Positions 1-46,281 of a DNA stretch of 46,281 nt are shown piece by piece (positions within the stretch are counted from its first letter, which is position 1; each line of letters opens with the position of its first letter). The stretch lies in the IMG/VR virus record IMGVR_UViG_3300038999_000010, positions 1 through 46,281 of that record, one strand, 5' to 3'. This DNA comes from a virus. The position numbers and the translations under genes were made by a program. Under the pieces are notes generated by a model. The model searched no databases and was not told the DNA's origin. It saw only the letters and a program-made list of their open reading frames with translations.

Positions 1-402
1 CTACTTTCGTGTAATTGCTATTGGTCTAATTTGTTCTTTATTTAGAGTGAATCCTCTACCGAAAAGTTTTACGCCTACATCTTGAAGTTTAGAGTTTGTT
101 TTTGCTGTAACTACAATTTCTTCCCCTTCAAATTTGAAGGCTGCTGCAACACCCTCGATATGCTTTTCATCACCAATAGTATTCCTTTTCAATAGGTGTA
201 TATCTTTCTCTAAAAGCTCTGATTTTATCACCTTGAAATTATCACGAATTCTGTTTAGGTAGCAGTCGTTGCTTACGTATTTTTTAGCCCTGCTGTGTGA
301 TGTTTCATGGGTATCAATATACCCACCAGTAACCAAAACTTCAGGGCAATCTTCACTTGGTTCTGTGTATGTGTACCACACCCTATAGTAATTCATACTC
401 AC
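1..402 (-). CDS. hypothetical protein, last visible gene of the left operon
   Basis: This is a complete 133-residue ORF whose TAG stop occupies the first three bases of the window. It is a soluble, mixed-charge protein with an aromatic N-terminus (MSMNYYRVWY). I see no signal peptide, membrane segment or motif I can name. It is the most distal visible member of the leftward early operon, 2 bases after the 65-aa gene, so it is probably translated with its neighbours. I do not recognise its function. Confidence 0.75.
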   Translation of the reverse strand: MSMNYYRVWYTYTEPSEDCPEVLVTGGYIDTHETSHSRAKKYVSNDCYLNRIRDNFKVIKSELLEKDIHLLKRNTIGDEKHIEGVAAAFKFEGEEIVVTAKTNSKLQDVGVKLFGRGFTLNKEQIRPIAITRK

Positions 403-404
403 CT

Positions 405-602
405 CTATTTTGATGTAAATGTTTTACGGTATTCTAGATACTTGGTAATGAATTTATCATCAAAGCCAGATACCCAACCACAGCCACATTCAAATTGTTT
501 ACCGTTAAATTTTGTTCTTGGCATGCCTCGACTACATTTATCGTCACCACAATAAGGCGAGTAGTTTGGCCTGCTCATTAAGTTACTTCTCACTATGCTC
601 AT
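405..602 (-). CDS. small putative zinc-binding phage protein
   Basis: This ORF encodes 65 residues. Two cysteine pairs are visible, CGDDKC near residue 18 and ECGCGW near residue 38, and could hold one zinc ion. The start at 602 lies one base past the TGA of the upstream gene and has an AGG a few bases before it, so translational coupling is likely. A second in-frame ATG at 578 (MSRPNYSPYCG) is possible but has weaker spacing. No function can be named. Confidence 0.65.
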   Translation of the reverse strand: MSIVRSNLMSRPNYSPYCGDDKCSRGMPRTKFNGKQFECGCGWVSGFDDKFITKYLEYRKTFTSK

Positions 603-603
603 A

Positions 604-1107
604 TCAGCCTGCTTTAATGGAATCGCTAGTAAGCGATTTGATCCATTTCCTTAATTCAATCATTTGCCACTGATAACACATAGATTCAGCATAAATATAA
701 AGCGGGGCGTAATCGTGTTGTTTACGGTCAATGAACTGTTGTGCTCCAACCTCAGTTAAAGATGCTTTAACAAAATGTTTTTTCTTTAGGTAATACCCTT
801 TGAATACGCCATTTGGTAATTCATCACAATCTAGATCATCTTCCGTAAAATCCTCGAAATCATCACTTTCCAAATCAACGACGGCATTTAATACAAAGTC
901 ATGATGGTAATCATCAAGAAATGCTTTTAATTCTTCAAAATCGCCTATTACTCCGTCCTCGCCAATATACTCATAACCTTCGGCATAATCTTCGGACGTT
1001 GGTACTTTTTCATCGTAATAAACACAGAACAAAGGATCTGCGGTCATTCGGTTGTCCTGAGTATTTAGCTGCTCAGACATTTCTAGTAAAAATTTTGGGG
1101 TTTCCAT
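604..1107 (-). CDS. acidic hypothetical phage protein
   Basis: This ORF encodes 167 residues and is very acidic in the middle (DLESDDFEDFTEDDLDCDEL). It has a basic, aromatic C-terminal part ending in a helix-like segment (QWQMIELRKWIKSL). No membrane helix or catalytic motif is seen. It is co-directional with the rest of the left early operon and follows the AlpA-like gene by about 50 bases. It resembles uncharacterised early proteins of marine siphophages in style only, so no function is assigned. Confidence 0.7.
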   Translation of the reverse strand: METPKFLLEMSEQLNTQDNRMTADPLFCVYYDEKVPTSEDYAEGYEYIGEDGVIGDFEELKAFLDDYHHDFVLNAVVDLESDDFEDFTEDDLDCDELPNGVFKGYYLKKKHFVKASLTEVGAQQFIDRKQHDYAPLYIYAESMCYQWQMIELRKWIKSLTSDSIKAG

Positions 1108-1155
1108 TCCTTCACCTTTTTGATAAAAGTTTTTAGTTGATAGCTATCAAGCGGC

Positions 1156-1350
1156 CTAAGCCGCATTAGCTGTTAGTGAATCAACAAAGGTTTCAATTTC
1201 ACTTTGGCGGTATTTGTTTGTACCACCAAGCTTGATCGCTTTAGGGAAGTCAGGGTTGTTTTTGCCCCAGTTATATAAAGTGCGATCTGTTATGCAAAAA
1301 AGGTCGCAGACTTGCTTAGTGGTTAATAGTTGTAGTTGTATTGCTGACAT
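1156..1350 (-). CDS. AlpA/excisionase-like helix-turn-helix protein
   Basis: This ORF encodes 64 residues. Residues 8 to 58 form a MerR-like winged HTH of the AlpA/Xis type: LLTTKQVCDLF, then ITDRTLYNWGK as the recognition helix, then a wing around KLGGTNKYRQSEIETFV. Proteins of this family bind att sites as recombination directionality factors or activate integrase genes. Its place in the left operon, where lambda carries xis, supports an excisionase or regulator role, but the recombinase of this phage lies 10 kb away at 11552-12742. The AGGAAG ribosome binding site lies inside the end of the upstream gene. The family is fairly sure, the exact role is not. Confidence 0.75.
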   Translation of the reverse strand: MSAIQLQLLTTKQVCDLFCITDRTLYNWGKNNPDFPKAIKLGGTNKYRQSEIETFVDSLTANAA

Positions 1351-1354
1351 TATG

Positions 1355-1534
1355 CTACTTCCTCATACTGTTAATTTTATTAGTTAACTTATTTACGCAC
1401 GTTGTACATATTGCATCAGCGCATTCGTGACCAGTTGCGGTTGTTTCAGTGTCAGATTCAAAGATGTCGACATTGAATTTTCTACCGCGCTGAACTTCTT
1501 TTTTGCAGAGCTCACAGATGAATTTAAATTTCAT
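1355..1534 (-). CDS. small protein with two CxxC pairs
   Basis: I read this 59-residue gene directly from the minus strand. It begins MKFKFICELCKKEVQ and carries CELC (residues 7-10) and CTTC (43-46), the spacing of a small zinc ribbon or treble clef. Its ATG overlaps the TAA of the upstream Dam gene by one base (TAATG), so translation is coupled. Its own 3' end holds the ribosome binding site of the AlpA-like gene. It probably binds zinc and perhaps nucleic acid or protein, but no family is assigned. Confidence 0.7.
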   Translation of the reverse strand: MKFKFICELCKKEVQRGRKFNVDIFESDTETTATGHECADAICTTCVNKLTNKINSMRK

Positions 1535-2208
1535 TACGCAGCTTCCTCGTTTTGCTCATCTAAAATCAATTGACCCATTTCTCTTAAGTCATTGCGAGGA
1601 ACGATGTCGTCAATTGGTCGGCCTTTGTATGAAGGATCAAATATAACTATGGCCATACCGCCACGGCTTGAGCTAGGTTGTCCACCTTCAGGATCTTGCT
1701 TGTACCATTCAGGAACATCAAAACTAACTCGACCACCTACTAACTTATAGACAGCACTTGCAGGGTATTCAGATAAACGATGAGGAAACCAATCAGCTTC
1801 AATATTACTTGGTACAAAAAATACAGAATGGAATCCTAGTTTCATTTCCATGTAGGCTTTTTTCATTATTGAGTTTAAGCCGGTGCACGTAGTGCCATCA
1901 GCTAACTTTCCTTTAAAAGCTTTGCTAAATGGAGGGTTGGCAAAGCCAATAGGAGCAACGCCTTGCTCTTTACAGTATTTGCCCCAGTCTTGTTCTATTG
2001 CATTTTCTTTCGCAGTAAAAAATAATGGCGCTTTGCTGTTAATGGTCCCATCAGTAAATAAGTCGATAGAGAAACTTTTAGCCGGGCAAAACATTTGTTG
2101 AAGTCCTAAGAACTCAAGATCAGGAGTTCTCCATTCGTCTTGTACGTCTTCTGCTCGATGTGTGCGCTTTAATTTTGAGTCGAGTAATCTTTGAATATAA
2201 TCAGCCAT
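1534..2208 (-). CDS. dam: phage DNA N6-adenine methyltransferase (Dam-type)
   Basis: This 224-residue protein matches the compact phage Dam family (the DNA N-6-adenine-methyltransferase family of T1, P1 and many prophages). The N-terminus has the family-typical EWRTP (25-29). The SIDLFTDG stretch near 47-54 is the expected AdoMet-binding region, and the catalytic NPPF motif is at 91-94, followed by a helix and the FFVPSN strand. It would transfer a methyl group from AdoMet to adenine, probably in a short palindrome such as GATC, to protect phage DNA from host restriction or affect replication and packaging. Its ends overlap the neighbouring genes by one base each, so it is an integral part of the left operon. 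Confidence 0.88.
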   Translation of the reverse strand: MADYIQRLLDSKLKRTHRAEDVQDEWRTPDLEFLGLQQMFCPAKSFSIDLFTDGTINSKAPLFFTAKENAIEQDWGKYCKEQGVAPIGFANPPFSKAFKGKLADGTTCTGLNSIMKKAYMEMKLGFHSVFFVPSNIEADWFPHRLSEYPASAVYKLVGGRVSFDVPEWYKQDPEGGQPSSSRGGMAIVIFDPSYKGRPIDDIVPRNDLREMGQLILDEQNEEAA

Positions 2209-3065
2209 TATTTACACTCCAACAATTTAATGTCTTCTGCATGGACAACGTTGCCATTACGCTGAAATTTTCGAAGTAATGTACCAATTAATTCCATTGT
2301 TTCTTTTTTCGGTTTTATGCCTGTTTTTGGGGTTGGTGCTCTGGCAGGTTCGCCATCTTCATTAAGCATATAAAGAGCGCCAATACCTTCATCAGTCATG
2401 TACCAGACAGGCACTTGTTTTACTGCAGACTCACCTAGTCCTGTTTCACAAAGCAAAGGGTATACAGCTAAATTGTCACCATTTTTACTGTAAACTTTAG
2501 TGTAATCCAACTCGTCAATTTGACGGTTTTTAGCAGCGATTTCCTTGTCTTTATTGGCCAAGTCGTGACGATAATTTTTAATTTCAAGTTTGAATTGTGT
2601 TTCAGCTGCTTGATGTTTTTTGATTGTTTCTTGGTAACCTTTACGTTGCTCACGTATTTGTTTAGGTGTGCCAATTTCTTTATAACGAGCAAGAAGGTCA
2701 TTCGCATCATTTAAGCTGTTTTGGGCTTGCTGCTCTTGTCGCAATGCTTGGTCAAGCTGTTGCATGTGCTTTTCTGCATTAGCGCGAACCATTTCCGCTT
2801 TCTTGTTAAAATCTTTTTCTTTTGCTTCATCACGTTTTCTCGCAGCTAATAACTGTTCGTTTTCATTAATAACGGTATCTATACGACCTGTTAATGTTTT
2901 GACTTGTAGTTTTAAAAATGAATTTTCTTCACTGACATTGGTTGCTGATTGCGATAACTGTTGCACATTTTCATTGTCAGCATGGTAAGAAGCAATAAGT
3001 TGTTCTATTGCTTGCTCTAAAGGTAAAGCTTGTTCTGTTTGTTGTTCTGCTAATTGAGTGTTCAT
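2208..3065 (-). CDS. coiled-coil hypothetical protein of the left operon
   Basis: From the ATG at 3065 the protein is 285 residues. That start was chosen because GGTGG sits 6 bases upstream; the longer reading begins at a GTG inside this same site. Residues about 10 to 200 are rich in Gln, Glu, Lys and Leu with heptad spacing, so a long coiled coil is likely. A compact C-terminal part (VWYMTDEGIGALYMLNEDGE) follows, with a final basic segment. It lies between the RdgC-FtsK fusion and dam and may act in phage recombination or replication. I cannot name a family. Confidence 0.72.
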   Translation of the reverse strand: MNTQLAEQQTEQALPLEQAIEQLIASYHADNENVQQLSQSATNVSEENSFLKLQVKTLTGRIDTVINENEQLLAARKRDEAKEKDFNKKAEMVRANAEKHMQQLDQALRQEQQAQNSLNDANDLLARYKEIGTPKQIREQRKGYQETIKKHQAAETQFKLEIKNYRHDLANKDKEIAAKNRQIDELDYTKVYSKNGDNLAVYPLLCETGLGESAVKQVPVWYMTDEGIGALYMLNEDGEPARAPTPKTGIKPKKETMELIGTLLRKFQRNGNVVHAEDIKLLECK

Positions 3066-3119
3066 ATCTTCCACCAAAGATTTATGGCGCCATCATCGAC
3101 AGCGCTGAATTAATTTATA

Positions 3120-4271
3120 TTAAGCTGCTGCTAAAACTTCTCTGGCACCATTGTTACCAGGTGAAGTTACGACCTTGTTATTCTCAAGTAACTCAACAAT
3201 GCGAGCTGCTCGGTTGTAACCAATACGGAACTTACGTTGAATGCTAGACACCGATACTCTTCGGGTTTCAATGACGAATGCTTTAGCTTCATCATATAGA
3301 GAGTCTACTTCGTCAGTACTTTCTACAGCTTGTAACTTAACTTCTTCTTTTGAACCATCAAGATAGTCAGTGGTTTTAAGGCTAAACTCTGCTAACAAGT
3401 CAATGATGAAGCGATTCAATTCACCGGCCATTAATACAAAATCAGCATCTAACTTGGCTAATACATCATCACTATCAATATCATCGTTTTGCTCATGGAT
3501 TACATCGAAGAACTTAAGGCGTTTAATTGATAAATCATCGTTAAGTACAAAGGAAAGCGACTCGTCCCACTCAAGGGCGATTTTGGAAACGTATTTATCT
3601 GCATCTAAATGCGCTTTAACTTCATCACCCATCAAATCTTGATTTTTAACTCGAGCGATAGCACCATCATCACCAAGAGCATTGAACTCTGCTTCCATGC
3701 CTAAAGTAAACTTACCGCTTAAGCTTTTTTCGTTAAGCCAGTCAGTCATGGTTTCATCTGCTGTCACATCAGGATCAAAGCTTGTTACAGGTAATGTACC
3801 TAGTGCTTTTCGTAGTAGGGCCAATAAGTCTTCAGCTTTACCGCGGCTACTTGAGTTAACAACGATGATATTATTTTCAGGGCAAATGTAGGCATGAGTA
3901 TCAGTTATGCGAGAAAATGCTCGAGGTAAAAGTTCAAAGATAATGTCCTCTTTAAATTGCTCCTTTTCTTTTTTGGTTGCGCTACGGCCTTGTTCTACTT
4001 CAAGCAGTTCAATTTTCGCTTCAACCATATCTTTGATTACTGGGGCAGGGAGCATCTTCTCTTCTTTGCGAGCACAGATAAGTAAGTTGCCATTACCTTG
4101 ATGAACAGAGCTTGAGCCATGTTTACCTAGCGCATTAGTCCAGCCAAAATGCGATATTTCAGTAGAACCACAAGGAGTAAATAAGCACTCAGACAAATGC
4201 TGTTCAAGCTGCTCTTGTGTCCAAGTGAACGGACGAGTAAATGCGAAAATAAATAAGTTGTTAAACCACAT
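3120..4271 (-). CDS. rdgC: RdgC-like protein fused to a C-terminal FtsK gamma domain
   Basis: This 383-residue protein has two recognisable parts. Residues 1 to about 300 match RdgC, the ring-forming, sequence-nonspecific dsDNA-binding protein that limits Rec[10 protein letters not shown] start, FGWTNALG near 42-49, LLPRAFSRI, and a conserved C-terminal LRFFDV-like segment (LKFFDV). Residues 323-383 match the FtsK gamma winged helix, which in the host binds KOPS DNA and activates XerD; the recognition helix region [16 protein letters not shown] and the closing NNGAREVL are almost as in cellular FtsK. Ordinary RdgC is about 300 residues and lacks this tail. It lies in the leftward early operon, where phages keep recombination genes. 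The domains are clear; the function of the fusion is inference. Confidence 0.9.
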
Positions 4272-4296
4272 AGTTATTACCTTTTTAATGTTGGGG

Positions 4297-4686
4297 CTAC
4301 GCCGCCAGTTGCTTTGTTTCTTGATTTATTGGCACCCATTGCATTAATGGTTTACCGGTTGTTTTGCTAATTACGACCTTGAGGTCAGCGTTTAATTTGT
4401 TGGCTTTTTTCATCATGACCAAGTCAGAAAAGTTGTGAGTATCTTTAAGCATTATGGTTAGTGCTTCTTTAGCGATGTAAGGAGTACTAAACTCATGAGT
4501 GCAGCGCTTAACGTTCATATCGATAAATTCTTGCTCTACATGCTTATCAATGATGATTTGCTTCTCACTTTGAGTGGCATTAACAGCTTCTTTCAATTCT
4601 TTGCTGACAACCGTGTTTTTATTTAACATCCACTTACTCACTGTTTTTTTTGCTAAAACTCTGCTTTTGCCATAAATAGAAAACAT
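4297..4686 (-). CDS. hypothetical protein upstream of rdgC
   Basis: This ORF encodes 129 residues, basic at the N-terminus and without membrane segments. The middle ([26 protein letters not shown]) looks helical; the C-terminal part has a short beta-like stretch ([19 protein letters not shown]). It is separated from the RdgC fusion by only about 25 bases and is surely co-transcribed with it. A recombination-accessory role is possible from position alone. No family is recognised. Confidence 0.65.
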
Positions 4687-4773
4687 AATTCAAACCTCAA
4701 ATGTGGCGACTGCTGCCGGAGTAACAGCAGCCGCCTGGTGGAAGAGTTATTTTGCTTAACTTGATATATTTCA

Positions 4774-5076
4774 TTACGCAGCATCCTTATCTTGGAATTC
4801 AACTTCACCAATTAACTGATTCGCTGTATCGATTGCAGCACCAATTAATTCCTCGGCGCTTTCATCAAAAACACTAAACATAACGTCAGTTACTGGTTTA
4901 GGCTGCTTTCCGCTCAAATACATTTGCTCTGAGCAATTAGGGGTAACTCTGATTGTCACCAGCTTAATGTGACCAAAAACGGTGACGGTTATGTCAACAA
5001 TGTTTGCTGGTGCTTCAATTGATAAAGCGTTCAACTCTGCCAATAAAAGCATGGTTTTTTTTGTCGCTTTAGCCAT
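4774..5076 (-). CDS. hypothetical early protein
   Basis: This ORF encodes 100 residues and begins MAKATKKTMLLLAELNAL. Its ATG overlaps the TAA of the preceding gene by one base, with GGAG about 7 bases upstream inside that gene, so start and coupling are well supported. The middle shows alternating hydrophobic residues (VDITVTVFGHIKLVTIRV), suggesting a small beta-sheet, and an acidic helical C-terminus follows. The 86 bases after it hold only a weak hairpin (CTGCTG/CAGCAG, 4710-4730). Function unknown. Confidence 0.65.
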   Translation of the reverse strand: MAKATKKTMLLLAELNALSIEAPANIVDITVTVFGHIKLVTIRVTPNCSEQMYLSGKQPKPVTDVMFSVFDESAEELIGAAIDTANQLIGEVEFQDKDAA

Positions 5077-5327
5077 TAGTGAGCTCCTTTCATTGCTTGT
5101 TCTGCAGGAGTCACCACGTATATATGTGTTAACAACGCGTTAAGCTTAAGGTTGGCTGTTTGACTGTTTAAATCGATTGTGCGATTAATGTCGCTTTCTA
5201 ATGCAACACAACAAAACAAATCACCATGAAAGGCTGTACTAATTTTGATTCCTGCCCGTTTTGCGGCAGCGGTAGCGCTGGATATCTTGTCTAGGGTAGT
5301 ATTTACGTTTGCTGTAGATGAAACCAT
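5076..5327 (-). CDS. hypothetical early protein
   Basis: The start was placed at 5327, giving 83 residues, because GGAG lies 6 bases before this ATG; an in-frame start 30 bases further upstream has no comparable site. The protein begins MVSSTANVNTTLDKISSATA and is alanine- and threonine-rich with a short hydrophobic middle (DLFCCVALESDI). It overlaps the next gene by one base. Function unknown; it is a standard member of the tightly packed left operon. Confidence 0.6.
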   Translation of the reverse strand: MVSSTANVNTTLDKISSATAAAKRAGIKISTAFHGDLFCCVALESDINRTIDLNSQTANLKLNALLTHIYVVTPAEQAMKGAH

Positions 5328-5410
5328 GTTATACTCCGTTTGTTTGTGACAGCTCATTGAGCTATCGGTTAATGGCCGCTACTTCCACCAAAGATGCGCG
5401 GCCTTTTTCT

Positions 5411-5710
5411 TTAATGGCGTTCTGCCATTGCTAAATTCTTTTGACTTGCTATGCCGCTAACGAGTAGACGAAGTTCTGTCTTAGCACTTAAATCATCTGT
5501 TAATATTCTTTCTATAAGAGTTGAAACTAATACACGTTCATCTTTCATTGCTTGATCAACCGCTTCATGAAGTTCAACCTCGCCATTGCTAAAGTCAGCA
5601 ACACCTTTGATAAAAAGCTCACATACAGCATTTTCATTAAGCGCTGCATTGCTATATACCTGCTTGCCTGTATTAACGTGGTTTGCGATTTGACTAGTCA
5701 CTATATCCAT
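5411..5710 (-). CDS. hypothetical early protein
   Basis: This ORF encodes 99 residues beginning MDIVTSQIANHVNTG and is predicted mostly helical and acidic (GEVELHEAVDQAMKDERV). GGCGAG and AGGA lie just before the ATG. No membrane helix or known motif is visible. It is followed after about 80 bases by the 83-aa gene of the same operon. Function unknown. Confidence 0.6.
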   Translation of the reverse strand: MDIVTSQIANHVNTGKQVYSNAALNENAVCELFIKGVADFSNGEVELHEAVDQAMKDERVLVSTLIERILTDDLSAKTELRLLVSGIASQKNLAMAERH

Positions 5711-5886
5711 TCCTATCTCGCCGTGTGTTTTTAGTAATAAGTTCTTTATATTCAGATACTAAGTAATAAACCTCTAATAACTGCCTATATTTTCGTCTTT
5801 CTCTGTAATGACTTGTAATGGTGCTTTTTCATGTTTTACTGTATTTATGTCCTGAAATACCAAACGTGATTTGTTAGCTTAAAAGC

Positions 5887-6075
5887 CTACGTTTCATTTA
5901 GCGCTCTTATCAATGCATCTGCCGTGTAAACAGCGTCTTTAGCCATGGAGTCGTAAGAAACTTGGTGACCAAAAAAACGTTTACTTTGAACTTCTGGTAA
6001 TAATATTTTTAATGCTTCTAGTGCCATTTGCTCACGCTTATTTAGTGTTTGAGTAGGGCTCGTATCTTTAATCAT
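5887..6075 (-). CDS. first gene of the PL operon, small hypothetical protein
   Basis: The ORF is open further upstream, but the strong PL promoter places the transcript start near 6099, so the ATG at 6075 (MIKDTSPTQTLNKREQMAL) is the only well-placed start; an ATG at 6102 would be leaderless or untranscribed. This gives 62 residues, probably two helices. By position it is the first gene of the leftward transcript, where lambda carries the antiterminator N, but it shows no Arg-rich RNA-binding motif. The 176 bases between its stop and the next gene (5711-5886) hold no other ORF or clear signal. Confidence 0.55.
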   Translation of the reverse strand: MIKDTSPTQTLNKREQMALEALKILLPEVQSKRFFGHQVSYDSMAKDAVYTADALIRALNET

Positions 6076-6105
6076 GTTTAATCCATCAATCAAGGTATGC
6101 ATGTA

Positions 6106-6134
6106 AATATACAAACAGATTTGTATTTTGTCAA
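6106..6134 (-). promoter_or_regulatory. PL promoter with operator OL in its spacer
   Basis: On the minus strand TTGACA (6134-6129), a 17-base spacer and TATATT (6111-6106) form a near-consensus sigma70 promoter reading into the left operon. The spacer contains the perfect palindrome TACAAACAGATTTGTA (6110-6125), extended to ATACAAA/TTTGTAT arms at 6109-6126. The same operator pattern with the same 6-base centre lies in the PR spacer, so the CI-like and Cro-like proteins very likely share it. Confidence 0.85.
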
Positions 6135-6226
6135 AGGGAAAAGTGCATTTACTTGTATTTTTTGTTTGTCTGCTTGTTTTTATGTTAATATTAGTTGCAT
6201 TTTTTAACAAAAAAAGGAAAAATATT

Positions 6227-6460
6227 GTGAGTACAATTAGTAATGTAAGTAATAATCAATTACAAAATGCGGTTTCAGTTAATAAAGAAGCTGCGCCCGT
6301 GGTCGATAACTCGGGTAACACCCCAGTTGAGAGTGCTAAACCTATTAGTTCATCTAACCTGGTTGATACGGTTGAGATTAGTCAGGAAGCGAAAGAAAAA
6401 CTGAAAGAGGAGCCCGTAGCCAGCATTCAAACTGGTGGCGATGGAGTTGAACCTAAATAG
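6227..6460 (+). CDS. small soluble hypothetical protein in the immunity region
   Basis: The GTG at 6227 was chosen because AAGGA lies 8 bases upstream, giving 77 residues. The protein is Ser/Asn-rich at first (STISNVSNNQLQNAVSV), then acidic, with a VEISQEAKEKLKEE segment like the short amphipathic motif found in many small secreted or flagella-associated bacterial proteins. The frame stays open upstream to 6128 and would then add one hydrophobic helix, but that TTG has no ribosome binding site and sits on the PL operator. Function unknown. Confidence 0.5.
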   Translation: MSTISNVSNNQLQNAVSVNKEAAPVVDNSGNTPVESAKPISSSNLVDTVEISQEAKEKLKEEPVASIQTGGDGVEPK

Positions 6461-6481
6461 TATTTCTATGTAGGCAATGTT

Positions 6482-6502
6482 AAGGGGTCGAGAGCCCCTT
6501 AT
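6482..6502 (+). terminator. weak hairpin, possible partial terminator
   Basis: TAAGGGG and CCCCTTA form a 7-bp stem around a 7-base loop just after the 77-aa gene. The following tract is only TTTAAAA, so termination is probably incomplete and the two membrane-protein genes downstream may be read by read-through. Confidence 0.45.
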
Positions 6503-6519
6503 TTAAAAGGATTTAATTT

Positions 6520-7044
6520 GTGTTTGATATTTCTCAATACTATGAGAACTTTGTTTTACTTGGTGTTTATGTTGTCTATATAAATATTTTTTGCGCTGTA
6601 GGTGTAATTTACTCTAGTCGCAGAATTAACAGTGCTTTGATAACCCTTTTGGTTATTGTTTTATTCAATTTAATCATGAAGTATGCCCAGTCTGAAATGA
6701 CTCCTATGTTTGATACACACAAGGAGCTGATTAGGCATTTGTGGTACTTAATATTTGCCACATGCTGGTTATCTAGTGTTTATGTAATGAATAAAATACA
6801 TGAATTATCAGATGTTGAATTAGGGAAATTCGCGAAAACGGTTATGTTTGCTAATTTATCTATTGGCATGCTTACACTTATTAAATATATTTTCAGAATG
6901 CATTTAGAAATCGATTCCCCAATCATCAATGCTTTATATAGTTTTGGAATTAATATAATGAATGTAGCAATTGCTGCATTAAGCTTGGCTATTTCTGTTA
7001 CCGCTTTGTGGTTAAATACTTCATTGTTCAAAAGGACTCGTTAG
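6520..7044 (+). CDS. polytopic membrane protein in the immunity region
   Basis: This ORF encodes 174 residues from a GTG with AAAGGA 8 bases upstream. Hydrophobic segments are visible around residues 11-31, 38-54, 71-91, 107-125 and 143-165, so four or five inner-membrane helices are likely, joined by short charged loops. The gene lies between OL and the repressor gene, on the opposite strand to cI, a place where prophages often carry genes expressed in the lysogen. A superinfection-exclusion or host-modifying role is possible but is inference. No family is recognised. Confidence 0.65.
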   Translation: MFDISQYYENFVLLGVYVVYINIFCAVGVIYSSRRINSALITLLVIVLFNLIMKYAQSEMTPMFDTHKELIRHLWYLIFATCWLSSVYVMNKIHELSDVELGKFAKTVMFANLSIGMLTLIKYIFRMHLEIDSPIINALYSFGINIMNVAIAALSLAISVTALWLNTSLFKRTR

Positions 7045-7045
7045 G

Positions 7046-7417
7046 ATGTACAGTTATGTTTTTGGTGCGATCTCTATGCTTTTATTAGGCGTAGTGATCA
7101 TATTATTCAATCGTATTTTTTCAAACAGCAACAATGATTTAAGTGACCGCAGAGAGGTGAAAAAAGCCAACAATAACGGGAAGGTTATAAGCCTTAACGC
7201 AACCTTAAAGAACGATATACTAACAGCAGCACTTGATATCAATTTTAGGCAGGAAAGGCTAAATGAAGAACTATTAAATGGCAGCTACTCTGAAAATATT
7301 GAGAATGCACTTTTGCAGTTGGAGTTTGATAGAAAGGAAAACATCAGGAGATCTGTAGATATAGGCCTGATCTCAGAGGATAAAGCAGCACAAGGCATCA
7401 ATCAGCTTTCGAGTTAG
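7046..7417 (+). CDS. membrane-anchored hypothetical protein, convergent with cI
   Basis: This ORF encodes 123 residues with one N-terminal membrane helix (residues 4-22, FGAISMLLLGVVIILFN), then a cytoplasmic helical domain with many Asn, Glu and Arg residues. It starts one base after the TAG of the 174-aa membrane protein, with GTTAGG before the ATG, so the two are coupled and may act together. Its 3' end overlaps the 3' end of the convergent repressor gene by 20 bases, so transcription of one could interfere with the other. Function unknown. Confidence 0.65.
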   Translation: MYSYVFGAISMLLLGVVIILFNRIFSNSNNDLSDRREVKKANNNGKVISLNATLKNDILTAALDINFRQERLNEELLNGSYSENIENALLQLEFDRKENIRRSVDIGLISEDKAAQGINQLSS

Positions 7418-7913
7418 TTGCTTTCTCGTCAAAGGCATCAAATCCAGATATTTGAAGATCCCCGCTAACTTCCATCAATATTGCCTTGGTCAGCACTCGT
7501 AGTACCAAGTCTTTATTTTTAATTAAAGAAAAGTCTCCTCCTTCTAATTCTCCTTGGTGCATCAATATATTCCTAACGGTGTTAACTGTTTTGTTCAATG
7601 CTTGTGGTAATACTTCTGATATATCTCCTAACGTATACCCGTCAGGCTCGTTTAAGTTGTTTTGAACAAGTGTTAATGGGCTGCTGGACTCTTCTCCTGA
7701 CTTTAAATATACCAATGAAACACCAAGAGCCTGAGCAATTTCAGGCATCTTTAATGAGTCGGAGTTATTTCTCTCTATCGCACCAATTGATTGAGGCTTT
7801 ATGCCTACAATGTTGGCAATATCTTCTTGTCTTAAGCCTTTAGCTTTTCTTAACCTTTTAAGTCTTTGGCCTAAGCTTTCAGTAATTTCAGTCATTTTGA
7901 ACGCCAAGTTCAT
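7398..7913 (-). CDS. CI-like phage repressor without a self-cleavage domain
   Basis: The start at 7913 (MNLAFKMTEITESLG) has AAGGA 8 bases upstream and gives 171 residues. Residues about 13-68 are a Cro/CI-type HTH (LGQRLKRLRKAKGLRQEDIANIVGI, then PQSIGAIERNN as recognition helix). The remaining 100 residues are helical and acidic and show none of the S24 peptidase residues that let lambda CI and LexA cleave themselves. It diverges from the Cro-like gene and is served by its own consensus promoter. It should bind the TACAA-N6-TTGTA sites to keep PL and PR silent. How it is inactivated on induction is not evident. Confidence 0.85.
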   Translation of the reverse strand: MNLAFKMTEITESLGQRLKRLRKAKGLRQEDIANIVGIKPQSIGAIERNNSDSLKMPEIAQALGVSLVYLKSGEESSSPLTLVQNNLNEPDGYTLGDISEVLPQALNKTVNTVRNILMHQGELEGGDFSLIKNKDLVLRVLTKAILMEVSGDLQISGFDAFDEKATNSKAD

Positions 7914-7931
7914 TTTTCCATTCCTTAATAA

Positions 7932-7947
7932 TACAAACTCGCTTGTA
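7932..7947. promoter_or_regulatory. operator near the repressor promoter start
   Basis: TACAAACTCGCTTGTA is a second exact TACAA-N6-TTGTA palindrome. It lies immediately downstream of the -10 box of the repressor promoter, over the expected transcript start, which suggests that the repressor (or Cro) limits cI expression here. A degenerate copy (TACAAAC followed by CAAGTA, 7952-7968) sits in the promoter spacer. Confidence 0.75.
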
Positions 7948-7976
7948 ATACTACAAACAAAACAAGTATATGTCAA
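7948..7976 (-). promoter_or_regulatory. promoter of the repressor gene (PRM-like)
   Basis: On the minus strand TTGACA (7976-7971), a 17-base spacer and TAGTAT (7953-7948) form a strong sigma70 promoter about 35 bases before the repressor start codon. Unlike lambda PRM it has a consensus -35 box, so it should not need activation by the repressor. Confidence 0.75.
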
Positions 7977-8000
7977 AATACATGCAAACCGATATTATGG

Positions 8001-8029
8001 TTGACTAAATACAAATTAAAATGTATTTT
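8001..8029 (+). promoter_or_regulatory. PR promoter with operator OR in its spacer
   Basis: TTGACT (8001-8006), a 17-base spacer and TATTTT (8024-8029) precede the Cro-like gene. The spacer contains TACAAATTAAAATGTA (8010-8025), one mismatch from the TACAA-N6-TTGTA operator; a wider inverted repeat with 7-bp arms spans 8007-8028. The arrangement copies PL. Confidence 0.8.
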
Positions 8030-8057
8030 TGTCGGTATATTTCTAAGGATTTTTAAA

Positions 8058-8354
8058 ATGAAAAGTAAAAAATGCAGCTCGCCAAAGAATGTAGCTTTAA
8101 ATAAAGCCGTTGAATTATTTAAATTTCAATCAACATTGGCGAAAGCTATTGGTGTTAAACAGCAAAATATATGGCACTGGTTAAACAAGACAGGCGTAGT
8201 TCCTGCTGAGTACGTTTTGAAAATAGAGGAAGCAACAAAAGATAAGGGGAAAATTGTTACTCGACACGAGCTTAGGCCAGACATATACCCAATCATAAGC
8301 CCAGATAATAGGCCTGTTAATTATAAAGACTCTCAAAACATAGGCGTTAACTAA
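8058..8354 (+). CDS. Cro-like regulator of the YdaS family
   Basis: The start at 8058 has AAGGA 7 bases upstream and gives 98 residues. Residues about 12-60 match the YdaS/Cro fold: ALNKAVELFKFQSTLAKAIG, then VKQQNIWHWLNKT as recognition helix, VPAEYVLKIEEAT, and the family-typical TRHELRPDIYP. Proteins of this type sit where lambda has cro, opposite the repressor. It should bind the shared operators and turn off the repressor gene during lytic growth. It ends in TAATG, but the reading frame that starts there does not look real. Confidence 0.85.
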   Translation: MKSKKCSSPKNVALNKAVELFKFQSTLAKAIGVKQQNIWHWLNKTGVVPAEYVLKIEEATKDKGKIVTRHELRPDIYPIISPDNRPVNYKDSQNIGVN

Positions 8355-8381
8355 TGACCTCTAGCAATCAAAAGAAAAGCG

Positions 8382-8633
8382 CTAGTTCTTCATGTTGTCC
8401 GGTATATCAACAGAGCTCTCCTGAATTATTTTTGCTGCCCGAGCAAAGGACTGTGAAAGTTCAAGACATTGCTCTGCTGTCAACACATAGTTGTTTGTCG
8501 GAAGCGCGTCGTCTATGGCAGTCATTGCCGTTGGTAATATGTGAGGTTGAAACACAACTGATTGATAGGCAGAGATATATTTAATGTCCCAGCCAACTAC
8601 TGGTAATAAAGCTATATCGTTTTTATTACTCAT
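8382..8633 (-). CDS. small hypothetical protein, antisense to the early right transcript
   Basis: The ATG at 8633 follows a very good AAGGAAGG site and gives 83 residues (MSNKNDIALLPVVGWDIKYISAY, ending in an acidic helical part with LTAEQCLELSQSFARAAKII). It lies between cro and the first replication-region gene but on the opposite strand, so the PR transcript crosses it in antisense. The plus-strand frame over the same bases has an unlikely composition. Function unknown; position recalls the lambda oop region only in its antisense orientation. Confidence 0.65.
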   Translation of the reverse strand: MSNKNDIALLPVVGWDIKYISAYQSVVFQPHILPTAMTAIDDALPTNNYVLTAEQCLELSQSFARAAKIIQESSVDIPDNMKN

Positions 8634-8717
8634 ATTTTTCCTTCCTTTGGTTGTTAGTTTGTTTTCTTGGTCGTTGTACAGATTAACTGCCAAAGGTTTG
8701 GGATTCAATAAGTTAGC

Positions 8718-8733
8718 GGTTACACAAGTAACC
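8718..8733. promoter_or_regulatory. palindrome between divergent genes, candidate operator
   Basis: GGTTACACAAGTAACC is a perfect 6-bp-arm palindrome with a 4-base centre, 24 bases before the 8757 gene and about 85 bases before the divergent 8633 start. It differs from the CI/Cro operator and could be bound by another regulator. Confidence 0.5.
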
Positions 8734-8756
8734 ACAGCAAGATAGGTAATTTAAAG

Positions 8757-8945
8757 ATGGATGTAGTTGACCAAGCACAAAAACAAACAGATTTAGAATT
8801 AAGCCTGGCATTAAAGAATTTAAAGCGTGAGCCAGCACTTCCTGAAACGGGTGCCTGTAATTACTGTGATGCATTGGTAAGTAAGGGGCTTTTCTGCGAT
8901 GCAGATTGCCGTGACGATTATGAAATGGAGCAAAGAAACAAATGA
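8757..8945 (+). CDS. small zinc-ribbon phage protein
   Basis: This ORF encodes 62 residues. After a helical N-terminus it has CNYCDAL (Cys 34 and 37) and FCDADCRDDYE (Cys 47 and 51), the four-cysteine pattern of small zinc-ribbon proteins that precede replication genes in many prophages. The DADCRDDYE ending is characteristic of that group. Its stop overlaps the start of the next gene by 4 bases. It may bind DNA or modulate transcription, but its role is not established. Confidence 0.7.
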   Translation: MDVVDQAQKQTDLELSLALKNLKREPALPETGACNYCDALVSKGLFCDADCRDDYEMEQRNK

Positions 8946-9478
8946 GAATAAATGTTAATGAAAACACCATTCTTAAAGCTGTTGGTGAAAGTCACCCGGT
9001 AAAATCTAGTTTTGCTAAGTTAGTGAAAGAAACAGGCATGGCGCGCAATGAAGTTACCGAGGTTGTGGACGGGCTGAAGAAAATTGGCTATGTAAACGTT
9101 ACACCAGCCAATGAGATTTACTTAAAAGCTGATGGTCGTAAATATCTTGGTATTGATACTGTCAACAGTGAGGTTAAATATTCGTCTTCTGTTCAGAAAG
9201 AAGCCGCACCTATTAGTTTGGCCAAAGACTGTAATGTCTTAAGTAAAGACCTAGAACCAAAAGCCTTAGTTAACGGTGAAGAAAAGTCACTAACGCCAAA
9301 ACGATCTGTTTTATCTTCTATCGATGAACTAGCTATGAAGCTAAATAAACCTGCTATCGAAATTGCTGATCGTGATTTAAAAGGCCAAGCCTTGGCTAAG
9401 TTAGCCGATCTGATGTCAGATGATATTGCTGAATTACTCTTAGATATTAAATCAGATCTAGAGCGAGCTGCTGCGTGA
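8942..9478 (+). CDS. putative winged-helix DNA-binding protein
   Basis: This ORF encodes 178 residues. Residues 8-68 look like a winged helix: TILKAVGESHPVKSSFAKLV, then TGMARNEVTEVVDGLKKIGY as the recognition unit, then a beta wing (VNVTPANEIYLKADG). A Lys/Ser-rich linker and an acidic helical C-terminus (ALAKLADLMSDDIAELLLDI) follow. It lies just before the O gene and is probably a regulator of the early right operon or a replication accessory. The fold is inferred from the residue pattern. Confidence 0.65.
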   Translation: MRINVNENTILKAVGESHPVKSSFAKLVKETGMARNEVTEVVDGLKKIGYVNVTPANEIYLKADGRKYLGIDTVNSEVKYSSSVQKEAAPISLAKDCNVLSKDLEPKALVNGEEKSLTPKRSVLSSIDELAMKLNKPAIEIADRDLKGQALAKLADLMSDDIAELLLDIKSDLERAAA

Positions 9479-9847
9479 TTTTATTTATATACGGGCTGTT
9501 TGGGTTTGTTTACTCAATCATCATGCCGCCTGTGTTCCATATTGGTACATGCAACACCAATGCAAGGGCGTTTAGCTGTAACAGTCCACCAAGTGAGGCT
9601 CAGCATGTTAGCAAGCTTTCACCGCTAGGTTTTGGGCTAAGTATGGGTAAGTTGCATGACGTTTAAGCCTCTTTTGTTGATAGTGTCAACGAAAGAGGTG
9701 TTCAATGATTTCTAGTTAAAACAGCTGTAGGTTACAGCAGAAGAAAAGAGTTAAAGGTGTCTGGTGTTTTACCACCAGACGGGCATAAAAAAACCGCTTC
9801 AATCCGACCAAAGATTTGAAAAGCGGTTCAATTACAACGGAGTTAGT
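9479..9847 (+). other. hairpin-rich leader upstream of the O gene
   Basis: This 369-base stretch has no convincing gene; a 63-codon frame from a GTG at 9475 has no clear ribosome binding site. It contains four stem-loops in a row: a 13-bp stem with one T-G pair at 9668-9698, GCTGTA/TACAGC at 9724-9738, an 8-bp perfect stem GTCTGGTG/CACCAGAC at 9759-9780, and AACCGCTT/AAGCGGTT at 9792-9828 just before the ribosome binding site of O. None has a clear U tract. It may be a structured RNA that controls O expression or antitermination. Confidence 0.55.
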
Positions 9848-10762
9848 ATGACAAATTCAGCAAAGATAATCAACTTTCCACCTTCGAAAGAAAATGAAGA
9901 ACAAGTTCAGGGGCGCGAGTACGTGAAAGCAGACACTGATAACGGTTATTATCGCGTGGCTAATGAATTGGGTTTGGCACTTTGTAAGGTGCATTTGAGC
10001 GATAGAGAGAGCCGTATTGTTCATGCCATTATGATTAAGACATTTGGTTGGCAAAAAGCAACTGATTGGATTTGTAACAGCCAGCTTTCAGAGTTAACTG
10101 ATATTGGCGTTACTCACATATCAAACATTAAAAAAGCGCTTAAAGATAGATGTATCATAATTACTGAAGGTAAGAAAATAGGGATAAACCCTGTTGTTTC
10201 TGAGTGGACTTTACTTAAAAAAGAAGTAAACAAAAGTAACCTGCCTAGGTTAATTAAAACACCTAAACAGGTTAAGCCAACACCTAGGCAGGTTAAAAAC
10301 ACACCCCAAACAAGTGCACACAAAAGAAAAATACTTACTACAAAAGACACTATTACAACAGACATCGATAAAACACCGGTATCTCCTCGTCTTAAAAAAC
10401 CAGAAGCGTTTAAGAAATTTTTTAAATCATACCCAGCACATCGAAAAGGCGGAACTGATGCGAGTGCTTGGAATGCTTGGAAGTCTGAAAAACTTACTGA
10501 TGAAGATGCTCAAGCAGCATTTGATTGGTTAACCCTTGCAGCAAAACAAAATAATGATTGGGAAACTAACGCTAACGGTCAATTTGTTTTTGGTATTACA
10601 AACTTTATTCGCGATAGAAAATGGTTAACTCCCACACCAATGAAGCACACTAGCAGCAAGAACCTTAGTGTGGATGATCATAATCAAGAAGCAGTAGACC
10701 AATGGCTATCAGGTAATTTTTCACAACAAGCTGAGATTGAGGTAAATCCTAATGAACAATAA
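9848..10762 (+). CDS. O: lambda O-like replication initiator
   Basis: The ATG at 9848 has GGAG 5 bases upstream and gives 304 residues. Residues about 35-125 match the phage replication protein O N-terminal domain (YYRVANELGLALCKV, SDRESRIVHAIMIKTFGW, NSQLSELTDIG, winged helix through ISNIKKALKDR). A basic linker (residues about 130-190) is followed by a C-terminal domain with FKSYPAHRKGGTDASAWNAW and the FIRDRKWL ending, as in many O-like proteins that contact the helicase loader. It should bind the iterons inside its own linker-coding region and start theta replication. The P-like gene overlaps its end by 11 bases. Confidence 0.88.
   Translation: MTNSAKIINFPPSKENEEQVQGREYVKADTDNGYYRVANELGLALCKVHLSDRESRIVHAIMIKTFGWQKATDWICNSQLSELTDIGVTHISNIKKALKDRCIIITEGKKIGINPVVSEWTLLKKEVNKSNLPRLIKTPKQVKPTPRQVKNTPQTSAHKRKILTTKDTITTDIDKTPVSPRLKKPEAFKKFFKSYPAHRKGGTDASAWNAWKSEKLTDEDAQAAFDWLTLAAKQNNDWETNANGQFVFGITNFIRDRKWLTPTPMKHTSSKNLSVDDHNQEAVDQWLSGNFSQQAEIEVNPNEQ
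10237..10295. repeat. iterons inside the O gene, likely replication origin
   Basis: ACCTAGGCAGGTTA occurs exactly at 10282-10295 and as its exact reverse complement at 10237-10250. A third copy with two mismatches (ACCTAAACAGGTTA) is at 10261-10274, 21 bases (two helical turns) before the second. AT-rich DNA follows. In lambda, O binds iterons inside its own gene. The inverted copy encodes NLPRL, not the TPxQVK peptide of the other two, so the repeat is conserved as DNA rather than as protein. Confidence 0.75.
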
Positions 10763-11411
10763 TCAACGAGTTCAATTTTCTGAGTTGCTAACGGGCGCCT
10801 TAGCAGTGTTCAACCAAAAGACAATTCCATCAGTTATCAATATTTGGTGGAATGCTTTAGAAAAATATGATTTTAACGTGGTTGAGCAAGCTTTTGGCGC
10901 TCATATTGTGGACCCTGATGTAGGTCAGTTTGCACCTAAGCCAGCTAATATTATCCGAAACATTGAGGGCAGTAGAGAAACAAGGTCAATGCTAGCCTGG
11001 GCTAAAGTTCAAAAGGCTATTGGTTCTATTGGTGGTGGTTCGACTGTTTGTTTTGACGATAGGTATATTCATGCAACTATTGCTGATATGGGCGGCTGGA
11101 CCAAACTCTGTAAGGTTGGAGAAGATGAATTGCCTTTTCGAGCAAAAGAGTTTGAAAAGCGCTATAACGCCCACAGCAAGCATGGCGTTTCTGAATTCCC
11201 TCGCAAGTTAATTGGGCATTATGAGGCTCAGAACCTAGCGCAAGGCTTTATGGAATTTATAAGCGCCCCTGTAACCATTGGGGATATAACTGAGTGCCGA
11301 AAAGTTTATAAATACGGTTCAGATAATATCAAATTGATTAACCAAGATCCTTTGTCATTGGTACATCACCCTAAAACACCATCGTTACCAGAAGTTCAGG
11401 GAGCTGCATAA
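10752..11411 (+). CDS. P: lambda P-like helicase-loader protein
   Basis: This 219-residue protein follows O with an 11-base overlap, as P follows O in lambda. Its sequence fits the phage replication protein P group (also seen as DUF6475): FSELLTGALAVFNQ near the start, the VINIWWNALEKYDF helix, AFGAHIVDPDVGQFAPKPANIIR, and a C-terminal WTKLCKVGEDELPFRAKEFEKRY block. It should bring the host DnaB helicase to O at the origin. Its stop overlaps the start of a small membrane-protein gene (TAATG). Confidence 0.8.
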   Translation: MNNNQRVQFSELLTGALAVFNQKTIPSVINIWWNALEKYDFNVVEQAFGAHIVDPDVGQFAPKPANIIRNIEGSRETRSMLAWAKVQKAIGSIGGGSTVCFDDRYIHATIADMGGWTKLCKVGEDELPFRAKEFEKRYNAHSKHGVSEFPRKLIGHYEAQNLAQGFMEFISAPVTIGDITECRKVYKYGSDNIKLINQDPLSLVHHPKTPSLPEVQGAA

Positions 11412-11551
11412 TGTTTGATTTATTTGTCATTTGGCTTACAGGTTTAGTTGTTGGTTTAATATTTGGCGGCTTTATAGCTCACTCGTTCTTCACGGCAATG
11501 AATATTAAATTACCTGGTGATGGCAATGTTGATGATCAGGGGGCTAAGTAG
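11411..11551 (+). CDS. 46-residue single-pass membrane protein
   Basis: I read this short gene directly. It begins MFDLFVIWLTGLVVGLIFGG and has one strong membrane helix (residues 4-25), then a short polar tail (LPGDGNVDDQGAK). Its ATG overlaps the TAA of the P-like gene by one base, and its TAG is immediately followed by the TTG start of the integrase, whose AGGGGG site lies inside this gene. The tight packing supports a real gene. Function unknown. Confidence 0.6.
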   Translation: MFDLFVIWLTGLVVGLIFGGFIAHSFFTAMNIKLPGDGNVDDQGAK

Positions 11552-12742
11552 TTGTCACTCATTACGTTAAAGATCACTGATAGCGCTATTTCTGCCAATG
11601 CTGCATTACCTAGTGTTGCACGTATTAGGGATTCGCTTAATCCTCTTGTTCAGTTCAGATTTAGCAGTAATCGCGCAAAAGGTTATTGGTTTATTTATCA
11701 CAAAAAATGGCAGAAAGTTGGTTCATGGCCTGAGAGCAAGACGCGTGATATTAGACAGGGTTTTAGTGTACTGATTAGTAAAATACGAGATAAGCAGGAG
11801 GCTAATATCATCAAAGATTGCTTTGGTAATGTTGGTGATTTACTTACCTGGTATGAAGAACGTAAAGCTGGTGATGCTTACTTAAGCCACCAACGTAAAA
11901 AGGATATTAAAAGCGCAGTGAATTGTCATTTAATTCCTTTGCTTGAAAGCGCTAATTTTGAGGATTTATCTCATTCCTATTTAGATACTCATTTTATATG
12001 GCCACTGCAAAAGAAGTTAGCGAAAGCAACCGTAGCAAAGTTATTTAGAACACTTAAAACGGCCGTATCTGAAGCGTGTAATCTCCATATGCTTGAGAGT
12101 AATCCGTTAGTCGGTATGAAAATTACTGACTTTGGTAATTTCATTAGCAGACCAAAGGGAACAGCTTTGCAACCTTATATGGTTCAAGCGCTACTTGATG
12201 AGTTAACTGAGCAAAAGCCAATAACCAAAGTGATTGTGATGATGATGATCACGTTAGGTACCCGTATTGGTGAAACTAGACAAGCCAAGTGGAAGAACTT
12301 CTATTTTGGTGATCAGTCAGTTTGGACCATTCCCTCGAGCGATACTAAAACCTCAGAAGCTCACACTATATATTTGCCTAAGTTGATCGCTGAATTTCTG
12401 CAGCATTGGAAGCAGTATCAAGAGAGTAAGCATTATAAAGGCAAGTTTGTATTTCCTAGTGTGACAGAAAAGGAGTGCGTGGGCTCAACAACTGCTTCAA
12501 CGTTAATTAATGATTTTAGCGGTGGTGAATGGTTATCACATGACTTAAGAAAATGTGCACGAATTGCATGGGCAGAGCAGGGTACTGATTTTATGGTCGG
12601 TGAAAAAATGCTTAATCATAAATTGAATAAAATAGCTGAAGCGTACTTGGATACCAAGGTTAAAGATTTAAGACTTGAGGCATTAGAACGTCATGTTGAA
12701 TGGCTTTTATCATTAAATAAAAACTGTTTTAACTTGGTCTAG
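11552..12742 (+). CDS. int: tyrosine recombinase (phage integrase)
   Basis: This 396-residue protein starts at a TTG with AGGGGG 8 bases upstream, directly after the preceding stop. It has an N-terminal arm-binding-like part, a core-binding SAM-like region (about 90-190) and a catalytic domain. Catalytic residues are visible: Arg238 in TLGTRIGE, Lys266 in SSDTKTSE, His330 and Arg333 in SHDLR, His356 in MLNHK and Tyr365 in EAYLD. It would cut and join att sites to integrate and excise the phage. Its central place, after the replication genes and 10 kb from the Xis-like gene, is unusual. Confidence 0.92.
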   Translation: MSLITLKITDSAISANAALPSVARIRDSLNPLVQFRFSSNRAKGYWFIYHKKWQKVGSWPESKTRDIRQGFSVLISKIRDKQEANIIKDCFGNVGDLLTWYEERKAGDAYLSHQRKKDIKSAVNCHLIPLLESANFEDLSHSYLDTHFIWPLQKKLAKATVAKLFRTLKTAVSEACNLHMLESNPLVGMKITDFGNFISRPKGTALQPYMVQALLDELTEQKPITKVIVMMMITLGTRIGETRQAKWKNFYFGDQSVWTIPSSDTKTSEAHTIYLPKLIAEFLQHWKQYQESKHYKGKFVFPSVTEKECVGSTTASTLINDFSGGEWLSHDLRKCARIAWAEQGTDFMVGEKMLNHKLNKIAEAYLDTKVKDLRLEALERHVEWLLSLNKNCFNLV

Positions 12743-12754
12743 GCTCGGTCTAGG
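12736..12754. repeat. direct repeat at the 3' end of the integrase gene
   Basis: GGTCTAGG occurs twice, 11 bases apart (12736-12743 and 12747-12754), at the integrase stop codon. This helical-turn spacing could suit recombinase arm sites or an attP neighbourhood. The rest of the 112-base gap to 12854 holds no ORF and no clear promoter. Confidence 0.35.
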
Positions 12755-12854
12755 TTGAATAGCAAAAAAAGCATTAATCGCGGTGTTTATGGTGTGTAGC
12801 TTAATTAGGTGTATCCATAGGCGGAATATTTTAAAAGGTCATTTTAGGTGATTT

Positions 12855-13088
12855 ATGACTTCATTTATTAATGTTTCAAAGTTTAGCCCGAGCACACCAG
12901 GCGAATTAAAAGAGCAAAAATGGTACCGGTTGGATTGCTTAACTAAATACAAATTAGCTAATGAGCATGATTCAAAAAAGCTCAGAGATTGGTTTAATCA
13001 GCAAGATGAAGAGTGGCGATTAACACGCCAAAAGTTATTTAACGAACGATTAGTTAATAAGGGTAATAATGTTTATTTGCGATATTGA
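12855..13088 (+). CDS. hypothetical protein upstream of the phosphatase
   Basis: This ORF encodes 77 residues starting MTSFINVSKFSPSTPGELK, with AGGTG before the ATG. It has a Trp- and Arg-rich helical C-terminal part (LRDWFNQQDEEWRLTRQKLF) and no membrane segment. Its 3' end overlaps the start of the HAD phosphatase gene by 20 bases, so the pair is translationally linked. Function unknown. Confidence 0.6.
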   Translation: MTSFINVSKFSPSTPGELKEQKWYRLDCLTKYKLANEHDSKKLRDWFNQQDEEWRLTRQKLFNERLVNKGNNVYLRY

Positions 13089-13566
13089 TGGCTGCATTTT
13101 TGATAATACTCACCGTGTTGATTTGATACCAACGAACAAACATAGTGCAGCTGCATGGGATGAGTTCAATAAAGCGTGTGCTAGTGATTCACCAATAACC
13201 CCAAGGATCAACTTTGTGAAGCATCACGCCAAAATGCTAAATGATGAACAATACAGAAAAATAACCTTTATTACTGCTCGTGGTGAAAATGCTCGAGCAG
13301 AAACACTTGTTCAGCTGCAGAAGCATTTCTTTAATTTTAACTATGATCTGATCATGAGGCCAATGAATGACAATAGAAGTACTGTTCATTTTAAACGTGA
13401 TGCATTTTATAAGTTAAGCGATCAGATGAGTGATCGTTCGCTGATTATTGATGATAACCCTGAGATTATAAAAATGGTTGCTACTAACTTTCCCTTGGTA
13501 AGCCGGTTACTAGTTGAAAGCTTTGATTGTACATTACCTGGTAGTAGCAGAGAGGTATGTATTTAA
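13069..13566 (+). CDS. HAD-superfamily phosphatase (PNK 3'-phosphatase-like)
   Basis: This ORF encodes 165 residues with the HAD signature at the very N-terminus: FICDIDGCIFDN, catalytic Asp5 and Asp7. FITARGEN holds motif II (Thr) and SLIIDDNPE motif IV (acidic pair). The pattern and length fit the phosphatase domain of T4 polynucleotide kinase and related phage proteins that remove 3' phosphates from nucleic acid ends, though nucleotide phosphatases are also possible. It lies in the region equivalent to lambda ninR, between integrase and Q. Family sure, substrate inferred. Confidence 0.8.
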   Translation: MFICDIDGCIFDNTHRVDLIPTNKHSAAAWDEFNKACASDSPITPRINFVKHHAKMLNDEQYRKITFITARGENARAETLVQLQKHFFNFNYDLIMRPMNDNRSTVHFKRDAFYKLSDQMSDRSLIIDDNPEIIKMVATNFPLVSRLLVESFDCTLPGSSREVCI

Positions 13567-13784
13567 TGGTTAGGGGCGGTGCGCTACTTAAATTGGCAAG
13601 AGAAGCCAGAGGAATGACTCAAGAAGATGTTGCTTTTGCACATGGTCCTTCTATCAAAACAATTTCGCGATGGGAAAGTTGTAAAACGCCAGTGCCATTT
13701 GATGATGTCATTTGGATCATAACTGATGTTTTTAAAATGACATTAGTTGAAGCTATGGAGTTAGTCACCAATGAGAACAATTAA
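13566..13784 (+). CDS. XRE-type helix-turn-helix regulator
   Basis: The start at 13566 (MVRGGALLKLAREARG) overlaps the TAA of the phosphatase gene and has AGAGG 9 bases upstream; an ATG three codons earlier has no spacing. The 72-residue protein is a minimal Cro/CI-type HTH: LLKLAREARGMTQEDVAFAHG, then PSIKTISRWES as recognition helix. It probably controls expression around the early/late switch with the Q-like gene, which its 3' end overlaps by 14 bases. Confidence 0.75.
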   Translation: MVRGGALLKLAREARGMTQEDVAFAHGPSIKTISRWESCKTPVPFDDVIWIITDVFKMTLVEAMELVTNENN

Positions 13785-14115
13785 AGACGTTCAAAGTGAT
13801 CTGAAGCAATGGGGTAATTTTTGGGCTCGTCAAGAAGAGGGTCAAGGTTTTGCTAGTAAATCAAATGTACAAGCTATCAAAGAAGCGTGTGAAGTAGGCT
13901 GTGCTAGTTCGAGTACTTTACACTTATTTAATGGCTCAGACAGTATTCATGTTCCAGATCATATCGAGGTGATCGACAATAGCTTGAAAAGGTTGAGCCA
14001 TAAGTGCAAAACAGCTATTCGTCAGCGTTATATTAATAAAGGTCAGATACTTTATTTTAGTGATGCTAAGACGTTTTTATTTTGGATTAAAAAAGCAGAG
14101 AGAGAGTTGTTATAG
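13771..14115 (+). CDS. Q: Q-like late antitermination protein
   Basis: This 114-residue protein resembles the phage antitermination protein Q family of the P22/phi80 type in layout: an N-terminal (M)RxxxxxLxxWGxFWA segment, a middle with CASSSTLHLF where relatives have a Cys-containing segment, then VIDNSLKRLSHKCKTAIRQRYI and a final helix KTFLFWIKKAERELL. It is the last early gene before the late operon and is followed by a terminator and then two tandem terminators, as expected for a protein that lets polymerase read through them. The assignment rests on motif layout and position. Confidence 0.65.
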   Translation: MRTIKDVQSDLKQWGNFWARQEEGQGFASKSNVQAIKEACEVGCASSSTLHLFNGSDSIHVPDHIEVIDNSLKRLSHKCKTAIRQRYINKGQILYFSDAKTFLFWIKKAERELL

Positions 14116-14126
14116 GCCAGAAAGCA

Positions 14127-14152
14127 AAAAAGCCACCTCGTGGTGACTTTTT
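14127..14152 (+). terminator. terminator after the Q-like gene
   Basis: AAAAGCCACC, a TCGT loop and GGTGACTTTT form a 10-bp stem with one mismatch, flanked by A and T runs, so it may work in both directions between Q and the opposed genes. Confidence 0.75.
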
Positions 14153-14182
14153 ATGCGTTGAATTGTAATTAATAGTTTAAGA

Positions 14183-14227
14183 TTAATTACTTCCTCCACC
14201 GCCAATTGAACATTTTAATAAATTCAT
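14183..14227 (-). CDS. 14-codon microORF with a GGGG tail
   Basis: On the minus strand an ATG at 14227 with AGGGA 6 bases upstream opens a frame encoding MNLLKCSIGGGGSN before a TAA. It lies 130 bases downstream of the 2-TM membrane-protein gene on the same strand. So short a frame can arise by chance, but the well-spaced ribosome binding site and Gly-rich end are worth noting. The rest of the 14153-14357 gap is AT-rich and empty apart from a (TTTTG)4 repeat. Confidence 0.3.
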   Translation of the reverse strand: MNLLKCSIGGGGSN

Positions 14228-14243
14228 AATTATCCCTATCTTA

Positions 14244-14263
14244 TTTTGTTTTGTTTTGTTTTG
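14244..14263. repeat. (TTTTG)4 pentanucleotide repeat
   Basis: Four exact TTTTG units followed by a degenerate continuation lie just upstream of the microORF on its own strand. Such tracts can change length by slippage. Confidence 0.7.
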
Positions 14264-14357
14264 TTGCTTTGTTTTAAATTAATTAATGTCTTTATACATA
14301 CTATGTCGGCTAAAACCAAATATCTATTAGAAAATTGTTAAGGTTTTACTTCAAATG

Positions 14358-15350
14358 TTACTTTTTGTTACCGTTCCACCATAGTACCACAGATTGAAAA
14401 GGGAATATACCGTGAGGTAATGTCCACATATTAGGTCCTTTTTTCTCCATTTTATGAGAATTATTAGCTTTACAATGTATGTCGAAGTGCTTGGGTGCTC
14501 TTACGCATATTGTTATGCCATCTGAAGGTATTCTAGAAGCCCAAACCTCCTGATCAATCGTTCTTTTTGCTGTCACTCCGTGCATTTCTACAAAAGCATG
14601 AGATTCAGGCTTAAGCTCCAACTCAACTTTTACATGGCAATCACCATGATGGTTTGGTTTTTTAGCCTCAGCAACTTTTTGAATGCCATTGATTTTAAAG
14701 CTACTTATCTCTGTTATTTTTGTATATTCTTCCTCGACAGGAACTTCTATTTCAAAGTATAGATCAATTTTTACCGGTTCATTTAATAAATTTCTGATGT
14801 TGTAGCTTGAGTATATCTCTACTGCGTAATGATCATTACCTATTATTCCGTCTTTTTCAGCATCCTCAAACTCCCTGATAGTATAATCGATTAAATAGTC
14901 GGTTCGCTCACAGGTTCCCCTTAACAAACATCTTTCGAATTCAGTGAATGTGCTTTCAGGGATATATTTTCGATAAACAGCCTCTAGAATATCCTGCCCC
15001 GTTTTTTGTTCCTCAAGCTCCTTTCTTTTATGTGAAAGAAACTCAATAGTGAAGGCCAAAAATACAGCAACACAAAGAGCTATACCAATCTCTTTTAATA
15101 CAATGAATATCAAGTTTGGTTGCGTAATGCTAACCGTTACATTTTTAATATCACCTTCAGTAGTGATAAAGTTTGGAGGAGGTAGGTTGTAATAGTAGAG
15201 AAAAATTAAAAAACACCCGGTTACCAAAAAACCTAAATACCATAAGGTAGAGAACCTTTTGAATAGATTTTCCATTTGTTGTTGCTTTTGCACTGACAGT
15301 ATCCCTTTCTGTTTGTTGATAAAAGCACATTGTAACTCAATTGTTTTCAT
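14358..15350 (-). CDS. 2-TM membrane protein with a beta-rich C-terminal domain (accessory gene)
   Basis: This ORF encodes 330 residues. Two membrane helices are visible, residues about 35-55 and 80-105, followed by a charged helix (SHKRKELEEQKTGQDILEAV) and a long domain rich in beta-like strands (VKIDLYFEIEVPVEEEY, CHVKVELELK, ITICVRAP). It sits alone on the opposite strand between Q and the lysis genes and is enclosed by terminators, the usual place for a lysogen-expressed accessory gene (moron). The 2-TM plus beta layout recalls membrane effectors of defence systems, but no family is recognised. The start is uncertain: the ATG at 15350 lacks a close ribosome binding site, and a GTG 19 codons in has AAAGGG upstream. 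Confidence 0.7.
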   Translation of the reverse strand: MKTIELQCAFINKQKGILSVQKQQQMENLFKRFSTLWYLGFLVTGCFLIFLYYYNLPPPNFITTEGDIKNVTVSITQPNLIFIVLKEIGIALCVAVFLAFTIEFLSHKRKELEEQKTGQDILEAVYRKYIPESTFTEFERCLLRGTCERTDYLIDYTIREFEDAEKDGIIGNDHYAVEIYSSYNIRNLLNEPVKIDLYFEIEVPVEEEYTKITEISSFKINGIQKVAEAKKPNHHGDCHVKVELELKPESHAFVEMHGVTAKRTIDQEVWASRIPSDGITICVRAPKHFDIHCKANNSHKMEKKGPNMWTLPHGIFPFQSVVLWWNGNKK

Positions 15351-15353
15351 AAT

Positions 15354-15369
15354 AGGACAGATTAGTCCT
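15354..15369. promoter_or_regulatory. palindrome just upstream of the accessory gene
   Basis: AGGACAGATTAGTCCT is a perfect AGGAC-N6-GTCCT palindrome 4 bases before the 15350 start codon. On the minus strand it includes an AAGGA, so it could be an operator or a hairpin that hides a ribosome binding site. Confidence 0.45.
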
Positions 15370-15411
15370 TTTTAAACTCTTAAAAAAGCGTATGATTTTG
15401 CTATTGTTGTT

Positions 15412-15442
15412 AAAGCCCCGTCAGAAATGTTGGGGCTTTTTT
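15412..15442 (+). terminator. first late-leader terminator
   Basis: AAAGCCCC and GGGGCTTT form an 8-bp stem with a 12-base loop, followed by a T run. It is the first of two terminators before the lysis genes and a likely target of the Q-like protein. Confidence 0.85.
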
Positions 15443-15475
15443 GTTTGTAGCGAACAATGCTACTTATACATGCTT

Positions 15476-15501
15476 GCCCTATCGTTTGATGGGGCTTTTT
15501 T
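15476..15501 (+). terminator. second late-leader terminator
   Basis: GCCCTATC, a GTTT loop and GATGGGGC (one T-G pair) form an 8-bp stem followed by six T residues, ending 17 bases before the endolysin start. The ribosome binding site of endolysin follows directly. Confidence 0.85.
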
Positions 15502-15518
15502 ATTTCAGGGGTTTGATA

Positions 15519-15983
15519 ATGATGAACTTAATTGAGCAGTTAAAGCGGCACGAAGGTTTTCGCTCTGATTATTATCAGTGCTCTGCCGATAAAAAAACGA
15601 TCGGTTATGGACGTAATGTTGATAACAATCCTTTTTCGTCAGAAGAGTTAAAAATGCTTGGCCGTGATGTGTTCACAGTTGAGCCAATGACAGAAGATGA
15701 AGCCGAGCAGTTATTACTCAATGACGTAAATGGAGTGGTAAGCAATATTGATGGTCACTTACCGTGGGTTCTGTTGGGTTCTGCAAGGCAGGCTGTTTGT
15801 GTAAACATGGCTTTTAATTTAGGTGTTGTAGGCTTTCTGAAATTCAAAAACATGATTACTGCTATCAATGACTGCTATTACGAAAAAGCAGCTGTGGAAA
15901 TGCTTGATAGTCGATGGGCCAAGCAGGTTGGTGGTCGCTCTGAAGAGCTAGCTATACAAATGAATCTGGGCACCTGGCAATGA
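15519..15983 (+). CDS. endolysin, T4-type lysozyme (GH24)
   Basis: The ATG at 15519 has AGGGG 7 bases upstream and gives 154 residues; the frame is open further upstream only through the terminator. The T4 lysozyme triad is present with standard spacing: Glu12 (RHEGF), Cys21 in place of Asp, and Thr27 (KKTIGYGRN). It would cleave the glycan bond of peptidoglycan. No signal peptide or anchor is seen, so a holin must release it, and the next gene is a holin overlapping by 4 bases. Confidence 0.9.
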   Translation: MMNLIEQLKRHEGFRSDYYQCSADKKTIGYGRNVDNNPFSSEELKMLGRDVFTVEPMTEDEAEQLLLNDVNGVVSNIDGHLPWVLLGSARQAVCVNMAFNLGVVGFLKFKNMITAINDCYYEKAAVEMLDSRWAKQVGGRSEELAIQMNLGTWQ

Positions 15984-16546
15984 ACTTATTAAGTATCTTA
16001 GGGAAAGTTGGCGGTTCAATACTTGCTGATGTTATACCTGGTGGCAATGCTATTTTAAAAGTGGTGAATGGTTTCTTGTCAGATGAAGATAAGTTACCCG
16101 AAAAAGCTACTGGCGCGGATATTCAAAGTTCAATATCTAAAATGAACCCACAGTCTCAAGCTGAACTATTAGATAAGCAATTTGACGTTAAAATAACCGA
16201 GATAAAAGAGCATACCAAAGTAATAACCGCACTAGGTGAAGTAGACAAGACAGGTAACTCTACAAGGCCTTTCATTGCTTTGTTGATGGCTTGGGTTGTT
16301 TCGTTCGCTATCGTTGGCTTGGTTGTCATGCTTGGCGTTGCTATTAATGGAAAAGACACGGCCACTGTTAAGGCTATTGGTGATAACTGGCCGTTAGTTG
16401 CTGCGCTGTTAGGCATTCCTTCAGGGTTACTTAATTCTTATTTTGGCAAACGTACTAAAGAGAAACAGCAGAAGTATCAAGCGCTGACAAATACTGCACC
16501 AACTTCTACATTGTCAGGTATTGTAAATTTATTGAGGCCTAAGTGA
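15980..16546 (+). CDS. holin of the GTA/3TM family
   Basis: This ORF encodes 188 residues. The pattern matches the 3TM holin family seen in gene transfer agents and many prophages: an N-terminal hydrophobic/amphipathic segment (1-32), a Gln/Glu-rich helical middle, the conserved RP pair at 96-97 before the first strong helix (about 98-122), and a second helix (137-155) followed by a basic tail. It should open the inner membrane to let endolysin out. Start and stop overlap both neighbours by 4 bases. Confidence 0.85.
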   Translation: MNLLSILGKVGGSILADVIPGGNAILKVVNGFLSDEDKLPEKATGADIQSSISKMNPQSQAELLDKQFDVKITEIKEHTKVITALGEVDKTGNSTRPFIALLMAWVVSFAIVGLVVMLGVAINGKDTATVKAIGDNWPLVAALLGIPSGLLNSYFGKRTKEKQQKYQALTNTAPTSTLSGIVNLLRPK

Positions 16547-16767
16547 TGGATGCATACCAAATAGCAGTACTCGTTTTAGCCGCAATGAATGCTATAGCTG
16601 TACCGTTGGCGCGTGATATATACCGTAGGCTTGAGGTAATAAACAAGGAGTTTTCTGCATATCAGCTCCATGTTGCCGAGAAGTATGTAACAAACGATCA
16701 ATTAGAAAAACACTTTGAGCGCATCGAGAAAAGCATTGATGAACTAAAAGTGCTGATTAAAAGCTAA
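16543..16767 (+). CDS. small membrane coiled-coil protein of the lysis cassette
   Basis: This ORF encodes 74 residues. One N-terminal membrane helix (residues 4-22) is followed by a long amphipathic helix with charged heptads (VTNDQLEKHFERIEKSIDEL). The layout is that of XhlA-like or holin-accessory proteins that follow holins in phage lysis cassettes. A spanin role is less likely, since no lipobox or overlapping second frame was seen. It overlaps holin by 4 bases and the HNH gene by 1 base. Confidence 0.65.
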   Translation: MMDAYQIAVLVLAAMNAIAVPLARDIYRRLEVINKEFSAYQLHVAEKYVTNDQLEKHFERIEKSIDELKVLIKS

Positions 16768-17201
16768 TGCCAGCTGCAACCCCTAAACGCTGCCGACAAA
16801 GATCATGCGGCAGGACAACCGTTGAACGTCATGGGTACTGTGATGAACATGCTAGCAACGCCAGCTGGGGCAAGTATGGCAAACAACAGACAGCTAAAGG
16901 TAAGCGTGTACACCACACAAGTCAGTGGAAGTATCAAATATCACCACATGTAAAAGAATTAGCTAACCATCTTTGTATTAATCACCTGTTAATGACTCCA
17001 TCAATTGTGGTTAGAGGTGTGATTACTGAGCATATAGTGCCAGTTTCCAAAGGCGGAACAGAAAAGTACAGCAACCTGTCATGCTTCTGTAGTGAATGCG
17101 CAACCATCAAGACGTCTTGGGAGCGTAACAAGAGCGTTAATGAGGTGCTTAGACGCTATGGTCATACCGCTATCACTCTTCGTCAGGGGGAGGGGGTCTA
17201 A
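16767..17201 (+). CDS. HNH endonuclease next to terminase
   Basis: This 144-residue protein has an N-terminal zinc cluster (CRQRSC near 9-14, YCDEH near 24-28) as in phage HNH nucleases encoded beside terminase, and the core TEHIVPVSKGGTEKYSNL with His89 and Asn103, then CFCSEC. The last His of the HNH signature appears to be Ala112, so the motif is incomplete or the fold shifts its ligand. In HK97-like phages the HNH protein works with terminase to cut DNA at cos, and the order HNH-TerS-TerL here fits that role. Confidence 0.85.
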   Translation: MPAATPKRCRQRSCGRTTVERHGYCDEHASNASWGKYGKQQTAKGKRVHHTSQWKYQISPHVKELANHLCINHLLMTPSIVVRGVITEHIVPVSKGGTEKYSNLSCFCSECATIKTSWERNKSVNEVLRRYGHTAITLRQGEGV

Positions 17202-17300
17202 AATTGTTCAAAACAAAACGTTCCACCAGTACAGCCACCTAATTCAATTTTTACGCGTGAGAAATAAGAAAACTTTTTTGGAAAAGGTTTCGAGGTTAAT
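17202..17300 (+). other. short gap before TerS, possible cos region
   Basis: These 99 bases between the HNH and TerS genes have no ORF of their own. A 9-bp stem (AAACTTTTT with AAAAGGTTT, 17270-17290) lies just before the GAGG ribosome binding site of TerS. In HK97-like phages cos lies in this neighbourhood, but I cannot recognise the cut site from sequence alone. Confidence 0.3.
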
Positions 17301-17741
17301 TTGACAGCAGTTCGAGCAGCAGGTGGTGGAAGAAAAAAGAATGATGCGCTGTTATCAGTTGGTGATCCGACATTAACAAGAGTTGCCCCACCAGAACAAT
17401 GCCGTGATGAAAATGCAATTAATCTTTGGAAAGCTCAAAGTAAAATAATGATTTCTCGAGGAACATTATCTCGTGAAGATTTGCCTATATTGGTTGCTTA
17501 TTGCAACGCATGGTCATTGATGCTTGAAACTCAAGAAGATATGGCAAAAACCTTATATTCCTCAACGGCTGACGGTGGTGAAAAAGTTCACCCATCGGTA
17601 AATATTAACAAAATAGCGGTTGGTCAATTAAAAATGCTGGGTTCATTGTTAGGGCTAGATCCTTTATCACGTTCTAGAGTTGTAGGGGCTGGTTTAAGTG
17701 GCAAAGATGACGAAGGTGAAAACGAATTTAATGAATTTTAA
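17301..17741 (+). CDS. terS: terminase small subunit, P27 family
   Basis: This 146-residue protein starts at a TTG with GAGG 5 bases upstream. It fits the P27-type small terminase family: a basic Gly-rich N-terminus (AGGGRKKND), PPEQCRDENAINLWKAQSKIM, the LSREDLPILVAYCNAWSLML core, and the C-terminal QLKMLGSLLGLDPLSRSRV block that is the hallmark of the family. It recognises phage DNA and loads the large subunit. TerL starts 3 bases after its stop. Confidence 0.9.
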   Translation: MTAVRAAGGGRKKNDALLSVGDPTLTRVAPPEQCRDENAINLWKAQSKIMISRGTLSREDLPILVAYCNAWSLMLETQEDMAKTLYSSTADGGEKVHPSVNINKIAVGQLKMLGSLLGLDPLSRSRVVGAGLSGKDDEGENEFNEF

Positions 17742-17744
17742 CCA

Positions 17745-19457
17745 ATGGCTACTTACCCGAATGTCAACGCAGCAAATAAATACGCGCGTGAAGTAGTCGC
17801 AAAAAAAATACCCGCGTGTAAGTTAACGATACTTGCATGTAAACGTCATTTAGACGATTTAAAAAAAGAAAAACGGAAAAGCTACCCTTACCGGTTTGAC
17901 CGTGATGCAGCTGAAAGAATATGTAAATTCATTCAACTCTTACCACACACCAAAGGTGAATGGTTAAGGCGAAAGCTTAGGATTACACTGGAGCCTTGGC
18001 AGCTTTTCTTTTTTGCTGTTGGTTTTGGTTGGTTAAAAAAATCTGATGGCACTCGCCGTTTTCGAGAACTGTATTTAAAGGTCCCTCGTAAAAACGGGAA
18101 GTCAGCAGTGGCTGCTGGAGTTGGCCTTTATGGTTTTTGTGCTGATAACGAATATGGCGCCGAAATATTTTGTGGTGCTACTAATGAAAAACAAGCTTGG
18201 GAGGTTTTCAAACCAGCCAAGTTGATGGTGTCAAAGTTACCAAACTTGCGAAAGCGATTTGGTATTGAAGTTAATGCCAAGAAGTTAGTTAAAACTGACG
18301 GTTCAGTTTTTGAACCTGTAATCGGCCAACCAGGTGATGGTGCTTCACCGCACATTGCAATTGTTGATGAGTATCATGAGCATCCTAGTGATGAGCAATA
18401 CGATACATTCAACACAGGTATGGGCGCTCGTGAGCAACCAATGATGTTGGTTATCACAACGGCAGGAACCGACATTGATAGTCCTTGTTATGATCTTGAA
18501 CAGCGTGTCATTGAAATGCTTCAAGGTTTTAAAGACGATACTTTATTTGGTTTAATATTTGGTATCGATGAGGGGGATGATTGGTCAGCGCCAGAAGCCT
18601 TAATCAAAGCAAATCCAAATTACGGTATATCAGTAAAAGCTGACTATTTGCTAAATCAGCAGCAAAAGGCAATATCAAGACCTCGCTTCACAAACCGGTT
18701 TAAAACAAAACATTTAAATATGTGGGTTTCTGCTAAAGAAGCTTATTTCAACATGGAAAAATGGAAAGCGTGTGAAGATAAAACATTAACAATAGATCAG
18801 TTTATTGGTGAAGATTGCGTTCAAGCATGCGATTTGGCTCGTAAGCTAGATATGAACTCAAAAGCTCGTATCTTCTGGAAAATGATTGATGGTAAAAAGC
18901 ATTGGTATTGCATAGCTCCCCAGTTCTGGGTCCCTTATGACACAGCATTTGATAATGAAAATAAATCACTTGGCGAACGATACCAAAAATACATAAATCT
19001 TGATGTGCTAAGTGTTACCGACGGTGCTGAAATTGATTACCGTGAAATTCATCAGGATATATTAGCTAGCCATTTAGAAACACCAAGTATCAAAATACCA
19101 CTTGATCCTCATGGTGCAACGAATCTTGGTCACCACCTTATGGATGATGGCCTTGAAGTTGTAACGGTAACCCAGAATTACACAAACTTAAGCGACCCAA
19201 TGAAAGAACTTGAGGCCGCTATCAATAACGGGCGATTTCATCATGATGGTAATCCTGTCATGACTTGGAATATTTCAAATGTTGTTGGTAAAAACTTACC
19301 AGGCAATGACGATGTTGTTAGGCCTATTAAGCAAAAAGCAATTAACAAAATTGATGGTGCTGTCGCTTTATTGATGGCAATTGGTGAGGCCATGCTACAA
19401 GAGCGTGAACCTCAAGAAGAAGATTCTATTTATGATACGGGGGCAGTTGGATGCTAG
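17745..19457 (+). CDS. terL: terminase large subunit (HK97-type)
   Basis: This 570-residue protein has the terminase ATPase motifs VPRKNGKS (Walker A, 113-120) and [10 protein letters not shown] (Walker B, 204-213), the adenine-binding [15 protein letters not shown] upstream, and a coupling-type ITTAGTD segment. The C-terminal half has the RNase H-like nuclease acids ([10 protein letters not shown] near 360 and [10 protein letters not shown] near 450). It packages DNA into proheads and cuts the concatemer. The order HNH-TerS-TerL-portal-protease-capsid is typical of HK97-like cos phages. Confidence 0.93.
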
Positions 19458-19627
19458 CAGATGTTATTAGTGGCCTAATTGGCCTGATAGGTATTTTATT
19501 ATTGTCTTACGGTGCGTTTTTGTTTGCTCCACCATTTGGGTTTATAACCTTAGGTACTGCATTGATTATGTTTTCATTTTTGTTTGCACGCGCAAGTGCA
19601 CTTGATAATCAAAAAAAGAAGAAGTAG
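19451..19627 (+). CDS. 58-residue membrane protein between TerL and portal
   Basis: I read this short gene directly. It starts [20 protein letters not shown] and has two membrane helices (about 4-20 and 30-47), ending in a Lys-rich tail. Its ATG lies within the last codons of terL (GGATGCTAG) and its stop is 3 bases before the portal start. Small membrane proteins at this position are common in HK97-like phages; their role is unknown. Confidence 0.6.
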
Positions 19628-19630
19628 TTT

Positions 19631-20905
19631 ATGTTTTTCTCAGGCCTTTTTGGTAATTCAGATGATAGTGCTAGTAACTTTAGAATGTTTGGGTCTTCAC
19701 GAGCTAGTTATGCTAAATCAGGCGTAGTTGTTGATCCTAAAACGGCGCTAGGTTTATCGGCTTTAAGACGAGCAGTAACATTATTGGCAGAGTCAGTAGC
19801 GCAATTGCCGTGTGAAGTTTATGAGCGTGATGGCGATCAAAGGAAAAAAGCACTAGATCATCCTTTATATGATTTGTTGCATAATCAACCGAATAAAAAA
19901 GACTCTAGTTTTGAATACTTCGAAACAGCCCAAGGTTTTTTAGGGTTGAATGGTAATCATATAGCCTTAATTGAACGCGATAATAAGGCGAACATCACTG
20001 AATTAATCCCTATTCATCGTGACAAAGTTCAAATATTAAAGGGTCGTGATGGTTTACCTTATTACCATTTAATAGAAGAAAACAAAACGCTGCCAATGCG
20101 CATGGTCCACCATGTAAAAGCATTCTCAATGGATGGCTTTCAGGGACTGTCTCCTTTACAAACAAGCGCTGATAGTATCGGTTTAGCTATAGCCGTTGAA
20201 GAGCATGCATCGAAAGTTTTTTCAAATGGCACAACAATGTCAGGCGTTATTGAGCGTCCAGCCGTAGCAGGTGGTGTGCCGGTTAAGCCGATTACAACAC
20301 AAGGTGGTATTGATAACGTAGTTAACTCTTTTGTAGGTAAACATGCCGGCATTCGTAATATGTTCAGTGTCGCTATGTTGCAAGAGGGCATGACCTATAA
20401 GCAAATGGCAATGGACAACGATAAAGCGCAACTTATCGAGTCACGAAAAATGTCAGTAGCTGATCTTTCACGCTTGTACGGCATCCCGTTATCAATGCTT
20501 AACGAAAGTGCGGGTGAGTCTTACAAATCAATAGAGCAACAGTCATTAAATTACGTAGTGTTTGGCTTAATGCCATGGCTTAAACGATGGGAATCTGCCA
20601 TGCGCAGAGACTTGCTTCTACCCTCAGAGCGCAAAAAATATTTTATCGAGTTTAATGTTGCCGGCTTGATTCGTGGTGATATGAAATCTCGATATGATGC
20701 TTATGCTATTGGTCGACAGTGGGGTTGGTTATCGGTTAACGATATTAGGCGTTTAGAAAACTTACCACCTGTTAAAGGTGGTGATGTGTATTTAACTCCA
20801 TTAAATATGATTGACTCAGAAAACCAAGAAATTCATAAAAACATTCAAGCAGCTTCACCTGAACGTATAGCAGAGGTTAAACAAATATTATGCCCAACCA
20901 ATTAA
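19631..20905 (+). CDS. portal protein, HK97 family
   Basis: This 424-residue protein matches the HK97-type portal family: ALGLSALRRAVTLLAESVAQ near 42-61, the LLHNQPNKKDSSFEYFE block, HVKAFSMDGFQGLSPL and SADSIGLAIAVEEHA, then DLSRLYGIPLSML and the C-terminal GWLSVNDIRRLENLPPV. It forms the 12-subunit ring at one capsid vertex through which DNA enters and to which the tail attaches. Its 3' end overlaps the protease start by 16 bases. Confidence 0.95.
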   Translation: MFFSGLFGNSDDSASNFRMFGSSRASYAKSGVVVDPKTALGLSALRRAVTLLAESVAQLPCEVYERDGDQRKKALDHPLYDLLHNQPNKKDSSFEYFETAQGFLGLNGNHIALIERDNKANITELIPIHRDKVQILKGRDGLPYYHLIEENKTLPMRMVHHVKAFSMDGFQGLSPLQTSADSIGLAIAVEEHASKVFSNGTTMSGVIERPAVAGGVPVKPITTQGGIDNVVNSFVGKHAGIRNMFSVAMLQEGMTYKQMAMDNDKAQLIESRKMSVADLSRLYGIPLSMLNESAGESYKSIEQQSLNYVVFGLMPWLKRWESAMRRDLLLPSERKKYFIEFNVAGLIRGDMKSRYDAYAIGRQWGWLSVNDIRRLENLPPVKGGDVYLTPLNMIDSENQEIHKNIQAASPERIAEVKQILCPTN

Positions 20906-21837
20906 GTCAAAAAATTATTAATTATTCACACATTGCCCAAATGGCATTTAATGTACCTTTGTTAGCAACAGCGCAACTTGCAGATGCAGTAACGTCATTC
21001 TTGCAGAACAAAATCGCTCGTTCTTCAATTGACCACATTGGTGGTGGTCAGGAAATGGCAGCAGGTAATGTTGACACTATTGAACTTGGAAGTCCTGAGC
21101 ATGGTGAAAGTATAGCTGTTATTCCTGTTCATGGGATATTAGTACCTCGTCGTTTCTCAATTGAAGCGTGTGAAGAAATGATGAGTTATGAGCTGCTAAG
21201 AACTCAACTAACTAAAGCGCTTAATGATGATGGAATCAGTGAAATAGTTCTTGATGTCAATTCAGGTGGAGGCAATGCACAAGGCGCTTTTGAAATAGCT
21301 GAATTTATTTATCAGTCACGCAGCATTAAGCCCATTCGTTGCATTGTTAATTTTAATGCTTTTTCAGGCGCCTACTTAATTGCGGCCGCTTGTTCTGAGA
21401 TAATCGTTTCAGATACTAGTGGTGTTGGTTCCATTGGCGTGTATACCAAGCGATTAGATTTAACACAGTACTATCAAGATCAAGGTGTAAAAATTCACTC
21501 TTTCTATCGTGGAGCCCGTAAAATTGATTTCCATCCGGACACAGAACTAAGTGAAGAAGAACGCAGTAATATTGAAAGCAACATGGAAAGTACCTATCAA
21601 AAATTTATTCATGCGGTAGCTAAATATAGAGGTATGACTGCAGAGGCTGTTATAGCAACAGAAGCAGATTGCTTTGAAGGACAAAAAGGCATAGAGCTCG
21701 GTTTAGCCGATCGGTTAGCAACCCCGCAAGATGCTATCAATCAAATTACTCAAAATGTATTGTCAAATCAAACGCCAATGGCACAGCAAAGTATTTCAAT
21801 CCAAGCAGCGCACATGCGTATGCAATCACAGCTCTAG
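20890..21837 (+). CDS. head maturation protease, S49 (SppA) family
   Basis: This ORF encodes 315 residues. The ClpP/SppA fold is clear: IAVIPVHGILVPR (75-87), VLDVNSGGGNAQGAFEIAEF, the nucleophile region FNAFSGAYLIAAAC with Ser159, and SGVGSIGVYTKRLD. The general base should be Lys211 in RGARKIDFHPD. Phage proteins of this type process the capsid delta domain during prohead maturation, and portal and capsid genes flank it. A terminator-like hairpin follows. Confidence 0.9.
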   Translation: MPNQLSQKIINYSHIAQMAFNVPLLATAQLADAVTSFLQNKIARSSIDHIGGGQEMAAGNVDTIELGSPEHGESIAVIPVHGILVPRRFSIEACEEMMSYELLRTQLTKALNDDGISEIVLDVNSGGGNAQGAFEIAEFIYQSRSIKPIRCIVNFNAFSGAYLIAAACSEIIVSDTSGVGSIGVYTKRLDLTQYYQDQGVKIHSFYRGARKIDFHPDTELSEEERSNIESNMESTYQKFIHAVAKYRGMTAEAVIATEADCFEGQKGIELGLADRLATPQDAINQITQNVLSNQTPMAQQSISIQAAHMRMQSQL

Positions 21838-21861
21838 CCTCGCGGCAGAGTCAACCACCAT

Positions 21862-21887
21862 AAGGTCGCATTTAGTGGCCTTTTTTT
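21862..21887 (+). terminator. terminator-like hairpin before the capsid gene
   Basis: AAGGTCGC and GTGGCCTT form an 8-bp stem with two G-T pairs and a 5-base loop, followed by a 7-T run. Within a Q-dependent operon it may only reduce, not stop, transcription. Confidence 0.65.
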
Positions 21888-21910
21888 ATACTTAAAATAA
21901 GGTAAACACC

Positions 21911-23191
21911 ATGCTAAAACGCATTGAAGAACTACGCCGCGATCAGGCTATGATTGCTGAAAAAGTACAAGTGTTAGCGAACAAAGAACAAAAAGGTGAA
22001 CAGTTAAGTTCTGATGAACTAGAACAGTTCACTAGTATGCAAGCTCAATTTGATGAATTAGGCGGTCAGATTTCACGCGCGGAACAGGCTGAAAAAATGT
22101 CTATTGCGACAGCTCAACCTGTTGCTAGCGCGGTAAGTGCTGCTATTCATGTTAAATCTTCACCAAAAGATTACCCTGGTTCAAAGCTAGCTCGCTTTGC
22201 TATGTCAATGGCAGCTGGTGAGAATGACTTAGCATTAGCAGAAAAATTTGCAGCTAATGAAATTGGTGATAATGATGTTGCGATGGCAATTTCTACAGCA
22301 AGCAGCTCAGGTGGAGCATTAGTTCCTGAAAATGTTGCTAGTGATATTATCGAATTATTACGACCAAAATCAGTTGTTCGCACACTTGGGGCACAGACTG
22401 TTCCACTAGTTAATGGAAACTTAACAATGCCACGACTAGCAAGTGGCGCTAACTCAAGCTATAAGGGTGAAAATGCACCGCAAAATGCTGAAAGCGCTTC
22501 GCTTGATGATGTGAAGTTAGCTGCTAAAACTCAAATGTCTATCGTTCCTATGTCCAATGAATTGATTGGTCAGGCAGGTGTTCGTGTAGAAGGTATTTTC
22601 TTGAACGATATGATTAATGCAATCTCTAACCGTCAAGATAAAGCTTTTTTACGTGATGATGGTACGAGTGATACTCCAACTGGCTTTAAAGCTACAGCTG
22701 TTGCTGGTGGCCGAGTGGTTGCTTGGAGTGGTACAGCAAACTTAGCCACTATTGATGCTTACCTTGATTCCTTGATTTTAGGTTTGATGCAATCAGACTC
22801 AAACATGATTATGTGTGGTTGGGCCCTATCTCCTCGTTCATTCATGAAACTGCAAGGTTTGCGCGATGGTAATAACAATAAAGTTTACCCTGAAATGGCT
22901 AACGGTTTCTTAAAAGGCTGGCCTATCAAACACACCACTAATATCCCTGTAAATCTTGGCGCAGGCACTAACGAATCAGAAATTTACTTCGCTGATTGGA
23001 ATGATGTAATTATCGGTGAAACTGATGTTTATACTATTGATTTCAGCCGTGAAGCAACATACAACGATTCATCGGGTACGCTTGTTTCTGCATACTCGCG
23101 CAATCAATCAGTGTTGCGTGTTGTAACCGGTAATGACATTGGCTTCCGTCATTTAGAAGGCTTGCAGCTAGGTACTGAAGTTACCTGGTAA
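21911..23191 (+). CDS. major capsid protein, HK97 fold
   Basis: This 426-residue protein has the typical HK97 layout. Residues 1 to about 75 are a charged coiled coil (delta/scaffold domain), a variable linker follows, and the shell domain begins around residue 110. Family-typical stretches are SGGALVPENVASDIIELLRPKS, the NLTMPRL and KTQMSIVPMSNELI strands, FLRDDGTSDTPTGF, and the C-terminal part with IYFADWNDVIIGE. The protease encoded upstream should remove the delta domain. Confidence 0.95.
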   Translation: MLKRIEELRRDQAMIAEKVQVLANKEQKGEQLSSDELEQFTSMQAQFDELGGQISRAEQAEKMSIATAQPVASAVSAAIHVKSSPKDYPGSKLARFAMSMAAGENDLALAEKFAANEIGDNDVAMAISTASSSGGALVPENVASDIIELLRPKSVVRTLGAQTVPLVNGNLTMPRLASGANSSYKGENAPQNAESASLDDVKLAAKTQMSIVPMSNELIGQAGVRVEGIFLNDMINAISNRQDKAFLRDDGTSDTPTGFKATAVAGGRVVAWSGTANLATIDAYLDSLILGLMQSDSNMIMCGWALSPRSFMKLQGLRDGNNNKVYPEMANGFLKGWPIKHTTNIPVNLGAGTNESEIYFADWNDVIIGETDVYTIDFSREATYNDSSGTLVSAYSRNQSVLRVVTGNDIGFRHLEGLQLGTEVTW

Positions 23192-23222
23192 GTTTTATAA
23201 ACCCTGATATTCATTTGATAGT

Positions 23223-23251
23223 TACATCACTTAGTTAAGCCTGGTGATGTA
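23223..23251 (+). other. inverted repeat between capsid and the 108-aa gene
   Basis: TACATCAC and GTGATGTA form a perfect 8-bp stem around a 13-base loop, just before the AGGAG ribosome binding site of the next gene. There is no T run, so an mRNA-stability or processing element is more likely than a terminator. Confidence 0.5.
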
Positions 23252-23266
23252 GCTAGGAGTAAAACC

Positions 23267-23593
23267 ATGAACAAAAAAGAATTGATAGCGGCAATAGTTT
23301 TGTTAGCTGCAGCCTTAAATGTTGAGGTAGTTACAAAAGGCCTAGACGAAACAGCACTCAAGGTTCTTCATGACGAGCTGTCAGAAGAAAAAGAATCTAA
23401 GGATAAAGCCTTAGCTGAAAAAAACACTAAAAGCTCTCAGTTAAAACAAGAAAAAGTTGTGCTTAAGTTTGTTGCGCCTCACAAGCGCTATGCAAATGGT
23501 GATATTGCAGGATTTGATGCTGATGCAGCAAAAAGCATCTTAGCGCTAAAACCTGCGGTAGCAAAACCTTACCAAGAAGAAAAAGAACAGTAA
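23267..23593 (+). CDS. small head-region protein with a conserved C-terminal motif
   Basis: This ORF encodes 108 residues starting MNKKELIAAIVLLAAALNVE after a clean AGGAG site. The N-terminal 35 residues look like a small HeH/LEM-like helical unit, a Lys/Glu-rich linker follows, and the C-terminal VVLKFVAPHKRYANGDIAGFDADAA pattern is like small proteins that follow the capsid gene in many siphophages. Its likely place is the head or the head-tail connector. No firm family is named. Confidence 0.65.
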   Translation: MNKKELIAAIVLLAAALNVEVVTKGLDETALKVLHDELSEEKESKDKALAEKNTKSSQLKQEKVVLKFVAPHKRYANGDIAGFDADAAKSILALKPAVAKPYQEEKEQ

Positions 23594-23614
23594 GCGCTGT
23601 TAAATAGTCAAATG

Positions 23615-23638
23615 AAAAGCCGGTAATTGCTGGCTTTT
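23615..23638 (+). terminator. terminator-like hairpin
   Basis: AAAAGCCGG and CTGGCTTTT form a 9-bp stem with one G-T pair and a 6-base loop, with the T run inside the arm. Together with the hairpin at 21862 it brackets the capsid gene, so monocistronic capsid-rich transcripts are possible. Confidence 0.65.
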
Positions 23639-23661
23639 CCACTAATTATAAAGGTTTTATC

Positions 23662-24003
23662 ATGGCAATAGTTTCATTAGAAACTGCAAAAAATCAATTA
23701 AATGTTACTGAACATGACGATGATACACTTATCGAAACGTTTATTAGTGCTGCTATTGGCATGGTTGAACACGCTATTCAGCGTGACTTATACAAAACTC
23801 AAGCAGAAGCCCCTAATGATGCAGTTAACATCATTATTTTTGCTGATTTAAAGCAGTCAAAACAAGCAGCAATACAATCAGCGATCATGCTAGCCCTATC
23901 AACCTTATATGTTTATCGCGAATCAGATCTTGATGTCGATCTATCAGTGAACCCAGCTTTTAATGCTTGTTTATCTGGGTTTACTGAAGTGGTGGTTGGC
24001 TAG
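23662..24003 (+). CDS. head-tail connector, gp6-like
   Basis: This ORF encodes 113 residues with the layout of HK97 gp6-type adaptors: SLETAKNQLNVTEHDDDTLIETFISAAIGMVEHAIQ at the start, a loop, then AAIQSAIMLALSTLYVYRE. These proteins form the ring under the portal. A head closure gene follows, overlapping by one base. Confidence 0.85.
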   Translation: MAIVSLETAKNQLNVTEHDDDTLIETFISAAIGMVEHAIQRDLYKTQAEAPNDAVNIIIFADLKQSKQAAIQSAIMLALSTLYVYRESDLDVDLSVNPAFNACLSGFTEVVVG

Positions 24004-24323
24004 TGGCGCTAAAGTCTGGCGAGTTACGCAATAAAGTATCATTTTTGCAGCGAACCAATGTAGATGGTGATTACGGTAAAGAAGAGGCATGGTTACCACT
24101 TAAAACCGTACGCGCAAAAGTAACTCAACCAAGAACTGATGAAAGTGACAGTGATCACGGAAAAAGTCGCAAAGTTAAGTTAATAATTTTTATCCGTTAT
24201 ACAGCTAACGTCAGTGAAGACAATCGACTAACCTTTAATGGTGTTGAATTCGAGATTACTAGTTGTCGTGATGTGCTCGGTACCCGTAAAGAATTAATTA
24301 TTGATGCAGAAAAAAGAAGTTAA
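24003..24323 (+). CDS. head closure protein (head-tail adaptor)
   Basis: This ORF encodes 106 residues from a GTG that overlaps the previous TAG. The pattern SGELRNKVSFLQRTNVDGDYG, then WLPLKTVRAKVTQ and the C-terminal FNGVEFEITSCRDVLGTRKEL is that of small head-tail joining proteins of the SPP1 gp16 / HK97 gp7 type. It should close the connector after DNA packaging and bind the tail terminator. Confidence 0.85.
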   Translation: MALKSGELRNKVSFLQRTNVDGDYGKEEAWLPLKTVRAKVTQPRTDESDSDHGKSRKVKLIIFIRYTANVSEDNRLTFNGVEFEITSCRDVLGTRKELIIDAEKRS

Positions 24324-24325
24324 CG

Positions 24326-24835
24326 ATGTTCTCATTAAACTTAAATAGTGAACTAAGCACATTACTGAAAGAATTAAACGAACTTGAAGACGTTATTCAA
24401 AGCAAAGTTGTTAGATCAGGTTTGGTTACTTTAAGTAAGCCACTAAAAAAATCTATGGCAGCAAATGCACCCAAAGACCAAGGGTACTTAGCGCAAAGCA
24501 TCAATCATAAATCTTTAAATAAACGGCAAAAGTCACGATTAAATATAGCCGCAGTTGATGTGGCTATCATCGTTGGCCCGAACAAAAAAGTAAATGGCTT
24601 TAGTCAATCTAGGAAAGCAAACCTAGTTGAAAATGGCGTAAAAGCGCATGTTATCCAATCAAATAACAAACCATTAAAAATAGGCCGTACTGGTTATGCT
24701 TCGGGGAAAATAAAACACCCTGGCATAAAAGCCAACCCTTTTATGGCTAATGCATTACAAGAGAACGAAAGTAATTTACAAGGTTTGTTTTACAAAGGCA
24801 TGGCTAAGTCACTTAATAGGATCAGAGCACAATGA
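24326..24835 (+). CDS. HK97 gp10-like tail component
   Basis: This ORF encodes 169 residues. The sequence fits the gp10 family: LSTLLKELNELEDVIQSKVVRSGLV, KPLKKSMAANAPKDQGYLAQSI, VGPNKKV, VENGVKAH and the IKANPFMANALQEN C-terminal signature. It acts in tail assembly near the neck. Its stop overlaps the next start by 4 bases. Confidence 0.88.
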   Translation: MFSLNLNSELSTLLKELNELEDVIQSKVVRSGLVTLSKPLKKSMAANAPKDQGYLAQSINHKSLNKRQKSRLNIAAVDVAIIVGPNKKVNGFSQSRKANLVENGVKAHVIQSNNKPLKIGRTGYASGKIKHPGIKANPFMANALQENESNLQGLFYKGMAKSLNRIRAQ

Positions 24836-25566
24836 TTTTACAAAACATTATTAACCAATTGGCTTCTGCTACCGAATTTAAACAAGTAACCGAAGCAGGA
24901 AGCGCGTCAACAACGCCCCAAATCGACACTGAAGCTTTGTTAACAACCGTTCTATCTGCAGTAACTACTGATGTTTACTCGTTGAAGTTACCAGAAAACC
25001 CAAGTTATCCAAATATTGTTTACATGCTTGTTGGCGGAAAAAACCAATACTTTGAAAAACACTTATTAACTCAAGTCGATACATTTATTGTTTCGTTACG
25101 TGAAAAAGAGCTACAAAACCTTGCTGTTAAATCAAAAGAATTACTTACCAGTTTGGTCGATAGTAATTATGCAATTGAAATACTAGACAAACAAAAAGAC
25201 CATGAGGCAGAACGAGACTGCTACCGCTTGGATTTGGAAATATCATTCTCGGTGCCAGCTACGGGCGTTAACGCAGAAACTCCCGCTTTACTGGTTTATT
25301 GTGTCGGGCAAAATGGCGAACAAAGTGATTACGACAATGTTATTAAGCAAAAAGTAAATAGCGCTTATGGCATAGCAATTTTAACAGCAGGTAATGATGT
25401 TGTTGAACTTCAAACCGTAGTTAGAAATAAGTTACTTGGGTTTCAACAAACGCCACAGCATTTTGAAATACAATTTGCTCGAGGTTCACCACTAGAAAGT
25501 GAGGGGGGCTTGAGGATTTGGCGAGAAATATATCAAGACTCCAGCATGATCAAACAAATCTCATAA
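24832..25566 (+). CDS. tail terminator/completion protein with two terminator-like halves
   Basis: This ORF encodes 244 residues. Residues 1 to about 140 resemble the DUF3168-like tail terminator fold (VYSLKLPENPSYPNIVYMLV, DTFIVSLREKELQNLAVKSKEL). Residues 150-244 resemble the Gp37-type tail completion family (LLVYCVGQNGEQ, SAYGIAILTAGND, VVRNKLLGFQ, LRIWREIYQD). Two such domains in one chain are longer than the usual 130-180 residues. It should cap the tail tube. The domain names rest on position and pattern. Confidence 0.65.
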   Translation: MILQNIINQLASATEFKQVTEAGSASTTPQIDTEALLTTVLSAVTTDVYSLKLPENPSYPNIVYMLVGGKNQYFEKHLLTQVDTFIVSLREKELQNLAVKSKELLTSLVDSNYAIEILDKQKDHEAERDCYRLDLEISFSVPATGVNAETPALLVYCVGQNGEQSDYDNVIKQKVNSAYGIAILTAGNDVVELQTVVRNKLLGFQQTPQHFEIQFARGSPLESEGGLRIWREIYQDSSMIKQIS

Positions 25567-25588
25567 ACCACCAATCGGTGGTTTTTTT
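25565..25588 (+). terminator. terminator after the tail completion gene
   Basis: AAACCACC, an AATC loop and GGTGGTTT form a perfect 8-bp stem followed by a T run. It overlaps the stop codon of the preceding gene. Confidence 0.85.
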
Positions 25589-25616
25589 ATACCTAAAAAT
25601 CAATAAAGGTGAACTT

Positions 25617-25766
25617 ATGAATACAGGCGGCAGCTTTGAAATTGTGGACGGTAAACGCGTCCTGAAACATAAAACAAATCAGCAACCAATCATGTTGCAC
25701 AGTGAAAAAATAGCGGCAGCGAATCCTAAAACTCCTGCCAAAAATAAGAAAGCAGGAGAGAAATAA
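25617..25766 (+). CDS. 49-residue protein before the tail tube gene
   Basis: The ATG at 25617 has AAGGTG upstream; the longer open frame runs through the terminator and is not used. The protein begins MNTGGSFEIVDGKRVLKHKT and ends in a Lys/Ala-rich tail. Its TAA overlaps the tail tube start (TAATGA). Similar tiny genes precede tail tube genes in other siphophages, perhaps as assembly factors. Function unknown. Confidence 0.6.
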   Translation: MNTGGSFEIVDGKRVLKHKTNQQPIMLHSEKIAAANPKTPAKNKKAGEK

Positions 25767-26707
25767 TGAAATTTCGTGCAAAAACGCTTTTAGCGAAAAT
25801 TGAAGCCACTTACGGTGTTGCGACTGTATTAACTGGCGCTGAAGCTATGTTAACCAAAAACCTAACAATCAATCCATATAGTGGTAATACCATTGGTCGA
25901 GATACAGATCGAGCTAGCTTAGGTAATACCGAACAAATTAACACCAATCCTTTTGTAGAAATTACATTTGATGTCGAATTAGCTGGTGCTAAAGCTGCAG
26001 GTACAGCCCCAGCTTACGGCTGTTTACTAAGAGCTTCAGGATTTAGTGAAACCATTAACGCTAGCGTAGATGTTGTTTATCAACCAGTAAGCTCTGGGTA
26101 TGAATCAGTAACCCTTGCTTATTTACGAAAAAATAATGCCGGCACTAACCAAATTCACGAGGTTAAAGGTGCGCGTGGTTCAAGTTCTTTCAGCTTATCT
26201 AAAGAGGGCATCCCAACCATTAGCTTTAAGTTTATTGGCTTTTACAAGCGGCCCGAAGATGTTTCTGCTATTACAGCAGATCACACGGATTTTGCTGATC
26301 CATTGCCAATTTCTAATGCGCAAACCTCGTTAACAATTGGCGGATATAGCCCCATTGCTGAAAGTATCTCTTTTGATATGGCCAGTGATGTAAAAGCGCG
26401 AAACGTGATTAATCAAAATGAAGTGATCGTTTCTGACCGAAAACCAACAGGTACAACTAGCGTTCAAGCGCCAGATGTAAGCACTAAAGATTTCTTTGCA
26501 GAAGTTGAAAGTCACAATGGCATTACCTTGCAAGCATTGCAGCTTATTCACGGTACAACAGCAGGAAACATCGTTCAAATTGACGCCCCTAAAGTTCAGA
26601 TGACCACAATTAGTGAGCAAGAAGGTGATGGTGAACTTCATTACAACCTCGGTTTGTCATTTATACCTGATACAGGTGATGACGAGTTCGTTCTAACGAT
26701 TAAATAA
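25766..26707 (+). CDS. major tail tube protein
   Basis: This ORF encodes 313 residues with the pattern of the siphophage tail tube family (phage_tube type): KTLLAKIEATYGVATVLTG at the start, the EITFDVELAGAKAAGTAPAYG block with the family-typical AGTAP and a CLLRASGFSE follow-up, then VYQPVSSGYESVTLAY and beta-rich C-terminal repeats. It polymerises into the tube whose length is set by the tape measure. It is followed by a 107-base gap with a tetranucleotide repeat and then the G/GT chaperone genes. Confidence 0.88.
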   Translation: MKFRAKTLLAKIEATYGVATVLTGAEAMLTKNLTINPYSGNTIGRDTDRASLGNTEQINTNPFVEITFDVELAGAKAAGTAPAYGCLLRASGFSETINASVDVVYQPVSSGYESVTLAYLRKNNAGTNQIHEVKGARGSSSFSLSKEGIPTISFKFIGFYKRPEDVSAITADHTDFADPLPISNAQTSLTIGGYSPIAESISFDMASDVKARNVINQNEVIVSDRKPTGTTSVQAPDVSTKDFFAEVESHNGITLQALQLIHGTTAGNIVQIDAPKVQMTTISEQEGDGELHYNLGLSFIPDTGDDEFVLTIK

Positions 26708-26770
26708 AGTTTAAGTCGAGCAGCGTGTTTAGCCGTGCGCTGTTTGGCTACTTATTTTACTTACGGCTTA

Positions 26771-26788
26771 TTCATTCATTCATTCATT
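26771..26788. repeat. (TTCA)4 tetranucleotide repeat
   Basis: Four exact TTCA units lie in the gap between the tail tube and G-like genes, before the GAG ribosome binding site. The gap also holds a short CAGCG/CGCTG inverted repeat but no clear terminator. Confidence 0.7.
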
Positions 26789-26814
26789 TAATTTACTAAC
26801 GGCGAGAAAATACC

Positions 26815-27168
26815 ATGTCCTTTACAATAAAAGCAGTAACCAGCATTAAAGAAAAAATAATCATCGAAGTACCGGCCGATCTTGGCAGAACAAAGCGCTC
26901 GGAAATTGTTGTTGAGTATAAGAAATTACCCGTTTCTGAAACCAAAAAATTACTTGAAGATTCAGCTGCTGGTAATGCAAACGATGATGAAGTATTACGC
27001 GACAATATTATCAATATCGATGGCTTGCTTGATGAAGACAAAAACAAAGTGCCTTATGACAGCGAAACTTTAGATCTGTTGCTAGAAATGGAATATGTGC
27101 GCCGCCCATTAATTAAAAAGTTCATGGAAGTTATTGTTGGTCGAGAGGCATTAAAAGCAAAAAACTAA
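26815..27168 (+). CDS. tail assembly chaperone, G-like
   Basis: This ORF encodes 117 residues placed between tail tube and tape measure, where siphophages encode the G/GT chaperone pair. The N-terminus is a beta-rich domain (MSFTIKAVTSIKEKIIIEVP) and the rest is helical and acidic, ending REALKAKN. The stop codon follows directly on the heptamer AAAAAAC, which allows a -1 slip into the frame of the next ORF. Sequence likeness to lambda G is not obvious; the call rests on position, size and the slip site. Confidence 0.8.
   Translation: MSFTIKAVTSIKEKIIIEVPADLGRTKRSEIVVEYKKLPVSETKKLLEDSAAGNANDDEVLRDNIINIDGLLDEDKNKVPYDSETLDLLLEMEYVRRPLIKKFMEVIVGREALKAKN
27159..27165 (+). promoter_or_regulatory. 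programmed -1 ribosomal frameshift site
   Basis: A_AAA_AAC in the zero frame is a classic X_XXY_YYZ slippery heptamer, followed at once by the TAA stop. After a -1 slip the ribosome reads LIDLGKYLASAGGGG and runs in frame into the DUF1799-like ORF. CTCGG (27174-27178) can pair with CCGAG (27214-27218) as a possible downstream stimulator. Confidence 0.85.
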
Positions 27169-27533
27169 TTGACCTCGGCAAGTATCTCGCTAGTGCAGGT
27201 GGCGGCGGAACTACCGAGCAAGACTTGCAGGATGACAAGGATGTCATTCAAATAAAGGGCGATGCCGAGGCTTTTTGGCAAAAGCAACAACACGCAGATA
27301 AGTTCGATTTATGGGATGAAAACACCCCAGCTTTTACTTTATTTCAACAATGTCAAACGCAATGGAATGTCAGCATGTCAGGCATTACCGGGCTTAATTA
27401 CCCTGCTTTACAGTCAGTCATGGCGATGACCGCAATACCAATAGAAAAACAAACCCTACTTTTTGAGGAAATTCGTTTAATTGAAAGCGGGTTTTTATCA
27501 GCAATCAGCGAGCAACGGAAAAACAATGGCTAA
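27165..27533 (+). CDS. T extension of the GT tail chaperone (DUF1799-like), by frameshift
   Basis: Read from the slip site, this frame adds 122 residues to G, giving a 239-residue GT fusion. The extension has a Gly-rich linker, then the DUF1799 pattern: FDLWDENTPAFTLFQQCQTQWNV, the SGITGLNYPALQSVMAM core and PIEKQTLLFEEIRLIESGFL. DUF1799 proteins are the T-like part in other phages. The only independent start in this frame is a TTG at 27225 without a good ribosome binding site, which supports synthesis by frameshift. Its end overlaps the tape measure start by 8 bases. Confidence 0.82.
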   Translation, partial: LIDLGKYLASAGGGGTTEQDLQDDKDVIQIKGDAEAFWQKQQHADKFDLWDENTPAFTLFQQCQTQWNVSMSGITGLNYPALQSVMAMTAIPIEKQTLLFEEIRLIESGFLSAISEQRKNNG

Positions 27534-30500
27534 AAACTATCAAGTGGGTTTGGTTATCAAAGGTAACGCTAAGGGCGGTGTTACTGCTATAAAAGCAACT
27601 AAAGATGAGTTAGCTAAACTTAACAGTAAGCAAAAACGTTTTCAATATGAAACTAAAAAATCAAATAACTCTATTGGGCAAATGGCCAGTAAATTTGGCT
27701 TGTTAAAGGCATCAGTTATCGGCGCTGTCGCATCTATTGCTAGTATTGCATCGGGCAAACAATTTATTGACGATTTTACACAACAAGAACAGGCTATATC
27801 TTTGCTTGACGCTTCCATTGCGTCCATGGGGAGAACAACTATAGGCTTGTCTTCTCAATTACAAAAATTAGCATCGCAAATACAAAAAGAAGGGATTATT
27901 GGCGATGAGGTGCTCATTAAAGGGCAATCGTTTTTAACCACATACAAAGATATTACCGACGAATTACTACCAAGAACTACTCGGGTGATGGCTGATTTAA
28001 GCGCCAAAATGGGGGGTGATTCAGTTCGAGCAGCTAATTTATTGGGTAAAGCATCTATGGGCTTAACAGGTGCGTTGTCTATTGCGGGTATATCGCTTTC
28101 TGATGCAACTAAAAAATCAAAAGATTTTGAATCAATATTAGGTGAAATTGAAGATCAAGTTGGTGGGACCAATAAAGCGTTGGGCTCAGCATCTACAGGT
28201 GGTTTTACGCAGTTTAGTAATGCCCTCGGTGATCTTAGAGAAAACCTAGGTGAAATACTTACTATTGCGCTGGGTGATCACTTCAGAGGATGGAGCCTAG
28301 AAATAGGCATCACAAAAGAAAACATTCAATCTTTCGGTAGCTCACTAAAAGTACTTGTTGCTTCATTGGCTACCATAGCAAAAATTGTCATGGTTGGCGG
28401 CGCCTTAGTCCTAGGCTTTAAAGGGATAACTATTGCGGTAACCATTGCGGCTGCTGCAAAAAGATTTTTAGCAATGAATGTATTGGCTACTTCAATGGCT
28501 TATACCGCTGGTGTTGGTCCGTTAGCATTGTTTTCAGCTAGCTTACAAGCATCAACCGCGGCAACATGGTCTGCCATAACTGCATTTGGTGTGTTAAAAA
28601 CTGCCGCGCTAAGCTTATTCGCTGCTTTTGCTGGTTGGGAAATAGGCAGTCTTTTGCGTGAGCAATTTGTAGAGGTTCGCGTTGCTGGGCTTGCATTTGT
28701 CGGGGCTATGGAGACAGGGCTAGTTAATTTAACCTACGCTTTTTCAGCTGTAGCACCAAAAGTAAAACAAGTGTGGGGTGAATTAACCACATGGCTAAAA
28801 AACAAACTGGGTGCTCTTTACGGTTTAATTGGTGACGGTTTATCTAAAGTTGGCGCTGATGATATGGCGCAAGGTTATAAAAACTTCGCGGAAAGCTTAG
28901 CTGGTAGTAGTGACGCGGCAAAAACAGCAACCGCTGAATTGAAAGTGTTAGAGGAACAAAGGCAAGCCGATATTGAAGCAGTTGATAGAATAATTGTTAG
29001 TTTGATCAATCACGAATACGCGCAAGAGACAAACACCGCAGCAATTAATAAAAATACAGAGGCAAAAGCAAATAATAAGGGTGTCAAGTCTGGAGCAACA
29101 CCAGAAGAGTTGACTTCAAATCAAAAGCTAATCGTTTCACTTGGCGAGCAAGTTCACATGCTTAACTTAACTGCCAACAAAAAACTTCTGCATGCTAACT
29201 TAAGTAAGTTATCTAAAGATGCCACGATTGGCGAAATCGCAGCCGTTACCGCGCTGACCGAAGCACAATATGAGCAACAGAAAAAAGGTGATTTAACAAA
29301 GCACGAAGATGATTTTTATAAAAATGCAATCGATGGTGTGAACGGATATGCCGAAGCCTGGGCCAGTGCCGGTAATGTAATTGTTGATACGTTTGGTAGT
29401 ATCGGCCAGCAAATGGAAAAGCTTTTCACTAGCCAGGGGGCTTATACCAAAGCCATAGAAATCAATCATAAGAAACAACAGGCCGTTGGTGCTGATATAG
29501 GAAAGTTGAAAAAAGAAGAATATGCACTTAACCGTGCTAACGCTCAATCTGAAATAAACAGTTATGGCTCAATAGCAGGTGCTGCAGCGTCAATGTTTAA
29601 TAAAAAATCAAAAGCAGCTAAAACATTTCATGCAATAGAACAAGTGATGGCTGTGGCTTCTTTGGCTATGTCCGTGCAAAAAATGGTGATGAGCACCACG
29701 GAAACAGGGGTTCATGTTGCCAACGAAACCACTAAGCAAAGTTCAAATGCGTTAACAGCTATTACATCAGCTTTTACAGCACCTTTCCCTGTTGGCTTTG
29801 TTGCGGGTGCTGCCATGATTGGTATTATGGCAAGCCTAATTGGTGGATCATTTGGTAGTTCAGGCTCTGCACCACCGACCTCTGCAGAACGACAAAAAAC
29901 GCAAGGCACAGGCACTGTACTTGGTAGTGATGAAAAATCACAATCAATACTTAATGCTTATGAACGTATCGAAGCGCTTGAATTAGATCAATACGCTGAG
30001 CTACGTCAAATGAATGATAGCTTATACGACTTAAACAACAACATTACTCACTTGGCCACTAGCCTTGTTAGTAACTTTGGGCGGTTTAATGGCGAAAGTT
30101 ATAGTGGTGAACTTGGCAGTAAAAGTACCACCTCTAAAATAGAAGAGTTGTTAATTGGTGGTGTTATTGGTCAATTTGCCAAAGCAATTGATCCAACGGG
30201 CATCGTAGGTAAAATTTTTAGCGGCTTTTCATCAAAGAAAAAATCATTGGTTGATTCGGGTATTAGTATTGTTAGTCAAACAATGGGTGACATCTTTGAG
30301 TCAGGTATTGTCCAAGCGCAAAGCTATTACGACATTAAAACCAAGAAAAAGAAATATTGGGGTGCGTCCTCTAAAACGAGTTATAACACAGAATTTGAAG
30401 ATGTTGACGGTCAGTTACAGCATGAGTTAGCGCTAGTTTTCTCAAATATTGGTGATTCTATTAATAGCGCTGTTGATGTCCTTGGTCTTGATATCACTAA

Positions 30501-32517
30501 AAACCTCGATAACTTTGTCATTGATTTACCCAATATCAGCCTTAAAGACTTAAGCGGTGATGAAGTAAAAGCAGAGCTTGAAGCTATTTTTAGTAGTCAA
30601 TCAGATTTAATGGCCACTTATCTGGTACCAGGTATTGTTACATTTCAGCAAGTCGGTGAAGGGCTATACGATACACTCATTCGCGTAGCTCAAGAGCAAG
30701 CAATTTTTAATAGTGCTATGGGAAATATTGGTAAAACGTTAGCCGATGTTTCGACTGAAATAAAGATTGGTATAACCCAAAACTTAGTTGAGTTGATGGG
30801 CGGCATTGAAAATTTTAGTGAATCAACCAATGCTTATTTTGCTGCGTTCTTTAGTGATGAAGAAAAATTCAACATATTACAAAAACAATTAATCTCACAA
30901 TTTAAATCGTCTTCTGCAGTATTGCCTGAAACACGTAAAGAGTTTCGTGCGTTAGTTGATGCGTTAGATTTAACAACACAATCAGGTCAAAAAGCCTATG
31001 CCTCGTTAGTTAAGTTATCTCCACAACTAGACGAATATTATGCACAAATGGAAGGGCTAGAAAGTGATCGTCAAGAATTATTTGCTGGTATTTTATCGTC
31101 ATTAGGTGATTCATTATCAAGCACCATTGGCGAATACCTTAATTTATTAAATAGCGAGGTTAATGCGCAAATACGTACTGAGCAACAGCGCATTAACGAA
31201 GTTAATCGAGGGTCTAAAAACGCGTATAAAGAGCAATTATCGGCAGTAAATGCATTACATAGTGCAAGTCAAACACTTAACACGTTAATGCAGTCATTAT
31301 TGTTAAATGATTTATCAACGTTAAATCCACTCGCGAAATTTGATGAAGCACAAAGCCAGTTCGATGCATTGTTTACACGCGCTGAAAATGGTGATGTTGA
31401 TGCAGCTAATAGCCTTGGAGGGGCGGCATCTACCTTATTAACACTAGGTAAAGAATTATTTGCTTCAAGTGCTACTTACAAAGATTTGTTTGTTGATGTA
31501 AATAATCAGCTATCAACGGTGGCTGATATTACCGGGGCTGCACTTGCCCCTACAGAGTCAGACGAGCTGACCAGTTCAGCACTATTAGAGCAGCTTAATG
31601 ATTCGTTAATTGTTGAAGAAGCGGTTGACCAAAGTGAATTGCTTAGAAATATTTTAACGCAGTTACAAAGCGTTGCGTTTGCGACAGGTGAAGATGTAAC
31701 AACTTTGGCTGAATCAATGGGTTTAGATCTAGAGCAGTTACCTGAAGGTATTCGAGCACAAATTGAAACTATTGGCTTAGCACTTGATGCAACAATGGCT
31801 GACATTACTTTTGCAGACTCCATTGATACCTTGGGCGATACGCTAGCTGCCAATTTTGCCTCGTCAATTGCAGGTATTGATACCACTGTTGATTTTACTT
31901 CGCTTATTCGGGCTGTTCATGATGCGAATGACTCGAGTAGTTTACGCAGAGCGTTAACGCATTTAGAAACGGCTGTTGGAACGGTTGGTGGTGATGTTAG
32001 GAATTCACTCGCGCCATGGTTTGGCAATAGCGCACTAGCAAACGACATAAAAAATAAATTGAATCAACTCGGTTTAGCCGAAGCTGCAAAACAAGATGCT
32101 TACATATCATCACTTGCAGGTCTTGAACTTAATTTGGATATCGAAATACCCATTAACGGGGTGTTGAATCCAAACTTAGACATAGATATTCCAGATATAG
32201 GTATCGGCTCTGGTGACGTATTATCTTCGTATGATAAAGGCACGCCATACGTACCACATGATCAGATAGCGCAAATACATCAAGGCGAAATTATCATGGA
32301 CCCACAATCATCGGCTGCACTGCGTAAGTATGGCATCAATGTTAGTGGCTCAGGTGGCGATAATACTGCCGTTGTAGCAGAAATAAAAAATCTGAATAAC
32401 AATATTGAACGTTTAATTATCGCCACTGAAAAAGTGGAACAAGCCGCTGATAGCAAAGAAGTTGTACGTGAGTTGAAAAATAATCGTTTAACGACTAAAA
32501 CAAGGAAGTTTGGCTAA
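27526..32517 (+). CDS. tail tape measure protein
   Basis: This is the longest gene of the window. The ATG at 27526 (MAKNYQVGLVIKGNAKGG) gives 1663 residues; a longer frame only overlaps the T gene. It has an N-terminal helical region (residues 1-50), a segment with the typical IQKEGIIGDEVLIKGQSFL and ASMGLTGALSIAGISLSDA blocks, hydrophobic stretches (about 275-375 and 765-785), and a C-terminal TPYVPHDQIAQIHQGEIIMDP motif common to tape measures. It sets tail length and is ejected with DNA. No peptidase or lysozyme motif was found. Confidence 0.93.
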   Translation: MAKNYQVGLVIKGNAKGGVTAIKATKDELAKLNSKQKRFQYETKKSNNSIGQMASKFGLLKASVIGAVASIASIASGKQFIDDFTQQEQAISLLDASIASMGRTTIGLSSQLQKLASQIQKEGIIGDEVLIKGQSFLTTYKDITDELLPRTTRVMADLSAKMGGDSVRAANLLGKASMGLTGALSIAGISLSDATKKSKDFESILGEIEDQVGGTNKALGSASTGGFTQFSNALGDLRENLGEILTIALGDHFRGWSLEIGITKENIQSFGSSLKVLVASLATIAKIVMVGGALVLGFKGITIAVTIAAAAKRFLAMNVLATSMAYTAGVGPLALFSASLQASTAATWSAITAFGVLKTAALSLFAAFAGWEIGSLLREQFVEVRVAGLAFVGAMETGLVNLTYAFSAVAPKVKQVWGELTTWLKNKLGALYGLIGDGLSKVGADDMAQGYKNFAESLAGSSDAAKTATAELKVLEEQRQADIEAVDRIIVSLINHEYAQETNTAAINKNTEAKANNKGVKSGATPEELTSNQKLIVSLGEQVHMLNLTANKKLLHANLSKLSKDATIGEIAAVTALTEAQYEQQKKGDLTKHEDDFYKNAIDGVNGYAEAWASAGNVIVDTFGSIGQQMEKLFTSQGAYTKAIEINHKKQQAVGADIGKLKKEEYALNRANAQSEINSYGSIAGAAASMFNKKSKAAKTFHAIEQVMAVASLAMSVQKMVMSTTETGVHVANETTKQSSNALTAITSAFTAPFPVGFVAGAAMIGIMASLIGGSFGSSGSAPPTSAERQKTQGTGTVLGSDEKSQSILNAYERIEALELDQYAELRQMNDSLYDLNNNITHLATSLVSNFGRFNGESYSGELGSKSTTSKIEELLIGGVIGQFAKAIDPTGIVGKIFSGFSSKKKSLVDSGISIVSQTMGDIFESGIVQAQSYYDIKTKKKKYWGASSKTSYNTEFEDVDGQLQHELALVFSNIGDSINSAVDVLGLDITKNLDNFVIDLPNISLKDLSGDEVKAELEAIFSSQSDLMATYLVPGIVTFQQVGEGLYDTLIRVAQEQAIFNSAMGNIGKTLADVSTEIKIGITQNLVELMGGIENFSESTNAYFAAFFSDEEKFNILQKQLISQFKSSSAVLPETRKEFRALVDALDLTTQSGQKAYASLVKLSPQLDEYYAQMEGLESDRQELFAGILSSLGDSLSSTIGEYLNLLNSEVNAQIRTEQQRINEVNRGSKNAYKEQLSAVNALHSASQTLNTLMQSLLLNDLSTLNPLAKFDEAQSQFDALFTRAENGDVDAANSLGGAASTLLTLGKELFASSATYKDLFVDVNNQLSTVADITGAALAPTESDELTSSALLEQLNDSLIVEEAVDQSELLRNILTQLQSVAFATGEDVTTLAESMGLDLEQLPEGIRAQIETIGLALDATMADITFADSIDTLGDTLAANFASSIAGIDTTVDFTSLIRAVHDANDSSSLRRALTHLETAVGTVGGDVRNSLAPWFGNSALANDIKNKLNQLGLAEAAKQDAYISSLAGLELNLDIEIPINGVLNPNLDIDIPDIGIGSGDVLSSYDKGTPYVPHDQIAQIHQGEIIMDPQSSAALRKYGINVSGSGGDNTAVVAEIKNLNNNIERLIIATEKVEQAADSKEVVRELKNNRLTTKTRKFG

Positions 32518-33899
32518 TGACTATTTCAGACGAACAGTACAATACGTGGTTAAAACGTCGAAATGTACAACGTGATCTTCTCTTTATTGCCACGCATAGC
32601 GCAGGGACTGAATATTTCAGTTTATTGGGTAAAACGACTACGCCCAATGACACCCCTGCCAATACCGCTTTTGTGCAACGCTTTGTTGAATTTCCTAGCC
32701 TTATTATTGAGTCAATCAATGCTGACAAAGCCATTGGTGATATTAGCGTGGTGAATAACGGTATTGACCATTGGCAAGATTACAACTGGCAAAGCATTGA
32801 CGTTTTTCTCGGTGACAGCAGCTGGTTAGTTGATGACTATCGTAAAATTATCAGTGTAGTGATTGATGATGTTAATGCCGGTGCTGATGTGTTTACTTTT
32901 ATTACCCGAGATAAAAAAGCGTTATTAGAGGTTCCGGCCAATGATAATTACGTACTTGGCCAAGTAAACAATATTAGTCCGGAGTTAATTGACAGTACCC
33001 ACCTCATTTATCGTTTTCACCCCGACAATACAGCGATTGTTGACGGGGTTCGTGATAATGGCGTGCCATTAGTTGTGGTGACCGATTATACCGTTAACAA
33101 CAATGGTAGCTTTGCACTTATCTCAAGTGCAGCAGGTAAAATAACCTGTGATGCACATCATTTATCCATTAATAATACTGCAGAGGTTTGTCAATTTATT
33201 GCGGAGTTAGTGATAGGTAGTAGTGACATTGATACCGCGAATTTATTGGACTTCTCGACTAATGCTAACAATGCACCCTTGGGTATTTATTTAACAAAAG
33301 GTAGCGATTTATCGCAATGGATAACTGATATTGCCGCCAGTGTCGGCAGTATCTGGCGTTTCAATGCCCGGGGCTTATTTCAGCTTATTCGCTTTGAATT
33401 ACCCAAAGCAAATAACGTAAAGATAACACCAGGTATTATCGCGTTAAATAGCGTTGATTTAGTGTCAAAAGAGCAACCTTATTTATCGGTTGAAATGCAA
33501 TACCAATACAACTGGACCATTCAAGATGAATCACAGTTATCGGCAACATTGAGCGCCAGTGATAGGCAATATTATGCCAGCCAAGCTAAAACAGTTAAGG
33601 CTGATAACAGCGTGATATTAAATGGTGAATATCCCCTAGCGACCAAAGAAACTCGAACGAGTTATTTTGTCAATCAAAGTGATACTCAAAGCGAAGCACA
33701 GCGCATTGCTAACCAACGAAAGGTCATACGTAAGATTTATCGTTTAACGGCTTTTATTGCCCCGTTTAGCGTGTTGCTTTGTGATAGCGCTCATATAACT
33801 TATAACCGCTTTGGCTTTGATGAAGGTCTTAATGCAGTGATTATTTCCAGACAACAAAATACGGCCAATGGCTCAATGGAGTGTGAAGTATGGCTGTAA
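32517..33899 (+). CDS. tail tip/baseplate protein
   Basis: This ORF encodes 460 residues directly after the tape measure (start and stop share a base). The sequence is rich in beta-like strands, with an N-terminal segment (EYFSLLGKTTTPND) and a central LGIYLTKGSDLSQWITDIAASVGSIWRF that resembles the hub proteins that follow tape measures in marine siphophages. It probably belongs to the distal tail or hub, but no precise family is named. Its end overlaps the next gene by 10 bases. Confidence 0.7.
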   Translation: MTISDEQYNTWLKRRNVQRDLLFIATHSAGTEYFSLLGKTTTPNDTPANTAFVQRFVEFPSLIIESINADKAIGDISVVNNGIDHWQDYNWQSIDVFLGDSSWLVDDYRKIISVVIDDVNAGADVFTFITRDKKALLEVPANDNYVLGQVNNISPELIDSTHLIYRFHPDNTAIVDGVRDNGVPLVVVTDYTVNNNGSFALISSAAGKITCDAHHLSINNTAEVCQFIAELVIGSSDIDTANLLDFSTNANNAPLGIYLTKGSDLSQWITDIAASVGSIWRFNARGLFQLIRFELPKANNVKITPGIIALNSVDLVSKEQPYLSVEMQYQYNWTIQDESQLSATLSASDRQYYASQAKTVKADNSVILNGEYPLATKETRTSYFVNQSDTQSEAQRIANQRKVIRKIYRLTAFIAPFSVLLCDSAHITYNRFGFDEGLNAVIISRQQNTANGSMECEVWL

Positions 33900-34735
33900 C
33901 GGGCAATATAAAAATACTAGCAGAAAACCAATGGGATTTAGCCTCGCTCACATTGAACGATGGCACTGCAGTTGCTTCATTACCCTTAAGCAACACCCAA
34001 TTTTACAGTAATGAAGAAATAGCCCGTATCGCGAGCACCAGTGCCACTATTGTCGCGAATCTTGATAAACGTTATCAAATAAGCACGTTTAATCTGTACC
34101 GACACAACCTGAGCAATACTGCCACCGTACAGGTTCAATATTATTCGGGTGAAAATGGTACGGGCGAATTGGTGTTAGATTCTGGCGTACTTAAAGCTAT
34201 TCCTGCGAAATCATTAGGCGAATTAAACTGGCCATTAGATAAATTAGTGCCCAGTGCTTTTGATGATTGGCATTTACGTTTCACTTCCTATGATCATGAT
34301 TATGTTATTGCTCGTTCCATCAAAATCACGATTGTCGATGCTGACAACGAGCAAGGCTATATTGACATCACACGTTTTTATGTGGGTAAAGCATTTAGGC
34401 CAGCCTATAACTTTAGCTATGGCGCAGGGCTGAGTTGGTTAAATAGTGATAATCAACAACGTAGTGCTGGAGGCGGTATGTTTGCTAGTGCATCAAGTGC
34501 ATACAGGCAAATAGGTCTTTCATTAAATTACTTGCAGCCAAAAGATAGAAACGAACTAAGCCGTATACGTCGAATTGCGGGTAATAACAAAGATGTTTTT
34601 GTTTCTATGTACCCCAATAGAGGGGGCGCACTCGAAATAGAGCACACCATGGCGGGTATGTTCAGTGATACCAACGCGATTAATTCAACCTTCAATAACA
34701 ATTTCACCCACAGCCTTACGCTGTTAGAGGTCTAA
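33890..34735 (+). CDS. tail tip protein, beta-sandwich type
   Basis: This ORF encodes 281 residues, start overlapping the preceding gene by 10 bases. An N-terminal jelly-roll-like segment with alternating strands (YQISTFNLYRHNLSNTATVQ) and HLRFTSYDHDYVIARSIKIT suggests a discoidin-like or carbohydrate-binding-like beta-sandwich. The C-terminal half has FYVGKAFRPAYNFSYGAG and a YPNRGG segment seen in such tail proteins. It is probably a baseplate component that supports the fibre. No enzyme motif is visible. Confidence 0.68.
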   Translation: MAVTGNIKILAENQWDLASLTLNDGTAVASLPLSNTQFYSNEEIARIASTSATIVANLDKRYQISTFNLYRHNLSNTATVQVQYYSGENGTGELVLDSGVLKAIPAKSLGELNWPLDKLVPSAFDDWHLRFTSYDHDYVIARSIKITIVDADNEQGYIDITRFYVGKAFRPAYNFSYGAGLSWLNSDNQQRSAGGGMFASASSAYRQIGLSLNYLQPKDRNELSRIRRIAGNNKDVFVSMYPNRGGALEIEHTMAGMFSDTNAINSTFNNNFTHSLTLLEV

Positions 34736-34738
34736 AAT

Positions 34739-37051
34739 ATGCCAAGCAAATTAGCAGTGCCCGGAAAGCGATTTTCACCCAATGACGTTGAAACTTACGT
34801 AGACGATTTAAATGAAGCGATGCAAGCGGTTGATGACTCAGTTAATGCATTTAACCAACAGGTTGACGCTATTGACTTGGCTGAGGAACAAGTTTTTATA
34901 GCAAAGCAGCATGCAGCTGCTGCTAGCAATGCAATCCCTATTATTGAAGGGCATGTTCCAACCAATGCTGACTTTGATCGCGCTCGCTTAAATGAATTAA
35001 ATAACTTCCCCGTTTCAGGTCATTTAAATGTAGATAAAGCCACGGCTTTTGAATTTCGACAAGTCGCAGGGTGGGAAAATAAGTTCAAGTTAAAGGCCAA
35101 TAAAACCCGTATTGACGGTGTTTGGCATGATTATGCGGATACGATGTTAACGACTTTTGATGCGCCAAACGGCTTGCAAAATAAAGATTTAGCCAGCGCT
35201 GATTTTACTGATTTATCCGCCGCGATTGTTGCAGGAGGTACTGATTTATCACAATCATACTTAACCCAGCGTGTCGTGCATTACATGCTTCAAGAAGATA
35301 TTGTTGCTACCCCTGCGCAATCTATTGCATTTATTCAAGACCCAAAAAATAATTTTTATCATGAAAATGGCGTATTACGTCAACGGGTAATGACCTTTGA
35401 AAAAGCGCGCTTACTTGAAACGGTAGCACAAGAAACAGGCCAATTATACACTAATTCAGTTAATGCCATGACCTCACTAGGCTGGACATTAAGCGCCAAT
35501 ACATTGGGAGAGTTTGACAAAGACGGTAAAAAAGCCGTGGTTATCGGTATTTTGAACGGGCGAAATCAAGGCGCTTTTCATCCGAGTTTTCATGATCTTG
35601 GTTGTTCGTCATTTAGAACGACAACTAACGGTATCGGTATTACTAATCATGGAAATTGGGCACGCACAGGAGATGGGTATTTGCCGACATGTAAAGCTGA
35701 CTGTATGTCGCCATTAGCTTCAGGTGATGAGGGTGTGGGATTTGCATCTTATACTGGCTCTGTTGCTGGTGGTTTTAATCAAGGTCGTGACGATAATAAA
35801 TTCTACGATGCAATCTACTCATCAGACTTAGAAAGCTCAATGATGAATGTTAGACAATCATCTTATCAAGAAATACGAGAAAGCAATAAAAGAAAAGCAA
35901 TGGCGGCGCAGATTGATGGTGTTGAAAGTGTACCTTTTACCAAAGTTGGTACAGTTACCCAAATAGGTAATTCGGTGTATTCTGGTGGGTTCACTAAACT
36001 GATAGGCGCAGGCCAAGACTGGCAGGGGTTTGGCGATTGGTCAGGCTATTTAGACTCTAGCGGGGATGGTGATATGGAAGGTTGTTATATCATCGGAAAT
36101 GATGGCCAAGCATACCCGTTAGGCTCAATTAGAATGGGGACTAATGGGGCATCAGCAACATGTTATATAAGTAAAACTCAAAACAATGTGGTAAGCAAAT
36201 TCCCTGCTGGGACTTATGATGTGGTCATTGCCAGATTTGACATTAATCCCCACAAACAAACCACCCCACATTGGACTAATATTGTTGGCAACTTTTCAAG
36301 AGTCTTAGCGCTGTTTACCACGGTAGGTTCAAAGTTTTATGGTGCTGACGGCATCTATGGACAATGGATTCCTAACAGACCAGATGGAACGCCGACGGTA
36401 AAAAACTTTAGCCGAAAAGGCTTTCAACCAGTCACAACCACAGAAAAAACCGATGATAATGGTTTGACGTGGATAAATACATCTTATTCAATTGACTCAA
36501 TAACCAATGACTATAATGCAGGGCACCCATCAACCACGGTTGCTTTACATCATTATGAAACTAAAGCGCACTTTACTAAAGACGATGCAAGCCAAAAAGT
36601 GTTTGATGTCACTAAATATATCCGAATGAACCAGAGGCATTCTGTTGTAGAGGGGGCGCTATTGACAAGCTCGTTAATAGGTAAAGTGCCAACATACAAC
36701 GGTAGTAGTGGCTATCACACTGAAAAAGCTATCACGACTTTATTAATTAATGCTAATGGCTTTCTTCAAGGTAACACTAGTCGGGCAGATATGGGCCAAA
36801 AACACGAACCATTTACCTTAACGGGTGATGATTCTCCCGCCTTAAAGATATTAGATTATTTATCTTCAAAAAATGGAGTTGCTTTATTTTCTATGGCGTT
36901 TAAAGAATTGATTTTTGATGTCGATTGGGGTGATAACAATGAAATTGAGATAGTCACAAGCGGCCAAGAGTCGTTTACTGACGACAACGGCAATACAGGT
37001 ACTCGCGGCATGGCCTCTTTTGAAACCCAAGACTTTATCGTGGAGTACTAA
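34739..37051 (+). CDS. tail fibre / receptor-binding protein
   Basis: This ORF encodes 770 residues, 3 bases after the tail tip gene. The N-terminus has a short helical coil (DLNEAMQAVDDSVNAFNQQV) suited to attachment to the tail; the middle has repeated Gly/Ser-rich segments and a compact C-terminal part (DNNEIEIVTSGQESFTDDNG). The size, position and composition fit the main fibre that recognises the host surface. No chaperone or peptidase motif was identified. Confidence 0.75.
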   Translation: MPSKLAVPGKRFSPNDVETYVDDLNEAMQAVDDSVNAFNQQVDAIDLAEEQVFIAKQHAAAASNAIPIIEGHVPTNADFDRARLNELNNFPVSGHLNVDKATAFEFRQVAGWENKFKLKANKTRIDGVWHDYADTMLTTFDAPNGLQNKDLASADFTDLSAAIVAGGTDLSQSYLTQRVVHYMLQEDIVATPAQSIAFIQDPKNNFYHENGVLRQRVMTFEKARLLETVAQETGQLYTNSVNAMTSLGWTLSANTLGEFDKDGKKAVVIGILNGRNQGAFHPSFHDLGCSSFRTTTNGIGITNHGNWARTGDGYLPTCKADCMSPLASGDEGVGFASYTGSVAGGFNQGRDDNKFYDAIYSSDLESSMMNVRQSSYQEIRESNKRKAMAAQIDGVESVPFTKVGTVTQIGNSVYSGGFTKLIGAGQDWQGFGDWSGYLDSSGDGDMEGCYIIGNDGQAYPLGSIRMGTNGASATCYISKTQNNVVSKFPAGTYDVVIARFDINPHKQTTPHWTNIVGNFSRVLALFTTVGSKFYGADGIYGQWIPNRPDGTPTVKNFSRKGFQPVTTTEKTDDNGLTWINTSYSIDSITNDYNAGHPSTTVALHHYETKAHFTKDDASQKVFDVTKYIRMNQRHSVVEGALLTSSLIGKVPTYNGSSGYHTEKAITTLLINANGFLQGNTSRADMGQKHEPFTLTGDDSPALKILDYLSSKNGVALFSMAFKELIFDVDWGDNNEIEIVTSGQESFTDDNGNTGTRGMASFETQDFIVEY

Positions 37052-37053
37052 CA

Positions 37054-37656
37054 ATGAACTTATCCTATTTTCAAACTAACAATGAAAGCGGTGAAACGGT
37101 CACTAAACAAAAACCTGAGTTTAAATCATTAGCCGATATTCAGCGCGTTATTGCACTAGGTAAGCCCAAAACGGTTATTGATAAATTTATCGACTTAGCG
37201 CTAGCCAGTGAGCAATGGCAATGGTTCGGTGAATACAATGAATACTTAGCCAACCTTGCTCAAGTTATCGCGTTTAATGCTAATTTACCTGTTATTAGTA
37301 CCAACGAAAAAGGTGATGATGTTTTGGCCGAGCCAAAAGCCTTACCAGCTGAGCCAATACGCCCCGTATTATTAACAATTGAAGAATTTAAAGCCGCTAA
37401 AAAGGTTTTTTTTGATTCATACAACAAGAAGCAAGGCGTTAAAATAAACGGTTATCAAGTCAGTTTAAATAAAGATAATTCAGACGGCTTAGTCAGTATC
37501 AAAGCGGGTTATGAATTAGCGGGAGACGTTATATTCCCGACTAACTTCATTGCCGATAATGCCAGCGGTACGGTATCAATTAAGCTGAATAGTTTTGACG
37601 AATTCACTAGTTTTGCTTTGCAGTTTTTAGCCGCAAGAAATGCACTTTTTAATTAA
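37054..37656 (+). CDS. fibre-associated protein, possible assembly factor
   Basis: This ORF encodes 200 residues starting with GGAG 8 bases upstream, 2 bases after the fibre stop. The N-terminal half is helical (SLADIQRVIALGKPKTVIDKFIDLAL, QWQWFGEYNEYLANLAQVI), followed by a proline-rich linker (AEPKALPAEPIRPVLL) and a beta-rich C-terminal half. Position right after the fibre suggests a chaperone or adaptor for fibre assembly. No family is recognised. Confidence 0.6.
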   Translation: MNLSYFQTNNESGETVTKQKPEFKSLADIQRVIALGKPKTVIDKFIDLALASEQWQWFGEYNEYLANLAQVIAFNANLPVISTNEKGDDVLAEPKALPAEPIRPVLLTIEEFKAAKKVFFDSYNKKQGVKINGYQVSLNKDNSDGLVSIKAGYELAGDVIFPTNFIADNASGTVSIKLNSFDEFTSFALQFLAARNALFN

Positions 37657-37665
37657 GAGGTATAT

Positions 37666-38052
37666 ATGTTTATTCCATTATTGAAAATGTTAAAAAACCT
37701 AACGGGCTACTTATTTGTAGCCTTTTTTTTGTTTAGTCCTTTTGTGCCAGGTGGTAACTATATTGGTTATTTACTGGCTATTTTCTTTCTCATTCAATTG
37801 CCGCTTATCCGAAAATACGATTATTGCTTAAGTACCTGGTATGTCATTGATATTTTAGCGTGTCATTGTTGCCACGCGACAGGGCATAAAAGGTCCATTA
37901 GTGGATGGACGGGTCAGCACATGAAAGATAAAAAACGCTATTACTACCAAGCCAAGGTGATTGATTTTGCTTTTGGTAAAAATCATTGCTTGCGCGAATA
38001 TCAAAAAGAAAAAGCAAAGGGGCATGTAGATGAAGATACAAAATCAGGGTGA
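37666..38052 (+). CDS. membrane protein with an internal terminator in its 5' end
   Basis: This ORF encodes 128 residues with AGAGG 8 bases before its ATG. Two hydrophobic segments (about 10-30 and 33-48) are followed by a Cys/His-rich stretch (ACHCCHATGHKRSISGWTG) and a basic C-terminal part. Codons 14 to 22 contain a complete terminator-like hairpin (see 37705-37730). The gene overlaps the next by 23 bases. Function unknown; if the hairpin works, expression would depend on read-through. Confidence 0.6.
   Translation: MFIPLLKMLKNLTGYLFVAFFLFSPFVPGGNYIGYLLAIFFLIQLPLIRKYDYCLSTWYVIDILACHCCHATGHKRSISGWTGQHMKDKKRYYYQAKVIDFAFGKNHCLREYQKEKAKGHVDEDTKSG
37705..37730 (+). terminator. intrinsic terminator inside a coding region
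   Basis: GGCTAC, a TTATTT loop and GTAGCC form a perfect 6-bp stem followed by eight T residues, within the first 22 codons of the 128-aa gene. It may end part of the tail transcript or attenuate the following genes. Confidence 0.7.
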
Positions 38053-38305
38053 GTGGACCTTTGAGATAAAACAAATATTTTGTCGAAAAACACCTGCGCA
38101 TGGTGAAGAGTATTGCGCAAGTGCTGTCATTACCGTAACTGACGGTGAGCCACATTTAGAACTCTTATTAAACAAAAACACTGATGTTTTTAGCCGAAGC
38201 GACTATCGGGATTTTAACCGCTATTTAAAAAACCTTGGCTTCAAAAGTGCAAAGTTCAAACGAATTAAAAACAATAAATCCAGAGATGTTACTCATTTAG
38301 AGTAA
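38030..38305 (+). CDS. hypothetical late protein
   Basis: This ORF encodes 91 residues, start inside the preceding gene, with GGGG 8 bases before the ATG. It is basic at the C-terminus (FKSAKFKRIKNNKSRDV) with short beta-like strands (YCASAVITVTDGEPHLELLL). A 9-bp hairpin with one G-T pair lies in the 78-base gap after it (around 38327-38353). Function unknown. Confidence 0.6.
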   Translation: MKIQNQGEWTFEIKQIFCRKTPAHGEEYCASAVITVTDGEPHLELLLNKNTDVFSRSDYRDFNRYLKNLGFKSAKFKRIKNNKSRDVTHLE

Positions 38306-38383
38306 ACGAATAAATCTTTGAAAAATCGTGGTTATGTGCGTTAACCATAATCACTAAATTTATCAACAATAAAAAAGATAAAC

Positions 38384-38743
38384 ATGTCAAGTCAAATACT
38401 GGTAGGTAATCAAGTAGGAACTCTCGGAGAGATTTCTTTAATTGAAGACGATAACGTTTTATGGACTCATAACGAAACGCTAACAGCGTGGCTTGTTAAA
38501 TTTCCTGATCGTGACATTAGTGAATACCATCGAAACTTTACGTTGATAAAAGTCACGGACAGAACCAAAGCTCAATTACTCTATCTTGGTGAAGCAATTG
38601 TTATTGATGAAAACCCAATAACAAATCGTTGGTTTTTTGTTGAACCGGATAAAACTAGCGAACAATGGCAAGAACTGTTCACTACTGGTGAAACAAGCAA
38701 AACGTTTGCTGAAATAGAGCCTTATTTACGAGAGTTTAGCTAA
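38384..38743 (+). CDS. hypothetical tail-region protein
   Basis: This ORF encodes 119 residues (MSSQILVGNQVGTLGEISLI). It contains beta-like strands and an acidic C-terminus (SKTFAEIEPYLREFS). Its stop overlaps the start of the beta-helix protein by one base (TAATG), so both are translated together and it may be its adaptor. Function unknown. Confidence 0.6.
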   Translation: MSSQILVGNQVGTLGEISLIEDDNVLWTHNETLTAWLVKFPDRDISEYHRNFTLIKVTDRTKAQLLYLGEAIVIDENPITNRWFFVEPDKTSEQWQELFTTGETSKTFAEIEPYLREFS

Positions 38744-40383
38744 TGCCTATTATTGAGATAATAAAAGTTTATGAAGATGGCACAGGCGCTTTTACATCAA
38801 TAAAAACCGCCATCGATGCAAACAGGCAAGATTTACCCGCCAACGATAAGCAGCTTGTCTTTGAGTTGAGCGGGCAGCAAATTATTAGCGGGTCTTTTAT
38901 TGACTTAGCACTTTATACAACCGACTTAACTCGAAATATAGTTATTCGTGCTAAAGCGGGAGAGAAAGCTAATGGTATAGCCGGTTATGGGGCAACTTAT
39001 AACGGCGGCGGAACTTATGTACTAGTAGCGAGACATAAACACGTAGTTTTTGATGGTATTGAGCTTGCTGGAGGGCGAAGCATACATTCAGCTACGAATG
39101 TAACTGTGCAAAATTGCTTGGCTCACGATATCGATTCTTGGCTTTCAACAGATATAGGTGCTCAATATTACAATTGTATTTTGTATGATTGCGGTTTACC
39201 TAACGACTCAGGCTCAAACGGTGTTTACTTATTAAATGCTAAGATGCATCGATGTACATTAGTTGCAGATTTAGCGCATGGTGGTTATGGCGGTCAAATA
39301 TTATCTAGATATAGTAAAGATATCTCTCCTGCGACGCAGACAATCCATGTAAACGAAAGCATTGGTGGTCACGACAATTACCACCCAGCTTACGGTACAT
39401 TAAATGATTATAACGCTGATAGCGAAGGTAAAGCACCGGGTACGAACACGTTTACTGCGTCACTGGCTGATTTTGAAGATGCTGCAAATAAGAATTACAA
39501 CTTATCAACGAGCTCTCCGCTTTACACTGGGGGACCAAGTGGAGAGCCAATTGGGGCAATATTAGCCAGTGCACCTGTTGTTATTCCTGCCGTAACGATT
39601 GATAGCGTAATAGCAGAGCAAATCGAACAAGGCCAAGTAAATTCGATCACCACGAATTGTTCAGTGCTTGGTGTTAATGCTGAGCAGCTCGAACAAGTTG
39701 CCCCGGTTACATTAACCTCAACCGTTTCAATTGCTGCCATTATTGCAGAGCAAATAGAGCAAGGCCAAACTCAGCAAATCACGGCTAATAATTCATTGTT
39801 TGGTGTTAATGCTGAGCAGCTCGAACACGTTGTCCCGGTTACATTAACCTCAACCGTTTCAATTGCTACCATTATTGCAGAGCAAATAGAGCAAGGACAA
39901 ACTCATCCAATCACGGTTAATTATTCATTGTTTGGTGTTAATGCTGAGCAGCTTGAACAAATTCAGCCGATCACATTAACCTCAACTGTTTCAATTGCTA
40001 CCATTAATGCAGAGCAAAAAGAGCAAGCTAGCCCGATAAGTTTAAGCGGTGCTAACGTAGTCATTTCGCTGATTGCAGAGCAAATAGAACAGGGGCAAGC
40101 TAATCAGGCCACTGTTAACTATTCATTGTTTAGTCTTAATGCTGCGCAGCTAGAACAAGCTGAGCCGGTAACATTAGCCTCTAGTATTTCAATTAACAGT
40201 GTAATGGGCGAGCAGTTAGAGCAAAGTACATTCATTGAACAAGAAAAAACACTTGCTCAAAGCTTATTACGAAGTAACCAAATTAGCCTGATAAAAACCA
40301 CGTTCCACTATAAATTAATGAGGAACACTTCAACAATCACAACAATAAAAACCACTCCTACTTACTCAATACAAAAGGTATAA
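38743..40383 (+). CDS. tail protein with beta-helix domain and 22-residue repeats
   Basis: This ORF encodes 546 residues. Residues about 1-270 read as a right-handed parallel beta-helix of the pectate-lyase-like type (YEDGTGAFTSIKTAID, VVFDGIELAGGRSIHSATNV, VQNCLAHDI, MHRCTLVADL), common in tailspikes that bind or degrade surface sugars. Residues 291 to about 494 contain ten units of 22 residues, each starting AEQxEQ or a variant. The C-terminal 50 residues are basic and threonine-rich. No catalytic residues can be assigned. It is probably a receptor-binding or surface-exposed virion protein. Confidence 0.75.
   Translation: MPIIEIIKVYEDGTGAFTSIKTAIDANRQDLPANDKQLVFELSGQQIISGSFIDLALYTTDLTRNIVIRAKAGEKANGIAGYGATYNGGGTYVLVARHKHVVFDGIELAGGRSIHSATNVTVQNCLAHDIDSWLSTDIGAQYYNCILYDCGLPNDSGSNGVYLLNAKMHRCTLVADLAHGGYGGQILSRYSKDISPATQTIHVNESIGGHDNYHPAYGTLNDYNADSEGKAPGTNTFTASLADFEDAANKNYNLSTSSPLYTGGPSGEPIGAILASAPVVIPAVTIDSVIAEQIEQGQVNSITTNCSVLGVNAEQLEQVAPVTLTSTVSIAAIIAEQIEQGQTQQITANNSLFGVNAEQLEHVVPVTLTSTVSIATIIAEQIEQGQTHPITVNYSLFGVNAEQLEQIQPITLTSTVSIATINAEQKEQASPISLSGANVVISLIAEQIEQGQANQATVNYSLFSLNAAQLEQAEPVTLASSISINSVMGEQLEQSTFIEQEKTLAQSLLRSNQISLIKTTFHYKLMRNTSTITTIKTTPTYSIQKV
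39613..40224 (+). repeat. ten 66-bp coding repeats (132-bp near-identical super-repeat)
   Basis: The first codons of the ten units fall at residues 291, 313, 335 and so on to 489, in exact 22-residue register. At DNA level GGTGTTAATGCTGAGCAG recurs every 132 bases (near 39670, 39802 and 39934), and units 2-6 are almost identical, so copy number could change by recombination. Confidence 0.9.
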
Positions 40384-40385
40384 AA

Positions 40386-40784
40386 ATGGCCACTTTTTTC
40401 AGTAGCACAAACAGTAAACGTTATGGACCACAACATTCAAAAGATAATGCCACCGATATTGTCGTGGTAAAAAACCCGGTAAAATCGGACGATTGGGCAA
40501 CATTTCAATCAAAAATAATTGCCCAAGCAGCTATCACAGGTGCAGATATAAATATCACGGAAGTGGGTGATGATTTACAAGTGACGGTAAACGGAAAAAC
40601 CGACATTGATCAATCCCAAACAACGTTGTTAGCAGATGATATTTGTATGGCTATTATTGATACGGCGGGTCAAGAAGTTAAATATTGTCTTGATGCCGTA
40701 GATAAGGTAATTACGAATGGCGATGGAGACACGATTGATCTACCACAAATAACCTTCTTTATTAGAGAGTTTAAGGCGGCATAA
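40386..40784 (+). CDS. hypothetical virion-region protein
   Basis: This ORF encodes 132 residues starting MATFFSSTNSKRYGPQHSKD, 2 bases after the repeat protein. It has beta-like strands in the middle (DINITEVGDDLQVTVNGKTD) and no membrane helix. Its last base overlaps the next start. It may be a structural partner of the beta-helix protein. Function unknown. Confidence 0.6.
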   Translation: MATFFSSTNSKRYGPQHSKDNATDIVVVKNPVKSDDWATFQSKIIAQAAITGADINITEVGDDLQVTVNGKTDIDQSQTTLLADDICMAIIDTAGQEVKYCLDAVDKVITNGDGDTIDLPQITFFIREFKAA

Positions 40785-41122
40785 TGGAGCTTAAATTTCG
40801 CAATAATAGCACCAACAGCGAAACCTTTGTTATCAAAAAAAGTAAAGCCTTGGCAGAAAACGCCAATGATTTTGCTGTTGCAGCAACGGAAAAAATTGAA
40901 AAAATTGAGCTCAAATCAGCCACGTTAACCCTGTCGACAAATAACGCGGAAATAACCATGAAAGATACGGTTGTTTATTTCGAGCGTCGGAGCTATCCTG
41001 CGACCGAATTTTGCATCACACCCTCGCAAGCTTCACTCAATAAAATAACAGAGAGAACATTGTTTGATCTCGTCGCTAATGATTCGCAATTCTTAGCGGA
41101 GGTTTACATAAGCGTGAAATAA
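40784..41122 (+). CDS. last gene of the late operon, hypothetical
   Basis: This ORF encodes 112 residues (MELKFRNNSTNSETFVIKKS), with alternating hydrophobic residues (KIELKSATLTLSTNNAEITM) suggesting a small beta-structured protein. It overlaps the preceding gene by one base and is followed at once by a long palindromic terminator. Function unknown. Confidence 0.6.
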   Translation: MELKFRNNSTNSETFVIKKSKALAENANDFAVAATEKIEKIELKSATLTLSTNNAEITMKDTVVYFERRSYPATEFCITPSQASLNKITERTLFDLVANDSQFLAEVYISVK

Positions 41123-41125
41123 AAA

Positions 41126-41157
41126 AAACGGGTATAAATATATATTTATACCCGTTT
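41126..41157. terminator. bidirectional terminator closing the late operon
   Basis: A 32-bp perfect palindrome (15-bp arms around TA, with CGGG/CCCG at each outer end) is flanked by an A run on the left and TTT on the right. It separates the plus-strand late operon from the convergent minus-strand cassette and should stop both. Confidence 0.9.
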
Positions 41158-41216
41158 AATGTTCGGTTCGCTTTTATCTAATGACTGAGTAAGTGTAACC
41201 ATAGTATCCCTCTTGG

Positions 41217-41615
41217 TTATTCTGTTGCATTAACTTCTTTGATTCTATCAATAAGCCATAGAATTCTATCTCGCCCCGCCTTTAGGTCCTCTAAACTTTC
41301 AGATAAATAAAAGGTATTTGCTAATTCATCATCGGTTAAATGGCCTAGTGAAGTTAGGGCTCGTTTCTCATTAATAGCTTTATGATCATTGGTTAATCGG
41401 TGCAGCTTTCGTGATAGCCACCTTAAATGTTCTTTCCCTGCTGTAAGCCAAGAAATAAAAAGCATATCTGATACGTTATGCACTAGTGCCGTCGCTATGA
41501 CTTCACTAGGATAATGACCGTAAGCTATTTGCTTATCACCTTTGCTGTAATGCTCACCATGTGGGTCTGGTTCGTTATTCTCTCGCCACTTGGCAAACGG
41601 TGTTGATTCAGTCAT
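41217..41615 (-). CDS. hypothetical protein, last gene of the right cassette
   Basis: The ATG at 41615 has GGGAG 6 bases upstream and gives 132 residues. The protein begins MTESTPFAKWRENNEPDPHG and has helical segments with conserved-looking Trp and His residues (SWLTAGKEHLRWLSRKLHRL), ending in another helix (RDRILWLIDRIKEV). No family is recognised. Its start is preceded by one copy of the intercistronic motif (41628-41639). Confidence 0.65.
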   Translation of the reverse strand: MTESTPFAKWRENNEPDPHGEHYSKGDKQIAYGHYPSEVIATALVHNVSDMLFISWLTAGKEHLRWLSRKLHRLTNDHKAINEKRALTSLGHLTDDELANTFYLSESLEDLKAGRDRILWLIDRIKEVNATE

Positions 41616-41640
41616 TTTCGCTCCCTTGGGGTAATTGTGG

Positions 41641-41757
41641 TTAAAAATTGGCTTCATCATTGTAAGACTTAGCCCAAACTGCTTGTGCAAACTGTCGGCC
41701 TTGTTGTACTGCCCAAAAATGCTGCCAACGATACCATTTCAATACATGTGCATTCAT
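41641..41757 (-). CDS. 38-residue protein
   Basis: I read this short gene directly: start at 41757 with GAGG 4 bases upstream, beginning MNAHVLKWYRWQHFWAVQQG and ending KSYNDEANF. It is aromatic and basic, with three Trp in the first half, and is probably one amphipathic helix. One copy of the cassette motif precedes it, and the next copy follows its stop directly. Function unknown. Confidence 0.5.
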   Translation of the reverse strand: MNAHVLKWYRWQHFWAVQQGRQFAQAVWAKSYNDEANF

Positions 41758-41786
41758 AAAACCTCACTCGGGGTAATTGTGTTTAG

Positions 41787-41918
41787 TTATTCAGCTTCTT
41801 CAATATCTTCAAGTACGCAAGCTTTGACATAATCACAAGCTTCGTCACGATTCATTTCATTGTCAGCAATACAACAAGCCATTTCTTCAAGTAGTGCCAA
41901 TGTCACTTCAAATTTCAT
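41787..41918 (-). CDS. 43-residue acidic protein
   Basis: I read this short gene directly: start at 41918 with AGGA 8 bases upstream, beginning MKFEVTLALLEEMACCIADN and ending in acidic residues. It has two helices and four Cys in the sequence. The well-formed ribosome binding site and motif copy upstream support a real gene. Function unknown. Confidence 0.5.
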   Translation of the reverse strand: MKFEVTLALLEEMACCIADNEMNRDEACDYVKACVLEDIEEAE

Positions 41919-41954
41919 GTTGTTTTCCTGTTGGGGTAATTGTGTTGCAAAAAT

Positions 41955-42299
41955 TTAAGCTACTACCAGCTTTTCATCTAATTTTTGGAATAATTCCATG
42001 TAAAATAATTGCGAACTCATAGTAAAACCACTGTCACAAAAGACAAATTGCCAAGTATCAATTTTTTCGTTTAAATAATTAAAAAGTTGTTCGTAGTTCC
42101 AAAAAACAGAGAATTGAATAACAACCTCACCTTTATCAAATCGCCCCCAACTAACGTTAGCATCAAAGCCAATATCATCAGCAAAGGTTGATTGTTTGAA
42201 TTCAACGGTAAAATTACCGTACTCTTCGACTATTTCTAAAAAGGCTTTCATTCCCTCTTTTTCTTTATCATCAGCCCATTCGGGCAATTGATTTTCCAT
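41955..42299 (-). CDS. hypothetical protein of the right cassette
   Basis: The ATG at 42299 has AAGGA 6 bases upstream and gives 114 residues; an earlier start has no spacing. The acidic N-terminus (MENQLPEWADDKEKEG) is followed by a mixed alpha/beta region (VVIQFSVFWNYEQLFNYL, WQFVFCDSGF). It is soluble, with no motif recognised, and is one of five small genes downstream of the methyltransferase. Confidence 0.6.
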   Translation of the reverse strand: MENQLPEWADDKEKEGMKAFLEIVEEYGNFTVEFKQSTFADDIGFDANVSWGRFDKGEVVIQFSVFWNYEQLFNYLNEKIDTWQFVFCDSGFTMSSQLFYMELFQKLDEKLVVA

Positions 42300-42334
42300 G
42301 TTCATTCCTTATAAAATCGGGTTATTTGGTTGCA

Positions 42335-42547
42335 TTAATAGTTATCAGGCCAAAGCGCTTCTATTTTTTTTCGTGTGTCTTCAGTGACATTACAAAGATA
42401 ACAAGGCTTATAAAATCTTTTGCCTGACTCTATTAATTTTGGTAATTCGTTTAAGTGAATAAACGGGTTAGGTGATACAGAATGATAAAGACGCTCATAA
42501 AACGCTTTCGCTTCTTCTTCCGATGTATCATGAATAACGGCGCTCAT
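42335..42547 (-). CDS. hypothetical protein with a CYLC pair
   Basis: This ORF encodes 70 residues with an excellent AGGAGG site 9 bases upstream. It starts MSAVIHDTSEEEAKAFYERL and carries PCYLCNV near residue 50, a single cysteine pair. It lies just downstream of the methyltransferase and probably belongs to the same transcript. Function unknown. Confidence 0.6.
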   Translation of the reverse strand: MSAVIHDTSEEEAKAFYERLYHSVSPNPFIHLNELPKLIESGKRFYKPCYLCNVTEDTRKKIEALWPDNY

Positions 42548-42585
42548 AGCCTTATGCCTCCTAAATTCGGGCTATTCTGTTCAGT

Positions 42586-44028
42586 TTATGCAGCTATTCG
42601 CTGCTCGTTTGTGCCAATATTGGCGATGACTAAAGCTTGGGCTACTGGTGGGCAAACTGCGTTACCACATCGAGCCACTTGTTTAGCTTTTGATAATTTC
42701 TTGCCGTTACTGTCATGGCTAATTTGGTAATCTGACGGAAACCCCATAGCCGCAAATAATTCATCAGGATCAAATATTCTTAAGAAAATATCGACTATTT
42801 GATACCGCTCACCTTTAACCGTAACTATTGCAAAACGGTCTTTTGTGGTTATGGTGTCAATTGGTTCGTCAACACTCACAGCACCACCTGTGCCGTAATA
42901 CTTAATAAGAAACGCTCTAACTTCCCCTAAATGATTTCCTCCGGCTGAAATGGTATGCAATGGCTCATTCATAGAATGACCAACGTTTGTACCTCTAAAC
43001 TTAATTACACTGGCTGTTACTAAACCAAAGTGACCCCCTTTAACCTGTGCGCAAAGCGTTCTCATAGGTTCATTAGCATCAAAGTTTCTTTGGCTTGATG
43101 AATTAGCAAACTCAGTAATAAACGGAACTGCGGCATGTTCAGGTACAAAAAAAGGGTCGTCACAATTAACAACGTACTTTTCAATTCCTTTGAATATTCG
43201 TCTCAACGTATTTTCTACTAAAGGCTTTTTGGGCCTATCGAATATAGAGCGAATAGGTTTTGACCAATCTATGCACTCGGCAATAGTCCGATATGGTTTT
43301 AGTCCACTGCCTTTTTTACCATGAGTCGGTAAAGGCCAAGTGATAGGCTGGTTGTCATTTCTTGCTACTAAAAACAAGCGTTTTCTAGTGGTCGGCACTC
43401 CATAATCACAAGCCTTTAAAATTTTATGTTCAAGGTCATAACCTAAACCATGTTTAATTTTTTTATATAAAGCTAACTTATATCGGAGGTCATAATTAAA
43501 CTTAAATAAAGCGTGGTAAACGTCTTTGTATGCCGGATTATTTTTTTCTAAACCAGTCGTTAACGCTTTAACAAAACCATTATAGGTTTCACCTTTTCTT
43601 TTATCACAAGGTTTGAAATTGCCTTTTTCATCTTTAACAACAGGCCCCCAAGTTAAAAATTCCTCAACATTTTCTAACATCATCATTCTAAGTGGCACTG
43701 ATGCAGCCCAACGAACAGCAACCCAAGCTAAACCACGAATATTTTTATCAACCGGCTTACCGCCTTTAGCTTTTGAAAAATGCTTACAATCAGGTGAAAA
43801 CCAAGCCAAACCAACAGGACGACCCGCGCAAGCTTCAACGGGGTCTACGTCCCATACAGATTCGCAATAATGCTTTGTTTTGGGATGGTTCAACCTGTGC
43901 ATATTTATGGCATCAACATCATGATTAATGGCAATATCAACATGCCCGTCAATACCTGTACCAATGCCCGTACTTGCACCACCACCACCCGCAAAGTTAT
44001 CAACTGTTATTTCACCTGGTAAAAGCAT
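42586..44028 (-). CDS. dcm: C5-cytosine DNA methyltransferase
   Basis: The ATG at 44028 has AAGGA 9 bases upstream and gives 480 residues; the TTG two codons earlier is too close. Motif I is DNFAGGGGASTGI (10-22), motif IV is SPDCKHFS with the catalytic Cys81, and motif VI is LENVEEF (118-124). DYGVPTTRKRLFLVAR is motif VIII. Conserved C-terminal parts include FLIKYYGTGG and PDELFAAMGFPSDY. Phage enzymes of this type protect their DNA or modify host DNA. It heads the right accessory cassette, under the RHH-linked promoter, and may be paired with the nuclease at 44840. Confidence 0.92.
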   Translation of the reverse strand: MLLPGEITVDNFAGGGGASTGIGTGIDGHVDIAINHDVDAINMHRLNHPKTKHYCESVWDVDPVEACAGRPVGLAWFSPDCKHFSKAKGGKPVDKNIRGLAWVAVRWAASVPLRMMMLENVEEFLTWGPVVKDEKGNFKPCDKRKGETYNGFVKALTTGLEKNNPAYKDVYHALFKFNYDLRYKLALYKKIKHGLGYDLEHKILKACDYGVPTTRKRLFLVARNDNQPITWPLPTHGKKGSGLKPYRTIAECIDWSKPIRSIFDRPKKPLVENTLRRIFKGIEKYVVNCDDPFFVPEHAAVPFITEFANSSSQRNFDANEPMRTLCAQVKGGHFGLVTASVIKFRGTNVGHSMNEPLHTISAGGNHLGEVRAFLIKYYGTGGAVSVDEPIDTITTKDRFAIVTVKGERYQIVDIFLRIFDPDELFAAMGFPSDYQISHDSNGKKLSKAKQVARCGNAVCPPVAQALVIANIGTNEQRIAA

Positions 44029-44040
44029 ATTCAATAATCC

Positions 44041-44253
44041 TTATAAACTATTTGTAATAACGCAGTTCGCTGTCAGTACATCCGAAAACAATTTTCCGTC
44101 CAAATGTAAAAGCCCAGAATCGGCAGCAGGTAAGAACTTAAGCAAATTAGAATGTTTACTGTTCTTTGTTAAATTTCCAACCAACTTAGAATCACGCTTA
44201 ACGTCATAATCAGTACTAAAATCTTTTAATGTGATTTCTATTGCTGGTTTCAT
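44041..44253 (-). CDS. hypothetical protein upstream of the methyltransferase
   Basis: The ATG at 44253 (MKPAIEITLKDFSTDYDVKR) gives 70 residues; an upstream TTG in frame has weaker support. It is the first gene of the leftward cassette, 12 bases before the methyltransferase. No membrane segment or motif is recognised. Function unknown; possibly a regulator or partner of the methyltransferase. Confidence 0.5.
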   Translation of the reverse strand: MKPAIEITLKDFSTDYDVKRDSKLVGNLTKNSKHSNLLKFLPAADSGLLHLDGKLFSDVLTANCVITNSL

Positions 44254-44280
44254 TTTTGTTGCCTGTGAACTGTTCAACTA

Positions 44281-44338
44281 ATTAATGTACGTACAATAAT
44301 ACATTAATATTTTAATGTGTCAATTAAAGTACGTACAA
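44281..44338 (-). promoter_or_regulatory. promoter and operator set of the right cassette
   Basis: On the minus strand TTGACA (44323-44318), a 16-base spacer and TATTAT (44301-44296) read toward the methyltransferase genes. GTACGTACAA flanks the promoter as exact direct repeats at 44287-44296 and 44329-44338, 42 bases (four helical turns) apart, and ATTAATGTA/TACATTAAT (44281-44308) overlaps the -10 region. The divergent RHH protein is the obvious candidate to bind here. Confidence 0.75.
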
Positions 44339-44384
44339 AAACTATATATTGCTATTATTTTTTGTCCGTACTAAAATTCGCAGG

Positions 44385-44564
44385 ATGAAAGATGATAAAA
44401 AAAAGGTCGGTAGACCTGTGAAACCAATTAAAGCAAGTGCTCGCTGTGAGTTCAGGGTTTTACCCAGCAAGAAAGAACAGTATGAAGAAAAGGCCAAAGA
44501 AAAAGGCTTGAAGCTTGGTGCGTGGCTAAAAAGTTTAGCCGATGAAGCTTTAGAGAAAGAATAA
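44385..44564 (+). CDS. ribbon-helix-helix-type transcriptional regulator
   Basis: The ATG at 44385 gives 59 residues: a basic N-terminus (MKDDKKKVGRPVKPIKASA), a beta-strand-like CEFRVLPS, then two helices (KKEQYEEKAKEKG, LKLGAWLKSLADEAL). This order fits the small RHH (Arc/MetJ-like) regulators. The AGG before the start is too close to be a normal ribosome binding site, so the exact start is uncertain. It diverges from the methyltransferase cassette and likely represses it and itself through the repeats in between. Confidence 0.65.
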   Translation: MKDDKKKVGRPVKPIKASARCEFRVLPSKKEQYEEKAKEKGLKLGAWLKSLADEALEKE

Positions 44565-44839
44565 ACTATAATTAAAAGGTAGGGCTTTACGGGGTTCTAT
44601 TTTCACAAATGCAACACTTCTCTACTGAACTGTTGCACCAATCAAAGCATACTCCCGATCACCTAAACCAACGAATGCGGCCTAGCGGATAGGTCAAACC
44701 CCAAAATGCAACACTTTGGGGTAGTCTGGTTAATCGTCACTTTTGCCACATTGGAGACATTACCACTTAACCTGTAGCAATAATTTGGATTAGATTATGT
44801 ATCAATAACACTTCGAAATAAGTGGACTAAAATACCTCA
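44565..44839. other. non-coding stretch with TGCAACA repeats
   Basis: No gene is visible in these 275 bases. AAATGCAACACTT occurs exactly at 44607-44619 and 44704-44716, and TGTTGCA at 44631-44637 is an inverted copy. The second copy sits in the loop of a stem formed by ACCCCAAA (44698-44705) and TTTGGGGT (44715-44722). The 12-bp inverted repeat of the nuclease cassette begins at 44751. A junction or attachment site could lie here, but I cannot show it. Confidence 0.5.
44751..44762. repeat. left copy of the inverted repeat around the nuclease gene
   Basis: TTGGAGACATTA lies 78 bases beyond the 3' end of the nuclease gene. Its exact reverse complement is at 46027-46038. Inward of both copies the next bases are also similar (ACTTAAC against ACTTTAAC). 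Confidence 0.6.
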
Positions 44840-45913
44840 TTAACCTTCGTTCATTAGTAAATTAACCGATTCTATATTCGAAGCTATATCACCAATCTGA
44901 GTGATCATAAAAAGTAGATTATTCGCATTAAAGAAACTCAAAGAGGTTTCAAATTCTTCCCTATAAATAATTGAAGCTTTTCCATTCTCAACAAGTGCTA
45001 ATAACCTACTAGCACTTGAATATTTTGATCCTGATTCATCTAACATACAAAAGTTTGCGCGTAGCAACATATCGCTTAAGAGCTGACCTTGCATGACCCT
45101 TATAGCTCGAGTTACAGTAATAAATTCACTTGTTTCATTTTTAGATATAAATTCTTGAGCAAAACAATCCAAGAATAAGTTCTGTGATAAGTGTTCATTT
45201 TCGAGTTTAATTATGCCAAGTTCAGAACGAACTAAGACAGAGTGCAAATATCCATATTCGGGATCATAGGCTTTTGATTTGTCGGGTTTTTCCGTGAACC
45301 TAATTTCTACAATGATATCTTGTGTTGCAGAGATAACATAATCATTGAAAATTATCTGGCTTACGCAATTGGAGAGCGACTCCATACTTGCTTTTCTTCC
45401 ATTATTTTCAAATTGTTGTTTAGTCTGAATAATCCACCATTGCTGTAGCTCATTTAGCTTTAAACGTGAAGCTATTAGAAGAGGAAAATCAAAACTTCTA
45501 GCGTACGCTGAATATTTCTCTAAGAAGCTAGGACTTATTTTTTTGGTTTCACTATTTTCAGATGTCTTTACTTCTACAAACGCTAAAAGCTTACTTAGTT
45601 TTTTGTCGGGATCATATAGAGAGTCACTCATATTAAATGATGCAAGATAATCAGGAACTTTGTAACCATTATCTATTGATAAACCTTGATCTAATCCATT
45701 AATCGAATTACAGCGGTTCATAATTTTACATAGGAGTAAGAATTCATCCTCTAATAAAAGACCTTCAACTCTTCTTTTAGCTTCAGAGACTCCAAGCTCT
45801 CCGGAAAATTCTGTTAAATAATGTTCAAAATCATCATCAGATGTACAACCAATACTTATTGATTTTAATATCTTCAGCCTTTCAATTGTTGACAGTGCTT
45901 CAATTCCTTGCAT
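44840..45913 (-). CDS. putative PD-(D/E)XK nuclease
   Basis: This ORF encodes 357 residues with AAAGGGG 7 bases before the ATG. A PD-(D/E)XK pattern is visible: Glu57 in LLEDEFLLL, Pro87-Asp88 (KVPDYLASF), about 25 residues later Glu114-Val-Lys116 in AFVEVKTSE, then a helix (PSFLEKYSAYARSFDF) and PLLIASRL. This fits restriction-like or repair nucleases. The C-terminal 200 residues are mixed alpha/beta with no named domain. It lies alone on the minus strand at the phage edge between inverted repeats, and could be a defence or anti-competitor gene, or the partner of the C5 methyltransferase. The nuclease fold is inferred from motifs. Confidence 0.65.
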   Translation of the reverse strand: MQGIEALSTIERLKILKSISIGCTSDDDFEHYLTEFSGELGVSEAKRRVEGLLLEDEFLLLCKIMNRCNSINGLDQGLSIDNGYKVPDYLASFNMSDSLYDPDKKLSKLLAFVEVKTSENSETKKISPSFLEKYSAYARSFDFPLLIASRLKLNELQQWWIIQTKQQFENNGRKASMESLSNCVSQIIFNDYVISATQDIIVEIRFTEKPDKSKAYDPEYGYLHSVLVRSELGIIKLENEHLSQNLFLDCFAQEFISKNETSEFITVTRAIRVMQGQLLSDMLLRANFCMLDESGSKYSSASRLLALVENGKASIIYREEFETSLSFFNANNLLFMITQIGDIASNIESVNLLMNEG

Positions 45914-46026
45914 TTGCTCACCCCTTTAACGAAGAAATAAACAAGGTTAACAGCTTCTTATGGATATTTCTCAGTAAAATGACAAGAAATAATGCATTAG
46001 AAAATATAGGGAAAAATAGTTAAAGT

Positions 46027-46038
46027 TAATGTCTCCAA
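46027..46038. repeat. right copy of the inverted repeat around the nuclease gene
   Basis: TAATGTCTCCAA is the exact reverse complement of 44751-44762. The two copies enclose about 1.29 kb with the single nuclease gene. No target-site duplication is evident next to the copies. Confidence 0.6.
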
Positions 46039-46068
46039 CGCGCACTAAGGAAACATTAGCACTAATAA

Positions 46069-46086
46069 AAGTTTGTGCCAAAACTT
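46069..46086 (-). terminator. hairpin after the 57-aa gene
   Basis: AAGTTT and AAACTT form a 6-bp stem with a 6-base loop, and on the minus strand it is followed by TTATT. It would end the transcript of the gene at the window edge. Confidence 0.5.
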
Positions 46087-46107
46087 AAGACGCTTGGGGT
46101 AAAGAGG

Positions 46108-46281
46108 TTACTTCTTCTTGTTTACCAATTTAACAATTATGGCTGCTATGACTCCAGCCAGTAGAGCAAAGAATATAGTTGGATCTCCGTCCATGTCAGG
46201 TGACGGTTTTTGGGCTCCACCACCAGTACCACCAGCTCCTACGAAAAGGATTATATTATCAAGGGATTGTTCGTTATTCAT
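46108..46281 (-). CDS. 57-residue Gly-rich single-pass membrane protein
   Basis: I read this short gene directly; its ATG is the last codon of the window. It begins MNNEQSLDNIILFVGAGGTG, has a Gly/Pro-rich hinge, one membrane helix (residues about 34-52, IFFALLAGVIAAIIVKL) and a KKK tail, so the C-terminus is probably cytoplasmic. The upstream region with its ribosome binding site lies outside the window. Function unknown. Confidence 0.6.
   Translation of the reverse strand: MNNEQSLDNIILFVGAGGTGGGAQKPSPDMDGDPTIFFALLAGVIAAIIVKLVNKKK

Follow-up and report, generated by a model that had tools for sequence, protein, structure and literature searches.

The window analysed here, the whole stretch of 46,281 nt of viral DNA (W), carries on its minus strand a single operon in which a promoter is followed by a short first gene (g1), a gene for a C5-cytosine methyltransferase (dcm), five small genes (s1 to s5), an 18-codon ORF and a hairpin terminator (Table 1). 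Separate promoters for each gene were considered and rejected, the single strong promoter lying upstream of the array. Relatives of s1 to s5 were sought in IMG/VR, GTDB and phages, where homologs were found for s5 only; Aeromonas phage ST4 and a small number of others have more distant ones, and the s5 homologs stand outside the motif context described below; no relative carrying the same array genes was found in these collections. Positions 1 and 46,281, at which the record begins and ends, are both gene ends, a pattern seen in proviruses that software has trimmed at gene borders. Elsewhere in the window, one 383-aa protein (3120-4271, minus strand) is an unusual fusion of RdgC (Pfam, E 1e-109) with an FtsK gamma domain behind it, and a probable tail or fibre gene of 546 aa (38743-40383) contains internal repeats spaced by 132 bp (39613-40130, plus strand).

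Table 1. Features of the accessory-gene operon and its control region in the window.
Feature	Position	Strand	Description
Divergent 59-aa protein	44385..44564	+	ribbon-helix-helix-like, presumed repressor
Second palindrome	44329..44336	.	GTACGTAC; adjoins -35 box
Sigma70-type promoter (predicted)	44296..44323	-	TTGACA-16-TATTAT, 11/12; operon promoter
Putative operator palindrome	44287..44294	.	GTACGTAC; between -10 box and g1
g1	44041..44253	-	70 aa, first operon gene; phage D has a 69% identical homolog; not preceded by a junction element
C5-cytosine methyltransferase (dcm)	42586..44034	-	no junction element in front
Junction element 1	42568..42581	-	AACAGAATAGCCCG; between dcm and s1
s1	42335..42547	-	70 aa; no relatives found
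Junction element 2	42318..42331	-	AACCAAATAACCCG; before s2
s2	41955..42305	-	116 aa; no relatives found
Junction element 3	41933..41946	-	AACACAATTACCCC; before s3
s3	41787..41918	-	43 aa; no relatives found
Junction element 4	41770..41783	-	AACACAATTACCCC; before s4
s4	41641..41757	-	38 aa; no relatives found
Junction element 5	41628..41641	-	ACCACAATTACCCC; before s5
s5	41217..41615	-	132 aa; 54% identical homolog in Oceanospirillum phage vB_OsaM_PD0307
Junction element 6	41213..41226	-	AACAGAATAACCAA; its TAA is the stop codon of s5, the last large gene
18-codon ORF	41146..41202	-	MVTLTQSLDKSEPNIKRV; after element 6, ends within terminator hairpin
Stem-loop	41126..41157	-	14-bp stem-loop, then T; likely array terminator

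Behind the methyltransferase gene, a 14-nt element, AACARAATWRCCSG, occupies six successive junctions of this operon. The first five copies each lie between the upstream stop codon and the next ribosome binding site (RBS), 12-20 nt before the ATG, and the sixth, found by a matrix scan, precedes the 18-codon ORF, possibly a remnant or a slot left empty, that runs into the terminator. An earlier note on this DNA had described three exact copies of CACAATTACCCC and two related forms before the RBSs of successive small genes; the exact copies (minus strand) occupy 41628-41639, 41770-41781 and 41933-41944, the positions were confirmed, and all five junctions proved real, the total rising to six with the copy that had been missed at 41213-41226. 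The longest k-mer present in at least three of the five leaders (45 nt each) is 12 nt, compared with at most 8 nt in 6000 null sets (3000 Markov and 3000 random-window). A matrix built from two other phages only, introduced below, finds 5 sites of at least 14 bits in W, where 60 shuffles gave 0.77 on average and never more than 3. Under a matrix from all sites, the six array copies score 17.4-21.9 bits and the best site outside the array 12.0, so that the rest of the phage lacks the element, as had been claimed.

The gene divergent from the operon encodes a 59-aa protein that we presume to be ribbon-helix-helix (RHH)-like from a weak NikA-like Pfam match, a structural model (pLDDT 77) with two helices and no strand assigned, and Foldseek matches that are mostly Arc, NikA and CopG at the top and, at E about 1, not significant. 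A protein of this kind would probably bind the GTACGTAC palindromes.

Arrays of the same design were found in two further phages, D and E, in the course of searches whose IMG/VR scans covered 2.9 million contigs. Scanning IMG/VR for CACAATTACCCC with an RBS gave 44 contigs, 42 of which were chance matches or held no array; the other two, L040 and L066, identical over 17 kb, hold the array of phage E (L066/L122, L040), a plus-strand operon of nine genes with the element before all eight that follow the first. Phage E also has parA/parB-like genes, and one of its ORFs is 40% identical to the RdgC/FtsK gamma protein of W. Phage D (L104/L105, L121) was found independently of the motif, through the operator sequence ATTGTACGTACATTAA alone. 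Its array, identical in L104 and L105, comprises an RHH-like gene, g1 and a methyltransferase different from that of W, and five consecutive junctions carry the element; one overlapping gene lacks it, and the last element stands before the terminator with no gene behind it. Two successive promoter/operator units precede this array (L121, 7980-8400), the first of which drives a 54-aa gene. When the matrix was trained on the other two phages, it found 5 sites of at least 14 bits in D, all at array junctions (shuffles: mean 0.5, maximum 3), and 8 in the array-bearing third of the E contig (mean 0.4, maximum 4). Links to Pseudoalteromonas and Vibrio as possible hosts come from protein similarity only.

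Other routes gave no further arrays. A stricter scan for motif plus RBS returned 4 matches, all within coding frames, and a scan for AACARAATAACCCG plus RBS returned 26 contigs with no new array among them. In 395 genomes the motif pattern gave only single matches, nine of them against four for the reversed control, which we take as chance. Relatives of Dcm (13 viral and 6 genomic loci) have neither motif nor array, and their neighbour genes differ too. The last gene of array E has a 66% homolog, without the motif, in Vibrio phage douglas 12A4. A single strong element of 20.6 bits, AACCGAATAACCCC, lies at 2758-2771 of contig L125, containing the upstream stop codon and lying 14 nt before a start; this contig has no regulator, and the site may be an isolated member of the family or a chance match. 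Beyond these phages, a search of genomes, phages and plasmids for the regulator and g1 found only a regulator in Pseudoalteromonas piscicida (NZ_CP074588.1; L131, 11900-12200); it shares 56% identity with the phage D regulator and has a TTGTACGTACAA site upstream, but neither array nor junction elements accompany it. Repeats of GGTGGGTGTCTGTGTTA near that RHH-like gene look integron-like.

The control region is common to all three phages, each having a divergent regulator gene and GTACGTAC operators. The regulators are 73% identical between W and D and 35-38% identical to that of phage E, and ATTGTACGTACATTAA at the operator is the same in all three. The part comprising regulator, operator and g1 aligns between W and D as DNA. 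Downstream of g1, shared DNA is confined to the junctions, bar two 13-nt matches at chance level: 31 nt around element 1 of W are 97% identical to the D junction that follows the other methyltransferase, 26 nt are exactly shared by D and E, 19 nt by W and E, and there are shorter islands as well. None of the genes preceded by the motif is common to W, D and E, and the phages are otherwise distant (TerL 48% between W and D; E has few genes in common with W). Of the two ideas in the earlier note, a regulatory role and cassette growth by gene capture, the latter is therefore the better supported, because the junctions are kept in two other phages while the tagged genes are all different. We saw no exchange event directly: each phage D contig is 100% identical to its duplicate over the array, as is each phage E contig, and we found no two close relatives that are distinguished by a single cassette.

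The three arrays together provide 19 sites, all on the array strand and all at gene ends: 17 before a small gene, one before the 18-codon ORF and one before a terminator with no gene. Their consensus is the sequence given above, in which A1, C3, A6, A7 and T8 are invariant and the other positions vary, and the persistence of these positions across diverged subtypes suggests selection on the sequence itself. The core begins 24-34 nt and ends 10-20 nt ahead of the start, and the RBS lies between core and start; the core itself contains no Shine-Dalgarno sequence. On the other side, the upstream stop codon mostly precedes the core by 3-8 nt; in four sites it overlaps the first core base, and in one it is 24 nt off. 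The element is also linked to the end of the gene before it, since a TAA inside the core is that gene's stop codon in 3 of the 19 sites and a copy persists before the terminator of D without a gene to lead. The flanks TTTTTGC and TAACTA upstream of the core also recur. No consensus RNA structure or pairing was found in the elements, and a hairpin sequestering the Shine-Dalgarno sequence was rejected for want of such a structure.

By their right halves, the elements divide into six subtypes, arranged consistently in the three arrays in the order GCCCG, ACCCG, GCGCA, AAGCG, ACCCC, ACCAA, with repeats adjacent (ACCCC three times in W, AAGCG twice in D, ACCCG three times in E). An order as consistent as this arose in 3 of 200,000 full shuffles and in 1,803 of 200,000 block permutations (0.9%), and the second figure is the safer because the subtypes were named after the data were seen. 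The tags look like fixed connectors, given that the same tags, the same subtype order and a similar control switch recur in two viruses in which the tagged genes are all different.

The best-supported reading, though in our judgment an even call, is that the motif is a junction element, at once boundary and leader, of a modular accessory-gene operon found in at least three phages, with genes exchanged between its copies. If so, a single promoter with GTACGTAC operators and a divergent RHH-like regulator would transcribe the entire array, in which the 14-nt element stands just 5' of the RBS of every small gene that follows the leading one to three genes. Short homology at the elements could then allow genes to be swapped, gained and lost between the arrays of different phages, by general recombination or by phage annealing recombination, and an incoming gene would retain a ready-made leader and come under the common control. 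The element would probably serve translation as well. The identity islands and the subtype order are consistent with homologous recombination at the elements, as judged from sequence comparison of three independent arrays. Several points count against exchange: the islands are short for RecA-type recombination, the fixed orientation and the 10-20 nt spacing would follow equally from a role in translation or regulation, the invariant positions point to selection on the sequence, and no recombinase was found within the arrays. A more specialized version, in which the elements are the addresses of a dedicated gene-capture system, with a sequence-specific recombinase or annealing protein acting at the AACARAAT core, the subtypes serving as ordered slots and single genes exchanged in register, would make the operon an integron-like array without attC sites. 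We consider this very doubtful.

The main rival of the boundary or leader reading is a start-associated regulatory role like that of the SAS, and the two may coexist. A protein or RNA of host or phage would bind AACARAAUWRCC in the mRNA 5' of the RBS and set translation or stability of the array jointly; conservation would then come from function, and exchange would be incidental. That 19 of 19 sites are in sense orientation, 17 of them at a constant short distance (10-20 nt) before a real gene start, and that five positions are invariant in otherwise variable sites speak for such a role, which has precedents in the SAS of Cluster K and cluster EF and in the 18-bp motif of cluster EC. We nevertheless hold it to be possible and rather doubtful, because the element is absent before the first genes, the methyltransferase genes of W (dcm) and D and one overlapping gene of D, though all of these belong to the operons concerned, one site is followed by no gene, and the recurrent flanks upstream of the core would be unneeded for translation downstream; a conserved RNA structure is absent as well, and neither a dedicated RNA-binding protein nor another regulator or RNA factor bound by the motif was found.

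The elements could also be a passive trace of array growth, left functionless after tandem duplication copied the junctions, with later divergence or replacement of the intervening genes. The adjacent runs of one subtype in W, D and E are what this history would leave, but genes within one array show no similarity to each other, and the elements are conserved though the regulators have diverged to 35-73% identity, so that we regard it as unlikely. To chance repetition or ordinary RBS similarity we give hardly any credence. The motif is short, the DNA is AT-rich and single copies do turn up by chance in other contigs and genomes; this explanation is already contradicted by the 12-nt sharing that no null set approached and by a held-out matrix that detects the sites in a phage found by another criterion, and the RBS lies outside the core.

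To our knowledge, most mosaic borders in phages have no conserved sequence. In the three phages described here, which otherwise differ, the borders are conserved, follow an order and belong to a single regulated promoter, which makes the swapping of accessory genes testable and bears on how phages assemble and exchange small accessory genes yet keep them expressed. The combination of element, RHH-like gene and GTACGTAC operator can also serve as a search tag for uncharacterised accessory-gene arrays in metagenomes. The T4-type mobile regulatory cassettes of Arbiol et al. 2010 (PeSL), which recur between genes, reportedly consist of a promoter and a stem-loop and have been proposed to aid the shuffling of small genes; the present copies, in contrast, have no promoter or stem-loop of their own and share one strong promoter. 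Unlike an integron cassette array, the elements have no paired, attC-like structure and none of the arrays has an integrase gene; the integrase of W sits at 11552-12742.

Among start-associated sequences, the SAS/ESAS of Cluster K (Pope et al. 2011, PMC3203893) are built on a 13-bp asymmetric sequence, GGGATAGGAGCCC, that holds the Shine-Dalgarno core and takes the RBS position 3-7 bp from the start, and the SAS of Microbacterium cluster EF is GGGAAAGGACCCC (PMC7302621). The present element is likewise a short asymmetric repeat in one orientation, 5' of the starts of non-structural genes of different families, and the upstream stop may fall inside it. It differs in that the core of W, D and E has no Shine-Dalgarno sequence, lies 10-20 nt upstream and occurs in a single operon, which has an RHH-like regulator of its own. 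The earlier description of the motif as SAS-like thus holds for its asymmetry, its sense orientation 5' of starts and its restriction to accessory genes, with unrelated genes behind it, and gives way on position, the element being upstream of the RBS rather than in its place; that it is unrelated to the Cluster K SAS was correct (AACARAATWRCCSG against GGGATAGGAGCCC). In sequence and in position it falls outside the Cluster K definition. The 18-bp repeats of Microbacterium cluster EC, TAGaCTCTaGGTgTaAgC, found 22-30 bp upstream of starts in lytic phages of actinobacteria (PMC7302621), have a similar distance from the start and an unrelated sequence.

The conserved boundary sequences or linkers of lambdoid phages (Clark et al. 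2001; Susskind and Botstein 1978, cited in PMC3029335) are, as far as that account describes them, short, located at the borders of exchangeable genes and proposed as sites of homologous recombination. Compared by description and not by sequence, the present element resembles them as a short conserved sequence between unrelated, exchangeable genes, and differs from the boundaries so described in that a single operon has members of the same sequence family, in ordered subtypes, at one junction after another. The 17-bp repeats of Cluster O mycobacteriophages occur in many intergenic copies, recombination between which explains some gene gain and loss, but they are dyad-symmetric, genome-wide, partly within genes and untied to starts (PMC4351075). 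The Cluster K and EF SAS, the EC motifs, the Cluster O repeats and the lambdoid boundaries are thus the closest known kinds, and in its behaviour the element resembles the SAS and the lambdoid boundaries.
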